From positions 1-46,250 of the forward strand of contig CANJPT010000022.1 in assembly GCA_947476195.1 (NCBI GenBank): a stretch of DNA of 46,250 bases, in the 5' to 3' direction. Origin of the DNA: Lewinellaceae bacterium. Its GTDB lineage: Bacteria > Bacteroidota > Bacteroidia > Chitinophagales > Saprospiraceae. This document shows positions 1 through 46,250 of the stretch, one piece after another (the stretch's first letter is position 1; each line of letters opens with the position of its first letter). The position numbers and the translations under genes were made by a program. The notes beneath the pieces are model-generated. The model had not been told where the DNA came from, ran no database searches, and saw only the letters and a program-made list of their open reading frames with translations.

Positions 1-28
1 AAATCAATCACTTTTCCCATCTTTGCAC

Positions 29-679
29 ATGAAAATACCCAAAGCGGAAACCCTGATACTTTTTGCCTTCCTTGTCTGTATGGCTTTGTGGGCAATGTCT
101 AAATGTGCAGCACGCCGCGCCGACTCCTTTCGTCAGGTGCCGGGTGTAGCAGGTAAGGACAATGAAGAGCGACCGGTCAAGCGAGATACGGTTTTGGTGC
201 AGTCTGCTCCGACAATACCCGTCAATGAAGTTGCAGAGAATCCAGCCGTTCCGCCAGTGACCCAGGGGCCTCAGGCGGTCGCTCCAAAGCCTGGCGCACC
301 TCCCAAGCGCCCGGTGTTGACCAACGAGATCAACAAGTCTGCGCCGCCGCCGGTCAGTACTACTGCGAGCACAAGTGGTTCCATCCTTTATGCGACCATT
401 GATGGGTTGAAAGTGCGCAAAGAGCCCGGTCTGAATGGAGAAACAGTCGCTGAACTCAAATTGTATGACCCGGTCACCTTTCTCAATAAAAAGACAGAGT
501 GGACCCAGGAAATTAGCCTTGGCTATGAAAAAGTGACCGACCATTGGGTGAAAGTGCGCACCAAATCCGGCGTAGAAGGCTGGGTGTTTGGTGCTGGCGT
601 ACATTATTATAAAATGAAACGATCAGGCATATTGGAATACAAAAAACCTGTTGAATCTATCCCAAAAAAGAAGAACTGA
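29..679 (+). CDS. SH3-domain (SH3b) membrane-anchored protein
   Basis: The 216-residue product has a hydrophobic N-terminal segment (about residues 6-24), which is a membrane anchor or uncleaved signal. A Pro/Ala/Val-rich linker follows to about residue 110. The C-terminal half resembles a bacterial SH3 domain, with a 'DGLKVRKEPGLNGETV' entry and a 'WVKVRTKSGVEGWVFG' strand pair. SH3b domains usually bind cell-wall peptides or other proteins in the periplasm, so an envelope role is inferred. ATG at 29 is preferred over an in-frame TTG at 23. A -7-like box (CATCTTTG, 18-25) lies almost on the start. The stop overlaps the next start by one base (TGATG), so the two genes are probably translationally coupled. 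The exact function is unknown. Confidence 0.75.
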   Translation: MKIPKAETLILFAFLVCMALWAMSKCAARRADSFRQVPGVAGKDNEERPVKRDTVLVQSAPTIPVNEVAENPAVPPVTQGPQAVAPKPGAPPKRPVLTNEINKSAPPPVSTTASTSGSILYATIDGLKVRKEPGLNGETVAELKLYDPVTFLNKKTEWTQEISLGYEKVTDHWVKVRTKSGVEGWVFGAGVHYYKMKRSGILEYKKPVESIPKKKN

Positions 680-1050
680 TGCGTTGGAAACCTTTTTTGC
701 CAGCATTACTTTGGCTTGTTGCGATCACTTTTTTATCGCTGAGTTCCAATGTTCCGATGCCAAAGATTGATTTTTTTTCGCCGGATAAACTGGCACATGC
801 CGGGGCCTATGCATTGCTTACGGCTCTGTTGGCCCTGGGAGTCCGTAAATCAAAGAACAGCCCATTGTCGCGAAAAAATTTGTTCCTGATCTTTTGTTTT
901 GCCGCCGGCTATGGCGCATTCATGGAATGGGTACAAGGCACGTATTTTCCCAATCGATTTTTTGAATACTATGATATGCTAGCCAATGCCTCAGGCGCAC
1001 TATTCGCTATTGTAATACTGAATTCGGGCTTATTTAAACGTAAAAACTGA
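679..1050 (+). CDS. VanZ-like small integral membrane protein
   Basis: This is a 123-residue protein with three to four hydrophobic helices. It has the VanZ-family layout: an N-terminal helix 'LPALLWLVAITFLSLSS', then 'PDKLAHAGAYALLTALLALG', 'FAAGYGAFMEWVQ', and a last helix 'MLANASGALFAIVIL'. The conserved 'DKxxHxxxY' and 'ExxQ' motifs are present, which supports the family. VanZ-like proteins are of unknown biochemical function; VanZ itself gives low-level teicoplanin resistance, but that should not be assumed here. The start overlaps the stop of the SH3 gene by one base, so they form an operon. No terminator is visible before the next gene. Confidence 0.8.
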   Translation: MRWKPFLPALLWLVAITFLSLSSNVPMPKIDFFSPDKLAHAGAYALLTALLALGVRKSKNSPLSRKNLFLIFCFAAGYGAFMEWVQGTYFPNRFFEYYDMLANASGALFAIVILNSGLFKRKN

Positions 1051-1136
1051 TAAGTGCGTGTTCAGAAACCTGCCTTTGCCATGGTGGTATGGTGAGTGGC
1101 CAGGTGCTAAAACAGATTTTTGAACCCGACGTCCCA

Positions 1137-1160
1137 TTCACTCACTCACTCACTCACTCC
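1137..1160 (+). repeat. CTCA tetranucleotide repeat abutting a start codon
   Basis: Six consecutive tetranucleotides (TTCA, four CTCA, CTCC) run directly into the ATG at 1161. The tract has no G. A second, longer tract of the same repeat ends exactly at the purE ATG (32361-32396). The tract can vary in length without changing the downstream reading frame, so any effect would be on the leader. Confidence 0.85.
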
Positions 1161-1673
1161 ATGCCCCTGATAATTCCTTGCAGAGACTTCACCCCAACGT
1201 TCGGAGAAAACTGCTTTTTAGCTGAAAATGCTACCATCATTGGCGACGTCACGATGGGTGATGACTGCTCGGTCTGGTTTCAGGCTGTAGTGCGTGGTGA
1301 TGTGAATTTTATCCGGATCGGCAACAAGGTCAATATTCAGGATGGTGCGATCCTGCACGGAACGTATCAGAAATGCGGCACTACCATTGGCAACAATGTC
1401 AGTATTGGCCACCGGGCGTTGGTGCACGGCTGTACCCTGCACGATAATGTGTTAGTAGGCATGGGTGCGATCATTATGGATCAGGTGGTGGTGGAGGAAA
1501 ACTGTCTGATCGCTGCTGGAGCGGTGATTTTGGAGAATACGGTTTGCCATGCCGGGGGCGTGTATGCTGGCGTGCCGGCAAGGCGGGTGAAAGAGCTTAC
1601 GCCGGAATTGTTTAAAGGCCAGATCGAGCGGATTGCGAACAATTATGTTTTTTATTCTTCCTGGTTTAAGTAG
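1161..1673 (+). CDS. Gamma-carbonic-anhydrase-like hexapeptide-repeat protein (YrdA/PaaY type)
   Basis: The 170-residue product is a left-handed beta-helix protein. Hexapeptide turns are visible throughout ('ENATIIGDVTMGDDCSVW', 'VRGDVNFIRIGNKVNIQDG', 'TIGNNVSIGHRALVHGC', 'VLVGMGAIIMD'). His residues in 'ILHG', 'GHRAL' and 'VHGC' sit where gamma carbonic anhydrases bind Zn/Fe. Family members are trimeric cytosolic proteins, some with carbonic anhydrase activity and many uncharacterised. An in-frame ATG at 1089 exists, but the extra residues translate the CTCA repeat and do not look like protein, so ATG 1161 is chosen. The gene is probably separate from the SH3/VanZ pair (110-nt gap). Confidence 0.85.
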   Translation: MPLIIPCRDFTPTFGENCFLAENATIIGDVTMGDDCSVWFQAVVRGDVNFIRIGNKVNIQDGAILHGTYQKCGTTIGNNVSIGHRALVHGCTLHDNVLVGMGAIIMDQVVVEENCLIAAGAVILENTVCHAGGVYAGVPARRVKELTPELFKGQIERIANNYVFYSSWFK

Positions 1674-1684
1674 TTGATTGTTAT

Positions 1685-1701
1685 TAAACCTACGAGGTTT
1701 A
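1685..1701. repeat. Solo palindrome related to the 234-bp element
   Basis: A 7-bp stem with an ACG spacer (TAAACCT-ACG-AGGTTTA) is followed by 'GGTATTG'. The palindrome plus the following (T)ATTG resembles one of the four palindromes (ACCTCTACGAGGT plus AATATTGG) in the long inverted elements at 28322 and 34074. It may be a relic or an independent short copy. Confidence 0.5.
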
Positions 1702-1896
1702 GGTATTGAAATTGATTATAACAACAGAATCATTGAATTCAAAAGATTGAATTGACATAGTTTTCAGTCCACTCCTCAGCAATGGCACAGGTTTTTGAAA
1801 ACGCCCTATTCTCCAGAAAATAAGCTCAAACAAACTTAACTTATTAGGGTCGCGACATTTGTTGCAAACCCCGACCTTTGGGCTATAAATGGTTGC

Positions 1897-1909
1897 GCCC
1901 CGATGGGGC
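1897..1909. repeat. Short GC-rich palindrome in the intergenic region
   Basis: GCCCC-GAT-GGGGC forms a 5-bp stem in an otherwise AT-rich gap (1674-1971) between the hexapeptide-repeat gene and the oxidoreductase. It is preceded by 'CCCCGACCTTTGGGCTATAA'. No T-tract follows, so it is not a standard terminator. It looks like an interspersed repeat fragment. Apart from this and the palindrome at 1685 I see nothing else in the gap. Confidence 0.4.
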
Positions 1910-1971
1910 TTTTAAACCATTATTCGAATCAATCCCCAATTCACCAAATAGCCAAATAACCATCCACCATC

Positions 1972-2952
1972 ATGATCAACTGGGGAATCATAGGACTAGG
2001 GAAAATAGCCCGGCAATTTGCAGACGATCTGCGACTGCTACCCAATGCCCGGCTGCATGCGGTTGCATCCACATCTCAAGAACGAGCGGATGCTTTTGCC
2101 ACCGAATTTGGTGCCGCCCATGCATTTGGCCGCTATGAAGACATCGTGCATTGTCCGGATCTGGACGTGGTATATGTGGCCACCCCCCATCCATTTCATT
2201 GCGAAAACACCTTGCTTTGTCTTGAAAACGGCCTTCCGGTACTCTGTGAAAAGCCTTTTGCCATGAATATGGCTGAGGCGCGTCGTATGGTCTCCGCGGC
2301 CCGTCGCAACCGTGTTTTTCTCATGGAGGCACTTTGGACCAGGTTTATTCCGGCCATAGATCAGGTTTTTCAAATGGTTGAGAAAGGTGAGATAGGCGAA
2401 CTCCATACGATCAAGGCTGATTTTGGCTTTAAAATGCCCTTTGATCCGAACTCAAGGGTGTTCAACAAAAGCCTTGGCGCCGGGTCGCTATTAGATCTGG
2501 GTATTTATCCTGCTTTGCTTGCCCTCACTTTTTTTGGAAAGCCTGAGGCTGAAAACATCAGTGCGGCTGCCACTTTTACCGCTACTGATGTGGATGAATC
2601 CTGTGCGTTCATATTTCAATATGCTGCAGGGCGTATGGCCCTGGGTCATTCTACCATTGCAGCCAATACTTCACTTGGTGCACACTTGTACGGAACCGAA
2701 GGGACTATTTTTCTGCATCCACGCTGGCACCATACCCAAAAAATTACCGTTTCCAGATATGACGGCAGACAGGAATCCATTCGCGATATTGATATACCTT
2801 ACATCGGCCGTGGTTATAACTACGAAGCAGCTCATGTAATGCAATGCCTTGAAAACGAATTGCTTGAAAGCGAAATCATTCCGCTCGAATTTACATTAGA
2901 TCTTGTTGAAACGTTGGAAACAATCAGGGAAAAGGTTGGTTTGGTGTATTAG
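1972..2952 (+). CDS. Gfo/Idh/MocA-family NAD(P)-dependent oxidoreductase
   Basis: The 326-residue cytosolic enzyme opens with a Rossmann fold ('INWGIIGLGKIARQFADDL'). It has the family's 'EKPFAMN' motif at about residues 92-98, which holds the catalytic Lys. The following 'LMEALWTRF' and 'LLDLGIYP' motifs are typical of the subgroup around dimeric dihydrodiol dehydrogenase and sugar dehydrogenases. The substrate cannot be told from sequence; a sugar or polyol is most likely. The start is clear because the Rossmann strand begins at residue 3. The preceding 40 nt are C/A-rich with hardly any G and lack a Shine-Dalgarno. The gene stands alone between a repeat-containing gap and the PorG-like gene. 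Confidence 0.88.
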   Translation: MINWGIIGLGKIARQFADDLRLLPNARLHAVASTSQERADAFATEFGAAHAFGRYEDIVHCPDLDVVYVATPHPFHCENTLLCLENGLPVLCEKPFAMNMAEARRMVSAARRNRVFLMEALWTRFIPAIDQVFQMVEKGEIGELHTIKADFGFKMPFDPNSRVFNKSLGAGSLLDLGIYPALLALTFFGKPEAENISAAATFTATDVDESCAFIFQYAAGRMALGHSTIAANTSLGAHLYGTEGTIFLHPRWHHTQKITVSRYDGRQESIRDIDIPYIGRGYNYEAAHVMQCLENELLESEIIPLEFTLDLVETLETIREKVGLVY

Positions 2953-3030
2953 CACCTATACCATTTTTCCTTTCATCACGTTTTTGGTGTAAAAGGCGGA
3001 AAAACGCAGGATGAGGTCAAAAAAGTGGCT

Positions 3031-3038
3031 TACTTTTG
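3031..3038 (+). promoter_or_regulatory. Candidate Bacteroidota -7 box for the PorG-like gene
   Basis: TACTTTTG (followed by C) matches the TAnnTTTG -7 consensus of Bacteroidota primary sigma. It lies 66 nt before the ATG at 3105. No convincing -33 TTTG is seen at the expected spacing. Confidence 0.5.
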
Positions 3039-3104
3039 CGGTTTGAAAGCATCCTTTTCAAACCTAAACTCGTCCAGGAGCCAAATTCAAAAATTTTGAT
3101 TTTC

Positions 3105-3926
3105 ATGAACAAACAATTGAGATTCTATACGTTATTGATTTGCAGTGTTTTATTGGCAAGTCAAACGTCGTTTGCCCAAATGCGAGGTTGGGAAGTAGGA
3201 GGATGGCTTGGCGCTACCAATTATTTTGGCGACCTGAATACTAATCTCCGGCTTAATCGGCTCCATCTTTCTGCAGGTGCAGGTGCGCGATATAACCTCA
3301 ACGAACGCCTTGCTGTACGGTTTGGCTTTGGTGCAGGAAAAATCAGTGCCTATGATTCTGATTCCAAAAACGTTTACGAACAGCGCCGCAACCTTCATTT
3401 TTGGAGCAACATTGCGGAGGCTTCAGCGCTTTTCGAGTTCAATTTTTTCCCCTACGTACACGGAGATCGCGACCATTTCTTTACGCCTTATATGTATGCA
3501 GGGCCTGCTTTTTTTTGGTTTAACCCAAAAGCAGATTTGAATGGGATTACGTATAACCTGCGTGAAATGGGTACCGAAGGGCAATTCAGGGGTGAAGAGT
3601 ATAATACAGCTCAGGCCGCTTTTTTATATGGAATAGGCTTTAAATTGGACCTTTCCTATCGCTGGAGCATTGATTTCACCCTGAGTTCCCGCAAGCTCTT
3701 TACGGACTACCTTGATGATGTACACGGGACTTACGCGGACATTCGAGACATTCGGGCTCAACGGGGCGACTTAGCTGCAGCCCTTGCCGATCGGTCTGGA
3801 GAGCCTCCTATTGGCCTGCCAGGCAGACAGCGGGGTAATGGTAAAAACAACGACACTTATGTTACAATGGGTATAGGGTTATGTTACTATTTTGGTAGCA
3901 TCCATTGCCCGGGAATGTCTAAGTAA
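3105..3926 (+). CDS. porG: PorG-like outer-membrane beta-barrel protein (DUF6089, T9SS)
   Basis: The mature protein follows a signal peptide (MNKQLRFY...SFAQ, cleavage after about residue 23). Alternating aromatic/hydrophobic strands indicate an outer-membrane beta-barrel. Family-like features are the opening 'WEVGGWLGATNYFGDLN', the central 'RRNLHFWSNIAEASALFEFNFFPY', 'FFTPYMYAGPAFFWFNPKA' and a terminal barrel strand 'YVTMGIGLCYYFG'. In P. gingivalis PorG is part of the type IX secretion envelope machinery, so a role in T9SS assembly is inferred from family. The track's longer reading (from 3036) lacks the signal peptide at its N-terminus, so ATG 3105 is chosen. The length, 273 aa, is normal for the family. 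Other T9SS components (PorP/SprF-like at 44872) and many cargo genes are in the same window. Confidence 0.72.
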   Translation: MNKQLRFYTLLICSVLLASQTSFAQMRGWEVGGWLGATNYFGDLNTNLRLNRLHLSAGAGARYNLNERLAVRFGFGAGKISAYDSDSKNVYEQRRNLHFWSNIAEASALFEFNFFPYVHGDRDHFFTPYMYAGPAFFWFNPKADLNGITYNLREMGTEGQFRGEEYNTAQAAFLYGIGFKLDLSYRWSIDFTLSSRKLFTDYLDDVHGTYADIRDIRAQRGDLAAALADRSGEPPIGLPGRQRGNGKNNDTYVTMGIGLCYYFGSIHCPGMSK

Positions 3927-3927
3927 A

Positions 3928-4018
3928 TGTGGTCAATGTATTTTGGGCTCGACCGGGCATAACTATCCACATTGACTACATTAAGCCATATTGACCACCT
4001 TAAACCATATTGACCACC
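3928..4018. repeat. ATTGACC repeats: inverted pair plus two 19-bp tandem units
   Basis: TGTGGTCAATGT (3928-3939) is nearly the reverse complement of ACATTGACTACA (3969-3980). Two near-identical 19-bp units starting TTAA(G/A)CCATATTGACC follow at 3981-3999 and 4000-4018. The array fills the whole gap between the PorG-like gene and the cyclase gene, ending 4 nt before the TTG start at 4023. The first inverted pair could fold as a weak terminator, but there is no T-tract. Confidence 0.6.
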
Positions 4019-4022
4019 TTAA

Positions 4023-7000
4023 TTGAGACACTTTTTGCCACATTTCATTCAGGAAAATTACCGCAACGGCATCCTCCAAGGTAGCCTTCAGGCCTGTACG
4101 ATGTTTGTTGATCTGAGCGGATTTACGCGGCTTACGGAATCGCTCATGGCAAAAGGTCCAAATGGCGCGGAAGAGCTTTCTGATGTACTAAACCACATTT
4201 TTCAGCCTACTGTAGCGTTGGTTTATCAGCAAGGCGGGTTCATTCCGTACTTTGCAGGAGATAGTTTTACGGCTATATTTCCAAATACTGCTGCTGGAAT
4301 AGCAGGGACTGGATTGGCGGGTGCCCTGACGTCTACCCAGATCATTCTGTCTCGTTTTTCGAGGGAACAAAAAAGTTCGGATACGATTCTTTCGGAGCAC
4401 AATATCGGAATCAAAATTGGCCTTTCCGAAGGTTTGGTAGAGTGGGGGATCGTAGGTCAGCATCGCAAAGGATATTATTTTCAAGGCGACCCGATTGACA
4501 GTTGTGCGCAAGCTCAAACCCGCGCCCATAGTCTGGAAGCTGTAGTAGACACGCAATTTCTGCGTTTGCTGAACCCCAGCCTTTATGAGGCAAAAGACCT
4601 GGGTGAAGGCTATTTCAATCTCAAGGTTGATCTCGAACAAACTGCTCCCAGCAATCAGGATAAGGCGGTAAAACTCCCCAATCCTGACGAGTTTGTCACC
4701 ATCAATTTTTTGCCAAAAGAGGTCTACATTAACCAGCAGATTGGCGAGTTTCGCAACGTAGTCAGTGTATTCATTTCTTTTGATGGCGTGCGTTCCCATG
4801 AATCGCTCGACCATTTTGCTTCCATTGTGCTTGACCAGAGTGAGAACTTTGGCGGCTATTTCAAAGAAATTGATTTTGGCGACAAAGGCGGGGTAATGCT
4901 TTGTCTTTTTGGTGCGCCGGTTGCTTTTGAAAACAATACCGAGCGGGCACTTGAATTTGTAGCCGCTGTGCGTGACGATCTTTCGCAATTGAGCGAACTC
5001 ACCGGCGCCCGCTACCGGGTAGGTATGGCTTCCGGGCAGGCATTTACAGGCGTGATCGGAAGTGCTGAACGCTGTCAGTATGCAGCCGTCGGTGCGCGGG
5101 TCAATCTTGGCGCAAGACTTATGATGCAGGCTGAATGGGGTGAGGTCCTGAGTGATGAGAATGTGTCGCGCAACCGAAATTTTAAATTCAGTTACAGAGG
5201 AGACGGGCATTTCAAGGGCTTTAAAGATAAACTACCAACGTATGTACTCACGGGTAGGAATTTAGCTGGGAAGGCCAGTTTTGCTGGCGATTGTTTTGGG
5301 CGGGCAGGAGACCTGGAGCGGCTTTTTGACTTTGCACAACCGCTGCAAAAAAATCATTTTTGTGGAGTAGCCTATATTTTTGGTGAAGCAGGCATTGGTA
5401 AAAGTCGGTTGAGTTACGAACTACGCCGTCGTTTGCGCGATACCATGGCCGTCAGCTGGTTTGGTTGTGCAAGCGACCAGATTTTGCGCAAGCCCTTCAA
5501 TCCATTTATCTATTTTCTCAAAAACTACTTTGATCAGAGTCCGGAAAATACCCCGGAGCGCAATAAGGAGCTTTTTGAACAAAATTTTCTTGAACTCCAA
5601 TTCGAGCTGACTGAAAGTAAACACTCCGAGGCCGATGCAGTACGCCGAGAGATTGCACGTACACAGAGTGTATTGGCAGCTATGGTGGGAATTATTATAC
5701 CCGGAGCATTATGGGAGCAACTGGATGCACGAGGCCGTTACCAAAATGCTCTGGCGGCTATGGCCAATCTTTTTGTGGCCGAATCACTGCTTCAACCAGT
5801 GGTGATTGAATTGGAAGACGGGCATTGGTATGATGATATGAGCCGTGAGTTTTTGGCGCAATTTGCCCGGCGTTCGCAAGCATACCCACTGCTTTTTTTG
5901 GTGACCAGCCGCTATGAGGATGATGGGACTAAAAACTATGTCTTTAAGCGCAATTTGCTGGAAGAACTCGGTGCTCCGTTTTGTGAGGTAGATCTGAACT
6001 TTCTGCAAAACGAGGATTTAAAAGCATTTGCAGAGTCGCGACTGGGAAATGCATTGCACCCTGATTTGTATGAACTGCTCCACCGAATGACGCAGGGTAA
6101 TCCATTTTATGTGGAGCAAATGGCCGAGTATTTTCTGGAGGCAAACTTGCTGAAATTGACGGATGAGGGGATGCTTCAGCTCAAAAACGAAGACCTTCAA
6201 ATCGCAGATTCTGTCAAAGAGATCATGATGGCGCGGATTGACCGCTTGAGCGGACTGGTAAAAGAAACCGTAAAAGCGGCTGCTGTGATTGGGCGCGAGT
6301 TCGAGTTGCCTGTGCTTTCGGCAGTGATGGCAAGGCAGGAAGATTTTATTCGCCGTAATGGAGATCTGGATATTGTATTGCGCGAACAGATACAGACGGC
6401 AGAAAAATGGCAGGTGTGGTATGCAATGAATGAATTGCGATACATTTTCAGACATTCCTTGCTGCGTGAAGCGGCCTATGATATGCAATTGGGTACCCGT
6501 TTGCGCGAACTGCATCAGCTCATTGCGGAGGCTATTGAGCAACTTTACCCGGATTCAGAAGAACGATATGTAGACCTCGCATTCCACTTTGAAGAAGCAG
6601 AAAACGAAAAAAAAACCAATAAATACCTCGAAAAGGCAGCCCGTTACGCTCAAAGAAATTTCCAGAACAGGCAAGCATTGCAGTTCTACGATAAGTTGAT
6701 CTCCAACCACCTGAAAAAAGAAAAAGATACCAAGAAAGTCATCCGGCTCATCTTGCGAAAGGGTTCAGTACATGAATTGGTGGGTCATTGGGAAGACGCT
6801 GAAAAAGATTATCGTATCGCGCTTAAACGCGCTCAGGGATTGAGTGACTGGCTGCTCATCGGGCGATCCAACCGTCGTTTGGGTCAGTTACGGATGTTGC
6901 GCGGAGATTATGTTGAAGCAAAAAACCACCTTGATGTTGCTTCTACTTCCTTTGATCTTGCCAATGATCCCGTAGGTACGGCAAAAACGTATGGTAATTT

Positions 7001-8072
7001 GGGCACGCTTTTTTTCCGGCAAGGCAGCTATGAGTTGGCTACAAGCTGGTTTTCCAAAGCCATCGAGATCAACCGGGTCAATGGGCGCGAAGCCGAAAAT
7101 GCTGCGATTGTGGCTAATCTTGGACTCATATACATGAACCAGGGTCACTATGACGAAGGTATTCGCTGGCTCGAAGAACAACTGGACATCGCCCAACGCT
7201 CCAGCGATAAGCAGGGTTTAACTACCCTATACACAAACCTGGGTATTATCAACCTCGAAAAAGGCTCGCTTGACTCCGCTCTCCTTTGCCTGGAACGGGG
7301 CCTGGCTCTCTCGGAAGAATTAGGCAATAAACTCCTGATGACCATCTGTATCGGTTCTATTGGTTCTGTCTGGGAAAGAAAAGGCGATTACGCCAAAGCT
7401 ATGCAGAACTTTGAACGCGACCTGCAATTGGTGCGTGAATTGGGCGACAAGCAGGGCTTGTCTATCGCTTGCGGACTTATCGGCGACCTACTTTCTGTTA
7501 TTGGCGAATTTGACCGTGCTGTCGAATATCTGGAGCAAAATCTCGCCCTTAGCCGCGAACTCAATTATAAAAAAGGCATTGCCAAGGCACTCAATACGCT
7601 GGGCGATACCTGGTATTACAAGGGCAATTATCAGCTCAGTATTCGCTACTATAACGAAGCTATAGACCATGCCCGCGAAATGGGCAATCGCCTCGTGCTT
7701 GGTTATTCACTGATTGAAAAAGGTCTCGTCCACGTTCAGGCAGGAGAAGTAGCAGCTGCACGTCAATATGTGGAAGAAGGTCGGGATATTGCACTTGCAT
7801 TGGGCAATGCAGAACTTACCTTCGGGTCTAATATCCTTCGGGCACAAGTTATTATCACGGAAGGTAACCGCCACGAAGCGGTAAGGCAACTTCAGCAAAT
7901 GCTCACTATGGTACGAACAGAGCGTGAAGAAGCCGCCGTGCATTTTGAGCTCCGCCGGGTGGCCGATAACCCTACTCCACACCACCTTAGAGCATTGGCA
8001 CTTTATAAGGCTATGTACGCACGAACACCCCAGCATATTTACAAAGTGCGCTTAGAAGAATTAGAACATTAA
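4023..8072 (+). CDS. Double class III cyclase / AAA ATPase / TPR signalling protein
   Basis: This 1349-residue protein has two class III adenylate/guanylate cyclase homology domains. The first (about residues 28-200) has 'FVDLSGFTRL' and 'AGDSFTAIF', the two metal-binding Asp motifs. The second (about 245-415) has 'AAVGARVNLGARL', with the Asn/Arg transition-state motif. An AAA/STAND-type ATPase follows, with Walker A 'GEAGIGKSR' at 454-462 and Walker B-like 'VVIELEDGHW' near 593. About ten tetratricopeptide repeats fill roughly 860-1349. No C-terminal HTH is seen. A TAA lies immediately 5' in frame, and the conserved N-terminus 'FLPHFIQENY' precedes the first ATG (residue 31), so TTG 4023 is the best start. 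The likely role is sensing by TPR/ATPase coupled to cyclic-nucleotide production or a related output; ligand and product are unknown. Confidence 0.85.
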   Translation: MRHFLPHFIQENYRNGILQGSLQACTMFVDLSGFTRLTESLMAKGPNGAEELSDVLNHIFQPTVALVYQQGGFIPYFAGDSFTAIFPNTAAGIAGTGLAGALTSTQIILSRFSREQKSSDTILSEHNIGIKIGLSEGLVEWGIVGQHRKGYYFQGDPIDSCAQAQTRAHSLEAVVDTQFLRLLNPSLYEAKDLGEGYFNLKVDLEQTAPSNQDKAVKLPNPDEFVTINFLPKEVYINQQIGEFRNVVSVFISFDGVRSHESLDHFASIVLDQSENFGGYFKEIDFGDKGGVMLCLFGAPVAFENNTERALEFVAAVRDDLSQLSELTGARYRVGMASGQAFTGVIGSAERCQYAAVGARVNLGARLMMQAEWGEVLSDENVSRNRNFKFSYRGDGHFKGFKDKLPTYVLTGRNLAGKASFAGDCFGRAGDLERLFDFAQPLQKNHFCGVAYIFGEAGIGKSRLSYELRRRLRDTMAVSWFGCASDQILRKPFNPFIYFLKNYFDQSPENTPERNKELFEQNFLELQFELTESKHSEADAVRREIARTQSVLAAMVGIIIPGALWEQLDARGRYQNALAAMANLFVAESLLQPVVIELEDGHWYDDMSREFLAQFARRSQAYPLLFLVTSRYEDDGTKNYVFKRNLLEELGAPFCEVDLNFLQNEDLKAFAESRLGNALHPDLYELLHRMTQGNPFYVEQMAEYFLEANLLKLTDEGMLQLKNEDLQIADSVKEIMMARIDRLSGLVKETVKAAAVIGREFELPVLSAVMARQEDFIRRNGDLDIVLREQIQTAEKWQVWYAMNELRYIFRHSLLREAAYDMQLGTRLRELHQLIAEAIEQLYPDSEERYVDLAFHFEEAENEKKTNKYLEKAARYAQRNFQNRQALQFYDKLISNHLKKEKDTKKVIRLILRKGSVHELVGHWEDAEKDYRIALKRAQGLSDWLLIGRSNRRLGQLRMLRGDYVEAKNHLDVASTSFDLANDPVGTAKTYGNLGTLFFRQGSYELATSWFSKAIEINRVNGREAENAAIVANLGLIYMNQGHYDEGIRWLEEQLDIAQRSSDKQGLTTLYTNLGIINLEKGSLDSALLCLERGLALSEELGNKLLMTICIGSIGSVWERKGDYAKAMQNFERDLQLVRELGDKQGLSIACGLIGDLLSVIGEFDRAVEYLEQNLALSRELNYKKGIAKALNTLGDTWYYKGNYQLSIRYYNEAIDHAREMGNRLVLGYSLIEKGLVHVQAGEVAAARQYVEEGRDIALALGNAELTFGSNILRAQVIITEGNRHEAVRQLQQMLTMVRTEREEAAVHFELRRVADNPTPHHLRALALYKAMYARTPQHIYKVRLEELEH

Positions 8073-8337
8073 ATCTTAAACAAGTGATTTACTTTGCCTG
8101 TTCTTAAAATAAAGTATTTTCTCTGCGGGGGTTCCGTGAAAAAAATAGAATTTTGTGCCTTAATGTTTGTTTGGAATTTTGATTAATGGCAAGATTTGAA
8201 GCCAAAATTGGCTGAAAAAGGTAAAAATGGCTACGAAAAGTGAAATAAGATTTGCCTGTTGTAGCCCGAATCCAAAACTCAGAACAATTTTTTAGAACCA
8301 ATATCGTAGTTCAATACAAAAACAATCACTGCTCTCA

Positions 8338-9852
8338 ATGGAAGAAGAAAAAAAGCGCCGTCCGCGCCTCTCTAAGTCGGACATGGATTCCTCGCTGCAA
8401 GAGCGAACAAAATCCGAACACTCTGAAGACCCATTTGTTGAAAAACAAGACAAACCAGTTGACCGTCCTGACAGAGGCCGGGAGGGAGCTGGCTTTGAGC
8501 GCAGGCCTTGGCAGGATCGTAGTCAAGGTAGTCCTGACAGAGGTCGGGAAGGTAGCGGTGGAAACTTCGATCGAAAGCCGTGGCAAGACCGTAGTCAAGC
8601 CGGCGGCGGACAGGGCGGCGGCAATGAACGCAGGCCATATCAGGATCGTAGCCAGGGTGGTGGCGGTCAGGTTGGTGGCGGCAACTACGAGCGCAGGCCA
8701 TATCAGGATCGTAGTCAGGGTGGCGGCGGCAACTATGAGCCCAGGCCGTATCAGGACCGTAGTCAGGGTGGTGGCGGCAACTACGAGCGCAGGCCGTATC
8801 AGGACCGTAGTCAGGGTGGCGGCGGCCAAGGTGGTGGCGGCAACTACGAGCGCAGGCCGTATCAGGACCGTAGTCAGGGTGGCGGCGGCCAAGGTGGTGG
8901 CGGCAATTACGAACGCAAGCCATATCAGGACCGTAGTCAGGGTGGCGGTGGTTCCGACCGACGTCGGGATGGTGGCGGCAACTTCGGAAGAAAGCCTTTT
9001 CGCAAACCCGACGACTTATTGATTGATAAGAAACCAAAGCCTAACCTCCCGAGTGGAGAGGGTATGCCCTTGAATAAATATTTAGCGCACTGCGGACTTT
9101 CATCCCGTCGGAAAGCAGTAGATTTCGTTGAAGGTGGAAAGGTCACAGTCAACGGTGTATTGAAGAAAGAACCTTTTTACCGCATACAACCAGGCGATAT
9201 CGTCATTTGCGACAGTAAACTGATGAAAGTTCAGGAGCGCTTGGTCTATGTACTGCTGAACAAGCCTAAGAACGTAATAACCACTACAGATGATGATCGT
9301 GGCCGAGCTACCGTGATCGATATTGTAGACTCAAGTTTTCCAGAGCGTATTTTTCCAGTGGGTCGTCTGGACCGTGACACGACAGGTCTTGTACTCCTCA
9401 CCAATGATGGAGATTTGGCGCAAAAGCTCACACACCCGAGCTTTGCAGTCCAGAAACAATATCGTGTAGGGCTGCGTCGGGGACTCACCCCAGAGGATTT
9501 GGCACATATCGAACGAGGTGTAGAACTTGAAGATGGACTCATGGAAGTCAATTGGGTACGCTTCTCAGAAGACCATCCGGAACGCGACATTGTGGAACTC
9601 GAAATCAGTTCGGGCCGCAACCGTGTGGTGCGTAGAATCTTTGAGACCTTAGGTTACGAGATCTTTAAACTTGATCGCTTCTATTTTGCGGGTCTGACCA
9701 AAAAAGACCTTGAGCGTGGCAAATTCCGCGAACTTACACAGCGAGAGGTTGTTATGCTCAAGCACTTTACCGGGCATCCTTCCACAGGCAAAAAGAAAAA
9801 AGGCGAAGAAGGCGACTCATCTGAAGAACCAGAAGAGACAACCAAATCATAA
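8338..9852 (+). CDS. RsuA/RluB-family rRNA pseudouridine synthase with repetitive basic Gly-rich N-terminal tail
   Basis: The catalytic part (about residues 243-480) has an S4 RNA-binding domain ('MPLNKYLAHCGLSSRRKAVD'). Next is the pseudouridine synthase core with 'GRLDRDTTGLVLLTNDG', where D345 is the catalytic Asp. Terminal motifs 'RNRVVRRIFETLGY' are typical of the RsuA/RluB/RluE/RluF group, which isomerises uridine in rRNA. The first ~240 residues are a low-complexity tail built of eight (R/K)P(W/Y)QDRSQ modules separated by Gly-rich linkers, with RGG-like character and near-identical DNA repeats. A short acidic/Lys-rich C-terminus follows the core. Usual relatives are about 240-300 aa, so the tail is extra. 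The start ATG follows a G-poor leader. A strong terminator follows (9857). Confidence 0.88.
   Translation: MEEEKKRRPRLSKSDMDSSLQERTKSEHSEDPFVEKQDKPVDRPDRGREGAGFERRPWQDRSQGSPDRGREGSGGNFDRKPWQDRSQAGGGQGGGNERRPYQDRSQGGGGQVGGGNYERRPYQDRSQGGGGNYEPRPYQDRSQGGGGNYERRPYQDRSQGGGGQGGGGNYERRPYQDRSQGGGGQGGGGNYERKPYQDRSQGGGGSDRRRDGGGNFGRKPFRKPDDLLIDKKPKPNLPSGEGMPLNKYLAHCGLSSRRKAVDFVEGGKVTVNGVLKKEPFYRIQPGDIVICDSKLMKVQERLVYVLLNKPKNVITTTDDDRGRATVIDIVDSSFPERIFPVGRLDRDTTGLVLLTNDGDLAQKLTHPSFAVQKQYRVGLRRGLTPEDLAHIERGVELEDGLMEVNWVRFSEDHPERDIVELEISSGRNRVVRRIFETLGYEIFKLDRFYFAGLTKKDLERGKFRELTQREVVMLKHFTGHPSTGKKKKGEEGDSSEEPEETTKS
8500..8945 (+). repeat. In-frame tandem repeats coding for the PYQDRSQ/Gly-rich tail
   Basis: Eight copies of an in-frame module encode (R/K)P(W/Y)QDRSQ, spaced 16, 21 or about 25 residues apart by Gly-rich linkers. 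Two consecutive copies (about 8787-8912) are almost identical over 60 or more bases, which points to recent duplication. The reading frame is preserved in every unit. Confidence 0.85.
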
Positions 9853-9856
9853 TAGC

Positions 9857-9902
9857 AAAAAGGCTGACAGCGGAACCCCGTTTTCAGCCTTTTTCTTTTT
9901 TT
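9857..9902 (+). terminator. Rho-independent terminator after the pseudouridine synthase gene
   Basis: The stem AAAAAGGCTGA / TCAGCCTTTTT encloses a GC-rich loop and is followed by CTTTTTTT. It begins 5 nt after the stop codon. Confidence 0.85.
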
Positions 9903-9922
9903 AGGGTTTCGAAATTCCCGCC

Positions 9923-9930
9923 TACTTTTG
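9923..9930 (+). promoter_or_regulatory. Candidate -7 box for the FAH-family gene
   Basis: TACTTTTG matches the Bacteroidota TAnnTTTG consensus. It lies just after the upstream terminator and about 88 nt before the ATG at 10019. The -33 region is only T-rich. Confidence 0.55.
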
Positions 9931-10018
9931 TCTGAGTATGTTATGAATCGTAAACGACCCGTTAGAATTTGACGCCGTTTTAAATGAAGCCATCCATTAA
10001 CCACCTTACCGTTCCTAT

Positions 10019-10630
10019 ATGAAGATTTTTTGCATCGGAAGAAACTACGTCGATCACGCCAAAGAACTCAACAATCCAGTGCCTTCTGAGCCGCTGGTAT
10101 TCATGAAACCCAACACGGCATTGTTGCTGGCGGATCGCCCTTTTTATTATCCGGATTTTACCCAGGACCTTCATTATGAAGGCGAAATTGTATTGCGCAT
10201 CTGTAAAAATGGGCGCTCAGTACAGCCCGAATTTGCTGACCGATACATTGATGCAGTAGCTTTCGGGATCGATTTTACAGCGCGCGATTTGCAGGACAAA
10301 CTGAAGGCTAAAGGACAGCCCTGGGAAATTGCCAAAGGCTTTGACCGCTCCGCACCCCTGAGTCAGTTTATACCGATTGAAAAATTAAAAAATCCACAAG
10401 ACATCCATTTTCAACTCAAAAAGAATGGAACAGTGGTACAGGATGGCCATACCAGCGACTTGATTTTTCCCTTTGAAACCCTCATTGTGCACCTTTCCAG
10501 ATATTTCACCCTTCAGAAGGGTGATTACATCTTCACAGGCACCCCTGCAGGTGTAGGCCCCGTGCAAATTGGAGATGTGCTCGAAGGCTTTATTGAAGGA
10601 GAAAAAATGCTGAATTGCGCCATTAAATGA
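10019..10630 (+). CDS. Fumarylacetoacetate hydrolase (FAH) family protein
   Basis: This 203-residue single-domain FAH-family enzyme starts 'MKIFCIGRNYVDHAKEL'. The metal-binding acidic residues are recognisable in 'HYEGEIVLRI' and 'AVAFGIDFTARDLQ'. The 'WEIAKGFDRSAPLSQF' and 'IFTGTPAGVGPVQIGD' motifs are typical of FAHD1/fumarylpyruvate-hydrolase-like members. Such enzymes act on acylpyruvates or decarboxylate oxaloacetate in a Mg-dependent way; the exact substrate is undetermined. The gene is a little short at the N-terminus compared with two-domain FAH enzymes but complete for the short group. It lies upstream of eno with a separate promoter candidate, so it is probably monocistronic. Confidence 0.87.
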   Translation: MKIFCIGRNYVDHAKELNNPVPSEPLVFMKPNTALLLADRPFYYPDFTQDLHYEGEIVLRICKNGRSVQPEFADRYIDAVAFGIDFTARDLQDKLKAKGQPWEIAKGFDRSAPLSQFIPIEKLKNPQDIHFQLKKNGTVVQDGHTSDLIFPFETLIVHLSRYFTLQKGDYIFTGTPAGVGPVQIGDVLEGFIEGEKMLNCAIK

Positions 10631-10642
10631 GCAGTCATTGCC

Positions 10643-10650
10643 TACTTTTG
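10643..10650 (+). promoter_or_regulatory. Candidate -7 box for eno
   Basis: TACTTTTG (then C) matches TAnnTTTG. It begins 12 nt after the FAH stop and 128 nt before the eno ATG. A possible -33 TTG (10615-10617) is 25 nt away, slightly long. Confidence 0.5.
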
Positions 10651-10686
10651 CACCTCTTTTTAAGATCAGTTAAGTAGTTTTTAATT

Positions 10687-10712
10687 AACCACTTACCAAT
10701 CAACCACTTACC
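10687..10712 (+). repeat. Direct repeat in the eno leader
   Basis: Two copies of AACCACTTACC lie at 10687-10697 and 10702-10712, in a 90-nt leader with only three G residues. The leader carries no Shine-Dalgarno. Confidence 0.6.
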
Positions 10713-10767
10713 CAACAATTATCATTGAACACCGCCCACCAAATTAGCCACCAAACCAATCATTTAA

Positions 10768-12054
<1,287 letters not shown>

Positions 12055-12080
12055 ATTGTTGCCAAAGGCTTGAAATTGGA

Positions 12081-12121
12081 AACCCCCACTTGCGGATTGC
12101 AGGTGGGGGTTTTTGTTTTTT
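12081..12121 (+). terminator. Rho-independent terminator of eno
   Basis: AACCCCCACTTGC pairs with GCAGGTGGGGGTT (one mismatch) around a short loop. TTTTTGTTTTTT follows. It lies 26 nt after the stop. Confidence 0.92.
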
Positions 12122-12135
12122 CAATGCAGGTTGGC

Positions 12136-12166
12136 TTGTTTATATCCCTTGAGTTTTATACCTTTG
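12136..12166 (+). promoter_or_regulatory. Bacteroidota-type promoter before the DinD/Bro-N relic
   Basis: TTG at 12136-12138 and TACCTTTG at 12159-12166 are separated by 20 nt, the expected -33/-7 spacing. The relic's first ATG is at 12194. Confidence 0.55.
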
Positions 12167-12193
12167 GAAACTCCAAACACTAATTAAACCTTT

Positions 12194-12415
12194 ATGATGG
12201 AGACACACTCTAAGCCATATATCCGCCGAATGCGCAGCCGTGATGGGCAACTCTCCAAAGGGTCGGTATAATTTGTACTCACCCTTATGGTCGAAACGCC
12301 GGGCAGTTCGCAAACGATGAATTGTATGAATACAGAAACTATGTTTCGAATCATACAATCCATCCCAACACCGAAAGCCGAACCGTTTCAATTTTGGCTG
12401 GCCAAGGTCGGTTAA
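12194..12415 (+). pseudogene. Relic of a DinD / Bro-N-type antirepressor gene
   Basis: In frame 2 a 25-codon opening (MMETHSKPYIRRMRS..) stops at TAA 12269-12271. The same frame continues to 12415 and contains 'TMFRIIQSIPTPKAEP' plus 'FQFWLAKVG', then TAA. The IQSIP(S/T)PKAEPFxxWLAxVG motif is the hallmark of the Bro-N domain in DinD-like DNA-damage-inducible proteins and phage antirepressors. Real members are about 270 residues and continue after this point, and they have a ~90-residue N-terminus that is missing here. I infer an internally deleted and truncated gene. The promoter-like sequence ahead of it remains. It sits next to a toxin-antitoxin pair, consistent with a decayed accessory insertion behind eno. 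Confidence 0.75.
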
Positions 12416-12441
12416 GAGCGTGTTTTTTATAATAAAAATAC

Positions 12442-12449
12442 TACTTTTG
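12442..12449 (+). promoter_or_regulatory. Candidate -7 box for the toxin-antitoxin pair
   Basis: TACTTTTG (then C) lies 18 nt before the antitoxin ATG (12468). The upstream -33 position is T-rich (GTTTTTT) rather than a clear TTTG. Confidence 0.55.
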
Positions 12450-12467
12450 CTATAAAATAGCCGAGTT

Positions 12468-12761
12468 ATGAAACTTGTATTAGAAGTCAAAGACAGTGAT
12501 GCCCCCTTCCTTTTAGAGTTACTTAATCGCCTTGATTTTGTTCAGTTTGAGGAAAAACGAACCAAGCCATACACAAAGATGGTTCAGGAAAAAACGCTTG
12601 AAGTTAAAGAAGGCAGTGAGCATTCTGAGCTTGATCAACTAAAAAAGGAACTTAGCGAAGCTGTTACATATGTCAAAAAAATAAAACAAGGAAAATATAT
12701 AGCGAAGCCTCTGAAACAACTACTTGATGAGCTACAGCATACTGAGCATTCCGCCATTTGA
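12468..12761 (+). CDS. Putative antitoxin of a RelE-type module
   Basis: This 97-residue, highly charged protein has no membrane segment. The first 30 residues look like a small beta/alpha unit ('MKLVLEVKDSDAPFLLELLNRLDFVQFEEK'). The rest is Lys/Glu-rich and helical, ending in a segment ('KPLKQLLDELQHTEHSAI') that would wrap the toxin. I do not recognise a named antitoxin family. The assignment rests on its 35-nt overlap with the RelE-like gene, its size, and its position first in the pair, as usual for antitoxins. The pair likely represses its own promoter, although no palindromic operator was found in the short leader. Confidence 0.7.
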   Translation: MKLVLEVKDSDAPFLLELLNRLDFVQFEEKRTKPYTKMVQEKTLEVKEGSEHSELDQLKKELSEAVTYVKKIKQGKYIAKPLKQLLDELQHTEHSAI

Positions 12762-13056
12762 ACGCCAGTTGAAACGGCTCGCTAAAAAATATCCTTCGAT
12801 TTTATCTGACCTGGGCTCACTGGCTGAAGAACTGGAAGTCAATCCCAAATTGGGGATTCCATTGGGCCATAATTGCTATAAAATTCGTTTGGCTATCTCT
12901 TCCAAAGGCCGCGGAAAATCAGGTGGAGCTAGGGTTATTACCTATGTTTATTTTGAAGCAGACAGTATTTTTCTTCTTGCCATTTACGTCAAGTCAGAAC
13001 AAGAATCAATAAGTGATGAAGCGTTGAAGGAACTGATCTTGCATATTGATTCTTGA
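12727..13056 (+). CDS. RelE/ParE-superfamily toxin
   Basis: The 109-residue protein has the RelE-like layout: N-terminal helix pair 'IPPFERQLKRLAKKYPSILSDLGSLAEEL', then strands 'GIPLGHNCYKIRLAI' and 'GARVITYVYFEADSIFLLAIYVKSE'. The C-terminal helix is 'SDEALKELI'. Family members are ribosome-dependent mRNA endonucleases or gyrase poisons. The 'YKIRLAISSKGRGKSGGARVI' stretch carries the basic residues expected of the RNA-binding face; catalytic activity is inferred. An in-frame TTG at 12724 exists, but ATG 12727 is preferred. The start lies inside the antitoxin gene, so the genes are coupled. It converges with the T9SS operon on the other strand. Confidence 0.82.
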   Translation: MSYSILSIPPFERQLKRLAKKYPSILSDLGSLAEELEVNPKLGIPLGHNCYKIRLAISSKGRGKSGGARVITYVYFEADSIFLLAIYVKSEQESISDEALKELILHIDS

Positions 13057-13134
13057 ACCTACTTTGATCACGGCATAGTGCTCAACGCTATAAATCGCCT
13101 ACCACACAGCAGCAATAAACCTCCACCCTTCCCC

Positions 13135-15219
13135 TCATCGCAACAAAGTAACATCCCCTGTCCGACTCAAAACACTGTCACAGATCTTCACATCGACCGT
13201 ATAGATATATACATCGCTGGGCGCATCCTGATCGTTCAACCGGCCATCCCAGGCGGAGTTGCCTTTGTAAACTTTTTGTCCCCAGCGGTTGTAAACGCTC
13301 AGATCAAAAGATTCAATCGCATCGCCAATGGGCTTAAACTGGTCATTGGCAGCATCGCCGTTGGGCGTAAAGGCATTGGGAAAATCCGGGGTACAGTCGG
13401 GCGGGGTGACCGTAACGGTTACACTGGCACTTGCTGAACAGCCTGCTGCGTTGGTCACGACCATGGTATAAACGGTCGTTTCTGTAGGTGTAGCGACCGG
13501 ATCCAGACAGTTGGTACAACTCAGACCATCTGTTGGCGTCCATGAGATCGTGCCGGTTCCGGTTCCGATCAGTTGGACAGAGGATCCGGCCAGAATGGTA
13601 CTGTCTGTCGGAACAACACGCAGCATGGGGATGGGCAAAACGCTTATTTCAAAAGAATCCTGCGCAGTGCATCCATCCAGGCTTGCGGTCAAAACCAGTA
13701 CGGTACTGCTGTCGCCAATAAAGAACGGCGTAGCAATACCCGGGTTGGACACCGCAGCTGCCGGCGACCAGGACAAGGTGCCATTGCCACTTGCTTCCAG
13801 GAGCACGGTGTTGCCTGCACAAAGGCTCTGATCGCTCCCGGCCTCCAGGTTGAGCACTACTTGTTTGATTACCACAGAATCCACTCCAATGCCACAGCCC
13901 GGGGCTGTAACTGTAACCGTGTAGGTGCCCGCTGAAAGGGCTGTTAAAGTCTGAAAAGTGGAACCATTAGACCAATTGTAACTTGCATTGTTGATCCCGG
14001 CATTCAATACAACGCTTTGGTTTTCACAGAGGGTCTGGTCGGCCCCCAGATCGACTGGAAGGGGAGGGTCGATATCGCGGCGAAAAATGGCATTGTCGAA
14101 ATTAGGTAGCCCGAAAAAGGAGTTTCCACCCGGCATCGTGTATGCAAACTTTTTTAACTCAATAAACGGGGCAGTATTCGGGCATACAATGGTGGACAGA
14201 AACACCGTATTCTCTATGAAAGAGATTTGAATGAAATAGATTTTCCCATCCGGCGCCACTTGCATCTGACCATTGATAATTCCAATATTCGACAGGGTGC
14301 CAAGGGTGGTCTGGCTGGCATTGATATCCGGACTGGTCAAATCAAAATAAATTACCGACGCATTGGACGTGATACCGAAAAGACGTTTGCTGTTCGGCGA
14401 AAATTCGGCATTGTTCAGCTCGGCATTCAGTAGTAAAGGGTTGCTGATCACCCCACTGGATGGATCAAATTGGAACAGGATCTGATCTGAAACTTTGCTA
14501 CAAGTCAACCATTTCCCGTCAGGGGAAGCTTTGATCATACCGCCGGTTCCATTGGGTGTATTGTAAAACAAGGGCGTTCCTACCCCAAGTGTATTGACCG
14601 GAAATACGGCCAATCCAAAGGTGTCATTGTGCACGAGGATCCAATAATCGCTGCCATTGGCATGGCGGATGGCGCACAAACCTTCGTAGGAGGGGACTAA
14701 GACCAGTCCGGTATAAGATGCTACACCTCCCAGACCGCCGTTGAGCGACATATCTACATCAAAATAGGACAGGCCGCGTCCTTGAGGCTGTCCGGGAACG
14801 CTGCCACCGACATTAAATTCAATCTCTTCCATGGTGAATAGGAGGTAATGATTGGCAACACCGGGCCGTGGCACAATGACGGATGATTGCGCTGAGCTAA
14901 AGCCGCCGCCCTCTGTATTGCCCATATCGTACATGCCCTCATGGTTGCGGTTCCAGATTTTGCCGCTGCTTTGCCCACTCAGGATCGGATCGCGGCCGCC
15001 GCCGTTGGAATAAAACAGCAAATTGCCATTGGCATCTGCAATACTGGCACTGCCTTCAAAGCTCCACATGGAACTGGGTGTGCTGATCGTGGCCGTTCCT
15101 GAATTGAAATCCAGGGCTGCGCCTTGCCCAAAATGCCAGATATTTCCTTCTTTTTGAGCTTTTGCTGTCAACAGAAACAGACAGCCGGTAATGGTCGCGA
15201 GTAATTTTATGTTTTTCAT
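13135..15219 (-). CDS. T9SS type B-sorted surface protein with propeller-like and Ig-like regions
   Basis: The 694-residue protein has a signal peptide (MKNIKLLATITGCLFLLTAKAQ). The first ~380 residues read as a beta-propeller-like domain ('NAEFSPNSKRLFGITSNAS', 'QVAPDGKIYFI'). Two or three Ig-like/PKD-like segments with paired Cys follow ('LGADQTLCENQSVVL', 'AGSDQSLCAGNTVLLEASG'). The last ~90 residues are a type B gliding-motility C-terminal domain ('FPNAFTPNGDAANDQF', 'VYNRWGQKVYKG', 'WDGRL', 'GDVTLLR'), which directs secretion through T9SS and surface attachment. ATG 15219 is chosen over an upstream TTG. It is last in a three-gene minus-strand operon, 12 nt after the preceding gene. The ligand is unknown. 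Confidence 0.87.
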   Translation of the reverse strand: MKNIKLLATITGCLFLLTAKAQKEGNIWHFGQGAALDFNSGTATISTPSSMWSFEGSASIADANGNLLFYSNGGGRDPILSGQSSGKIWNRNHEGMYDMGNTEGGGFSSAQSSVIVPRPGVANHYLLFTMEEIEFNVGGSVPGQPQGRGLSYFDVDMSLNGGLGGVASYTGLVLVPSYEGLCAIRHANGSDYWILVHNDTFGLAVFPVNTLGVGTPLFYNTPNGTGGMIKASPDGKWLTCSKVSDQILFQFDPSSGVISNPLLLNAELNNAEFSPNSKRLFGITSNASVIYFDLTSPDINASQTTLGTLSNIGIINGQMQVAPDGKIYFIQISFIENTVFLSTIVCPNTAPFIELKKFAYTMPGGNSFFGLPNFDNAIFRRDIDPPLPVDLGADQTLCENQSVVLNAGINNASYNWSNGSTFQTLTALSAGTYTVTVTAPGCGIGVDSVVIKQVVLNLEAGSDQSLCAGNTVLLEASGNGTLSWSPAAAVSNPGIATPFFIGDSSTVLVLTASLDGCTAQDSFEISVLPIPMLRVVPTDSTILAGSSVQLIGTGTGTISWTPTDGLSCTNCLDPVATPTETTVYTMVVTNAAGCSASASVTVTVTPPDCTPDFPNAFTPNGDAANDQFKPIGDAIESFDLSVYNRWGQKVYKGNSAWDGRLNDQDAPSDVYIYTVDVKICDSVLSRTGDVTLLR

Positions 15220-15231
15220 TGTCAAAGCTGA

Positions 15232-17481
15232 TTAACGAATTAAGGTAAGGTCTCCATGTTTTCTGACCAGGCCATCGCAGGTGACCATTTCCAATTGGTA
15301 CAAATAAACTCCTGCCTGGGCAGTCTTATTTTGGATGGTTCCGTCCCAGGAAGCGCTTGGGTCTTTGGATTCAAAAACCAATTCTCCCCAGCGGGAAAAT
15401 ATCCGTAAAAGAAAATTTTCAAAAGCTATTTCCTGTCCCAAAACTCCAAACAGACCATTTCCTAAACTGCGGGGATCCTCCGGATAAATTACATTCGGGA
15501 TATAAAACGGACAGGGTTGCCGGACATTTACGGTGATGCTTGCCGTATCGGAGCATCCATTGGCATCCAGTCCCAAGACGGTATAAGTAGTGGTAAATGC
15601 AGGGCTGGCAACCGGATCAGGGCAGTCCGTACAGCTTAGTCCTGCTTCTGGCGACCAGATATAGTTAGAGGCCCCGGATGCAGATAGTACCACTTTTTCA
15701 CCTGCTTTAATAAAAGCATCTGGTGTAGCAGCAACCATTGGGCCAGGCAACACACTGACCTGTACGGTGGCGGTGTCCAGACATTGTCCGTCATTTACGA
15801 TCACCTGATAAATGGTTGATTCTTGCAGGCGGACACTCGGATTTTGGTCTGTGAACAAGACCGTACCGTTTGCATTCAGCCAACGATAATTGGTGCCCCC
15901 GGATGCGAAAAGGCCAATGCTTTCGCCCGGGCAGGCCGTAAGGTCAGGGATCACGGCTGCTACGACGCGCTTGCCCAGGGCTACTACTTCAATGGTATCA
16001 TTTGCCACGCCACATTCGCCACTGAGATTCACGGTGTAAATGCCGGGGGCATCCACCAGAATTTCAGTGCCGGTTGCTCCGGTACTCCACTGTATATCAG
16101 CAGGTATGTTGGTGATCAATCCTATTCGAAGGGTATCCCCGATGCACAAGCTGGTGTCTACCGGTAAAAGTGCAGTTCCGTCTGGATTTTGACAGGAAAC
16201 CACGCTACTGAGCGGGAAATCGGCCAGACTCACCGTGTGATTCTGTTTGCCGGGTACCGGACTGATGGCAAACGGCAATACACTTACGATGGGTAAAGGT
16301 GGCGGTGGAAGGCTTACAATGGCCACATTTTTTTCGCAGCAGGAGGTTTTAAAACCAGATCTGCTGATGGTGGCTCTCCGGGCAGATCCGTCCAGACTGG
16401 TATCCGACATGCCGCAAAGGATCACCTGCCGGTCCAGAAAAAATGCATCAGCACCAAAGTCCTGCGCATCGGATCCAAAGCCCATATGTCCCAAAAGATC
16501 TCCCTGGGGTGAAACCTGTAAGATAACATGGTCATTATCGACTAAAGGAAACACCTGGCCATTCGTAACGGCAGCAATCAGCAAGGTATCGTCATTCAGT
16601 TTTCCCATTTTAAATGCCCCCAGATCGTAATCGTTATCCAGGGTTTTTTGATTGGTGATGTCCCCGCTGGCACTGAGATTCAGCAAGGTCAATTTGGGGT
16701 TTCCAACGGAAAAACTGGTTTGATAAGCTGCTACAAAAAGCGAACCGTCAGACAAAGTCTGACCAGCAAGGAAATAACTTTCGTCGGTGCCGTATTGGTA
16801 GGATTTTATCCAATCCAGATCGCCATTAACGCTAAACTTTCCCAGCAAACTAAGTGTACCGCCAAAGCCGAAAGATTGACCAATGGCATAAAAATCGCCG
16901 GAAGGCAAGGGGAGAATGCTCGAAAATCGGGAAAAAAGGCCCCCGTCCAGGGTTTTTTCCCATAAAATCTGTCCGGTAGCGGAAAATTTGGCCAATAATA
17001 TGCGCTCAGAAAAACTCGAACTTTCCCGTGTCATACCTATGGCGACTACGGTTCCATCGCTCATTTTTTTAGCGTCGAACCAATCGTCCTGGTCATCCGG
17101 TTTGCCCCAAATGGTTTCGCTGATAAAACTTCCGTCGGCACCCATATGGAGCATAGAAGCATCAAAATAACCCTGAAAACCACCGTTGTTGTTGAAAAAC
17201 AACAGGCTGCCGTCATTCAGCCTGACCAAAGCACGTGGGTCACGGCTTTCCGCAGGTTTTTTGGACCACAGGAGCGTTCCGAACGCATCGAATTTTGAAA
17301 CAAAAGAGGCGATTTCTGTGCTGTTGCGTGCATAGCCAGCCGCGTACCAGCCGCCTCCGGGGTTTGGTTCAATGTGGGTAAACTGAAGGGAATTGTTGCC
17401 CGCAGAATAGACTTTTGTAAAGCTCTGCGCAGCAGTATTGAAGGCTAATAAAAGCGCTCCAAAAAGGAAGAAACGCTGCAT
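15232..17481 (-). CDS. T9SS type B-sorted surface protein
   Basis: The 749-residue protein starts with a signal peptide (MQRFFLFGALLLAFNTAAQ). The N-terminal ~380 residues contain repeating 'WEKTLDGG', 'GDLDWIKSYQYG', 'LSDGSLFVAAYQ' blades, which look like a beta-propeller. Two or three Ig-like modules follow ('DTSLCIGDTLRIGLITNIPADIQWSTG', 'LTACPGESIGLFASGGTNYRW'). A C-terminal sorting domain ends the protein ('IPNVIYPEDP', 'IFSRWGELVFES', 'WDGTIQ', 'GDLTLIR'). It shares architecture and several Ig-like motifs with its downstream neighbour, so the two probably arose by duplication. It lies 17 nt downstream of the lipoprotein gene and 12 nt upstream of the next gene in the operon. Surface adhesion is inferred, not shown. 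Confidence 0.87.
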   Translation of the reverse strand: MQRFFLFGALLLAFNTAAQSFTKVYSAGNNSLQFTHIEPNPGGGWYAAGYARNSTEIASFVSKFDAFGTLLWSKKPAESRDPRALVRLNDGSLLFFNNNGGFQGYFDASMLHMGADGSFISETIWGKPDDQDDWFDAKKMSDGTVVAIGMTRESSSFSERILLAKFSATGQILWEKTLDGGLFSRFSSILPLPSGDFYAIGQSFGFGGTLSLLGKFSVNGDLDWIKSYQYGTDESYFLAGQTLSDGSLFVAAYQTSFSVGNPKLTLLNLSASGDITNQKTLDNDYDLGAFKMGKLNDDTLLIAAVTNGQVFPLVDNDHVILQVSPQGDLLGHMGFGSDAQDFGADAFFLDRQVILCGMSDTSLDGSARRATISRSGFKTSCCEKNVAIVSLPPPPLPIVSVLPFAISPVPGKQNHTVSLADFPLSSVVSCQNPDGTALLPVDTSLCIGDTLRIGLITNIPADIQWSTGATGTEILVDAPGIYTVNLSGECGVANDTIEVVALGKRVVAAVIPDLTACPGESIGLFASGGTNYRWLNANGTVLFTDQNPSVRLQESTIYQVIVNDGQCLDTATVQVSVLPGPMVAATPDAFIKAGEKVVLSASGASNYIWSPEAGLSCTDCPDPVASPAFTTTYTVLGLDANGCSDTASITVNVRQPCPFYIPNVIYPEDPRSLGNGLFGVLGQEIAFENFLLRIFSRWGELVFESKDPSASWDGTIQNKTAQAGVYLYQLEMVTCDGLVRKHGDLTLIR

Positions 17482-17498
17482 TTGAAAGTGTTTTTGTG

Positions 17499-17897
17499 TT
17501 AAAATGTGGTTTGAATGCCCAGGCCTAGCGTGTAAAGCCTGGTTTTTACGAGCTGGTCAGCTTGTTCGATCCGATTGAACTGGTGGGTAACAAAATCGAG
17601 GCCATTGAGCGGCAGGGTAGCGATCGGGTACTCCAGATTTAAAGCCTGGAAACTTCCATCCTGATTAATAATCGCCTGATAATGTTTGGATTGCACCCAA
17701 AAATCTGCGGCGTAGAACTCGTCAGTTTGTAGGGTAACCAGCGATAGGTTGGTGGCTTCTGAGTATTGCGCTACAATGGCTTTAATGACGACCTCGGGCA
17801 CTGCATGCGCATCAGGCTCAGGGGCTGTCACCTTGTCGCATCCAGTGTAGGCCCAAAAAGCCAGCAATAGAAAACAGATCCTTTTCATCCTTTTCAT
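17499..17897 (-). CDS. Small lipoprotein at the head of the T9SS cargo operon
   Basis: The 132-residue product has a basic N-terminus, a hydrophobic stretch and a lipobox ('LLLAFWAYTGC'), so it should be lipidated and exported. The mature part is a compact domain of about 105 residues ('VVIKAIVAQYSEATNLSLVTLQT..') ending 'VKTRLYTLGLGIQTTF'. It resembles no family I can name. It overlaps nothing and ends 17 nt before the T9SS cargo gene, on the same strand, so it is probably the first gene of that operon. Internal ATGs (17888) are possible starts; the longer one keeps a better n-region. Confidence 0.7.
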   Translation of the reverse strand: MKRMKRICFLLLAFWAYTGCDKVTAPEPDAHAVPEVVIKAIVAQYSEATNLSLVTLQTDEFYAADFWVQSKHYQAIINQDGSFQALNLEYPIATLPLNGLDFVTHQFNRIEQADQLVKTRLYTLGLGIQTTF

Positions 17898-17907
17898 TTT
17901 TAAAACA

Positions 17908-17926
17908 GCGAAACCCCGCGTTTCGC
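17908..17926 (-). terminator. Terminator-like hairpin just upstream of the lipoprotein gene
   Basis: GCGAAAC / GTTTCGC forms a 7-bp stem with a 5-nt loop. On the minus strand it is followed by TGTTTTAAAAATG, so it lies 10 nt before the lipoprotein start. It may end transcription from the truncated membrane gene upstream or act in the leader. Confidence 0.4.
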
Positions 17927-18011
17927 ATCGTGTTCAAAAAGAGGGACGAAAGCTTTAAAAAATTGGTTGCGTGGAGGCCCGGGGCGAAGCAATAGAATGG
18001 GGTTTGGGGCC

Positions 18012-18379
18012 CTACTCCCCCTTCAAACCGCCCCTCCGAAACAACCAAAACACCCAGCCCGCAGACAACAAAAACGGCAGCGTGCCGGCAAGAATCCGCA
18101 TGTTCTGACCAGATATTCTGATGAAAAGCAGCAGCAAGACCAGGAGCGCCGGCAGGATCATTCCAAGGATCACCCAGCGCTTAGAGGGTTCTTTTTGAAA
18201 CGCCTGATACAAGAGGATCAGCAAGCCCAGAAGCGGCAGCAGGATCGCCGGGTGGCTCAGGTTGTTTTGAAGATCTCCCTTTTCAAAGAAGATCTGATAC
18301 GCCATTTGGTAAACAAACATGGAATTATCCGGGGGCCATTCCAGATAGCAGAAGAGGAAGGAGACGAAAAAAAGTGCTA
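18012..18379 (-). pseudogene. 5'-truncated multi-helix membrane protein gene
   Basis: The reading frame is open from about 18413 to the TAG at 18012 and encodes four hydrophobic helices. Helix 1 ('ALFFVSFLFCYLEW') lies before the first available ATG (18320). A start at 18320 (102 aa) would therefore drop the first helix, and no ATG, GTG or TTG occurs before it. The 5' part overlaps the end of the truncated nucleotidyltransferase (stop at 18377). I infer that a deletion removed the start of this gene and the rest of the nucleotidyltransferase, fusing the two. The family is not one I can name. Residual translation from 18320 is possible. Confidence 0.6.
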
Positions 18380-18532
18380 ATCCTTTGTTGGCCTTAAATC
18401 CTCGGCAGACGGATCATCTATATACAGGCTAACCATGGCACCTCCAACGAAGACAACTTTACGATTCAGTTCGCCCAATGCCTTTGCAATTTTAACGGTT
18501 GCCATTCTGTTGATAATCGTATTCTTTAGCAT
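18377..18532 (-). pseudogene. Truncated nucleotidyltransferase (AbiEii/MNT-like) partner of the winged-helix gene
   Basis: The 51-codon frame reads 'MLKNTIINRMATVKIAKALG', then 'KVVFVGGAMVSLYIDDPSAE', then 'DLRPTKD' and TAG. The 'VGGAMVSLY...RPTKD' pattern is the start of nucleotidyltransferase-fold toxin-type proteins, which normally continue '(V/I)D' with the second catalytic Asp and a further ~150-200 residues. All of this is missing. ATG 18532 lies inside the last codons of the upstream HTH gene (overlap ATGCTAA), which shows an original coupled pair. The break falls at the fusion with the membrane-protein gene. It is inferred that the catalytic partner of the pair is lost. Confidence 0.7.
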
Positions 18533-19044
18533 ATTTTCTTGTGCAATAGTTCTAATGCTGCATTTTTCTCTCTGGCTCGCCCGACACGTATTGCATCAAT
18601 CAATGCCAGGCATTCGTAGAGCTGTGGGTCCAGTTCAACCGCTTGGATCACTGAAGGGTAAAGCGGTAAAATACTGTGCCCCCTCATATATCCTTTGGCG
18701 TATGGCCACACATAGTTTTCAGTGCTGCTAATGAGTTGGACCAGTGGTTCTGCACTATGGGCCGTTGGAATCCCTCGGACTACTACGCCCGGTTGTTGCG
18801 GGAACATGAATGGAGTGCCATATTGTAATAAGTCCATGAATGATTGTCTGGCCACTTCCTTGCCTTTGTTCTGTAGCAATCGGGCGTAGGCAGACCTTTT
18901 TAAAGACGCACTTATTTCGGATTGGCTGATAAAAAGCGACTTAGCTAGGGAAATTTGGTTCCATGGTCTGGATCCTTCTAAGAACACCTTCAGTAGGACC
19001 ACAATATCTTGTGGACGAAGTGTTGGGATTGCTTTATTATTCAT
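18526..19044 (-). CDS. Winged-helix transcriptional regulator / antitoxin-like protein
   Basis: The 172-residue cytosolic protein begins with a winged-helix/HTH domain. The region 'RPQDIVVLLKVFLEGSRPWNQISLAKSLFISQSEISASLKRSAYARLL' (read in parts, residues 11-58) has helix-turn-helix spacing with 'SQSEISASLKR' as the recognition helix. The remaining part ('GTPFMFPQQPGVVVRGIPTAH', 'VWPYAKGYMRGHSILPLYPSV') is a conserved companion domain of unknown role. It overlaps the truncated nucleotidyltransferase downstream, the arrangement of AbiEi/AbiEii-like pairs, but sequence identity to AbiEi is not obvious. Two related palindromic sites lie upstream (19055, 19111), suggesting autoregulation. It appears intact although its partner is broken. 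Confidence 0.72.
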   Translation of the reverse strand: MNNKAIPTLRPQDIVVLLKVFLEGSRPWNQISLAKSLFISQSEISASLKRSAYARLLQNKGKEVARQSFMDLLQYGTPFMFPQQPGVVVRGIPTAHSAEPLVQLISSTENYVWPYAKGYMRGHSILPLYPSVIQAVELDPQLYECLALIDAIRVGRAREKNAALELLHKKIC

Positions 19045-19054
19045 AAATTATCAG

Positions 19055-19066
19055 ATATTGCGATAT
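19055..19066. promoter_or_regulatory. Operator-like site close to the winged-helix gene
   Basis: ATATTGCGATAT is an imperfect palindrome 11 nt upstream of the HTH start. With its flank (GC) it matches the core of the 30-bp palindrome at 19111 (ATATCGCGATATGC) at 13 of 14 positions. Confidence 0.5.
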
Positions 19067-19110
19067 GCAAATATACAGACTTAATTTATGATTATCATTG
19101 ATTTAAAAAT

Positions 19111-19140
19111 AATTATCGCATATCGCGATATGCGATAATT
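19111..19140. promoter_or_regulatory. Perfect 30-bp palindrome, operator or hairpin
   Basis: Each half is 15 bp (AATTATCGCATATCG and its exact complement). It abuts the corA stop codon (19141) and lies 67 nt from the winged-helix start. The shared CGATATGC core with the site at 19055 favours an operator. As RNA it could also fold at the 3' end of corA, though only a short AT tract (ATTATTTTTAAAT) follows. Confidence 0.6.
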
Positions 19141-20091
19141 TCACAACATCTTCCTCCGCTGCATGATCCAATACAATCCCCCCGTAATGATCGCAGAGAC
19201 CAGGATCGTCAAATAAAACGCCCAGGGATGATCCGGGATCCCGTTCGGGATGTTCATGCCCAAAAACGAGGAGATCAGCGTGGGCACCATCAGTACCACC
19301 GTGATGATGGTCAGTCGGTGGATCACATGGTTCAGGTTGTTGGAAATGATGCTCGAGTAGGAGTCCATCGTGCCATTCAGGATGTTGGTGTAGACGTTGG
19401 ACATGGACAAGGCCTGCGAATTGTCAATGATAATGTCTTCGAAAAGATCGGTCAGGTCCTCATCGCCGTTGATGTGCAGGAAGTCCGTGCGCTTCATTTT
19501 CATTTTGAGCAGCTCGTTGGCACTCAGGGAGTTAACGAAATAGACCAGACTTTTTTCGATGGAAAGCAGCTGGCGCAGCTCAGCATTTCGGCTGCTGTTC
19601 ATCAGCTCTTTTTCGATGCGGTTGCGGCGAAGATTGAGCGTTTTGAGGCAGGAAAGAAAGTGATATACGTTTTGTTCGAGAAGCTGCAGTACGAACCGCT
19701 TTTCGTCGACGGGGTTGAAGTCGCGGACGTTGTTCTCCAGAAACTTTTCAAGCACGGGGGTCTCGAAGGCAGAGATGGTCACCACGTGTTCGATGGTCAG
19801 CAGAATACCGATCGGGACGGTGATGAAGTACGCCTCGTTTTCGGCGGCTGCGTTTTTGTTTTTGACCGGGGTGTTGATCAGTACGAAACGTACATCGCCA
19901 TCGCGCTCGTAACGGGAGCGTTCGTCAAGGTCAAGGGAGTCGGTCAGGAAGGCAGGATCGAAATCAAAGCGACGAGCGAATTCATCGAGCTCATCAGGCG
20001 CGAAGGGAGGGGCCAGGTGCACCCAGCAGCCAGGATCTGGCTCGGTCAGTTCGACCAGGCGGCGTTTTTCTCGTGTGTAGTATCGGGTCAC
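19141..20091 (-). CDS. corA: CorA-family divalent metal (Mg/Co) transporter
   Basis: The 316-residue protein has a large cytosolic N-terminal domain, a long helical stalk and two C-terminal membrane helices. The signature GMN loop is present ('SSFLGMNIPNG', GMN at 278-280). The last helix ends with basic 'MQRRKML'. CorA forms pentameric Mg2+ channels in the inner membrane; substrate is inferred from family. GTG at 20091 is the only start in frame near the N-terminal domain. A minus-strand -7-like box lies about 50 nt upstream (20142-20149). A second, longer CorA is encoded at 32958, and the two are only distantly similar. Confidence 0.93.
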   Translation of the reverse strand: MTRYYTREKRRLVELTEPDPGCWVHLAPPFAPDELDEFARRFDFDPAFLTDSLDLDERSRYERDGDVRFVLINTPVKNKNAAAENEAYFITVPIGILLTIEHVVTISAFETPVLEKFLENNVRDFNPVDEKRFVLQLLEQNVYHFLSCLKTLNLRRNRIEKELMNSSRNAELRQLLSIEKSLVYFVNSLSANELLKMKMKRTDFLHINGDEDLTDLFEDIIIDNSQALSMSNVYTNILNGTMDSYSSIISNNLNHVIHRLTIITVVLMVPTLISSFLGMNIPNGIPDHPWAFYLTILVSAIITGGLYWIMQRRKML

Positions 20092-20757
20092 TGTCCATTG
20101 AGTAGTTTTTGAAAGCTATTGAAGCCGCCAAAAGTTCGCTGCAAACTTACGTCTACCTTTTGAAGCCGCAGTGTAAAACGGTTTTAGAATCAAAAAATTT
20201 CTTGTTTAAAATCATAATTTGGAATTTGCAGCGCATTTGGCGGGTATTCGAAACAAGCAATTTAAAAGGTAGATTGATTTTGGAGGTTTTGTTAAAGCCT
20301 GTTTCGGGGATCATTTTTTCACTAAAAAAGGCATTGTTTTTTTTAAAACCGTTATCATTGCGCTGTTTTTTCTGTTAAAAAGTAGCAAAAATTGCTACCA
20401 AACAGATTAAAACCTGTTTCTTTGGCTTGAGTGCCTGAACAGGAGGTGACACGATGACTGAAAAGTGCTGCCATGATTCGAATCGGTTTTTTACTGTTCA
20501 AAATTCTGGAGGATTTATTGCTCCTGCTAAAAATTTTGTCTCAGATTCATTTTAAGCAATCTTGCCTTGTTCTTAAAGGTATATTTTAAACAGGTTTTGA
20601 CGAAGCGTTGTCGGTTCAATTTTCAAAGATTACGCAGCTTAGTATGCAGCGTTTTTCCTATTTTTTGAATCTTACATACTATATTTTTTCTTTACCTGTT
20701 TTGGTGAATTATTTTTTAATCATAATCAATCATCAAGTAGTCATAATTTATTAGTCC
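20092..20757. other. Long AT-rich intergenic region upstream of the giant adhesin gene
   Basis: No coding potential is visible in 666 nt. It holds a small hairpin (GTAGCAA-AAA-TTGCTAC, 20382-20398). It also holds four copies of a (A/G)CCTGTTT motif: AAAGCCTGTTTC at 20294, AAAACCTGTTTC at 20409, its inverted form at 20588 and ACCTGTTTTGG at 20694. A regulated or long 5' leader for the adhesin is possible. No canonical TAnnTTTG box for the plus strand was found. Confidence 0.5.
20142..20149 (-). promoter_or_regulatory. Candidate -7 box for corA (minus strand)
   Basis: On the minus strand TAAGTTTG (then C) matches TAnnTTTG and lies 50 nt upstream of the GTG start. The -33 element is weak (GTTTT about 25 nt further up). 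Confidence 0.4.
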
Positions 20758-23700
20758 ATGAATCTCTTTACCTCCCGCGCCCTGTTTTGCTGTTGTTGGC
20801 TCGCTACAGCAATCCTTCCCCTAGCAGCCCAGCAATCATCTCCGGTGTTTGATGCGCAACTCAAACGACATCTATTGACGGCAGAATCTGCTCAGCAGCA
20901 GCTTGTTTTTCAAAATCTTGTACCGGGCCAGACCTATGGTTTGATGGTGCCGGGTGGAGAACTTTGCATTCTTCAATGTATGCCTGATATCTTGGTCATT
21001 ACCCCCAATACACAGGTAATCAGTTATAATGCTGTTACGCACTTGTTGAAGTTTGTGGCTTCTGCATCCAGTATGGAATTTCGGTTTGACTATCCCTGTA
21101 CCTGGGATGCAGCAAACCCGCCAGTGCACTACATAAGTATGATGCGTATTGGTGAAAAGAAAAAAAAGCTGCCCGGAATACCGGATGCGGTGTTAGACGT
21201 CGCTGGTGGGAATGCAGAGGATCTCATTAAACAGGTGTTCATTGGTGGCAACTGTTTCGACGTAACGGGCGTGACCTATGATGGTCAGGGTGGTCAAATT
21301 GGTTCTTTTAGCAATGGCATTACCAATGTGGGGTTTGCTTCAGGGGTTATCATGGCTACCGGGGATATCGGCGTTGCCCCCGGTCCAAACGACCTAGATG
21401 GTGCAAGCGGAGGCTACGGTAACGGAACACCGGATTCTGACCTACAGGGACTGACAAGTGGTGCATTGTTTGATATGGCAAACATTGAATTTGATTTTAC
21501 CCCTACGCAAAGCCCACTGACTTTTGAGTTTGTATTTGCCTCGGAAGAATACTGTGAATATGTGAATACGCAGTTCAATGACGTATTTGGTTTTTTCATT
21601 TCTGGCCCAGGTATCGCGGGTACCCAAAACCTGGCAGTGGTGCCTATGACCAATATCCCCATTACAATTAACACCATCAACCACATTGCAAATTCAGGCT
21701 TCTATGTCCACAATACGCCTGCCTCAGGTAATAACTGTGGCGTGATCCCTCCTGCAGGTGGTGCGGCCGTACAAGAATTGCAGTACGACGGATTTACGCG
21801 CAAAATGGTGGCAGTGGCTTCCGTGATTCCATGTTCAACCTACCATATCAAACTCAAAATTGCTGACGTGGGCGATGGTGTCTGGGACTCAGCAGTGTTT
21901 CTAAAAGGCGGCTCATTCGATGGTGGCGGCAATGCTGCAATTGACTGGTTGGTAAATGGAGTGCCCGATGTTGATGAGGTAACGGAGGGCTGCGGATTGG
22001 TAGAATTGCTGATCGACCGTGTAGGCTCTAATCCGGCACTTCCACTGCCTGTTTCATTTACAATTACAGGAACGGCTACTTCGGGTGCGGATTATGGCCC
22101 CATTTCTACAACGTATGTGATTCCGGCTGGGGCAGACCAAGTAATCGTTCCAGTCAATATTGTCAATGACCTGCTGCCTGAAGGCGCTGAAACGGTCATT
22201 TTGACCTTGAATAACCCCTGTTCTTGCCTCCACCCACAGGAAATTCTAACGATCCTGGACTATAACGCTATGAATCCGATCGCTGATACAGTGGTTATTT
22301 GTGGCGTGGGTGTGGCTACGGTGGGTGTAACCGTGGAAGGCGGCGTTGAGCCCTATACTTATCAGTGGAATACCGGAGGCACGGCCCCGACCATTAGTCC
22401 ATTCGTAAGTACGCCAACGACTTATACCGTCACGGTTACAGATGCCTGTGGTAAAACAAGTACTGCAAAAGCCCGGGTCAACATCAATCCGCCCCCGATT
22501 GCACAGCTTCTGGGGCCTGGCCCACAAATCTGCCCGGGTCAATCTGCCATTTTGATGATCAACTTTACCGGAACAGGGCCATTTGACATTACTTATACGC
22601 TGAACGGTAATCCTGAACAGCCTATCACGGGTATCGTTGATGATCCCTATGGGCTTGTTGTCACTGACATAGGTTCTTATCAACTCACTGGCGTCGTAGA
22701 TGGCTTCGGGTGTCCGGGCCTCGGCAACGGCGCTGTACTGGTATCACCCTCTAACCTTGACCTGACCGGCGTTGCGTCTAATGTGCCATGTGCGGGCGCT
22801 CCTACCGGGTCGATCAACACCACTGTGGCAGGTGGCCAGGGCCCATATAATTACGTTTGGCAGAGCGCATTACCCATTGGAAATATTGCGGATCCGATGG
22901 GTCTTGTACCAGGCCCTTATGCGGTAACGGTAACAGACGGATTTGGCTGTACGGACAATGAAGCCTTTTTTATTACCTCGCCTCCGGTGCTTGCACCGAC
23001 TATCCTGAATGTCCAGGGTGCAAACTGTTTCAATCCAAACGGGGGCAATATCAACCTGAATGTGACTGGCGGAACACCCAACTATACATATCTCTGGAGC
23101 AATGCTGCTACAGTTCAGGATCCACAAAACTTAGCGGCAGGCACCTACACTGTAACCATTACGGATGGCAATGCTTGTACAAAAACGGCAACAGCCGTAG
23201 TACCGGGTGATTTTGTTGCGCCAACTGCGGTGACATCCCCACCCAATTCTATTACATGTTTTTTCCCGGCTGTAACACTCGACGGAACGGGCTCCAGCAG
23301 TGGAGCTGATTTTTCATACAATTGGGTAGCTAACCCCGGCAACATTGTAAGTGGGAATAACACCCTCAATCCAACGGTTAATCAGGCAGGTACTTACATC
23401 CTCACGGTGCAAAACATTGCCAATGGCTGTACTTCCTCCGCCAGTTCGGTGGTAAGTGCCAATGATGATATACCTACCGCTGTTGCAGGGCCCAATGCCA
23501 CCCTTACCTGCGCTGTTACCAATGTGACGCTTGATGGCTCTGCTTCAAGTTTAGGCGGCAACTTTAGCTACTTATGGACGGCTTCTCCAGGTGGAGTTAT
23601 TCTGGGTGGAGAAACCACACTCAATCCAATTGTATCGGCCATAGGCACTTACACGCTCGTGGTCACAAATACACAAAATGGTTGTACGTCTACGGACGTA

Positions 23701-26700
23701 GCCACCGTCAACAACGATCTTACTCCCCCTAATGCAGTCGTGGCAGCTCCGGGGCTAATCACATGTACGGTAAGCGAAGTTACTCTAAACGGCGCAGCGT
23801 CTTCTCCGGCGGGAATTAGTTTTCATTGGACGACCACCAACGGATTTATAGTTTCAGGAGAAAATACGCCTACTGCAGTGGTGAGCGAAGCCGGGGATTA
23901 TACCCTGATCGTTACCAATCCTGGGAATGGTTGTACAAGCGGTCAGACGGTGACCGTCATTCAGAATTTCTCAGCACCCATTGCAGTCGCCTCTGCCAGT
24001 AACCAGATTACTTGTCTCAGTTTGCAAGCTACCGTAAGCGCATTGGGTTCGCAAATGGTTGCCACGGATACCTATGTTTGGTCAACAACAGGGGGCAATT
24101 TTGTATCAGGCACGAATACCCTGACTCCTTTGGTAGATGCAGCCGGCATCTATACCATTGTCATTACCAACCCCACGAGTATGTGTACGTCGCAAGCATC
24201 CATTTTGGTTGCTGCCGACAATATTATTCCTGTCGCCAATGCGGGACTACCTTCAACGCTTACTTGCGCAATCAACTCCGTGTTGATTGGCGACCCACTC
24301 GCTCCAATTGCCCCAGACCTGAGCTATAGCTGGACAGCTGCGCCAGGAAATATTGCTTCGGGGGGAAACACGCCAATGCCGACGGTCAATCAGCCGGGGA
24401 TCTATAATCTTATAGTCTCCAATAGTTCTAACGGATGTACCAATTCGGCTTCGGTGACCATTCCCCAAAATATTTTACCGCCGACTGTAATCGTAGCGCC
24501 TGGCGGGGAGATCAATTGTACGATACCAACCATTCAATTGAATGCTGCTGGCACCAGCACCGGGCCAACATTCTCTTATCAGTGGACCTCCGCTTCCGGG
24601 AACGGTATTGGAGCAGGCGATAATACCCTGACACCAACGATCATTGCCGCCGGGACCTACACGCTGGTAGTGACCAATACGGCAAACGGGTGTACAAATC
24701 TGGCAGCTACTTCGGTGACCACTAATGCAAACGTTCCCACGGCACTTGCTGTTCCGCAGGGAATTCTTACTTGTGGGGTACAAACAATTTCAGTCAGTGC
24801 AAGCGGTTCCACCAGCGGATCGACCATCACTTATCAATGGGGAAGCGTTAACGGCACTATCGTGAGTGGCAATGGAACATCCCAGATTATTGCCGGAGAT
24901 CCGGGCCAATACACGCTCATTGTGACCAACACAGCCAACAACTGTATTGCCACCACAACCATTGATGTGTTGGAAAATATCGTTCCACCTATTGCTGATG
25001 CAGGGGCTGGCAGTATTCTAAACTGTACGGTTTCTGCAATGACCTTGCATGGTGAGAGCAGTAGTGTAGGGGCGCAATTTGGCTACTTATGGACCGCGCT
25101 TATGGGTGGAAATTTTGTTTCATCCACCAATATTCTGAATCCTCAGGTAAATGAGGCTGGTGTGTACCAACTGATGGTCACGGATGTAACAAATGGCTGT
25201 ACCTCTGTGGACCAGGTGGAGATCCTGGCAGATGACAATGATCCGTTTGTGGCACTTTCTCAGCCAGTAGGCTTGAACTGCCTTATTACCCAGGAAATCA
25301 TTAATTCGACAGGATCCTCTACAGGTGCGAATTTTAGTTACCAATGGACCGGGCCAGGCTTGCTGTCAAGCCCTACCGGGGCGAATGCTACAATCAATCT
25401 TCCCGGCAACTACAGCCTGGTCATTACAAATAAAGACAATGGCTGCACCACAGAAAAAACGGTACCTGTAACGCAGGATATTCAAGCTCCACCAGCTGAT
25501 GCTGGTCCTGATGTGTTGCTCAATTGCTATACGCCACAAATGCAAATTGGTGGAACCAACAACCCTTCAGGGCCAAACTTTACCTTTAATTGGGTCAGCC
25601 CGGGGGGGATTATTGCAGGCGGAAATACCCTGACGCCAACGGTGGCAGGTGGTGGCACCTACGAGATTATTGTAACGAATACGCTCAATGGCTGTACCTC
25701 TTCTGATCCGATGATCGTGACCACTGATTTTGAAGCGCCACAAGCCAATGGAGGACCAACCTTCCAGCTAACCTGCACACAGACTACCTACTCCTTGCAG
25801 GCCATTGCTCCGGTGGGTCCAAACTTTACCTACCAATGGACGACGATAGGGGGGAGTTTTATTTCTCCCTCTAATATTTTAAACCCAACGGTAAATGGCG
25901 CCGGAGAATATTTTCTGTTGGTGACGAATACAACCAACGGCTGTACCTCATCGCCAACCGTTCAGATTACGAAGGCGGCTGATGTGCCAAATGCGGCAGC
26001 CAATACTGCGCCAAACCTTACTTGCGCACTTACTCAACTACCACTCAATGGCTCAGGCAGTAACTTTGGTATAGGCTATAATGTGGTATGGACTGCTACC
26101 AATGGTGGTAATATCGTCAGTGGCGCCAATACGCTTAACCCGATTATCGATGCACCAGGCACCTATACGATCACGGTTCAAAATTTGGTTAATTTCTGCC
26201 AGGCCAACAGTAGCGTAACGGTACTGGAAGACATCGTTCCACCGCCCATTGATGCGGGCCCTCAGCAAACGCTAACCTGCGCAGTGCTGACGCTTAATCT
26301 TCAAGGCAGTAATTCGGCGCCGGGTACCTTTACATACAACTGGATCACGCCCAACGGGCATATCGTAAGTGGCGCCAATACCTTGACCCCGCTGATTAAT
26401 GCGACAGGTTATTACGAACTGGAAGCTACAAGCCTTCAAAACGGATGCTCCAATACGGTAAGCGTGGATATTATTGCCAACAAGGTCGATCCTGTTTCGG
26501 CAATTGCCCAACCGGATATCCTGACCTGTGTCGTGCATCAGATCACCCTTGATGCAGGAGCAAGTAGCACCGGTAATATGGATTATACGTGGTCGACGGC
26601 AGGTGGAAATATCCTGGATCAATCCAATCCATTGGCAATCGTGGTGGATCTTAAGGGCCCTTATACCCTGCTGATCAAAGACAATGTGAACGGCTGTACT

Positions 26701-28296
26701 AGTTCAGTAACGGTGAATGTGCTACAAGATATCCAGAATCCAATCGCTGCTGCGGGAACGGATGGCTTGCTTACTTGTGCCATTACATCTTTGAATTTGA
26801 ACGGCAGCGGTTCAAGTACCAATGGCAATTTCTTCTACCAATGGACTACGCCAAATGGCAATATCCTGGTTGGCGGAAATACTTTAGCACCCGTCATTAC
26901 GAAAGGGGGGTCTTACGACCTTGTGGTAGTGAACAGCGATAATGGCTGTAAGTCTACGGATCAGGTGATTGTAAATACAGACACCCAAGATCCTATAGTT
27001 GCCATTGCTACCCCTGGTGTGATCGGTTGTACGACTCCTACCGTACTACTCAACGGCGCAGGCTCGTCTGCTGGTCCTAATTTCCTGTCTGCATGGACCA
27101 CTGTCTCAGGCAATATTGTGAATGGGGCCAACACAAATTCCGCTACGGTCAGCAGTGCTGGTTTGTATACCCTGAACGTATTAAATAACAACAATGGTTG
27201 CTCGGCCTCCCAGACAGTTCAGGTAAGCGATAACACGGTTTTACCACTCGCAGAAGCTGGCCCGCCGTTTACGCTCACTTGCAATGTTGATCAGGCTACT
27301 TTACAGGGTTCTGCTTCCAATGGTTCAATTTATACCTATGTCTGGTCTACGCAAGGAGGTAATATTCTTTCCGGGGCTAATTCGCTTCATCCAGTGGTAA
27401 ATCAACTGGGTACTTATTCATTGCTCGTGACTAATACAGCCACAGGTTGTAAGCAAACCGACAATGTTCAGGTTTTAGTAGAGACCAATGTGCCGACCGA
27501 CTTTGATTATGCCCTGGTGAAACCCACTTGTAAGGACAACGACGGTCTTATTACTTTTGGGCCGGTACAAGGCGGTTTCGCACCATACCGATATTCGATC
27601 AACGGAGGTCAGAACTATACATCAATCCTTGATTTTTCGGCGATCGCACCAGGCACCTATGATTTGTTCATTCAGGATGCAAATGGTTGTGTGTTCCATC
27701 AGCCACTGGTTGTGCCTAAGGCGCCAGACCCGTTTATCACCACCGATCCGGAGTTTCAGATCCAACTTGGAGACGACCAGGAGTTGAATGCTATACTGGG
27801 GCCTGGTTATCCCTTGGCTTTGGTGCAAAGTATCGTCTGGACACCGCTCGAGGGACTAACGTTTGATGGTACAAGTATCCAAAACCTGTTGAATCCGACG
27901 GCTATGCCGCTCAAAACAACAGAATATACCGTGACGATTATAAGCACGGATGGATGTCAAGCAACGGATCGTGTTTTGATCCGGGTCGACACCCGTCCGC
28001 ATATCTACATCCCCAATGCATTCTCTCCCTGGAATGAAGATGGCGAAAATGATATCTTCATGATCTTTGCCGATGGTCCCCAGATTGATAAGGTGGACAT
28101 CTTCCAGATCTTCGACCGCTGGGGTGAAATGATATTCACGGACGAAGGCTTCCAGCCCAACGATCCGGCACACGGCTGGGACGGAAGGCACCGGGGACAA
28201 TTGATGACGCCAGCAGTGTTTGTCTATTATGCCGAGATCCGGTTGATCGACGGGCGGGTGCTGCTCTTTAAAGGTGATGTGACTTTGGTGAGATAA
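20758..28296 (+). CDS. Giant T9SS type B adhesin with 17 tandem Ig/PKD-like repeats
   Basis: The 2512-residue protein starts with a signal peptide (MNLFTSRALFCCCW...LPLAAQ). A choice-of-anchor L-type domain spans about 150-395 ('FASGVIMATGDIG', 'FEFVFASEEYCEYV', 'NDVFGFFISGPG'). A Calx-beta-like domain follows at about 400-495 ('GTATSGADY', 'LPEGAETVILTL'). SprB-type repeats lie around 665-815. Seventeen tandem units of about 84 residues fill 820-2243, each with a Cys pair ('LTC' near the start and 'NGCTS' near the end) and 'YxWT..GNIVSGxNTLxP'. One SprB-like unit and a type B sorting domain (2415-2512, ending GDVTLVR) complete it. It should be exported by T9SS and displayed on the surface, likely for adhesion or gliding; both are inferred. 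No partner SprF gene is adjacent. Confidence 0.9.
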   Translation: MNLFTSRALFCCCWLATAILPLAAQQSSPVFDAQLKRHLLTAESAQQQLVFQNLVPGQTYGLMVPGGELCILQCMPDILVITPNTQVISYNAVTHLLKFVASASSMEFRFDYPCTWDAANPPVHYISMMRIGEKKKKLPGIPDAVLDVAGGNAEDLIKQVFIGGNCFDVTGVTYDGQGGQIGSFSNGITNVGFASGVIMATGDIGVAPGPNDLDGASGGYGNGTPDSDLQGLTSGALFDMANIEFDFTPTQSPLTFEFVFASEEYCEYVNTQFNDVFGFFISGPGIAGTQNLAVVPMTNIPITINTINHIANSGFYVHNTPASGNNCGVIPPAGGAAVQELQYDGFTRKMVAVASVIPCSTYHIKLKIADVGDGVWDSAVFLKGGSFDGGGNAAIDWLVNGVPDVDEVTEGCGLVELLIDRVGSNPALPLPVSFTITGTATSGADYGPISTTYVIPAGADQVIVPVNIVNDLLPEGAETVILTLNNPCSCLHPQEILTILDYNAMNPIADTVVICGVGVATVGVTVEGGVEPYTYQWNTGGTAPTISPFVSTPTTYTVTVTDACGKTSTAKARVNINPPPIAQLLGPGPQICPGQSAILMINFTGTGPFDITYTLNGNPEQPITGIVDDPYGLVVTDIGSYQLTGVVDGFGCPGLGNGAVLVSPSNLDLTGVASNVPCAGAPTGSINTTVAGGQGPYNYVWQSALPIGNIADPMGLVPGPYAVTVTDGFGCTDNEAFFITSPPVLAPTILNVQGANCFNPNGGNINLNVTGGTPNYTYLWSNAATVQDPQNLAAGTYTVTITDGNACTKTATAVVPGDFVAPTAVTSPPNSITCFFPAVTLDGTGSSSGADFSYNWVANPGNIVSGNNTLNPTVNQAGTYILTVQNIANGCTSSASSVVSANDDIPTAVAGPNATLTCAVTNVTLDGSASSLGGNFSYLWTASPGGVILGGETTLNPIVSAIGTYTLVVTNTQNGCTSTDVATVNNDLTPPNAVVAAPGLITCTVSEVTLNGAASSPAGISFHWTTTNGFIVSGENTPTAVVSEAGDYTLIVTNPGNGCTSGQTVTVIQNFSAPIAVASASNQITCLSLQATVSALGSQMVATDTYVWSTTGGNFVSGTNTLTPLVDAAGIYTIVITNPTSMCTSQASILVAADNIIPVANAGLPSTLTCAINSVLIGDPLAPIAPDLSYSWTAAPGNIASGGNTPMPTVNQPGIYNLIVSNSSNGCTNSASVTIPQNILPPTVIVAPGGEINCTIPTIQLNAAGTSTGPTFSYQWTSASGNGIGAGDNTLTPTIIAAGTYTLVVTNTANGCTNLAATSVTTNANVPTALAVPQGILTCGVQTISVSASGSTSGSTITYQWGSVNGTIVSGNGTSQIIAGDPGQYTLIVTNTANNCIATTTIDVLENIVPPIADAGAGSILNCTVSAMTLHGESSSVGAQFGYLWTALMGGNFVSSTNILNPQVNEAGVYQLMVTDVTNGCTSVDQVEILADDNDPFVALSQPVGLNCLITQEIINSTGSSTGANFSYQWTGPGLLSSPTGANATINLPGNYSLVITNKDNGCTTEKTVPVTQDIQAPPADAGPDVLLNCYTPQMQIGGTNNPSGPNFTFNWVSPGGIIAGGNTLTPTVAGGGTYEIIVTNTLNGCTSSDPMIVTTDFEAPQANGGPTFQLTCTQTTYSLQAIAPVGPNFTYQWTTIGGSFISPSNILNPTVNGAGEYFLLVTNTTNGCTSSPTVQITKAADVPNAAANTAPNLTCALTQLPLNGSGSNFGIGYNVVWTATNGGNIVSGANTLNPIIDAPGTYTITVQNLVNFCQANSSVTVLEDIVPPPIDAGPQQTLTCAVLTLNLQGSNSAPGTFTYNWITPNGHIVSGANTLTPLINATGYYELEATSLQNGCSNTVSVDIIANKVDPVSAIAQPDILTCVVHQITLDAGASSTGNMDYTWSTAGGNILDQSNPLAIVVDLKGPYTLLIKDNVNGCTSSVTVNVLQDIQNPIAAAGTDGLLTCAITSLNLNGSGSSTNGNFFYQWTTPNGNILVGGNTLAPVITKGGSYDLVVVNSDNGCKSTDQVIVNTDTQDPIVAIATPGVIGCTTPTVLLNGAGSSAGPNFLSAWTTVSGNIVNGANTNSATVSSAGLYTLNVLNNNNGCSASQTVQVSDNTVLPLAEAGPPFTLTCNVDQATLQGSASNGSIYTYVWSTQGGNILSGANSLHPVVNQLGTYSLLVTNTATGCKQTDNVQVLVETNVPTDFDYALVKPTCKDNDGLITFGPVQGGFAPYRYSINGGQNYTSILDFSAIAPGTYDLFIQDANGCVFHQPLVVPKAPDPFITTDPEFQIQLGDDQELNAILGPGYPLALVQSIVWTPLEGLTFDGTSIQNLLNPTAMPLKTTEYTVTIISTDGCQATDRVLIRVDTRPHIYIPNAFSPWNEDGENDIFMIFADGPQIDKVDIFQIFDRWGEMIFTDEGFQPNDPAHGWDGRHRGQLMTPAVFVYYAEIRLIDGRVLLFKGDVTLVR
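23215..27485 (+). repeat. Seventeen tandem ~250-bp coding repeats in the adhesin gene
   Basis: The units are about 251 bp long and encode ~84-residue Ig/PKD-like modules. They are diverged at DNA level (no long identical stretches noticed), so the array is old or under diversifying pressure rather than recently expanded. Each unit keeps the two Cys positions, except that unit 12 has 'NFC' and unit 4 'SMC' in place of NGC. Confidence 0.85.
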
Positions 28297-28321
28297 GTGT
28301 GGCTGTTGATGCAGCAGAAAT

Positions 28322-28555
28322 AAACATGAGTCATCCCGAATTTTGGGAGTCCTTGGCCTCGGAGAGGCTTAATATTGGTAGAAAATGGATTTTTGATTTT
28401 TGATGGACCTCGTAGAGGTCTAACATTGGTAAATTTAATCCACGAAAATGTTTATGTTAGACCTCTACGAGGTCCTTGTGCGCTATCATAACATAATATC
28501 TACCAATGTTTAACCTCTACGAGGTCCTTTTCAAAATTCGGGATGACTCATGTTT
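28322..28555. mobile_element. MITE-like 234-bp palindromic element, copy A
   Basis: The element is bounded by 24-bp terminal inverted repeats starting AAACATGAGTCATCCCGAAT. Inside are four short palindromes (28355, 28405, 28460, 28512), spaced about 50-55 bp, built on GACCTC(G/T)..GAGGTC. Each is flanked by an A(A/C)ATTGGTA motif. The whole is an imperfect palindrome centred near 28438. It is the same length as copy B (34074-34307) and matches it closely in inverted orientation. No ORF and no clear target duplication are seen. It is probably a non-autonomous repeat. Confidence 0.8.
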
Positions 28556-28609
28556 TCAGTACCGCCTTTGTTCACTATTTACTAAAATATTTTTTTCTGA
28601 CTATCTGCC

Positions 28610-30336
28610 TTATTCCCGTGCGACACAGAGCGTAGCAACCGCCAGCCGCTTCCCCTCATCCGTCAACACGGCCCAGTAAATGCCAGGGGCAATTCCTTCC
28701 AACGAAATAGTGCTTTCCGCTGACTTCAAAGGTGCTGCGTAAACCGTCTGCCCCAACACATTGATGAGAGAAAATCGGGCGGACGGCCTTGCCCCCGGAT
28801 ATTGAACGCTCACTGCTTCAAAGGCCGGATTTGGGTAAAGCAACATAGCCTGTCCTTCAGATTCCGGCTCCCCGGTCGATATCGTTTTAATTTCAATATC
28901 CCGGCACATTGTATCACAGCCATTGGCATTGCACACGGTCATACACACATGGTAAGTGCCGGGCAATGCGTACAGGTGCACCGGGCTGGTGTCCGCGCTC
29001 ATTTGCCCGTCGCCAAAGTCCCAGTGCCAGGTGTCAGGATTGTAGGTAGAGTTGTCTGTAAAAACAATATTGAGCGCACTGGTATCAGCTTTGTCCCAGC
29101 GCCACCAGGCCAGCGGGTGGTTGAGCAAGCCCAAAGAGTCGCATCCACTACCTTCCAACGGCCCGAGTCGGTAGTTGGGGAAGTGCGGCATGGTGGCAAA
29201 ATTCTCATTGGGGAAATAGACGCCGCCCAATACCACCTCGCAGGCCTTGCCTTTTCGGTTGGGGTACCTGATATAATGCCCGTAATGTGTCCAGGAAAAA
29301 GGCATGATGTAGATTTTCCCATCCATCATCAGGTTCATGTTGGCAAATTTAGGATAAGGCCCTTGCCAAAGCACCACGGTATCGGCAGAAGCGGCAATAT
29401 CGGGCGCATTCAGGTCATATTGAACGATCCAAGAGGAAGAGGAAACATACAAAAACCGGGAATTGGGCGACACGGCTGCTCCGGCTCCAAAAGACCAGTG
29501 CTGCGGGAATTCGATCAAAATCGGATTGGAAAGCAGGCCGTTACAACGGTCGAAATCAAAGATTCGAATACCGTTCCAGGCATCAAAGTCAACGTACTTG
29601 CTGCCGTCGGGCGTGAAGACATTCTGGCCGCCGCCATCATGATATTGAAACCAGGGCGGCTGGTAGCCAATGTGCTGGGTATCTATTTGGGTAAAGCCAT
29701 CCTGGCCAAGCAGGGCTCGGTAATAGGTGTTCAAAGTGTCGTCTTGGGCCATAACCCACCAGTCGCGACCATTGGCATGGCGGCAGGCTGATAATTCCAT
29801 AAAAACAACTCCATTCCAAAGTATTTGATTTTTTTTGTTATCTTTCCTTTGCCATTATTTAGGCGCATATCGGCAATAGAATATAATGTTTTAGGTACTT
29901 TAACCCCAAAAATGGGTGCATATTCTATCTTTGAATGGATGAGATAGAAAACAGAATCGTTATTGCCTTCTGGGAGGCCAATCATTCCATCTTGCAAAGA
30001 ATACCCTTCTGCATACCACTGTTGTGCAACTTCTCCCCAATTTAAACTGTCTCCATTTTCCAACTGTTTATGGTCGTTATTAAGGACTTGTATTCCGTTG
30101 CTGTAAAGTAGTAGGTTTCCCTTTTTATCAGATAAAGTAGTTGTACTTAGGTATAACCCCATATTACCATCAATTTGAGTCAATGTATAGGGATATTTTG
30201 TAAAATCAATCCAATTGCTAGGTGTCAAGGGAATACCGTCATAACCAGCTCCACTAATCCAATTGGCATCATAGTATTGACATGTAGCAAGTAATGGATT
30301 TAAATATACTAAGAAGAAAAAAAGGTACTTTTTCAT
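28610..30336 (-). pseudogene. Frameshifted T9SS type A-sorted protein with PKD domain
   Basis: Two adjacent frames make one protein. The 5' part (from ATG 30336) has a signal peptide (MKKYLFFFLVYLNPLLATCQ) and runs to about 29800, ending out of frame after 'KKIKYFGMEL'. The 3' part resumes at 29800 with 'MELSACRHANGRDWW', a motif that follows directly in intact relatives. It then has a propeller-like region, a PKD domain ('WHWDFGDGQMSADTSPVHLY') and a type A sorting domain ('LLYPNPAFEAVSVQ', 'NVLGQTVY'). A single-base deletion in a T-run (T5 on the minus strand, plus 29801-29805) explains the break. A -1 slip is possible but the site is not a canonical heptamer. A sequencing error is also possible. 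It lies just inside copy A of the inverted element. Confidence 0.8.
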
Positions 30337-30340
30337 ACGC

Positions 30341-30376
30341 AAAAAAGCCGGGCTTTGCTAAATGGCAAAGCCCGGC
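30341..30376 (-). terminator. Terminator-like hairpin with T6 immediately before the frameshifted gene's start
   Basis: On the minus strand a 12-bp stem (GCCGGGCTTTGC / GCAAAGCCCGGC) is followed by TTTTTT and, 4 nt later, the ATG at 30336. No gene lies upstream on this strand, so it is either an orphan terminator or a leader attenuator. Confidence 0.7.
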
Positions 30377-30622
30377 GCAAGTTAGAATGCCGATAAATGT
30401 TAGGATGAAGGGGAGCAATAATCTTGAGTTTATATTTTTGTAATGGTTGGCGACATCTTGATATCCCACATGAAAATGTGATTAAAATAGATAGTATACA
30501 GCAAGTAATTGTTTCAAAGTATAGGAGAATTATTACGAAATTATAGCCTATTGGGTTAATTAATGATCACTTTACATTGGAGGTATGAAATAAATGGCAA
30601 AACAGCAGCTTACCTTCGCCCC

Positions 30623-31777
30623 ATGTTTTCTACCACGAAAAAAATCGGCATACTAGGCGGCGGCCAGCTTGGCAAAATGCTCTCACTCGCTGCAGCCAAC
30701 TGGGATTTTAAGATCTTCTGCCTTGATCCCACGCCCGAGGCTCCAGCCAGTACCGTTTGCAGCGGATTCACGGTAGGCGATTTCAACAACTACGACGAAG
30801 TGCTGGCTTTTGGCCTGGACAAGGACCTGCTTACCATCGAGATCGAGCACGTAAACACCGATGCCCTCCGCGAACTCGAACGCCTCGGCAAAACCGTCCA
30901 TCCGAGTCCCCGGGCCCTGGATATCATCAAGGACAAAGGTTTGCAGAAGGAATTTTACCGCCAACACGATATTCCTACCGCCCATTTCGAACTTTTTGAG
31001 GACGAAAAAGCCTTGAAAAAAGCCATTGAATCCGGAGCCTGGAAACTCCCACTGGTGCAAAAAACACGCACTGCAGGCTATGATGGCAAGGGCGTGGCTA
31101 TCCTTCGAACCCTGGCAGACCTGGAAACCAAACTCCTGCCTGGTCCATGTCTGGCAGAAGACCTTGCGCCCATTGAAGTAGAAATTGCTATTGTGGCAGC
31201 ACAAAACCCGCAGGGCGAAGTGGCCGTTTTTCCGGCAGTCGAAATGGATTTTCATCCGGAAGCCAATCTGGTAGAGTTTTTACTTTGTCCGGCGCGTATT
31301 TCACCACTTGTGGCTGCGGAGGCAGAAGCATTGGCTGAAAAAGTTATTCGCGCGTTTGATGTTTGCGGCTTACTGGCGGTGGAAATGTTCTGGACCAAAG
31401 ACGGACAACTTTTGGTGAATGAAGTCGCCCCACGACCCCACAATTCAGGACACCAAACCATTGACAGCGCACACACGAGCCAGTTTGAGCAACATTTACG
31501 CGGAATTTGCGATTTGCCACTTGGATCTACGGCCTCCAAAACGCCGGTAGCTATCATGTTAAATTTACTTGGTGAACCCGGTCACAAAGGTCCTGTGCGA
31601 TATGAAGGGGTGGAAGAATGCCTGGCGCTTGAAGGCGTAAACATCCACCTTTACGGAAAGGCGCTCACTTCGCCCTTCCGGAAAATGGGACATGTGACAA
31701 TTACGGCGGATACAGTAGCAGAAGCCATGAAAAAAGCGAACTTTGTGAAGGAAAAATTAAAGGTATGTGCAGGTTAA
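30623..31777 (+). CDS. purK: N5-carboxyaminoimidazole ribonucleotide synthase
   Basis: The 384-residue ATP-grasp enzyme makes N5-CAIR from AIR, bicarbonate and ATP in purine synthesis. Motifs are complete: 'KIGILGGGQLGKMLSLAA' at the N-terminus, 'TRTAGYDGKGVAIL' in the ATP-grasp domain, and the signature 'NEVAPRPHNSGHQTIDS'. The ATG at 30623 begins right at the conserved Rossmann-like strand; an in-frame ATG at 30563 would add a non-conserved 20-residue extension. TACCTTCG (30612-30619) resembles a -7 box with one mismatch but is too close to the ATG for a normal leader. The partner purE is only 620 bp downstream, after a lipoprotein gene. Confidence 0.96.
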   Translation: MFSTTKKIGILGGGQLGKMLSLAAANWDFKIFCLDPTPEAPASTVCSGFTVGDFNNYDEVLAFGLDKDLLTIEIEHVNTDALRELERLGKTVHPSPRALDIIKDKGLQKEFYRQHDIPTAHFELFEDEKALKKAIESGAWKLPLVQKTRTAGYDGKGVAILRTLADLETKLLPGPCLAEDLAPIEVEIAIVAAQNPQGEVAVFPAVEMDFHPEANLVEFLLCPARISPLVAAEAEALAEKVIRAFDVCGLLAVEMFWTKDGQLLVNEVAPRPHNSGHQTIDSAHTSQFEQHLRGICDLPLGSTASKTPVAIMLNLLGEPGHKGPVRYEGVEECLALEGVNIHLYGKALTSPFRKMGHVTITADTVAEAMKKANFVKEKLKVCAG

Positions 31778-31841
31778 ACAACCAACGCAAGCAGGTGAAT
31801 TGACGTCTAGCTGAGTATTATTCATCCAACCCAATTTTGTT

Positions 31842-32357
31842 ATGAAAAAGAATTTAGCAGTACAGACCATTCTACTATTGGCGCTTGCATTTTTTTCCTG
31901 CCATAAAGAATGTGATAAGGCTAACACCGATCCCAATATCAAGGGCTGTGGTGATTTCAAAGTTGCAAAAATTATCGCTGAGGATAAGATCTTGTCTGTT
32001 TGGATTGATCGGAAAAAAATTGCCTATTCAACACAGTTTCAAACCTTTGAAAATGTTGCCAATGAAGGTTTTGCCACCGTTAAAATTGAGCAAAACTGCA
32101 ATATTGATGCAATATGGTCTGGCATATGCAACGATGTTTTTCAGGACCCCGGCTGCCCAAGCGTACATTGGTCTTTGCAGAAAGGCAAACTTTCTTTCAA
32201 AGTAAGCAAGGTGCCGACAGCATCTGCGTGCAACGATTTCTATCTGGCCACCGTAATGCTGGAGAATGCCGAATTCAAAAAAGACAGCAGCAGCGAAACG
32301 CAATTGATCAACAAGGTCGAATTTAATAATGTACAAGTTGGCTGGTGTGCAGGGTAA
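31842..32357 (+). CDS. Putative lipoprotein, unknown function
   Basis: The 171-residue product has a signal peptide with lipobox ('LLLALAFFSC') and thus should be a lipoprotein. The mature part is Cys-rich (eight or more Cys), with 'CGDFKVAKI' and 'FVNNVQVGWCAG'-like ends that suggest a disulphide-stabilised beta domain. I recognise no family. It lies between purK and purE, on the same strand, with 64 nt before and 39 nt after, so it may be cotranscribed with them. Its relation to purine synthesis is doubtful. The ATG at 31842 is preceded by a G-poor leader. Confidence 0.65.
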   Translation: MKKNLAVQTILLLALAFFSCHKECDKANTDPNIKGCGDFKVAKIIAEDKILSVWIDRKKIAYSTQFQTFENVANEGFATVKIEQNCNIDAIWSGICNDVFQDPGCPSVHWSLQKGKLSFKVSKVPTASACNDFYLATVMLENAEFKKDSSSETQLINKVEFNNVQVGWCAG

Positions 32358-32360
32358 CGC

Positions 32361-32396
32361 TTTACTCACTCACTCACTCATTCACTCACTCACTCA
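32361..32396 (+). repeat. CTCA tetranucleotide repeat abutting the purE start codon
   Basis: Nine tetranucleotides (TTTA, four CTCA, TTCA, three CTCA) end exactly at the ATG of purE (32397). The tract has no G and is 36 nt long. The same type of repeat precedes the ATG at 1161. Confidence 0.85.
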
Positions 32397-32876
32397 ATGG
32401 TCGCAATAATCATGGGCTCCGACTCCGATCTGCCCGTCATGCAAAAGGCTGCAGATATCCTCACCGAACTTCAGGTCCCGTTCGAGATGACCATTGTATC
32501 CGCGCATCGCACCCCGACACGGATGTTCGAATTTGCGAGCGGGGCACACGAACGAGGCATTCGGGTAGTGATCGCGGGTGCGGGTGGGGCAGCGCATTTG
32601 CCGGGTATGGTAGCGGCAATTTCGCCTTTGCCCGTGATTGGCGTGCCTGTTAAATCATCCAACTCTATTGATGGCTGGGATAGCATCCTGTCGATCCTTC
32701 AAATGCCTGAAGGGGTGCCGGTAGCGACCGTTGCGCTGAATGCTGCACGAAATGCTGGAATATTGGCTGCACAAATGCTGGCTACCAGCGACCCGGCATT
32801 ATTGCAACGTATTATTCAATTCAAAAAATCCCTGGAAGCCAAAGTCCTGGAAAAAGCGAAAGCGATGGAGGGGTGA
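32397..32876 (+). CDS. purE: N5-carboxyaminoimidazole ribonucleotide mutase
   Basis: The 159-residue class I PurE converts N5-CAIR into CAIR, the step after PurK. Motifs include 'IIMGSDSDLPVM', 'SAHRTPTRMFEF', 'VIAGAGGAAHLPGMVAA' and 'MPEGVPVATVAL'. The catalytic His lies in 'SAHRT'. Octameric cytosolic enzyme by family. The start follows directly on the CTCA repeat and the protein begins 'MVAIIMGSDSD', as usual for the family. Its partner purK is upstream on the same strand, separated by the lipoprotein gene. Confidence 0.97.
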   Translation: MVAIIMGSDSDLPVMQKAADILTELQVPFEMTIVSAHRTPTRMFEFASGAHERGIRVVIAGAGGAAHLPGMVAAISPLPVIGVPVKSSNSIDGWDSILSILQMPEGVPVATVALNAARNAGILAAQMLATSDPALLQRIIQFKKSLEAKVLEKAKAMEG

Positions 32877-32957
32877 TTGGCATAAGATTTACGAATTCAG
32901 ATTACATGATTTACGATTTTCGAATACAATCATTAATCCACCAATCACTAAAGCCCC

Positions 32958-34022
32958 ATGTCACAAAAGCACCGCCGCCGCAAAAGTTTGAAGAAGGGTC
33001 TGCCTCCAGGCTCACTCATATACACGGGTCATCAGGAGGAATCACCGGCTAAGGTGATTAGTCTGGCTTACAGCGACACCGTTTTTCAAGAAAAATCAGG
33101 CTACAGCAACCCACTGCCGGGTCTGCAGAAAAACCTTGTTTTGTGGACTGATGTGTGCGGACTCACCGATACGAACCTCATCGAGCAGATTGGCAATGAC
33201 CACCAGATCCACCCGCTCGCCCTCGAAGACGTGCTTGATACCCAGCAACGTTCTAAACTGGAGGAGTTTGACAATGGATTGTTCTTTATTGTACATCATT
33301 TAAAAGTCGATTGTAAAGCGCTCGAGCTCCACAGCGAGCAGATCGCACTTTTTGCGGGACATAACTTCCTGGTATCGTTTCAGGAAGATCCCGACGATAC
33401 CCTCGCACCCGTGCGTAAACGCTGTGAAGATGGCATTGGAAGGCTCCGTAAAAAAGGCTCGGATTTTTTGGCATATGCACTGCTCGACCTGGTGGTCGAT
33501 AGTTATTACGCGGTGCTTGACGACCTCGAATCACAGGCTCTCGAAGTAGAAAGTAGCCTTCATAGCGACGGAGCACAACAAACAACCAAGGCCCGCATGT
33601 TTGCCCTGAAAAGGGTGTTCAATGAATTCAGACATCGCCTGATTCCACTCCGGGAGGCCGTTACCCGCCTGTACCGGACGGAGAGTGAACTGGTCGAGGA
33701 TAGTACACGGCTCTATTTGCGGGATTTGGTTGATCACGTGGCGCAGATCCTGGATGGTATTGACAATCAACGGGATATGCTCGCCAATCTGGAAGCGCTA
33801 TTTCAGGCAGAGGCAGCCAACCGGCTCAACAATGTGATGCGTCTGTTGACCGTAATAAGCACCATTTTTATCCCCCTGTCATTTATAGCAGGGATATACG
33901 GGATGAACTTCGATAATATGCCTGAACTGCATTGGCATTATGGCTACTTCCTTATTTTGGGGGGGATGTTTATCTCCATGGCGGGTATGCTGATATATTT
34001 TAGGAAGAAGCGCTGGATTTGA
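32958..34022 (+). CDS. corA: CorA-family divalent metal transporter (second copy)
   Basis: The 354-residue protein has the CorA layout: a cytosolic N-terminal domain, long stalk helix, and two C-terminal membrane helices joined by a YGMNF loop (GMN at 315-317). The N-terminus is basic ('MSQKHRRRKSLKKG'). It is longer than the CorA at 19141 and only weakly similar to it, so the two are unlikely to be recent duplicates. Magnesium or other divalent cation transport is inferred. It lies inside the block bounded by the inverted elements, 82 nt after purE. Confidence 0.93.
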   Translation: MSQKHRRRKSLKKGLPPGSLIYTGHQEESPAKVISLAYSDTVFQEKSGYSNPLPGLQKNLVLWTDVCGLTDTNLIEQIGNDHQIHPLALEDVLDTQQRSKLEEFDNGLFFIVHHLKVDCKALELHSEQIALFAGHNFLVSFQEDPDDTLAPVRKRCEDGIGRLRKKGSDFLAYALLDLVVDSYYAVLDDLESQALEVESSLHSDGAQQTTKARMFALKRVFNEFRHRLIPLREAVTRLYRTESELVEDSTRLYLRDLVDHVAQILDGIDNQRDMLANLEALFQAEAANRLNNVMRLLTVISTIFIPLSFIAGIYGMNFDNMPELHWHYGYFLILGGMFISMAGMLIYFRKKRWI

Positions 34023-34073
34023 AATACAGCAAAAACTTTAGCAATAACTAATAGTCTGCAATTCGTACATATT

Positions 34074-34307
34074 AAACATGAGTCATCCCGAATTTTGAAA
34101 TTGACCTCGTAGAGGTTAAATATTGGTAGATATTATGTTATGATAGAGCAAAAAGACCTCGGAGAGGTCCAAAATAAACATTTTTGTGGATTAAATTTAC
34201 CAATGTTAGACCTCTACGAGGTCCATCAAAAATCAAAAATCCATTTTCTACCAATATTAAGCCTCTCCGAGGCCACGGACGCTCAAAATTCGGTATGACT
34301 CATGTTT
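34074..34307. mobile_element. MITE-like 234-bp palindromic element, copy B (inverted)
   Basis: It has the same length and terminal repeats as copy A (28322-28555), in inverted orientation. The reverse complement matches copy A at nearly every position, with changes mainly around the third palindrome and near one end. It starts AAACATGAGTCATCC at 34074 and ends GACTCATGTTT at 34307. The same four-palindrome pattern is present. It ends 47 nt before the ATG of the metalloprotease gene. Confidence 0.8.
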
Positions 34308-34354
34308 ATTTGAGCTCGCATGTGAAACAAATCTACTTTTTTCAAATCCTACCC

Positions 34355-35878
34355 ATGTCTAGAATTTTACTTTTTCTACTCCCCTTTTTAAGCTCCCCCC
34401 TTTTCGCCCAGGAGCCATCCAAAGAATCACTGAAGCCCTGCGGCACCCTCGGCGTATCGGATTGGCTACGCGATTACCGTTTTCGGTCCCCTGTTTTTGA
34501 CCGTTCAGAAGACACCCTTTGGGTGGCCTTACAGCCTCACTTGCTGGGAAAAGACAGCGGAACGGGCAGGATTACCTATGAGAAATTCCTGAATTCTTTC
34601 TGTCAGTTAAACGAAGATTTTGCTGCTTCCAACATCCAGTTTTATTTCAAGAACGAATGGGATTTGCTGAATGAAACAGATTGGTATGCCCATAGTACGA
34701 TTCCAAAAGGCATTGAAATGATGCTGACCAATAATGTGCCAGATGCGTTGAACACCTACTTTGTGGCGGATCCGGCTGGAAATTGCGGATACAACCTTCC
34801 TTACGGCGGGGTCGCCATCGGGCACAACTGCGCCGGCGCTGGTTCCCATACCTGGTCGCATGAGGTGGGCCATGCACTTTCGTTGCCGCACCCCTTTATC
34901 GGTTGGGAAGGCAAGACCTACAGTTTCAATGTTCCAACGCCAGCAACACTGACTTACGACTATACTTACTTCCACGACACACTTGAAACCCAGGTGCCGG
35001 CTCCGCTCGATACAGCTCTGGTGGAATTAATCAATGGCAGCAATTGTGCCCAGGCTGCCGACCTCATTTGTGATTCCAAACCTGATTTCCTGAGTTACCG
35101 ATGGGACTGTGATGTGCAAAACCTGAGTACTACCAAACAAAAGGATCCGCTCGGAGCGGAGTTCTTTTCTGATGGTACCTTGTTTATGTCTTATGCCTTG
35201 GATCATTGCCAGAGCCGGTTTTCGCCGGAAGAGATCGGAATCATGCGTGCCACCCTGCTGACGGAGAAAGCAAACTGGGTCGCACCGGCTATGCTGGAGC
35301 AGGCGATAAACGAACAACCCGTGGCCATTGAACCCATACAAGATCAGATCGTGCCAGATTCAGGTGCTTTGTTTACCTGGAAATCTGTGCCGAATGCCAA
35401 ACGCTATCTGGTTCAAGCTTCCAGATTCGCCAATTTTTCGTTCAAACAGATAGATGTGATCACGACAGATACTTTTCTTACAGCAGGACTACTTACCCCC
35501 AGCCTGAAATATTACTGGCGGATCCGCCCTTTCAACGACTGGCATACCTGCGCCCCGTTTGGAGAATTGTCTACCTTTCATACCGCCTCGCTCAGCGAGT
35601 CTTCCGAACCCGATGCGGATGGATTCCGGTATTATCCGTATTTACTTTCTGTGGGCATGCCACTCATGCTGGAGCTCCCGGATGCCTGGCTTGATCATGT
35701 GGTGCAGTGCAGTGTATTTGACGCTGCAGGTCGTTTAATGTGGCAGTCTAATGTAGGGCTGCTATCGTCCAAAAGTAGTCTGGAAATACCTTCTATACAT
35801 TGGCCATCGGGTATTTATCGCCTCTTGCTTTCGAGCGTACCCGGGGTAAAATGGGGGACGCTGTTGGTAAAAAGGTGA
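34355..35878 (+). CDS. Secreted M43-type (pappalysin-like) metalloprotease, T9SS type A sorted
   Basis: The 507-residue protein starts with a signal peptide (MSRILLFLLPFLSSPLFAQ). The zinc site 'HEVGHALSLPH' gives H169, H173 and H179 with the catalytic Glu170. The family's 'AADLICDSKPDF' (calcium/second motif) and 'LFMSYALDHCQSRFSPEE' (Met-turn region) are both present, as in pappalysin-like M43 proteases. A fibronectin-like region and a type A sorting domain follow ('FDAAGRLMWQ', 'WPSGIYRLLL'). It should act outside the cell on protein substrates. The annotated longer frame from 34184 runs through copy B of the inverted element and is not used. TACTTTTT (34333) may be its -7 box. Confidence 0.88.
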   Translation: MSRILLFLLPFLSSPLFAQEPSKESLKPCGTLGVSDWLRDYRFRSPVFDRSEDTLWVALQPHLLGKDSGTGRITYEKFLNSFCQLNEDFAASNIQFYFKNEWDLLNETDWYAHSTIPKGIEMMLTNNVPDALNTYFVADPAGNCGYNLPYGGVAIGHNCAGAGSHTWSHEVGHALSLPHPFIGWEGKTYSFNVPTPATLTYDYTYFHDTLETQVPAPLDTALVELINGSNCAQAADLICDSKPDFLSYRWDCDVQNLSTTKQKDPLGAEFFSDGTLFMSYALDHCQSRFSPEEIGIMRATLLTEKANWVAPAMLEQAINEQPVAIEPIQDQIVPDSGALFTWKSVPNAKRYLVQASRFANFSFKQIDVITTDTFLTAGLLTPSLKYYWRIRPFNDWHTCAPFGELSTFHTASLSESSEPDADGFRYYPYLLSVGMPLMLELPDAWLDHVVQCSVFDAAGRLMWQSNVGLLSSKSSLEIPSIHWPSGIYRLLLSSVPGVKWGTLLVKR

Positions 35879-35980
35879 GGGTATGCGTTTTTAGAGAATT
35901 GATATTTTCGTTGACTAAAGGAGAAAATCGCTACGAACATCCAAAAGTCAGCGACAATACCCTGAAAGAATAGGGTGCGT

Positions 35981-36008
35981 GGTCAGGAATTGCTACAGCA
36001 ATTTGACC
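35981..36008. other. Hairpin between convergent protease and recO genes
   Basis: AATTGCT-AC-AGCAATT is a 7-bp perfect stem. It is extended outward by GGTCA and TGACC, with a GG bulge on one side. No T-tract follows on either strand. It could be a weak bidirectional terminator. Confidence 0.5.
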
Positions 36009-36031
36009 AACCTCATCCCCAATTTCCCAAT

Positions 36032-36757
36032 TCACATCACCATTTCCAAAATTTCAGGCGTATGTATTTCCTTAAAATTGGGTAGATGTAATTGATAAAA
36101 CAGCAATAGTTTGTTCAATAAAACCTTACGTTGGCTTCTGGTGAGTTGAATTTCATGCACAGCTTCCAGCGGGGATTCCAGTAGGGCGAGCATTTGCCTG
36201 GATTGATCGGGCTCCAACAAAAAGGTATGTAGGGGAGGCATTGAAGTAAAAACACCATCTTTCAGATCAAAAAACAGTTCACCATCCTCTTCCGGGTCTT
36301 GTGGTTGAAATCCGAGAAATCCGGATAATCCCAGCAAAAAGTGCAAATGCAAATTAGCGATTGGGTAAGGTGTAACATCCAGCCAACGAAGGTGTCCGAG
36401 CAAAAAATCGAATAATTCGCTGTGCTCTTCTTCCTCCTCAAGAATACTTTTCCGGCACACTTCAGCCATGAACAGCGCCACGGCACCTCTCGTGATTTCG
36501 AAAGGGATTGTCGTCCATATCTCGGCTGCGCGTAATTCTTTTAAACGGTTTGCTCCGGCGCTTTCCCGATGGTAGGCCACCAGATCCACCACAGTCATTG
36601 CCTGAAAAAGATTGAAAGGCATACGCGCCTTAGCGGTACGTACGCCTCCCCCGACAAAAGAGCAAAGCCCTTTTTCTTCCGTGAAAATGTCGGCGATCAC
36701 ACTTGTTTCGCCGTATTTCACCACTCGAAACACGATGCCACGGGTTTTGATCAGCAT
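36032..36757 (-). CDS. recO: DNA repair protein RecO
   Basis: The 241-residue product has an N-terminal OB fold ('MLIKTRGIVFRVVKYGETSVIADIFTEEKGLCSFVGGGVR', read in parts). The C-terminal alpha-helical domain contains 'HLHFLLGLSGFLGFQPQDP', the Bacteroidota version lacking a Cys zinc finger. RecO loads RecA with RecR in recombinational repair. ATG 36757 is chosen, since the longer frame adds 20 residues without homology, and it shares one base with the stop of the SRPBCC gene (TAATG). The gene is therefore coupled to it. It is last of a three-gene minus-strand run: rnhB, SRPBCC, recO. Confidence 0.92.
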   Translation of the reverse strand: MLIKTRGIVFRVVKYGETSVIADIFTEEKGLCSFVGGGVRTAKARMPFNLFQAMTVVDLVAYHRESAGANRLKELRAAEIWTTIPFEITRGAVALFMAEVCRKSILEEEEEHSELFDFLLGHLRWLDVTPYPIANLHLHFLLGLSGFLGFQPQDPEEDGELFFDLKDGVFTSMPPLHTFLLEPDQSRQMLALLESPLEAVHEIQLTRSQRKVLLNKLLLFYQLHLPNFKEIHTPEILEMVM

Positions 36758-37791
36758 TATAGCGGCTTCGCTGCTGTCGTATCCGCTTTTACAAAATAGA
36801 TGATCCGCATGAGCCATTTGGCCGTATCAGGCTCCTCTTTGGGTCCTGTTATATATTCTTCGATCACCGGTGGAACGTACTGCAATTTTTTTGCGGTCAT
36901 ATAATCAGTCATCGCGCCGCGTGCCTCTCCTGTTTTGGCATAGTCGCCTACATATTCAATGACCAGGGCCCTTCCACCCAAGGCAGCAATTTCAATCTCT
37001 TTGGCAGGCTTAAGCTCCTTTTCAAGTGGTATAGTTGCGGCCATATCTGTTTTTAAAGCCAGGGTATCGTAGGTCCAATAGACACCGCTGGGGTGCCCGA
37101 TCATTTTTTCACTTGTTTGCCGGGCCTCTTCCATTACTTTAGAGAAGTTTTCACTGAGGAATTGAGCGATACTATCGAAGTCGACGACTTTCCGCACCCC
37201 GGTGTAGTAGATCACGGGCAGTTCGGTTTCTTTGACTTTGTATCCTCGGTATTTTTTTGGTGCAAGTGTTTCACAGTACTTTCTGAGATTACCCAGACCG
37301 TTTTCAAAATCTTTGCCGATAAAGCTGTTGTTCATATCGGTCAACATCGAAAGCGCATTCCATGGGAAAGGCACCCGTATATCCATTGACCAGATTACTT
37401 TGGTGGTGTCGCCTATTGTGGAGAACGCAAAATAGGCAGGAGACGTGCTAAAATCATTCATGACCACGTTCAGGTCTATCCGCTCGGGCGTTACGGATTT
37501 GATCGTCTGAGAACCTGTGCCGATTGCCTTATTGCCGCTCCATTCATACACGGTGCCTGCTTCTCCGTCAGGGCCTTCAATACTGGTTTTTACGTTGGGA
37601 TCCAGGTAGAGCCAGGGTGACCAATTGGGTGCATTTTTGAAAAAGCGTACCTGATCGTATACGATTTCCCGGGGAGCCTCAATTTCTATGCTGCGTTCTA
37701 TATGGTAGTCGTGTCGGGCAAAAAGCGCAGCCAGAATAAACAGTACAGCGGTGCCGAGTAGGATGAAAAGAATATATTTCAGAACTTTCAT
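36757..37791 (-). CDS. SRPBCC (polyketide cyclase-like) / GyrI-like fusion protein
   Basis: The 344-residue protein has one N-terminal membrane helix ('VLKYILFILLGTAVLFILAALFA', residues 3-25). An SRPBCC fold follows ('IEAPREIVYDQVRFFKNAPNWSPW', about 30-180). The C-terminal half (about 195-340) is a GyrI-like/AraC effector-binding domain ('LPVIYYTGVRK', 'PSGVYWTYD'). Such fusions probably bind small hydrophobic ligands; the ligand is unknown. ATG 37791 gives the helix directly; the extra 13 residues of a longer reading lie in the minisatellite-adjacent leader. Its stop overlaps the recO start. Confidence 0.82.
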   Translation of the reverse strand: MKVLKYILFILLGTAVLFILAALFARHDYHIERSIEIEAPREIVYDQVRFFKNAPNWSPWLYLDPNVKTSIEGPDGEAGTVYEWSGNKAIGTGSQTIKSVTPERIDLNVVMNDFSTSPAYFAFSTIGDTTKVIWSMDIRVPFPWNALSMLTDMNNSFIGKDFENGLGNLRKYCETLAPKKYRGYKVKETELPVIYYTGVRKVVDFDSIAQFLSENFSKVMEEARQTSEKMIGHPSGVYWTYDTLALKTDMAATIPLEKELKPAKEIEIAALGGRALVIEYVGDYAKTGEARGAMTDYMTAKKLQYVPPVIEEYITGPKEEPDTAKWLMRIIYFVKADTTAAKPL

Positions 37792-37824
37792 AGGATGGAA
37801 AAGATGATTGGTGAATGGTTTGTT

Positions 37825-37959
37825 GGTCATTGGGCCATTGGGGTCATTGGGTCATTGGGGTCATTGGGGTCATTGGGTCATTGGGGTCATTGGGGTCATT
37901 GGGTCATTGGGGTCATTGGGTCATTGGGTCATTGGGGTCATTGGGTCATTGGGGTCATT
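37825..37959. repeat. Minisatellite of 8/9-bp GGG(G)TCATT units
   Basis: Sixteen consecutive units alternate between GGGTCATT and GGGGTCATT; unit 2 is GGGCCATT and the first is short. It fills most of the gap between rnhB and the SRPBCC gene, and so forms the leader of the SRPBCC-recO mRNA, where it reads AATGACCC(C). The unit order is mixed rather than strictly periodic, which suggests repeated slippage. ORFs reading through it are artefacts. Confidence 0.93.
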
Positions 37960-37976
37960 AGGGGTTTGCGGATGTC

Positions 37977-38582
37977 TTAAAACAACTCCATTTGTTCGGA
38001 TGCAGGCAACAACTGAAACGTGCGCCGGTGCCAGGGCGAAATTCCGTTTTGCCGGATAGCTTCCCTGTGTAATGCGGTGGGATAGCCCTTGTTTTGTTGC
38101 CAGTGGTACGCTGGATATTCGGCGTGAAGTCTGAACATGGCCTCGTCTCGATGGGTTTTGGCAAGGATAGAAGCTGCTGCGATGGAGGCGTATTTTCCGT
38201 CTCCTTTTACTACGCAAAGATGCGGTGTATCGGGATAAGGGTGAAATTTATTGCCGTCAACCAGGATGAATTGGGGGCGGGTGCTAAGCTGATTGAGGGC
38301 ACGGTGCATCGCGAGCAGCGAAGATTTAAGGATATTGATTTTGTCAATTTCTTCAGCGCTTACCTCAGCAACAGCCCAGGCAATGCTTTCCTTTTCAAGG
38401 ATCGTTCGCAGGTGGTCACGCTGTTTTTCAGAAAGTTGTTTGGAATCATTTAGCAGGGGATGGCTAAAACCTTTGGGCAAAATTACCGCTGCCGCAAACA
38501 CTGCGCCAGCCAGGCAGCCCCGACCTGCTTCGTCGCAGCCTGCCTCCAGGAGTTCGGCCTGATGATAGGGGAGGAGTGCCAT
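37977..38582 (-). CDS. rnhB: Ribonuclease HII
   Basis: The 201-residue enzyme removes RNA from RNA-DNA hybrids and single ribonucleotides. Motifs are complete: '[15 protein letters not shown]' with catalytic D17 and E18, '[12 protein letters not shown]', 'FILVDGNK', '[22 protein letters not shown]' and a C-terminal '[13 protein letters not shown]'. The start at 38582 gives 16 residues before the first Asp motif, which is usual. It lies first of the minus-strand run with the SRPBCC gene and recO, separated by the minisatellite, so co-transcription across it is uncertain. Confidence 0.95.
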
Positions 38583-38621
38583 GGCGCGAAGGTCGGGAAT
38601 TTAGCACGAATAAAAAGGAGG

Positions 38622-38667
38622 CATCCCAATTTTGATTCAAACCTAGTAGGTGTTCAACATTGCTAGT
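38622..38667. repeat. Degenerate end of a 234-bp-type element
   Basis: CATCCCAATTTTGATTCAAA followed by CCTAGTAGGTGTTCAACATT and GCTAG parallels the left end of copy B (TCATCCCGAATTTTG..ACCTCGTAGAGGT..ATTGGTAG) with about ten differences. The rest of the element is absent. It is probably a relic left between rnhB and the cohesin gene. Confidence 0.6.
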
Positions 38668-38707
38668 GCCGCTTTTTCTCTCCACAACAAGTAAAATACA
38701 TTTTGCA

Positions 38708-38715
38708 TACCTTTG
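38708..38715 (+). promoter_or_regulatory. Candidate -7 box upstream of the cohesin-adhesin cassette
   Basis: TACCTTTG matches TAnnTTTG. No TTTG at -33 spacing is seen. It is the only consensus box between rnhB and 38926. Confidence 0.4.
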
Positions 38716-38925
38716 TGCCTCTTTTCTATAATTTTGAGAGACAATTGTTCAAAAAAACGTGGACTGCTGAATTTTTCTGCCTAAATTTTTGAGCGATTGA
38801 TTTTTTGGCCTGCTTTTTGCAAGTAGTTTTCCGTTCTTTTAATCCGTCCGTTGCAATAATGGATTTCCCGGCAAGGAGCCCTTCCAAGGCTCGATATAGT
38901 TGATATCACCAATTGTTATTTACCT

Positions 38926-39750
38926 ATGAATGTTTGCATACGCAACACATTTATAAGCCTATGGCTTGTATTTGGTACTGTTGGGCTCTCCGCTCAAGGG
39001 GCAAGTTTTTACTTCCCACACATTAATAACGCAGCACCAGGCAGCATTCAATGGATGCAACTCAAGGTATTGAACCTTGACAGTGTGGTGTCCATGCAGA
39101 TGGTCGTCCGTTGGAATCCAAAAGTGCTCCAATATATCGGCACCAGTAACTTCAATTTTTCCGATCTTAACCTTTCTAATTTCAATACCACCCGGGCAGT
39201 CGACAGTGGTTATGTCCGCATACAATGGGAAGGAGGTAGTGCTGCACCTGGCTTTTCAGTTCCGGATAGTACCTCGATCTTTCGCATGAAATTCAAAGTG
39301 ATTGGCCCTGACAGCAGCAGCTCCTTGGTCAACCTTACCGAGATCCTGGATTTTCCACCCACCTATTTTGAAATTGTCAAAGTTCGGGCTGATAACTCCA
39401 ACGAGGATTATCTCTTGCCTGAATGTCCCGTCACAAAGGGATTTATCGCAGTAGGATTTACCCCGGTGTCCATCAGCGAAATAGCTTCCAGAGAGATACC
39501 CATTTCGCTCTCGCCTAACCCTTTTTTGGTATCCGCTCAACTAAGTTTTAATTTAGCCGAAGCATTTGATACTCAAGTGTTTATCACAGACATGATGGGT
39601 AACATTGTCTTTCAAAAAAACTTTTTTGAACTTCAGCCAGGCCAACATGGCATGGTAATTGAAAATAATATGCTAGGTGCGCCGGGGGTATATTCCCTAA
39701 CGCTCCAAGCCGGTCGGAAGATCGTCACCCGTAAGCTTGTTACATTTTAG
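38926..39750 (+). CDS. Cohesin-domain secreted protein with T9SS type A sorting domain
   Basis: The 274-residue product has a signal peptide (MNVCIRNTFISLWLVFGTVGLSAQ). Residues about 28-160 form one cohesin-like domain ('SIQWMQLKVLNLDSVVSMQMVVRWNPKVLQYIG', 'SGYVRIQWEGGS', 'SIFRMKFKVIGP', read in parts). The last 80 residues are a type A sorting domain ('SLSPNPFLVSAQLSF', 'ITDMMGNIVFQ', 'GAPGVYSLTLQ'), which attaches it to the surface or releases it via T9SS. Cohesins bind dockerin modules in cellulosomes; in Bacteroidota they are often of unknown partner. It is 65 nt upstream of the larger cohesin adhesin on the same strand, so probably in one operon. Confidence 0.82.
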   Translation: MNVCIRNTFISLWLVFGTVGLSAQGASFYFPHINNAAPGSIQWMQLKVLNLDSVVSMQMVVRWNPKVLQYIGTSNFNFSDLNLSNFNTTRAVDSGYVRIQWEGGSAAPGFSVPDSTSIFRMKFKVIGPDSSSSLVNLTEILDFPPTYFEIVKVRADNSNEDYLLPECPVTKGFIAVGFTPVSISEIASREIPISLSPNPFLVSAQLSFNLAEAFDTQVFITDMMGNIVFQKNFFELQPGQHGMVIENNMLGAPGVYSLTLQAGRKIVTRKLVTF

Positions 39751-39815
39751 GATTTTGACATCGTAATCGTTATTCCCATCCAATTTCTCTCACCCACTCA
39801 CCGCTGTTAAAGAAT

Positions 39816-42800
39816 ATGAAACCGATTCTTACACAACTTTTCGCAGGTATATTCCTGTTGCTTGCTTCGCAAGCTTTCGGCCAGGCACCGAATGTGACTA
39901 CAAGTTTTGTGATCACTTCGCCTGCGGCTCCCTCGCCTTATTCAATTGGTACACATATCGTGATTGAACTCCGTGTCAACGGTTTCACAAACGTTGAGTC
40001 CATGCAGTTCCCCATCACTTACAATAAGGATGCGCTGAAGTTTGACTCGCTGACGAATTCAGCCTTTTCAAACTGGAATGCCGGCAACTATGTTTCCGTG
40101 CCGGCCTCTGGCAAAATCGGTGTATCCTGGGATGGTTATTCCGGTGGTGCTAATATGCCATTCTCATTTCCTAATGGCACTGCATTGTTCAAGTTGCACT
40201 TTACAGCCACGTCTAATGGTATTTCAACAGTTAATATTTCGGCAGCTGCAGCACCTCCAGCCCTTGATGTGGTCGGAAACGGCATGCCAGGGGTAATAAA
40301 TTACCAAAGTGGTGGCACGCCAACCTTTACCCTGGGTTCAGGCTTCACGCCGCCGCCATTGGTAGGCTTCAAAATTATTGCCAATACGATCTATATCCCA
40401 CAAGGCGAGCGCGGCTGTATGCCCGTGACCGTCAATGACTTCGACAGTATCGTTTCGATGCAGTGGGCTATGCACTGGGACAATACGGTGCTGAGTTTTG
40501 AGTGCACCCGTGCCTACAATCTGGACGGGTGGTCTGCTGGTGACTTTAACTCTATCTACGCTCCAGGTCGTCTGCTGGCTGGCTGGTCGGATCCTTCAGG
40601 GGTGGGAAAAACCCGCGCTGATGGAGTCCGCATTGTGGACGTTTGTTTCAAAGCGATCGGCGCGCCGGGCGCTAACACGACCGTTACCATTGATGGAGTA
40701 GGTTTTCCTCCAGGCAATGGCACTGCTGAAGCTTATAACGCTAAAAGTGTGAACGTTTGGACCCTGGCAAATAACCCCAAAGGAGAGTCAGGCATCAGCG
40801 CACCAATCAATATCATTGTGGTGCCACAATCAAATTTTGATGTAACCTATTCAGTGGACACAGTCTCCGCAGCACAAACCACTCAAGCTTGTGTGGCTGT
40901 GAAAGTTAAAAACTTCACAGCAGTTACTAGTTCGGAATTCGCTTTGTCGTATAATCCTACTGAACTTACCTATCTTAATACAAGTTTTGGCGCCAACCCA
41001 CTCAATTTGCAGGCGTCGAATATCACACATGTATTAAATCCAGGGGTGATCAAATTCGTCTGGGCAAATGCCAGTGGCGCAACTGTTGCCAATGATGCCG
41101 CGATCTTCACTTCCTGCTTTACAGTCATTGCTCCGGCACCTACACAATCAAATATCAGCTTCACCACAACACCATGTCCTACCCAAGGCTGCATGGTCTG
41201 CACGACCATTACGGGTATGGGAACTGCAAAGGCCGGTGGGGGTGTATCCATGGCCCGATATAATGGCTGGATAAAGTCGGCGGTTTTAGGTCCGACTCTT
41301 GTTGTTGTTTCCCAGGTAAGCTGTTTTGGTGGAAATAATGGATCTATTAACCTGTCAAATCCACCAAGTACTACCGCCACAAACTATGCATGGGCTGGTC
41401 CCGGTATCAATGCCGGCAATCAGGGTATGGAAGACCCAACGGGACTGACTGCTGGCACCTATACGGTTACAGTAACTTATTCGGTTGGAGGGACCCAGAC
41501 TAAAAGTGCTACGATCATTCAACCTACAGCCCTCGCTCAAACCAATTCGGTAAATACAGTTTCCTGCTTTGGCGGTTCCAATGGTGCCATCAACCTCACG
41601 CCTACGGGTGGAACAGCTCCTTATACCTATCTGTGGTCAAATGGCTCAACGGTACAGGATCCTGCCGGGCTTCCGGTAGCTATTTATACCCTGAATCTTA
41701 CAGACGCTAATAACTGTGTACTGCCTCCCGTAAATATTACGGTGTCGGGTTTTGCAGAGATGAAATTGGCGAGTACGGCGGTGACTGATGTCACTTGTTC
41801 CGGACTTTCTACCGGAGCTATTGAGATTGCAGTTAGTCTTGGAGCAGGTGGCTACACCTATAAGTGGAGCAATAACAGTACGACTAAAAATTTGACCAAT
41901 ATGCCTGCCGGGAGCTATTCAGTGACCGTTACAGACCTAAATGGTTGCACAAAAGTTTTTTCTAATTTGACTATTGGATCACCAACGCCTTTGACCGCAA
42001 GTCTCGTAAGCAAAACGGACGTGAAATGCGCCGGTTCTCCAACGGGTACAGCCGACATCACGATAGCAGGCGGTACGGGTGCAAAGACGGTTTGCTGGAG
42101 CACAGGCAACGGCCCATGCGCTTCCAATATGGTGGACCCAACCAACCTTCCGTCCGGCAATTATACTACGGTCATTACCGATGCGAATGGTTGTACCACC
42201 ACCATCGCTAATGTGGTCATTGCGCCGCCAACAAACGGTGTAATTGCAGTGACCGGCACCGGCACCTCAGCACTTTGCTTTGGTCAAAATACGGGTTCGA
42301 TTAACCTGAATGTATCCGGTGGCTGGGGGAACTACACCTACCTATGGGATAACACGAATCCTAGTCTCCCAGATCCACCACCGATCAAAGATCCGGTTAA
42401 CGTGCCACCAAGCCTTTACGTTGTTACCGTAACAGATGGGGGTCAATGTACCGCTACACAATCCGTAACGGTAAATGGCCCGCAAACAGACATTACAGAA
42501 GCTACCGTTATTCAACCTGTCAAATGCTTCAACGCCAACGACGGAAGTATTGACCTGAATCTGGCAGGTGGCAACGGAAGCCCGTACAATGTGACCTGGA
42601 GTAATACCACTCTGAATGGCGAGGCCATTGGCCCCCTGGCTCCTGGCACGTATCAACCAACCGTATCAGACAATAAGGGTTGCACTAAAGTTCTTAGCGC
42701 AGTGACCATAACCGGTCCACAAGTACTGCAGATCGACACGACCATTACAGCGGCAAGCCCGAACAATGGTACCATCATTCTGACCATCACCAGTGGAGGC

Positions 42801-44744
42801 ACCCCGGGCTTTACCTACCTCTGGAGCAATGGTGCTACTACAAAAGATCTTTCTGGTCTGACGGTTGGCACCTATACCGTAACGATTACAGATGCGAATG
42901 CGTGTGTGCGCAGCTTCCCATTCTCTGTTCCTAACGGAAATGTGTTGATTGGTGCAACGTATACAACGCAAGGTTCCTGTAACCAGGATGGTGCAATTAA
43001 CCTGTTCATCCCGGTGACGGCAGCGCTTCAAGCGCCCTTTACCATTACCTGGGGAGGTGCTGGCGCAACCATGCAGACCAACTCACTTACGCCTTCCATT
43101 ACAGGCCTGCCTTCAAACGTGTACAGCGTGACGGTGACGGCTTCTAATACAAACTTTATAGTGATCGCCCCCATTGCTGTTAACCAGTTAGATCCTGCCA
43201 GCGTGAACAGCAACACGACAAACCCATTCAGCGGTTTGTTGAAAAATGGTAAGATTACCTTGACCCCGGCTTTGGGAACGGTTTGCCCACTTACCTACCA
43301 GTGGGGGCCGCTTCCGCTCAATTCCACCTCCCATGAGGTATCTGGTCTTGGGCAGGGCACGTATTATGTAACCATCACCAACTCTTGCTCTGGTTGCACT
43401 TCAGTGCAGGAATTTCCACTCGTCTACAGCCCCTTGGTAATTGCAATCAATGGTGCAGGCGGATTGGTGCAGCCAGATTGCTCTAATAGCGCTACTGGTT
43501 TGATCAATATAACGGTACAAGGTGGTAATCCACCGTACACTTATGTGTGGTCTGGCCCGAACGGTTTAACAGAAACCACTGAAGATATTGCCGACCTGAA
43601 TTCGGGTGTGTATAATGTAGTCGCTACAGACCAGGATGGTAGGACCGCTACCAATGTTTTTACCCTCACGACCCAGTCTAACCTTAACATTACAAATGTC
43701 AATGAAACCTCTCTTTACGGTCCGTTCCAAGTGAGTGGTTACGGTATTTGTGATGGTATAGCAGCAGTGGTATTTACCCCAGGTTTTGGCACCAGCAATA
43801 TCGTTTGGAGCAATGGTGTAACGGGCATCAATAATACGGCACTTTGCGGTGGCCCGTACTCCGTTACGGTGACTGATGCAGCTGGTTGCACTTCTGTTTG
43901 GACAGACGATCTCTCTACGCCCTCGGCACTTGCAGCAAACCAACAATCAGATGGTGTTAAATGCCATAGTGATTGCAATGGCGATGCCAAAGTAATTCCA
44001 AGCGGTGGCGTAGGCCCTTACACAGTGATGTGGCCTTCAGGCCAAAGCGAGCCTGTGTCTGCCGGTGGTTTTTCAAAAGCAGTGAACCTCTGCGGGGGAG
44101 ATTATGAGGTGACCGTTACGGATAACAACGGGATTGAGGCCCTTATCACCGTTAATGTGCCACAACCACCTGAGATTGTAGTCAATTTCTCGCCAACTGC
44201 TCCAAGGAATTTCAATGCCTGCGACGGTGATATGCTTGCCCAGGTAAGCGGTGCGGTTTTGCCGATCACTTATTACTGGTACAGTGATCTACGAGGTGAT
44301 ACCTCTTCATTCGAACGCTATGAGAATCGTTGTTCTGGTGAAGTAGTATTCCTCTCCATTACAGATGCGAACGGTTGTGCCTTAAATGCCTCCGATACCA
44401 TTCCGTATCCGGAAGATGGTTGTTTCCGCGTCAGCCCGATCATCACGCCTGGACAGCAGGATGGCAACAATGACTATGTGAAAATCACATGCATCGAGAC
44501 CGCCCTGAAAAGTCATATTGAAATTTACAACCGTTGGGGGCAACTTGTCTTCTTAACGAAAGAAGGAGAAAGTTACTCTAATGATGCTCAGGGAGATCCA
44601 GAGCACAACTGGAATGGCCTCAATAATACGGGTCAAGCGCTGGCCGAAGGCGTTTACTACTATGTGCTAACTTACACCTTCATTAACGATATAGGTGAAG
44701 AAAAAGACGGTACAACCAAAGGTGCAATCAATTTACTCCGATAA
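39816..44744 (+). CDS. Cohesin/SprB-repeat adhesin with T9SS type B sorting domain
   Basis: The 1642-residue protein has a signal peptide (MKPILTQLFAGIFLLLASQAFGQ). Three cohesin-like domains follow at about 25-165, 185-325 and 345-470; the 'SMQFPITYNKDALKFDSL', 'SMQWAMHWDNTVLSFE' and 'SSEFALSYNPTELTYL' strands mark them. From about 490 to 1530 lie ten or more SprB-type repeats ('VSCFGGSNGAINLTPTGG', 'YTYLWSNGSTVQDPAGL', 'YTVTITDANAC'). The C-terminal domain from about 1536 is of type B ('GCFRVSPIITPGQQDGNND', 'IYNRWGQLVFL', 'INLLR'). SprB is the mobile gliding adhesin of Flavobacterium; by analogy this is a surface adhesin. The PorP/SprF-like gene downstream is the usual partner needed for its secretion. 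Confidence 0.9.
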   Translation: MKPILTQLFAGIFLLLASQAFGQAPNVTTSFVITSPAAPSPYSIGTHIVIELRVNGFTNVESMQFPITYNKDALKFDSLTNSAFSNWNAGNYVSVPASGKIGVSWDGYSGGANMPFSFPNGTALFKLHFTATSNGISTVNISAAAAPPALDVVGNGMPGVINYQSGGTPTFTLGSGFTPPPLVGFKIIANTIYIPQGERGCMPVTVNDFDSIVSMQWAMHWDNTVLSFECTRAYNLDGWSAGDFNSIYAPGRLLAGWSDPSGVGKTRADGVRIVDVCFKAIGAPGANTTVTIDGVGFPPGNGTAEAYNAKSVNVWTLANNPKGESGISAPINIIVVPQSNFDVTYSVDTVSAAQTTQACVAVKVKNFTAVTSSEFALSYNPTELTYLNTSFGANPLNLQASNITHVLNPGVIKFVWANASGATVANDAAIFTSCFTVIAPAPTQSNISFTTTPCPTQGCMVCTTITGMGTAKAGGGVSMARYNGWIKSAVLGPTLVVVSQVSCFGGNNGSINLSNPPSTTATNYAWAGPGINAGNQGMEDPTGLTAGTYTVTVTYSVGGTQTKSATIIQPTALAQTNSVNTVSCFGGSNGAINLTPTGGTAPYTYLWSNGSTVQDPAGLPVAIYTLNLTDANNCVLPPVNITVSGFAEMKLASTAVTDVTCSGLSTGAIEIAVSLGAGGYTYKWSNNSTTKNLTNMPAGSYSVTVTDLNGCTKVFSNLTIGSPTPLTASLVSKTDVKCAGSPTGTADITIAGGTGAKTVCWSTGNGPCASNMVDPTNLPSGNYTTVITDANGCTTTIANVVIAPPTNGVIAVTGTGTSALCFGQNTGSINLNVSGGWGNYTYLWDNTNPSLPDPPPIKDPVNVPPSLYVVTVTDGGQCTATQSVTVNGPQTDITEATVIQPVKCFNANDGSIDLNLAGGNGSPYNVTWSNTTLNGEAIGPLAPGTYQPTVSDNKGCTKVLSAVTITGPQVLQIDTTITAASPNNGTIILTITSGGTPGFTYLWSNGATTKDLSGLTVGTYTVTITDANACVRSFPFSVPNGNVLIGATYTTQGSCNQDGAINLFIPVTAALQAPFTITWGGAGATMQTNSLTPSITGLPSNVYSVTVTASNTNFIVIAPIAVNQLDPASVNSNTTNPFSGLLKNGKITLTPALGTVCPLTYQWGPLPLNSTSHEVSGLGQGTYYVTITNSCSGCTSVQEFPLVYSPLVIAINGAGGLVQPDCSNSATGLINITVQGGNPPYTYVWSGPNGLTETTEDIADLNSGVYNVVATDQDGRTATNVFTLTTQSNLNITNVNETSLYGPFQVSGYGICDGIAAVVFTPGFGTSNIVWSNGVTGINNTALCGGPYSVTVTDAAGCTSVWTDDLSTPSALAANQQSDGVKCHSDCNGDAKVIPSGGVGPYTVMWPSGQSEPVSAGGFSKAVNLCGGDYEVTVTDNNGIEALITVNVPQPPEIVVNFSPTAPRNFNACDGDMLAQVSGAVLPITYYWYSDLRGDTSSFERYENRCSGEVVFLSITDANGCALNASDTIPYPEDGCFRVSPIITPGQQDGNNDYVKITCIETALKSHIEIYNRWGQLVFLTKEGESYSNDAQGDPEHNWNGLNNTGQALAEGVYYYVLTYTFINDIGEEKDGTTKGAINLLR

Positions 44745-44759
44745 TATTAAGCACGAATA

Positions 44760-44794
44760 CTTTCCTGCCTGTCAGCTTTTGGCAGGCAGGAAAG
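44760..44794 (+). other. Strong hairpin between the adhesin and the PorP/SprF gene
   Basis: CTTTCCTGCCTG (44760-44771) pairs perfectly with CAGGCAGGAAAG (44783-44794) across an 11-nt loop. It lies 15 nt after the adhesin stop. No T-tract follows, so it is more likely an mRNA-stability or processing element than a terminator. Confidence 0.7.
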
Positions 44795-44871
44795 CTATGA
44801 CGGGCAAACAATCAGCTCCCTCCTCTGCCACTGCTAAGGCGAGACAATCATCCACACAAACTCGATTTTCA

Positions 44872-45828
44872 ATGAAAAAAATACTCTTTACCCTGCTTTT
44901 CGCCCTCAGTGCCATCGCTGCCTTTTCTCAAGAACAAGCCATTTATTCGCAATACCATGCTTTCCCGGTGTTCATTAACCCAGGCTACACAGGATTTGAA
45001 AACCAACACCAGTTCGTTGCTAACTACCGTAGTTCCTGGACCAATTTTCCGGAAAAGCCTTCGACCTACACCTTGATGTACAATGGCCCGGTTGGGGATA
45101 AACTTGCCCTGGGGGGGGCTTTGTTTTCCGACAATGCCGGTAGCGTCAGTACCACCAAGCTACAGATCAACTACGCATTTCGTTTCCAGGTAAAAAAATT
45201 GCGCATTGGTCTTGGGTTTTCTACGGAGTTCCTCAACCGTAAAGCCGACCTTGCATTGCTCAGCAATCCCATTGTAGACCGCAATGACGACGTGCTCGAA
45301 AGCCTCGTAGACGGACAGCAGATTTTTGATGCATCCATCGGGGGCTATGCCATTCACGATGACAAACTATTCATCGGATTTACCCTGCCCAATACAGTTC
45401 GTACCCGTTTGGATGAGGCGCCTGTGGCCGGTGAAGAATTAACTGGCGGTAATTTGTTGGAACACTATATCTTTCAGATGGGCTATAAGATCGACATGAA
45501 GGATCAAAACTTCAAACTTGTTCCAAGCATCACGATCCGAAAAATACGGGATACCCCTTACCAAATCGATCTTAACCTGCAAGCACGTTTACTGGATGAC
45601 AAACTCATAGCGGGCCTGACTTTTCGCCCAGGCGATAGTGGTGCTGCGATTTGTATGCTGGGTACTAAGGTCAGTCAGTTCCAGTTCTTCTATTCCTACG
45701 ACCTTTCGCTTTCTAACTTCCAGCAATATACCGGTGGCTCGCACGAATTGAGTGTAGCTTATACGTTTGCCCGAAAACCTAAATTGGTTTCGGCAACGCC
45801 TGCTGCGCCAGACACGATGAAGAAATAA
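44872..45828 (+). CDS. PorP/SprF-family type IX secretion outer-membrane protein
   Basis: The 318-residue product starts with a signal peptide (MKKILFTLLFALSAIAAFSQ). The mature N-terminus 'QAIYSQYHAFPVFINPGYTGF' is a PorP/SprF hallmark, as is 'NYRSSWTNFP'. Barrel strands follow through 'LQINYAFRFQVKKLRIGLGFS', 'YIFQMGYKI' and the final 'HELSVAYTFARKP'. PorP binds PorKN in the T9SS motor-proximal complex and SprF is needed for SprB export, so this protein likely serves the adhesin upstream. The gene is 127 nt after it. The longer frame from 44695 includes the hairpin and is rejected; ATG 44872 is the start. Confidence 0.9.
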   Translation: MKKILFTLLFALSAIAAFSQEQAIYSQYHAFPVFINPGYTGFENQHQFVANYRSSWTNFPEKPSTYTLMYNGPVGDKLALGGALFSDNAGSVSTTKLQINYAFRFQVKKLRIGLGFSTEFLNRKADLALLSNPIVDRNDDVLESLVDGQQIFDASIGGYAIHDDKLFIGFTLPNTVRTRLDEAPVAGEELTGGNLLEHYIFQMGYKIDMKDQNFKLVPSITIRKIRDTPYQIDLNLQARLLDDKLIAGLTFRPGDSGAAICMLGTKVSQFQFFYSYDLSLSNFQQYTGGSHELSVAYTFARKPKLVSATPAAPDTMKK

Positions 45829-45830
45829 TT

Positions 45831-45938
45831 GTCTGCTGGATCATTAGACTTTTAGACATTGGACTTGTGCAAGGGAAATCTAAAATCATGCACTCTCGTA
45901 ATTTAGTCCAACATCTAAAAGTCTAAAGTCTAGCAGAC
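45831..45938. repeat. Imperfect inverted repeat after the PorP/SprF gene
   Basis: Arms of about 33 bp (45831-45864, starting GTCTGCTGGATCATTAGACT, and 45906-45938) are inversely repeated with roughly six mismatches. They enclose a 41-nt spacer. The repeat begins 3 nt after the stop. It is not followed by a T-tract; the true terminator lies 40 nt downstream. Confidence 0.65.
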
Positions 45939-45977
45939 TTAAGGAATAGATGTCTTTAACAATTGGTTTTTGGGATG

Positions 45978-46013
45978 GCCTCTCTGCGAAAAGTCGCATG
46001 GGAGGCTTTTTTT
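45978..46013 (+). terminator. Rho-independent terminator of the adhesin-SprF unit
   Basis: GCCTCTCTGCG pairs with CGCATGGGAGGC (small internal irregularity) and TTTTTTT follows. Confidence 0.85.
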
Positions 46014-46250
46014 ATTCACAGGTTCCTAAAAGCCTGAAATTAAAAATTACGGTAGTGTTTGAATAACAAGTGGTAGATGAAAACTTGAAAAGTGTTCAAA
46101 AAGGCGTACAATATTTTGAATAAAAGATATAAAGGTGTCTTTTTTTTAAAAATTAGCTAAAATGGGTTGCGCAACTAAAATAGTAGCATTACTTTTGCTG
46201 CTCCTTTTTTCGGAAAGGGGCGTTTTAATCTTTTTTTGATTGTGGCCCTC
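46014..46250. other. Window end, AT-rich region leading to an outside gene
   Basis: No coding region is visible. A promoter candidate lies at 46167-46197; its gene must start beyond 46250 or nearby. Confidence 0.5.
46167..46197 (+). promoter_or_regulatory. Bacteroidota-type promoter near the window end
   Basis: TTG at 46167-46169 and TACTTTTG at 46190-46197 are 20 nt apart, the expected -33/-7 spacing. It follows a terminator and so probably drives a gene outside the window. Confidence 0.6.

Follow-up and report, generated by a model that had tools for sequence, protein, structure and literature searches.

The window analysed here, a stretch of 46,250 nucleotides from a Lewinellaceae bacterium (contig CANJPT010000022.1), contains two 234-bp repeats, A and B, on either side of a block with purK, purE and corA, which raises the question of what these repeats are and which enzyme could have moved them. 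Both copies were located where the original prediction had placed them (Table 1), mutually inverted and identical at 220 of 234 positions (94%) when copy B was reversed. An inverted-repeat search of the window (minimum length 40, seed 14) listed them as the sole inverted pair, with 243-nt arms (28313–28555 and 34074–34316) that were 93% complementary, spaced by 5518 nt and shared a 92-nt identical run. Copy A matched its own reverse complement at 182 of 234 positions, and is thus strongly self-complementary, in agreement with the claim that each copy is an imperfect palindrome. The predicted 24-bp terminal repeats were perfect in copy A, but copy B carried one change in one end. As single-stranded DNA, copy A folded at –67.2 kcal/mol compared with a mean of –19.4 kcal/mol for shuffled sequences (z = –15.2), an energy reached by 0 of 200 shuffles; a 22-nt end pattern (≤3 mismatches) gave 44 matches in the genome and the reversed pattern 0. 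These results argue that the structure of the two copies is not due to chance. No gene was identified inside the element, and the two ORFs called across the copies start inside them by TTG. Rfam models gave no match above the gathering score in the window or in locus L001.

Table 1. Coordinates of the repeats, their parts and the neighbouring genes in the window
Feature	Position	Strand	Basis
Copy A, probable chimeric MITE	28322..28555	+	sequence, repeat search, genome matches
Copy A, left outer inverted repeat, IS4-like end	28322..28345	+	sequence, end-pattern search
Copy A, palindrome 1, GCCTCGGAGAGGC	28356..28368	+	
Copy A, GTAG tag of left half-unit	28378..28381	+	
Copy A, palindrome 2, GACCTCGTAGAGGTC	28406..28420	+	
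Copy A, palindrome 2 of inverted right half-unit	28460..28474	-	
Copy A, tag of right half-unit (CTAC on +)	28500..28503	-	
Copy A, palindrome 1 of right half-unit	28513..28525	-	
Copy A, right outer inverted repeat	28532..28555	-	sequence, end-pattern search
Block between copies A and B (5518 bp), neighbour and not part of the element	28556..34073	.	repeat search, ORFs, Pfam
Secreted-protein gene fragments	28610-30342	-	ORFs, Pfam
purK	30563-31777	+	Pfam
Small ORF	31842-32357	+	
purE	32397-32876	+	Pfam
corA	32958-34022	+	Pfam
Copy B, probable chimeric MITE, inverted relative to A	34074..34307	-	sequence, repeat search, genome matches
Copy B, outer inverted repeat	34074..34097	+	sequence, end-pattern search
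Copy B, palindrome, with GTAG tag at 34126-34129	34103..34117	+	read from sequence
Copy B, palindrome	34155..34169	+	read from sequence
Copy B, palindrome	34209..34223	-	read from sequence
Copy B, palindrome, with tag (CTAC on +) at 34248-34251	34261..34273	-	read from sequence
Copy B, outer inverted repeat, one change	34284..34307	-	sequence, end-pattern search

Long matches were found at 29 places in the genome (A, B and 27 others), together with ∼11 short remnants. The identity of copy A to L002 and L003 was 94.4% and 94.0%, respectively, and that to copy B was 94.0%. Among 120 genomes of the same family, the end sequence was present in 29, and the reversed pattern had no match; further copies therefore exist both in this genome and in its relatives. 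The outer repeats also occurred as bare 40-bp hairpins. The elements are short and multicopy, have conserved inverted ends, and contain neither coding capacity nor a transposase gene; as their ends are common to an autonomous element in related genomes, the MITE-like reading was borne out.

This autonomous element is a full insertion sequence (IS) of 1448–1507 bp, which carries the same sequence at both ends (L101, L102, L220 and L221). Its transposase contains the DDE domain PF01609 above cut-off, and a two-sequence alignment showed the spacing Y349-R352-E356-K363, corresponding to the Y(2)R(3)E(6)K motif by which the IS4 family is defined in PMC2266710. The ends were also present in six of eight genomes with this transposase (p = 0.0025), and in Lewinella cohaerens MITEs were found together with two intact IS/transposase copies. 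Because the same ends bound these 1.45–1.5 kb elements in relatives, A and B count as MITEs of this IS4-like element. The partner resembles the IS4 family in its single ORF, length and inverted repeats as well as in the motif, but none of the NCBIfam IS4 models was over cut-off (best 51.7 bits vs 152); the family is described in the same paper with ∼10-bp target duplications, whereas by eye none was seen in four IS copies, nor was one clear in the MITEs. The partner is therefore called IS4-like and not a member of IS4. No match to the IS4-type enzyme was found in the present genome (97% complete), although the same query does match other genomes, and it was absent from eight of the nine named MITE genomes tested. 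As to the claim that no transposase is present, the genome thus gave no match to this enzyme, but seven Y1_Tnp matches were found elsewhere in it. With no match to the IS4-like transposase and an identity of 94% between the closest copies, the family is probably inactive in this genome.

The original prediction recognised the outer ends and the copies but not the GTAG-tagged palindromes inside them. The interior of 13 of the 22 representatives, from 11 genomes, consisted of two inverted half-units, each with a palindrome, a GTAG tag 22–24 nt on and a second palindrome ∼50 nt on; the other nine had no clear two-half plan. The palindrome sequences vary from genome to genome. The tag was invariant in 29 aligned halves (excluding the right halves of L085 and L159), which is partly the result of selection, as halves were picked for showing it. 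Tagged palindromes on both strands were found in 20 of 60 elements, compared with a mean of 0.01 in shuffled interiors and none in 97 flank segments; the automatic rule was failed by the remaining 40, including 12 of the 19 own copies.

Half-units of this kind were found to flank Y1 (HUH) transposase genes, the gene occupying the position that in the MITE is just a loop. The loci read were the 14 linked by tblastn to the Y1 protein of contig C90, and their enzymes, with an HUH motif, were assigned to subclass 1.2 by the motif Y...Q..HH (present in 12 of the 14) and not by tree. A first strict scan of Y1 loci detected a unit at L033 only (tag distance of 23, from sequence); further ones emerged when the flanks were read and the rule was relaxed. 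GTAG-tagged double hairpins stand beside at least four Y1 genes (L033, L177, L188 and L263). The p value of the looser rule is only a guide, because this rule was framed with L263 already in view. At L263 (G019) and L177 (G055) the Y1 gene lies between two inverted halves, which align with the halves of the MITEs MAG_1, G107 and Prado034. Strict halves numbered 4 in the 10,565 bp flanking Y1 genes and 0 in 225,321 bp of background; the four come from two loci only, and L263 and L177 themselves fail the strict rule, although it too was drawn up with knowledge of L263.

These observations suggest that the 234-bp repeats are probably chimeric MITEs, with the ends of an IS4-like element outside and those of a gutted Y1 transposon inside. 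An alternative, though unlikely, explanation is an ordinary derivative of the IS4-like element, the interior being merely one of many unrelated hairpin-rich sequences and its likeness to Y1 flanks being convergent or due to common intergenic palindromes. Palindromes are indeed frequent beside Y1 genes and in intergenic spaces, and other MITEs with the same ends but unrelated interiors were observed in Arcicella, L. cohaerens and G076, as such a derivative would allow. Against it, MITE halves and Y1 flanks align across the first palindrome, tag, spacer and second palindrome alike, and the flank segments and the 225 kb of background were devoid of such structures.

In the present genome, contig C90 carries a Y1 ORF of 155 aa that is uninterrupted by stops and has matching palindromes on a single side. 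Five units with the palindrome of copy A adjoin this gene, the only one of the seven Y1 matches so accompanied. Half-unit structures lacking outer ends were also seen in G019 and other places. There were 61 matches to the inner unit in the own genome, and among the 15 stretches fetched, no outer end was found at L194 (C30), L199 (C156) and L205 (C17), even at 9 mismatches; nor did the sequence read around the C90 cluster contain one. Free mobility of the inner units was rejected as the main mode in this genome but may occur, the end-free stretches being these three loci and the C90 cluster.

The elements are inserted at the ends of genes, for the most part in convergent gaps, where they may have a terminator-like effect. 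Convergent gaps were enriched relative to a gene-orientation background whose window counts include the gaps holding A and B, the window overlapping L001 and L004. Target duplications, a frequent but not universal trait of MITEs, were sought in 70 end-pair records (ends 45–430 bp apart, ≤6 mismatches per end; 60 of ≥180 bp, and some of the short ones probably left-end hairpins of full ISs), and none was clear at the several end offsets and lengths tried. The largest excess was that of 4-mers at offset +2 (3 of 70 vs 0.41 expected), and 2-mers at offset +1 were found in 13 of 70 vs 8.3 expected. In 22 Arcicella records, eight places of which are common to both sets, the mean longest shared word at the flanks was 4.68 compared with 4.31 after shuffling (shuffle maximum of 5.0). 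Inverted flanks, as expected for insertion into palindromes, scored ≥9 in 4 of 59 elements vs 0.17 expected; this excess was not built upon, because assembly fold-backs may account for L160, one of the four, and for L018, which is not among the 59; both are close to the end of a contig. The search for empty sites yielded none: G040, of the same genus, had none of the ends and lacked the gene order, and for the Arcicella copy L158, among the matches listed in seven other genomes, both flanking genes were at separate places in four and only one was clear in three.

Transposition by a Y1 enzyme is expected to leave no target duplication. The absence of duplications would thus also suit a REP/REPIN-type repeat moved by a Y1 enzyme only, whose outermost hairpin was acquired by IS4-like ISs as their ends, as would the bare 40-bp hairpins and the presence in the genome of a stop-free Y1 ORF but not of the IS4-like enzyme. 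This explanation is nevertheless improbable, because the Y1-type structure exists without the outer repeat (at L263, L177 and the end-free units), the outer repeats in many genomes bound elements without a Y1-type interior, and they stand at both ends of full ISs.

As for the block between the copies, Pfam supported purK, purE and corA as predicted. Their matches lie on different contigs in the one same-genus genome compared, so the ancestral order could not be compared. Inversion or deletion of the block by recombination between A and B is possible but unsupported. Despite the long inverted arms and their identical run, it is very improbable that such recombination flips the 5.5-kb block as a switch, since A and B are two members of a dispersed family in which L002 and L003 are as near to A as B is, and the same-genus genome offers no gene order for comparison. 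A frameshifted gene next to copy A had also been reported. The minus-strand ORFs 29731–30342 (no Pfam match) and 28610–29800 (PKD and Por_Secre_tail domains) do overlap in different frames, which fits, but does not prove, one broken or mis-assembled gene; the break is ∼1.2 kb from copy A and a link to it is unsupported.

The composite was compared with four further published descriptions. The Y1 genes beside the half-units share Y...Q..HH (12 of 14 loci) with TnpA Y1 subclass 1.2, which is reported as generally without typical terminal hairpins (PMC6006769), in contrast to the tagged double hairpins found here. GTAG palindromes, units beside Y1 genes (on C90, a gene of the same genome), inverted dimers and location at gene ends are common to the GTAG REPs, REPtrons and TIRtrons, for which double palindromic TIRs are mentioned (PMC3733652); but there GTAG is at the 5' foot, whereas here it is 8–10 nt 3' of palindrome 1, two palindromes make up one end, and the unit lies inside IS-type ends. 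ISs inserting into REPs, including ISRm22 of the IS4 family (PMC1525189), likewise associate an IS with palindromic repeats in convergent-gene spaces, but there the IS is inside the REP, while here the REP-like unit is between IS ends. BrickBuilt of Porphyromonas gingivalis (PMC4596501) is also a Bacteroidota MITE with internal repeats and no transposase remnant; its interior, however, is a 23-nt tandem minisatellite, and variable target duplications accompany three of the four copies examined.

Under the chimeric reading, the outer inverted repeats would be ends on which the DDE transposase of the IS4-type element acts in trans, and the interior a gutted mini-element, namely two inverted hairpin-GTAG-hairpin ends of an HUH, Y1 subclass 1.2-like transposon whose gene is gone. 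Capture of such mini-elements between IS4-like ends probably took place repeatedly, as palindromes and spacers differ between genomes (left spacer of 1–28 nt, counted such that copy A has 12). Each composite would then have been copied as a unit, as suggested by the nearly constant spacers among own-genome copies (left spacer of 10–11 nt in all measurable, 14 of 16).

The combination of IS4-like ends with a Y1-like hairpin interior recurs in several Bacteroidota genomes. The chances are about even that these represent a recurrent class of chimeric elements with nested DDE (double-strand) and HUH/Y1 (single-strand) ends, movable by either system. In such a class, the inner ends would supply the DNA partner that TnpA subclass 1.2 has been missing, and insertions by the outer system would fall at convergent gene ends and leave the target unduplicated. 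Three loose ends would thereby be joined: the mover of the repeats, the DNA target of subclass 1.2 Y1 enzymes and the spread of REP-like repeats. A group of IS4-like elements that does not duplicate its target would be an exception to the family rule. Should REP-like units be carried along within IS-type ends, the number of their copies would not necessarily mirror the activity of their own enzyme, and REP populations would be read differently.

Two 234-bp copies in inverted orientation had been predicted on either side of the purK-purE-corA block, and both were present (A and B in the table below), with 220 of 234 positions identical between them. The near-palindromic character ascribed to each was also borne out, with 182/234 self-complementary positions in A and 180/234 in B, and the single-strand fold of A was far below those of shuffled sequences (z about -15, both as DNA and as RNA). 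At the settings of the repeat search used, A and B were the sole inverted pair found in the window. A lies 25 bp past the stop codon of a gene for a large surface protein; a convergent fragmented gene, probably a single gene that carries a frameshift or was mis-assembled, ends 54 bp away from A. B is located ~50 bp past corA. SprB, CHU_C and Por_Secre_tail domains were found in the window and, together with the named genomes that share the repeat ends (below), suggest that the host is likely a Saprospiraceae-like Bacteroidota. Homologous recombination between A and B could in principle invert the block; no finding here indicated that inversion occurred.

Features of the window
Feature	Position	Strand	Basis
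CACT/ACTC simple-repeat tract	1135-1174
Direct repeats of 48 nt with many glycine codons, probably coding	8539-9001
2512-aa ORF with SprB, PKD/Ig-like and CHU_C domains; ends 25 bp before A	20758-28296	+
MITE copy A	28322-28555
Pair of overlapping ORFs in different frames; PKD and type IX sorting domains in the downstream ORF	28610-30342	-	ORF calls, domains
CACT/ACTC simple-repeat tract, directly before the purE ORF	32359-32410
MITE copy B	34074-34307
Array of 8/9-bp GGTCATTGGG(G) units	37808-37980

The window is an entire contig of a 4.76-Mb assembly (97% complete). BLAST against this genome gave 87 matches, many of them one place counted on both strands; grouped by hand, they corresponded to long matches at 29 places (A and B included) and short remnants at about 11. 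Both ends were recognisable at at least 180 bp in 19 of the fetched places, and some members were eroded or tandemly expanded internally. Alignment of 14 complete copies gave pairwise identities from 67.7% (most distant pair) to 94.4% (closest pair), and two further copies resembled A as much as B did. These values thus pointed neither to a burst of very recent date nor to a segmental duplication of the pair.

Several other loci were also noted. In the own genome, the inner unit formed tandem arrays with a 46-47 nt period within family members at L208 (C74:1-800) and L207 (C93:1500-2600). On own contig C72 (L052, 1500-1712), two bare ~40-bp hairpins consisted solely of both outer ends, the first directly past an ORF that by eye resembled acyl carrier protein. 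A ATGACCCAATGACC array, similar to that in the window, adjoined a MITE remnant on own contig C199 (L200). Elements with long inverted flanks near contig ends, on own contig C159 (L018) and in BWSM_97 (L160), either inserted into a palindrome or are fold-backs of the assembly.

The interior of A consists of a palindrome, a GTAG tag and a second palindrome, followed by the same arrangement inverted. This two-half plan was found in 13 of 22 representatives read, drawn from 11 genomes of which the own one and G107 contributed two each, with the inner palindrome imperfect in some of the 13; it was absent or partial in eight (Arcicella, L. cohaerens, G076, L088, L097, L131, L138 and SJ208b). The palindrome arms differed strongly among plan-bearing representatives (GACCTC, GCCCC, GGTCCC, GGTGC, GCTCC and others). 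The remaining representative, Bin29, instead resembled palindromes (CCCACGA and AACCG) that lie next to another own-genome gene for a Y1 (HUH) transposase (L034). By an automatic rule, tagged palindromes on both strands were detected in 20 of 60 elements, among them 7 of the 19 own copies; shuffled interiors gave a mean of 0.01 and flank segments 0/97. In 29 aligned half-units, 22 of MITE and 7 of Y1-locus origin, GTAG was invariant and the palindromes variable, with the tag at 22-24 nt and the second palindrome at 46-54 nt from the start. Because these halves were picked for having the tag, variable palindromes at constant spacing are a stronger point than the invariance of GTAG. In G001, a group II intron (RF02001, 114.9 bits; L132 253-426, C105) lay within a family copy whose sequence diverged from the family right after the first palindrome.

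When 120 genomes of the same family were searched with the pattern of one unit type, 6 matched, one of them being G019, which lacks the outer ends. At the G019 place (L263), a 149-aa Y1 reading frame sits exactly between two inverted halves, and a second such locus (L177) occurred in G055; the halves of both aligned with MITE halves of MAG_1, G107 and Prado034. On own contig C90, a 155-aa Y1 ORF had five units of the window's palindrome on one side. The motif Y...Q..HH, present in 12 of 14 Y1 loci read, is the signature of TnpA subclass 1.2, a subclass reported in PMC6006769 to lack typical terminal hairpins in general. Y1 flanks totalling 10,565 bp contained 4 strict halves, and 225,321 bp of other sequence contained none; as all four halves belong to just two loci (L033 and L188), the nominal p value (2e-7) overstates the case. 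The halves of L263 and L177 were missed by the strict rule and recognised by reading.

The outer-end pattern occurred at 44 own-genome places with ≤3 mismatches versus 0 for the reversed pattern, and with ≤2 mismatches in 29 of the 120 genomes, from 29 genera (own genome counted). Elements bounded by these ends varied widely in length, and some contained a gene (one locus read per genome). This gene encodes a 446-aa DDE transposase with PF01609 above cut-off (none of the NCBIfam models reached its cut-off) and the YREK spacing of the IS4 family as defined in PMC2266710. Four IS copies with both ends measured 1448, 1448, 1456 and 1507 bp; the IS ends at L102 carried 5 mismatches. A two-sequence transposase profile matched 8 of the 120 genomes. 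Six belong to the 29 end-bearing genomes (p 0.0025), and the remaining two are G018 (weak match) and G068 (diverged ends); the profile had no match in the own genome or in the single same-genus genome searched. In named genomes, pairs of exact outer ends spaced by 170-200 nt were found at 26 stretches, which came from nine genomes: Arcicella rosea (8), Lewinella cohaerens DSM 23179 (5), four Saprospiraceae MAGs (7 together), an uncultured Bacteroidetes MAG (3), a Bacteroidota MAG (2) and a Spirosomataceae MAG (1). L. cohaerens alone of the nine carried the IS4-like transposase; both of its two copies are intact.

Target duplications were not clearly evident in 70 end-pair records (the largest excess, for 4-mers at one offset, was 3/70 versus 0.41), in 22 Arcicella records or, by eye, in the four IS copies. 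The gene orientations around the elements are approximate classes from a simple ORF caller. Of 19 own-genome elements, 12 lay between convergent ORFs, 4 between tandem and none between divergent ones, with 3 overlapping an ORF call (12/19 convergent versus 11/75 background gaps, p 4e-6, or 5e-5 with the three counted against). In other genomes, 25 elements were 11 convergent, 11 tandem, 1 divergent and 2 overlapping (11/25 versus 19/112 gaps, p 0.0025). The Arcicella records, one from another Arcicella and 21 from A. rosea (drawn from 37 long-match places counted among the matches listed), were 17 convergent and 5 tandem, and two of the four IS copies (L220, L221) lay between convergent ORFs.

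A literature search of open-licence papers found no title or abstract describing the MITE composite; given that scope, this absence is weak evidence. In the own genome a Y1 ORF looks intact and the outer, IS4-like enzyme is missing; the Y1 enzyme might be able to move the inner part. Among 16 own copies, the left spacer was 10-11 nt in each of the 14 that allowed its measurement, and the right one was 4-5 nt in 15. Across genomes, by contrast, the first palindrome lay at a distance of 1 to 28 nt when base 22 is taken as the starting point of the count, which gives 12 for copy A. We infer that a Y1 mini-element may have been captured between IS4-like ends, that the product may be mobilised in trans, and, likewise, any effect it may have on transcription. 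Once enclosed, the composite would then have multiplied as a unit.
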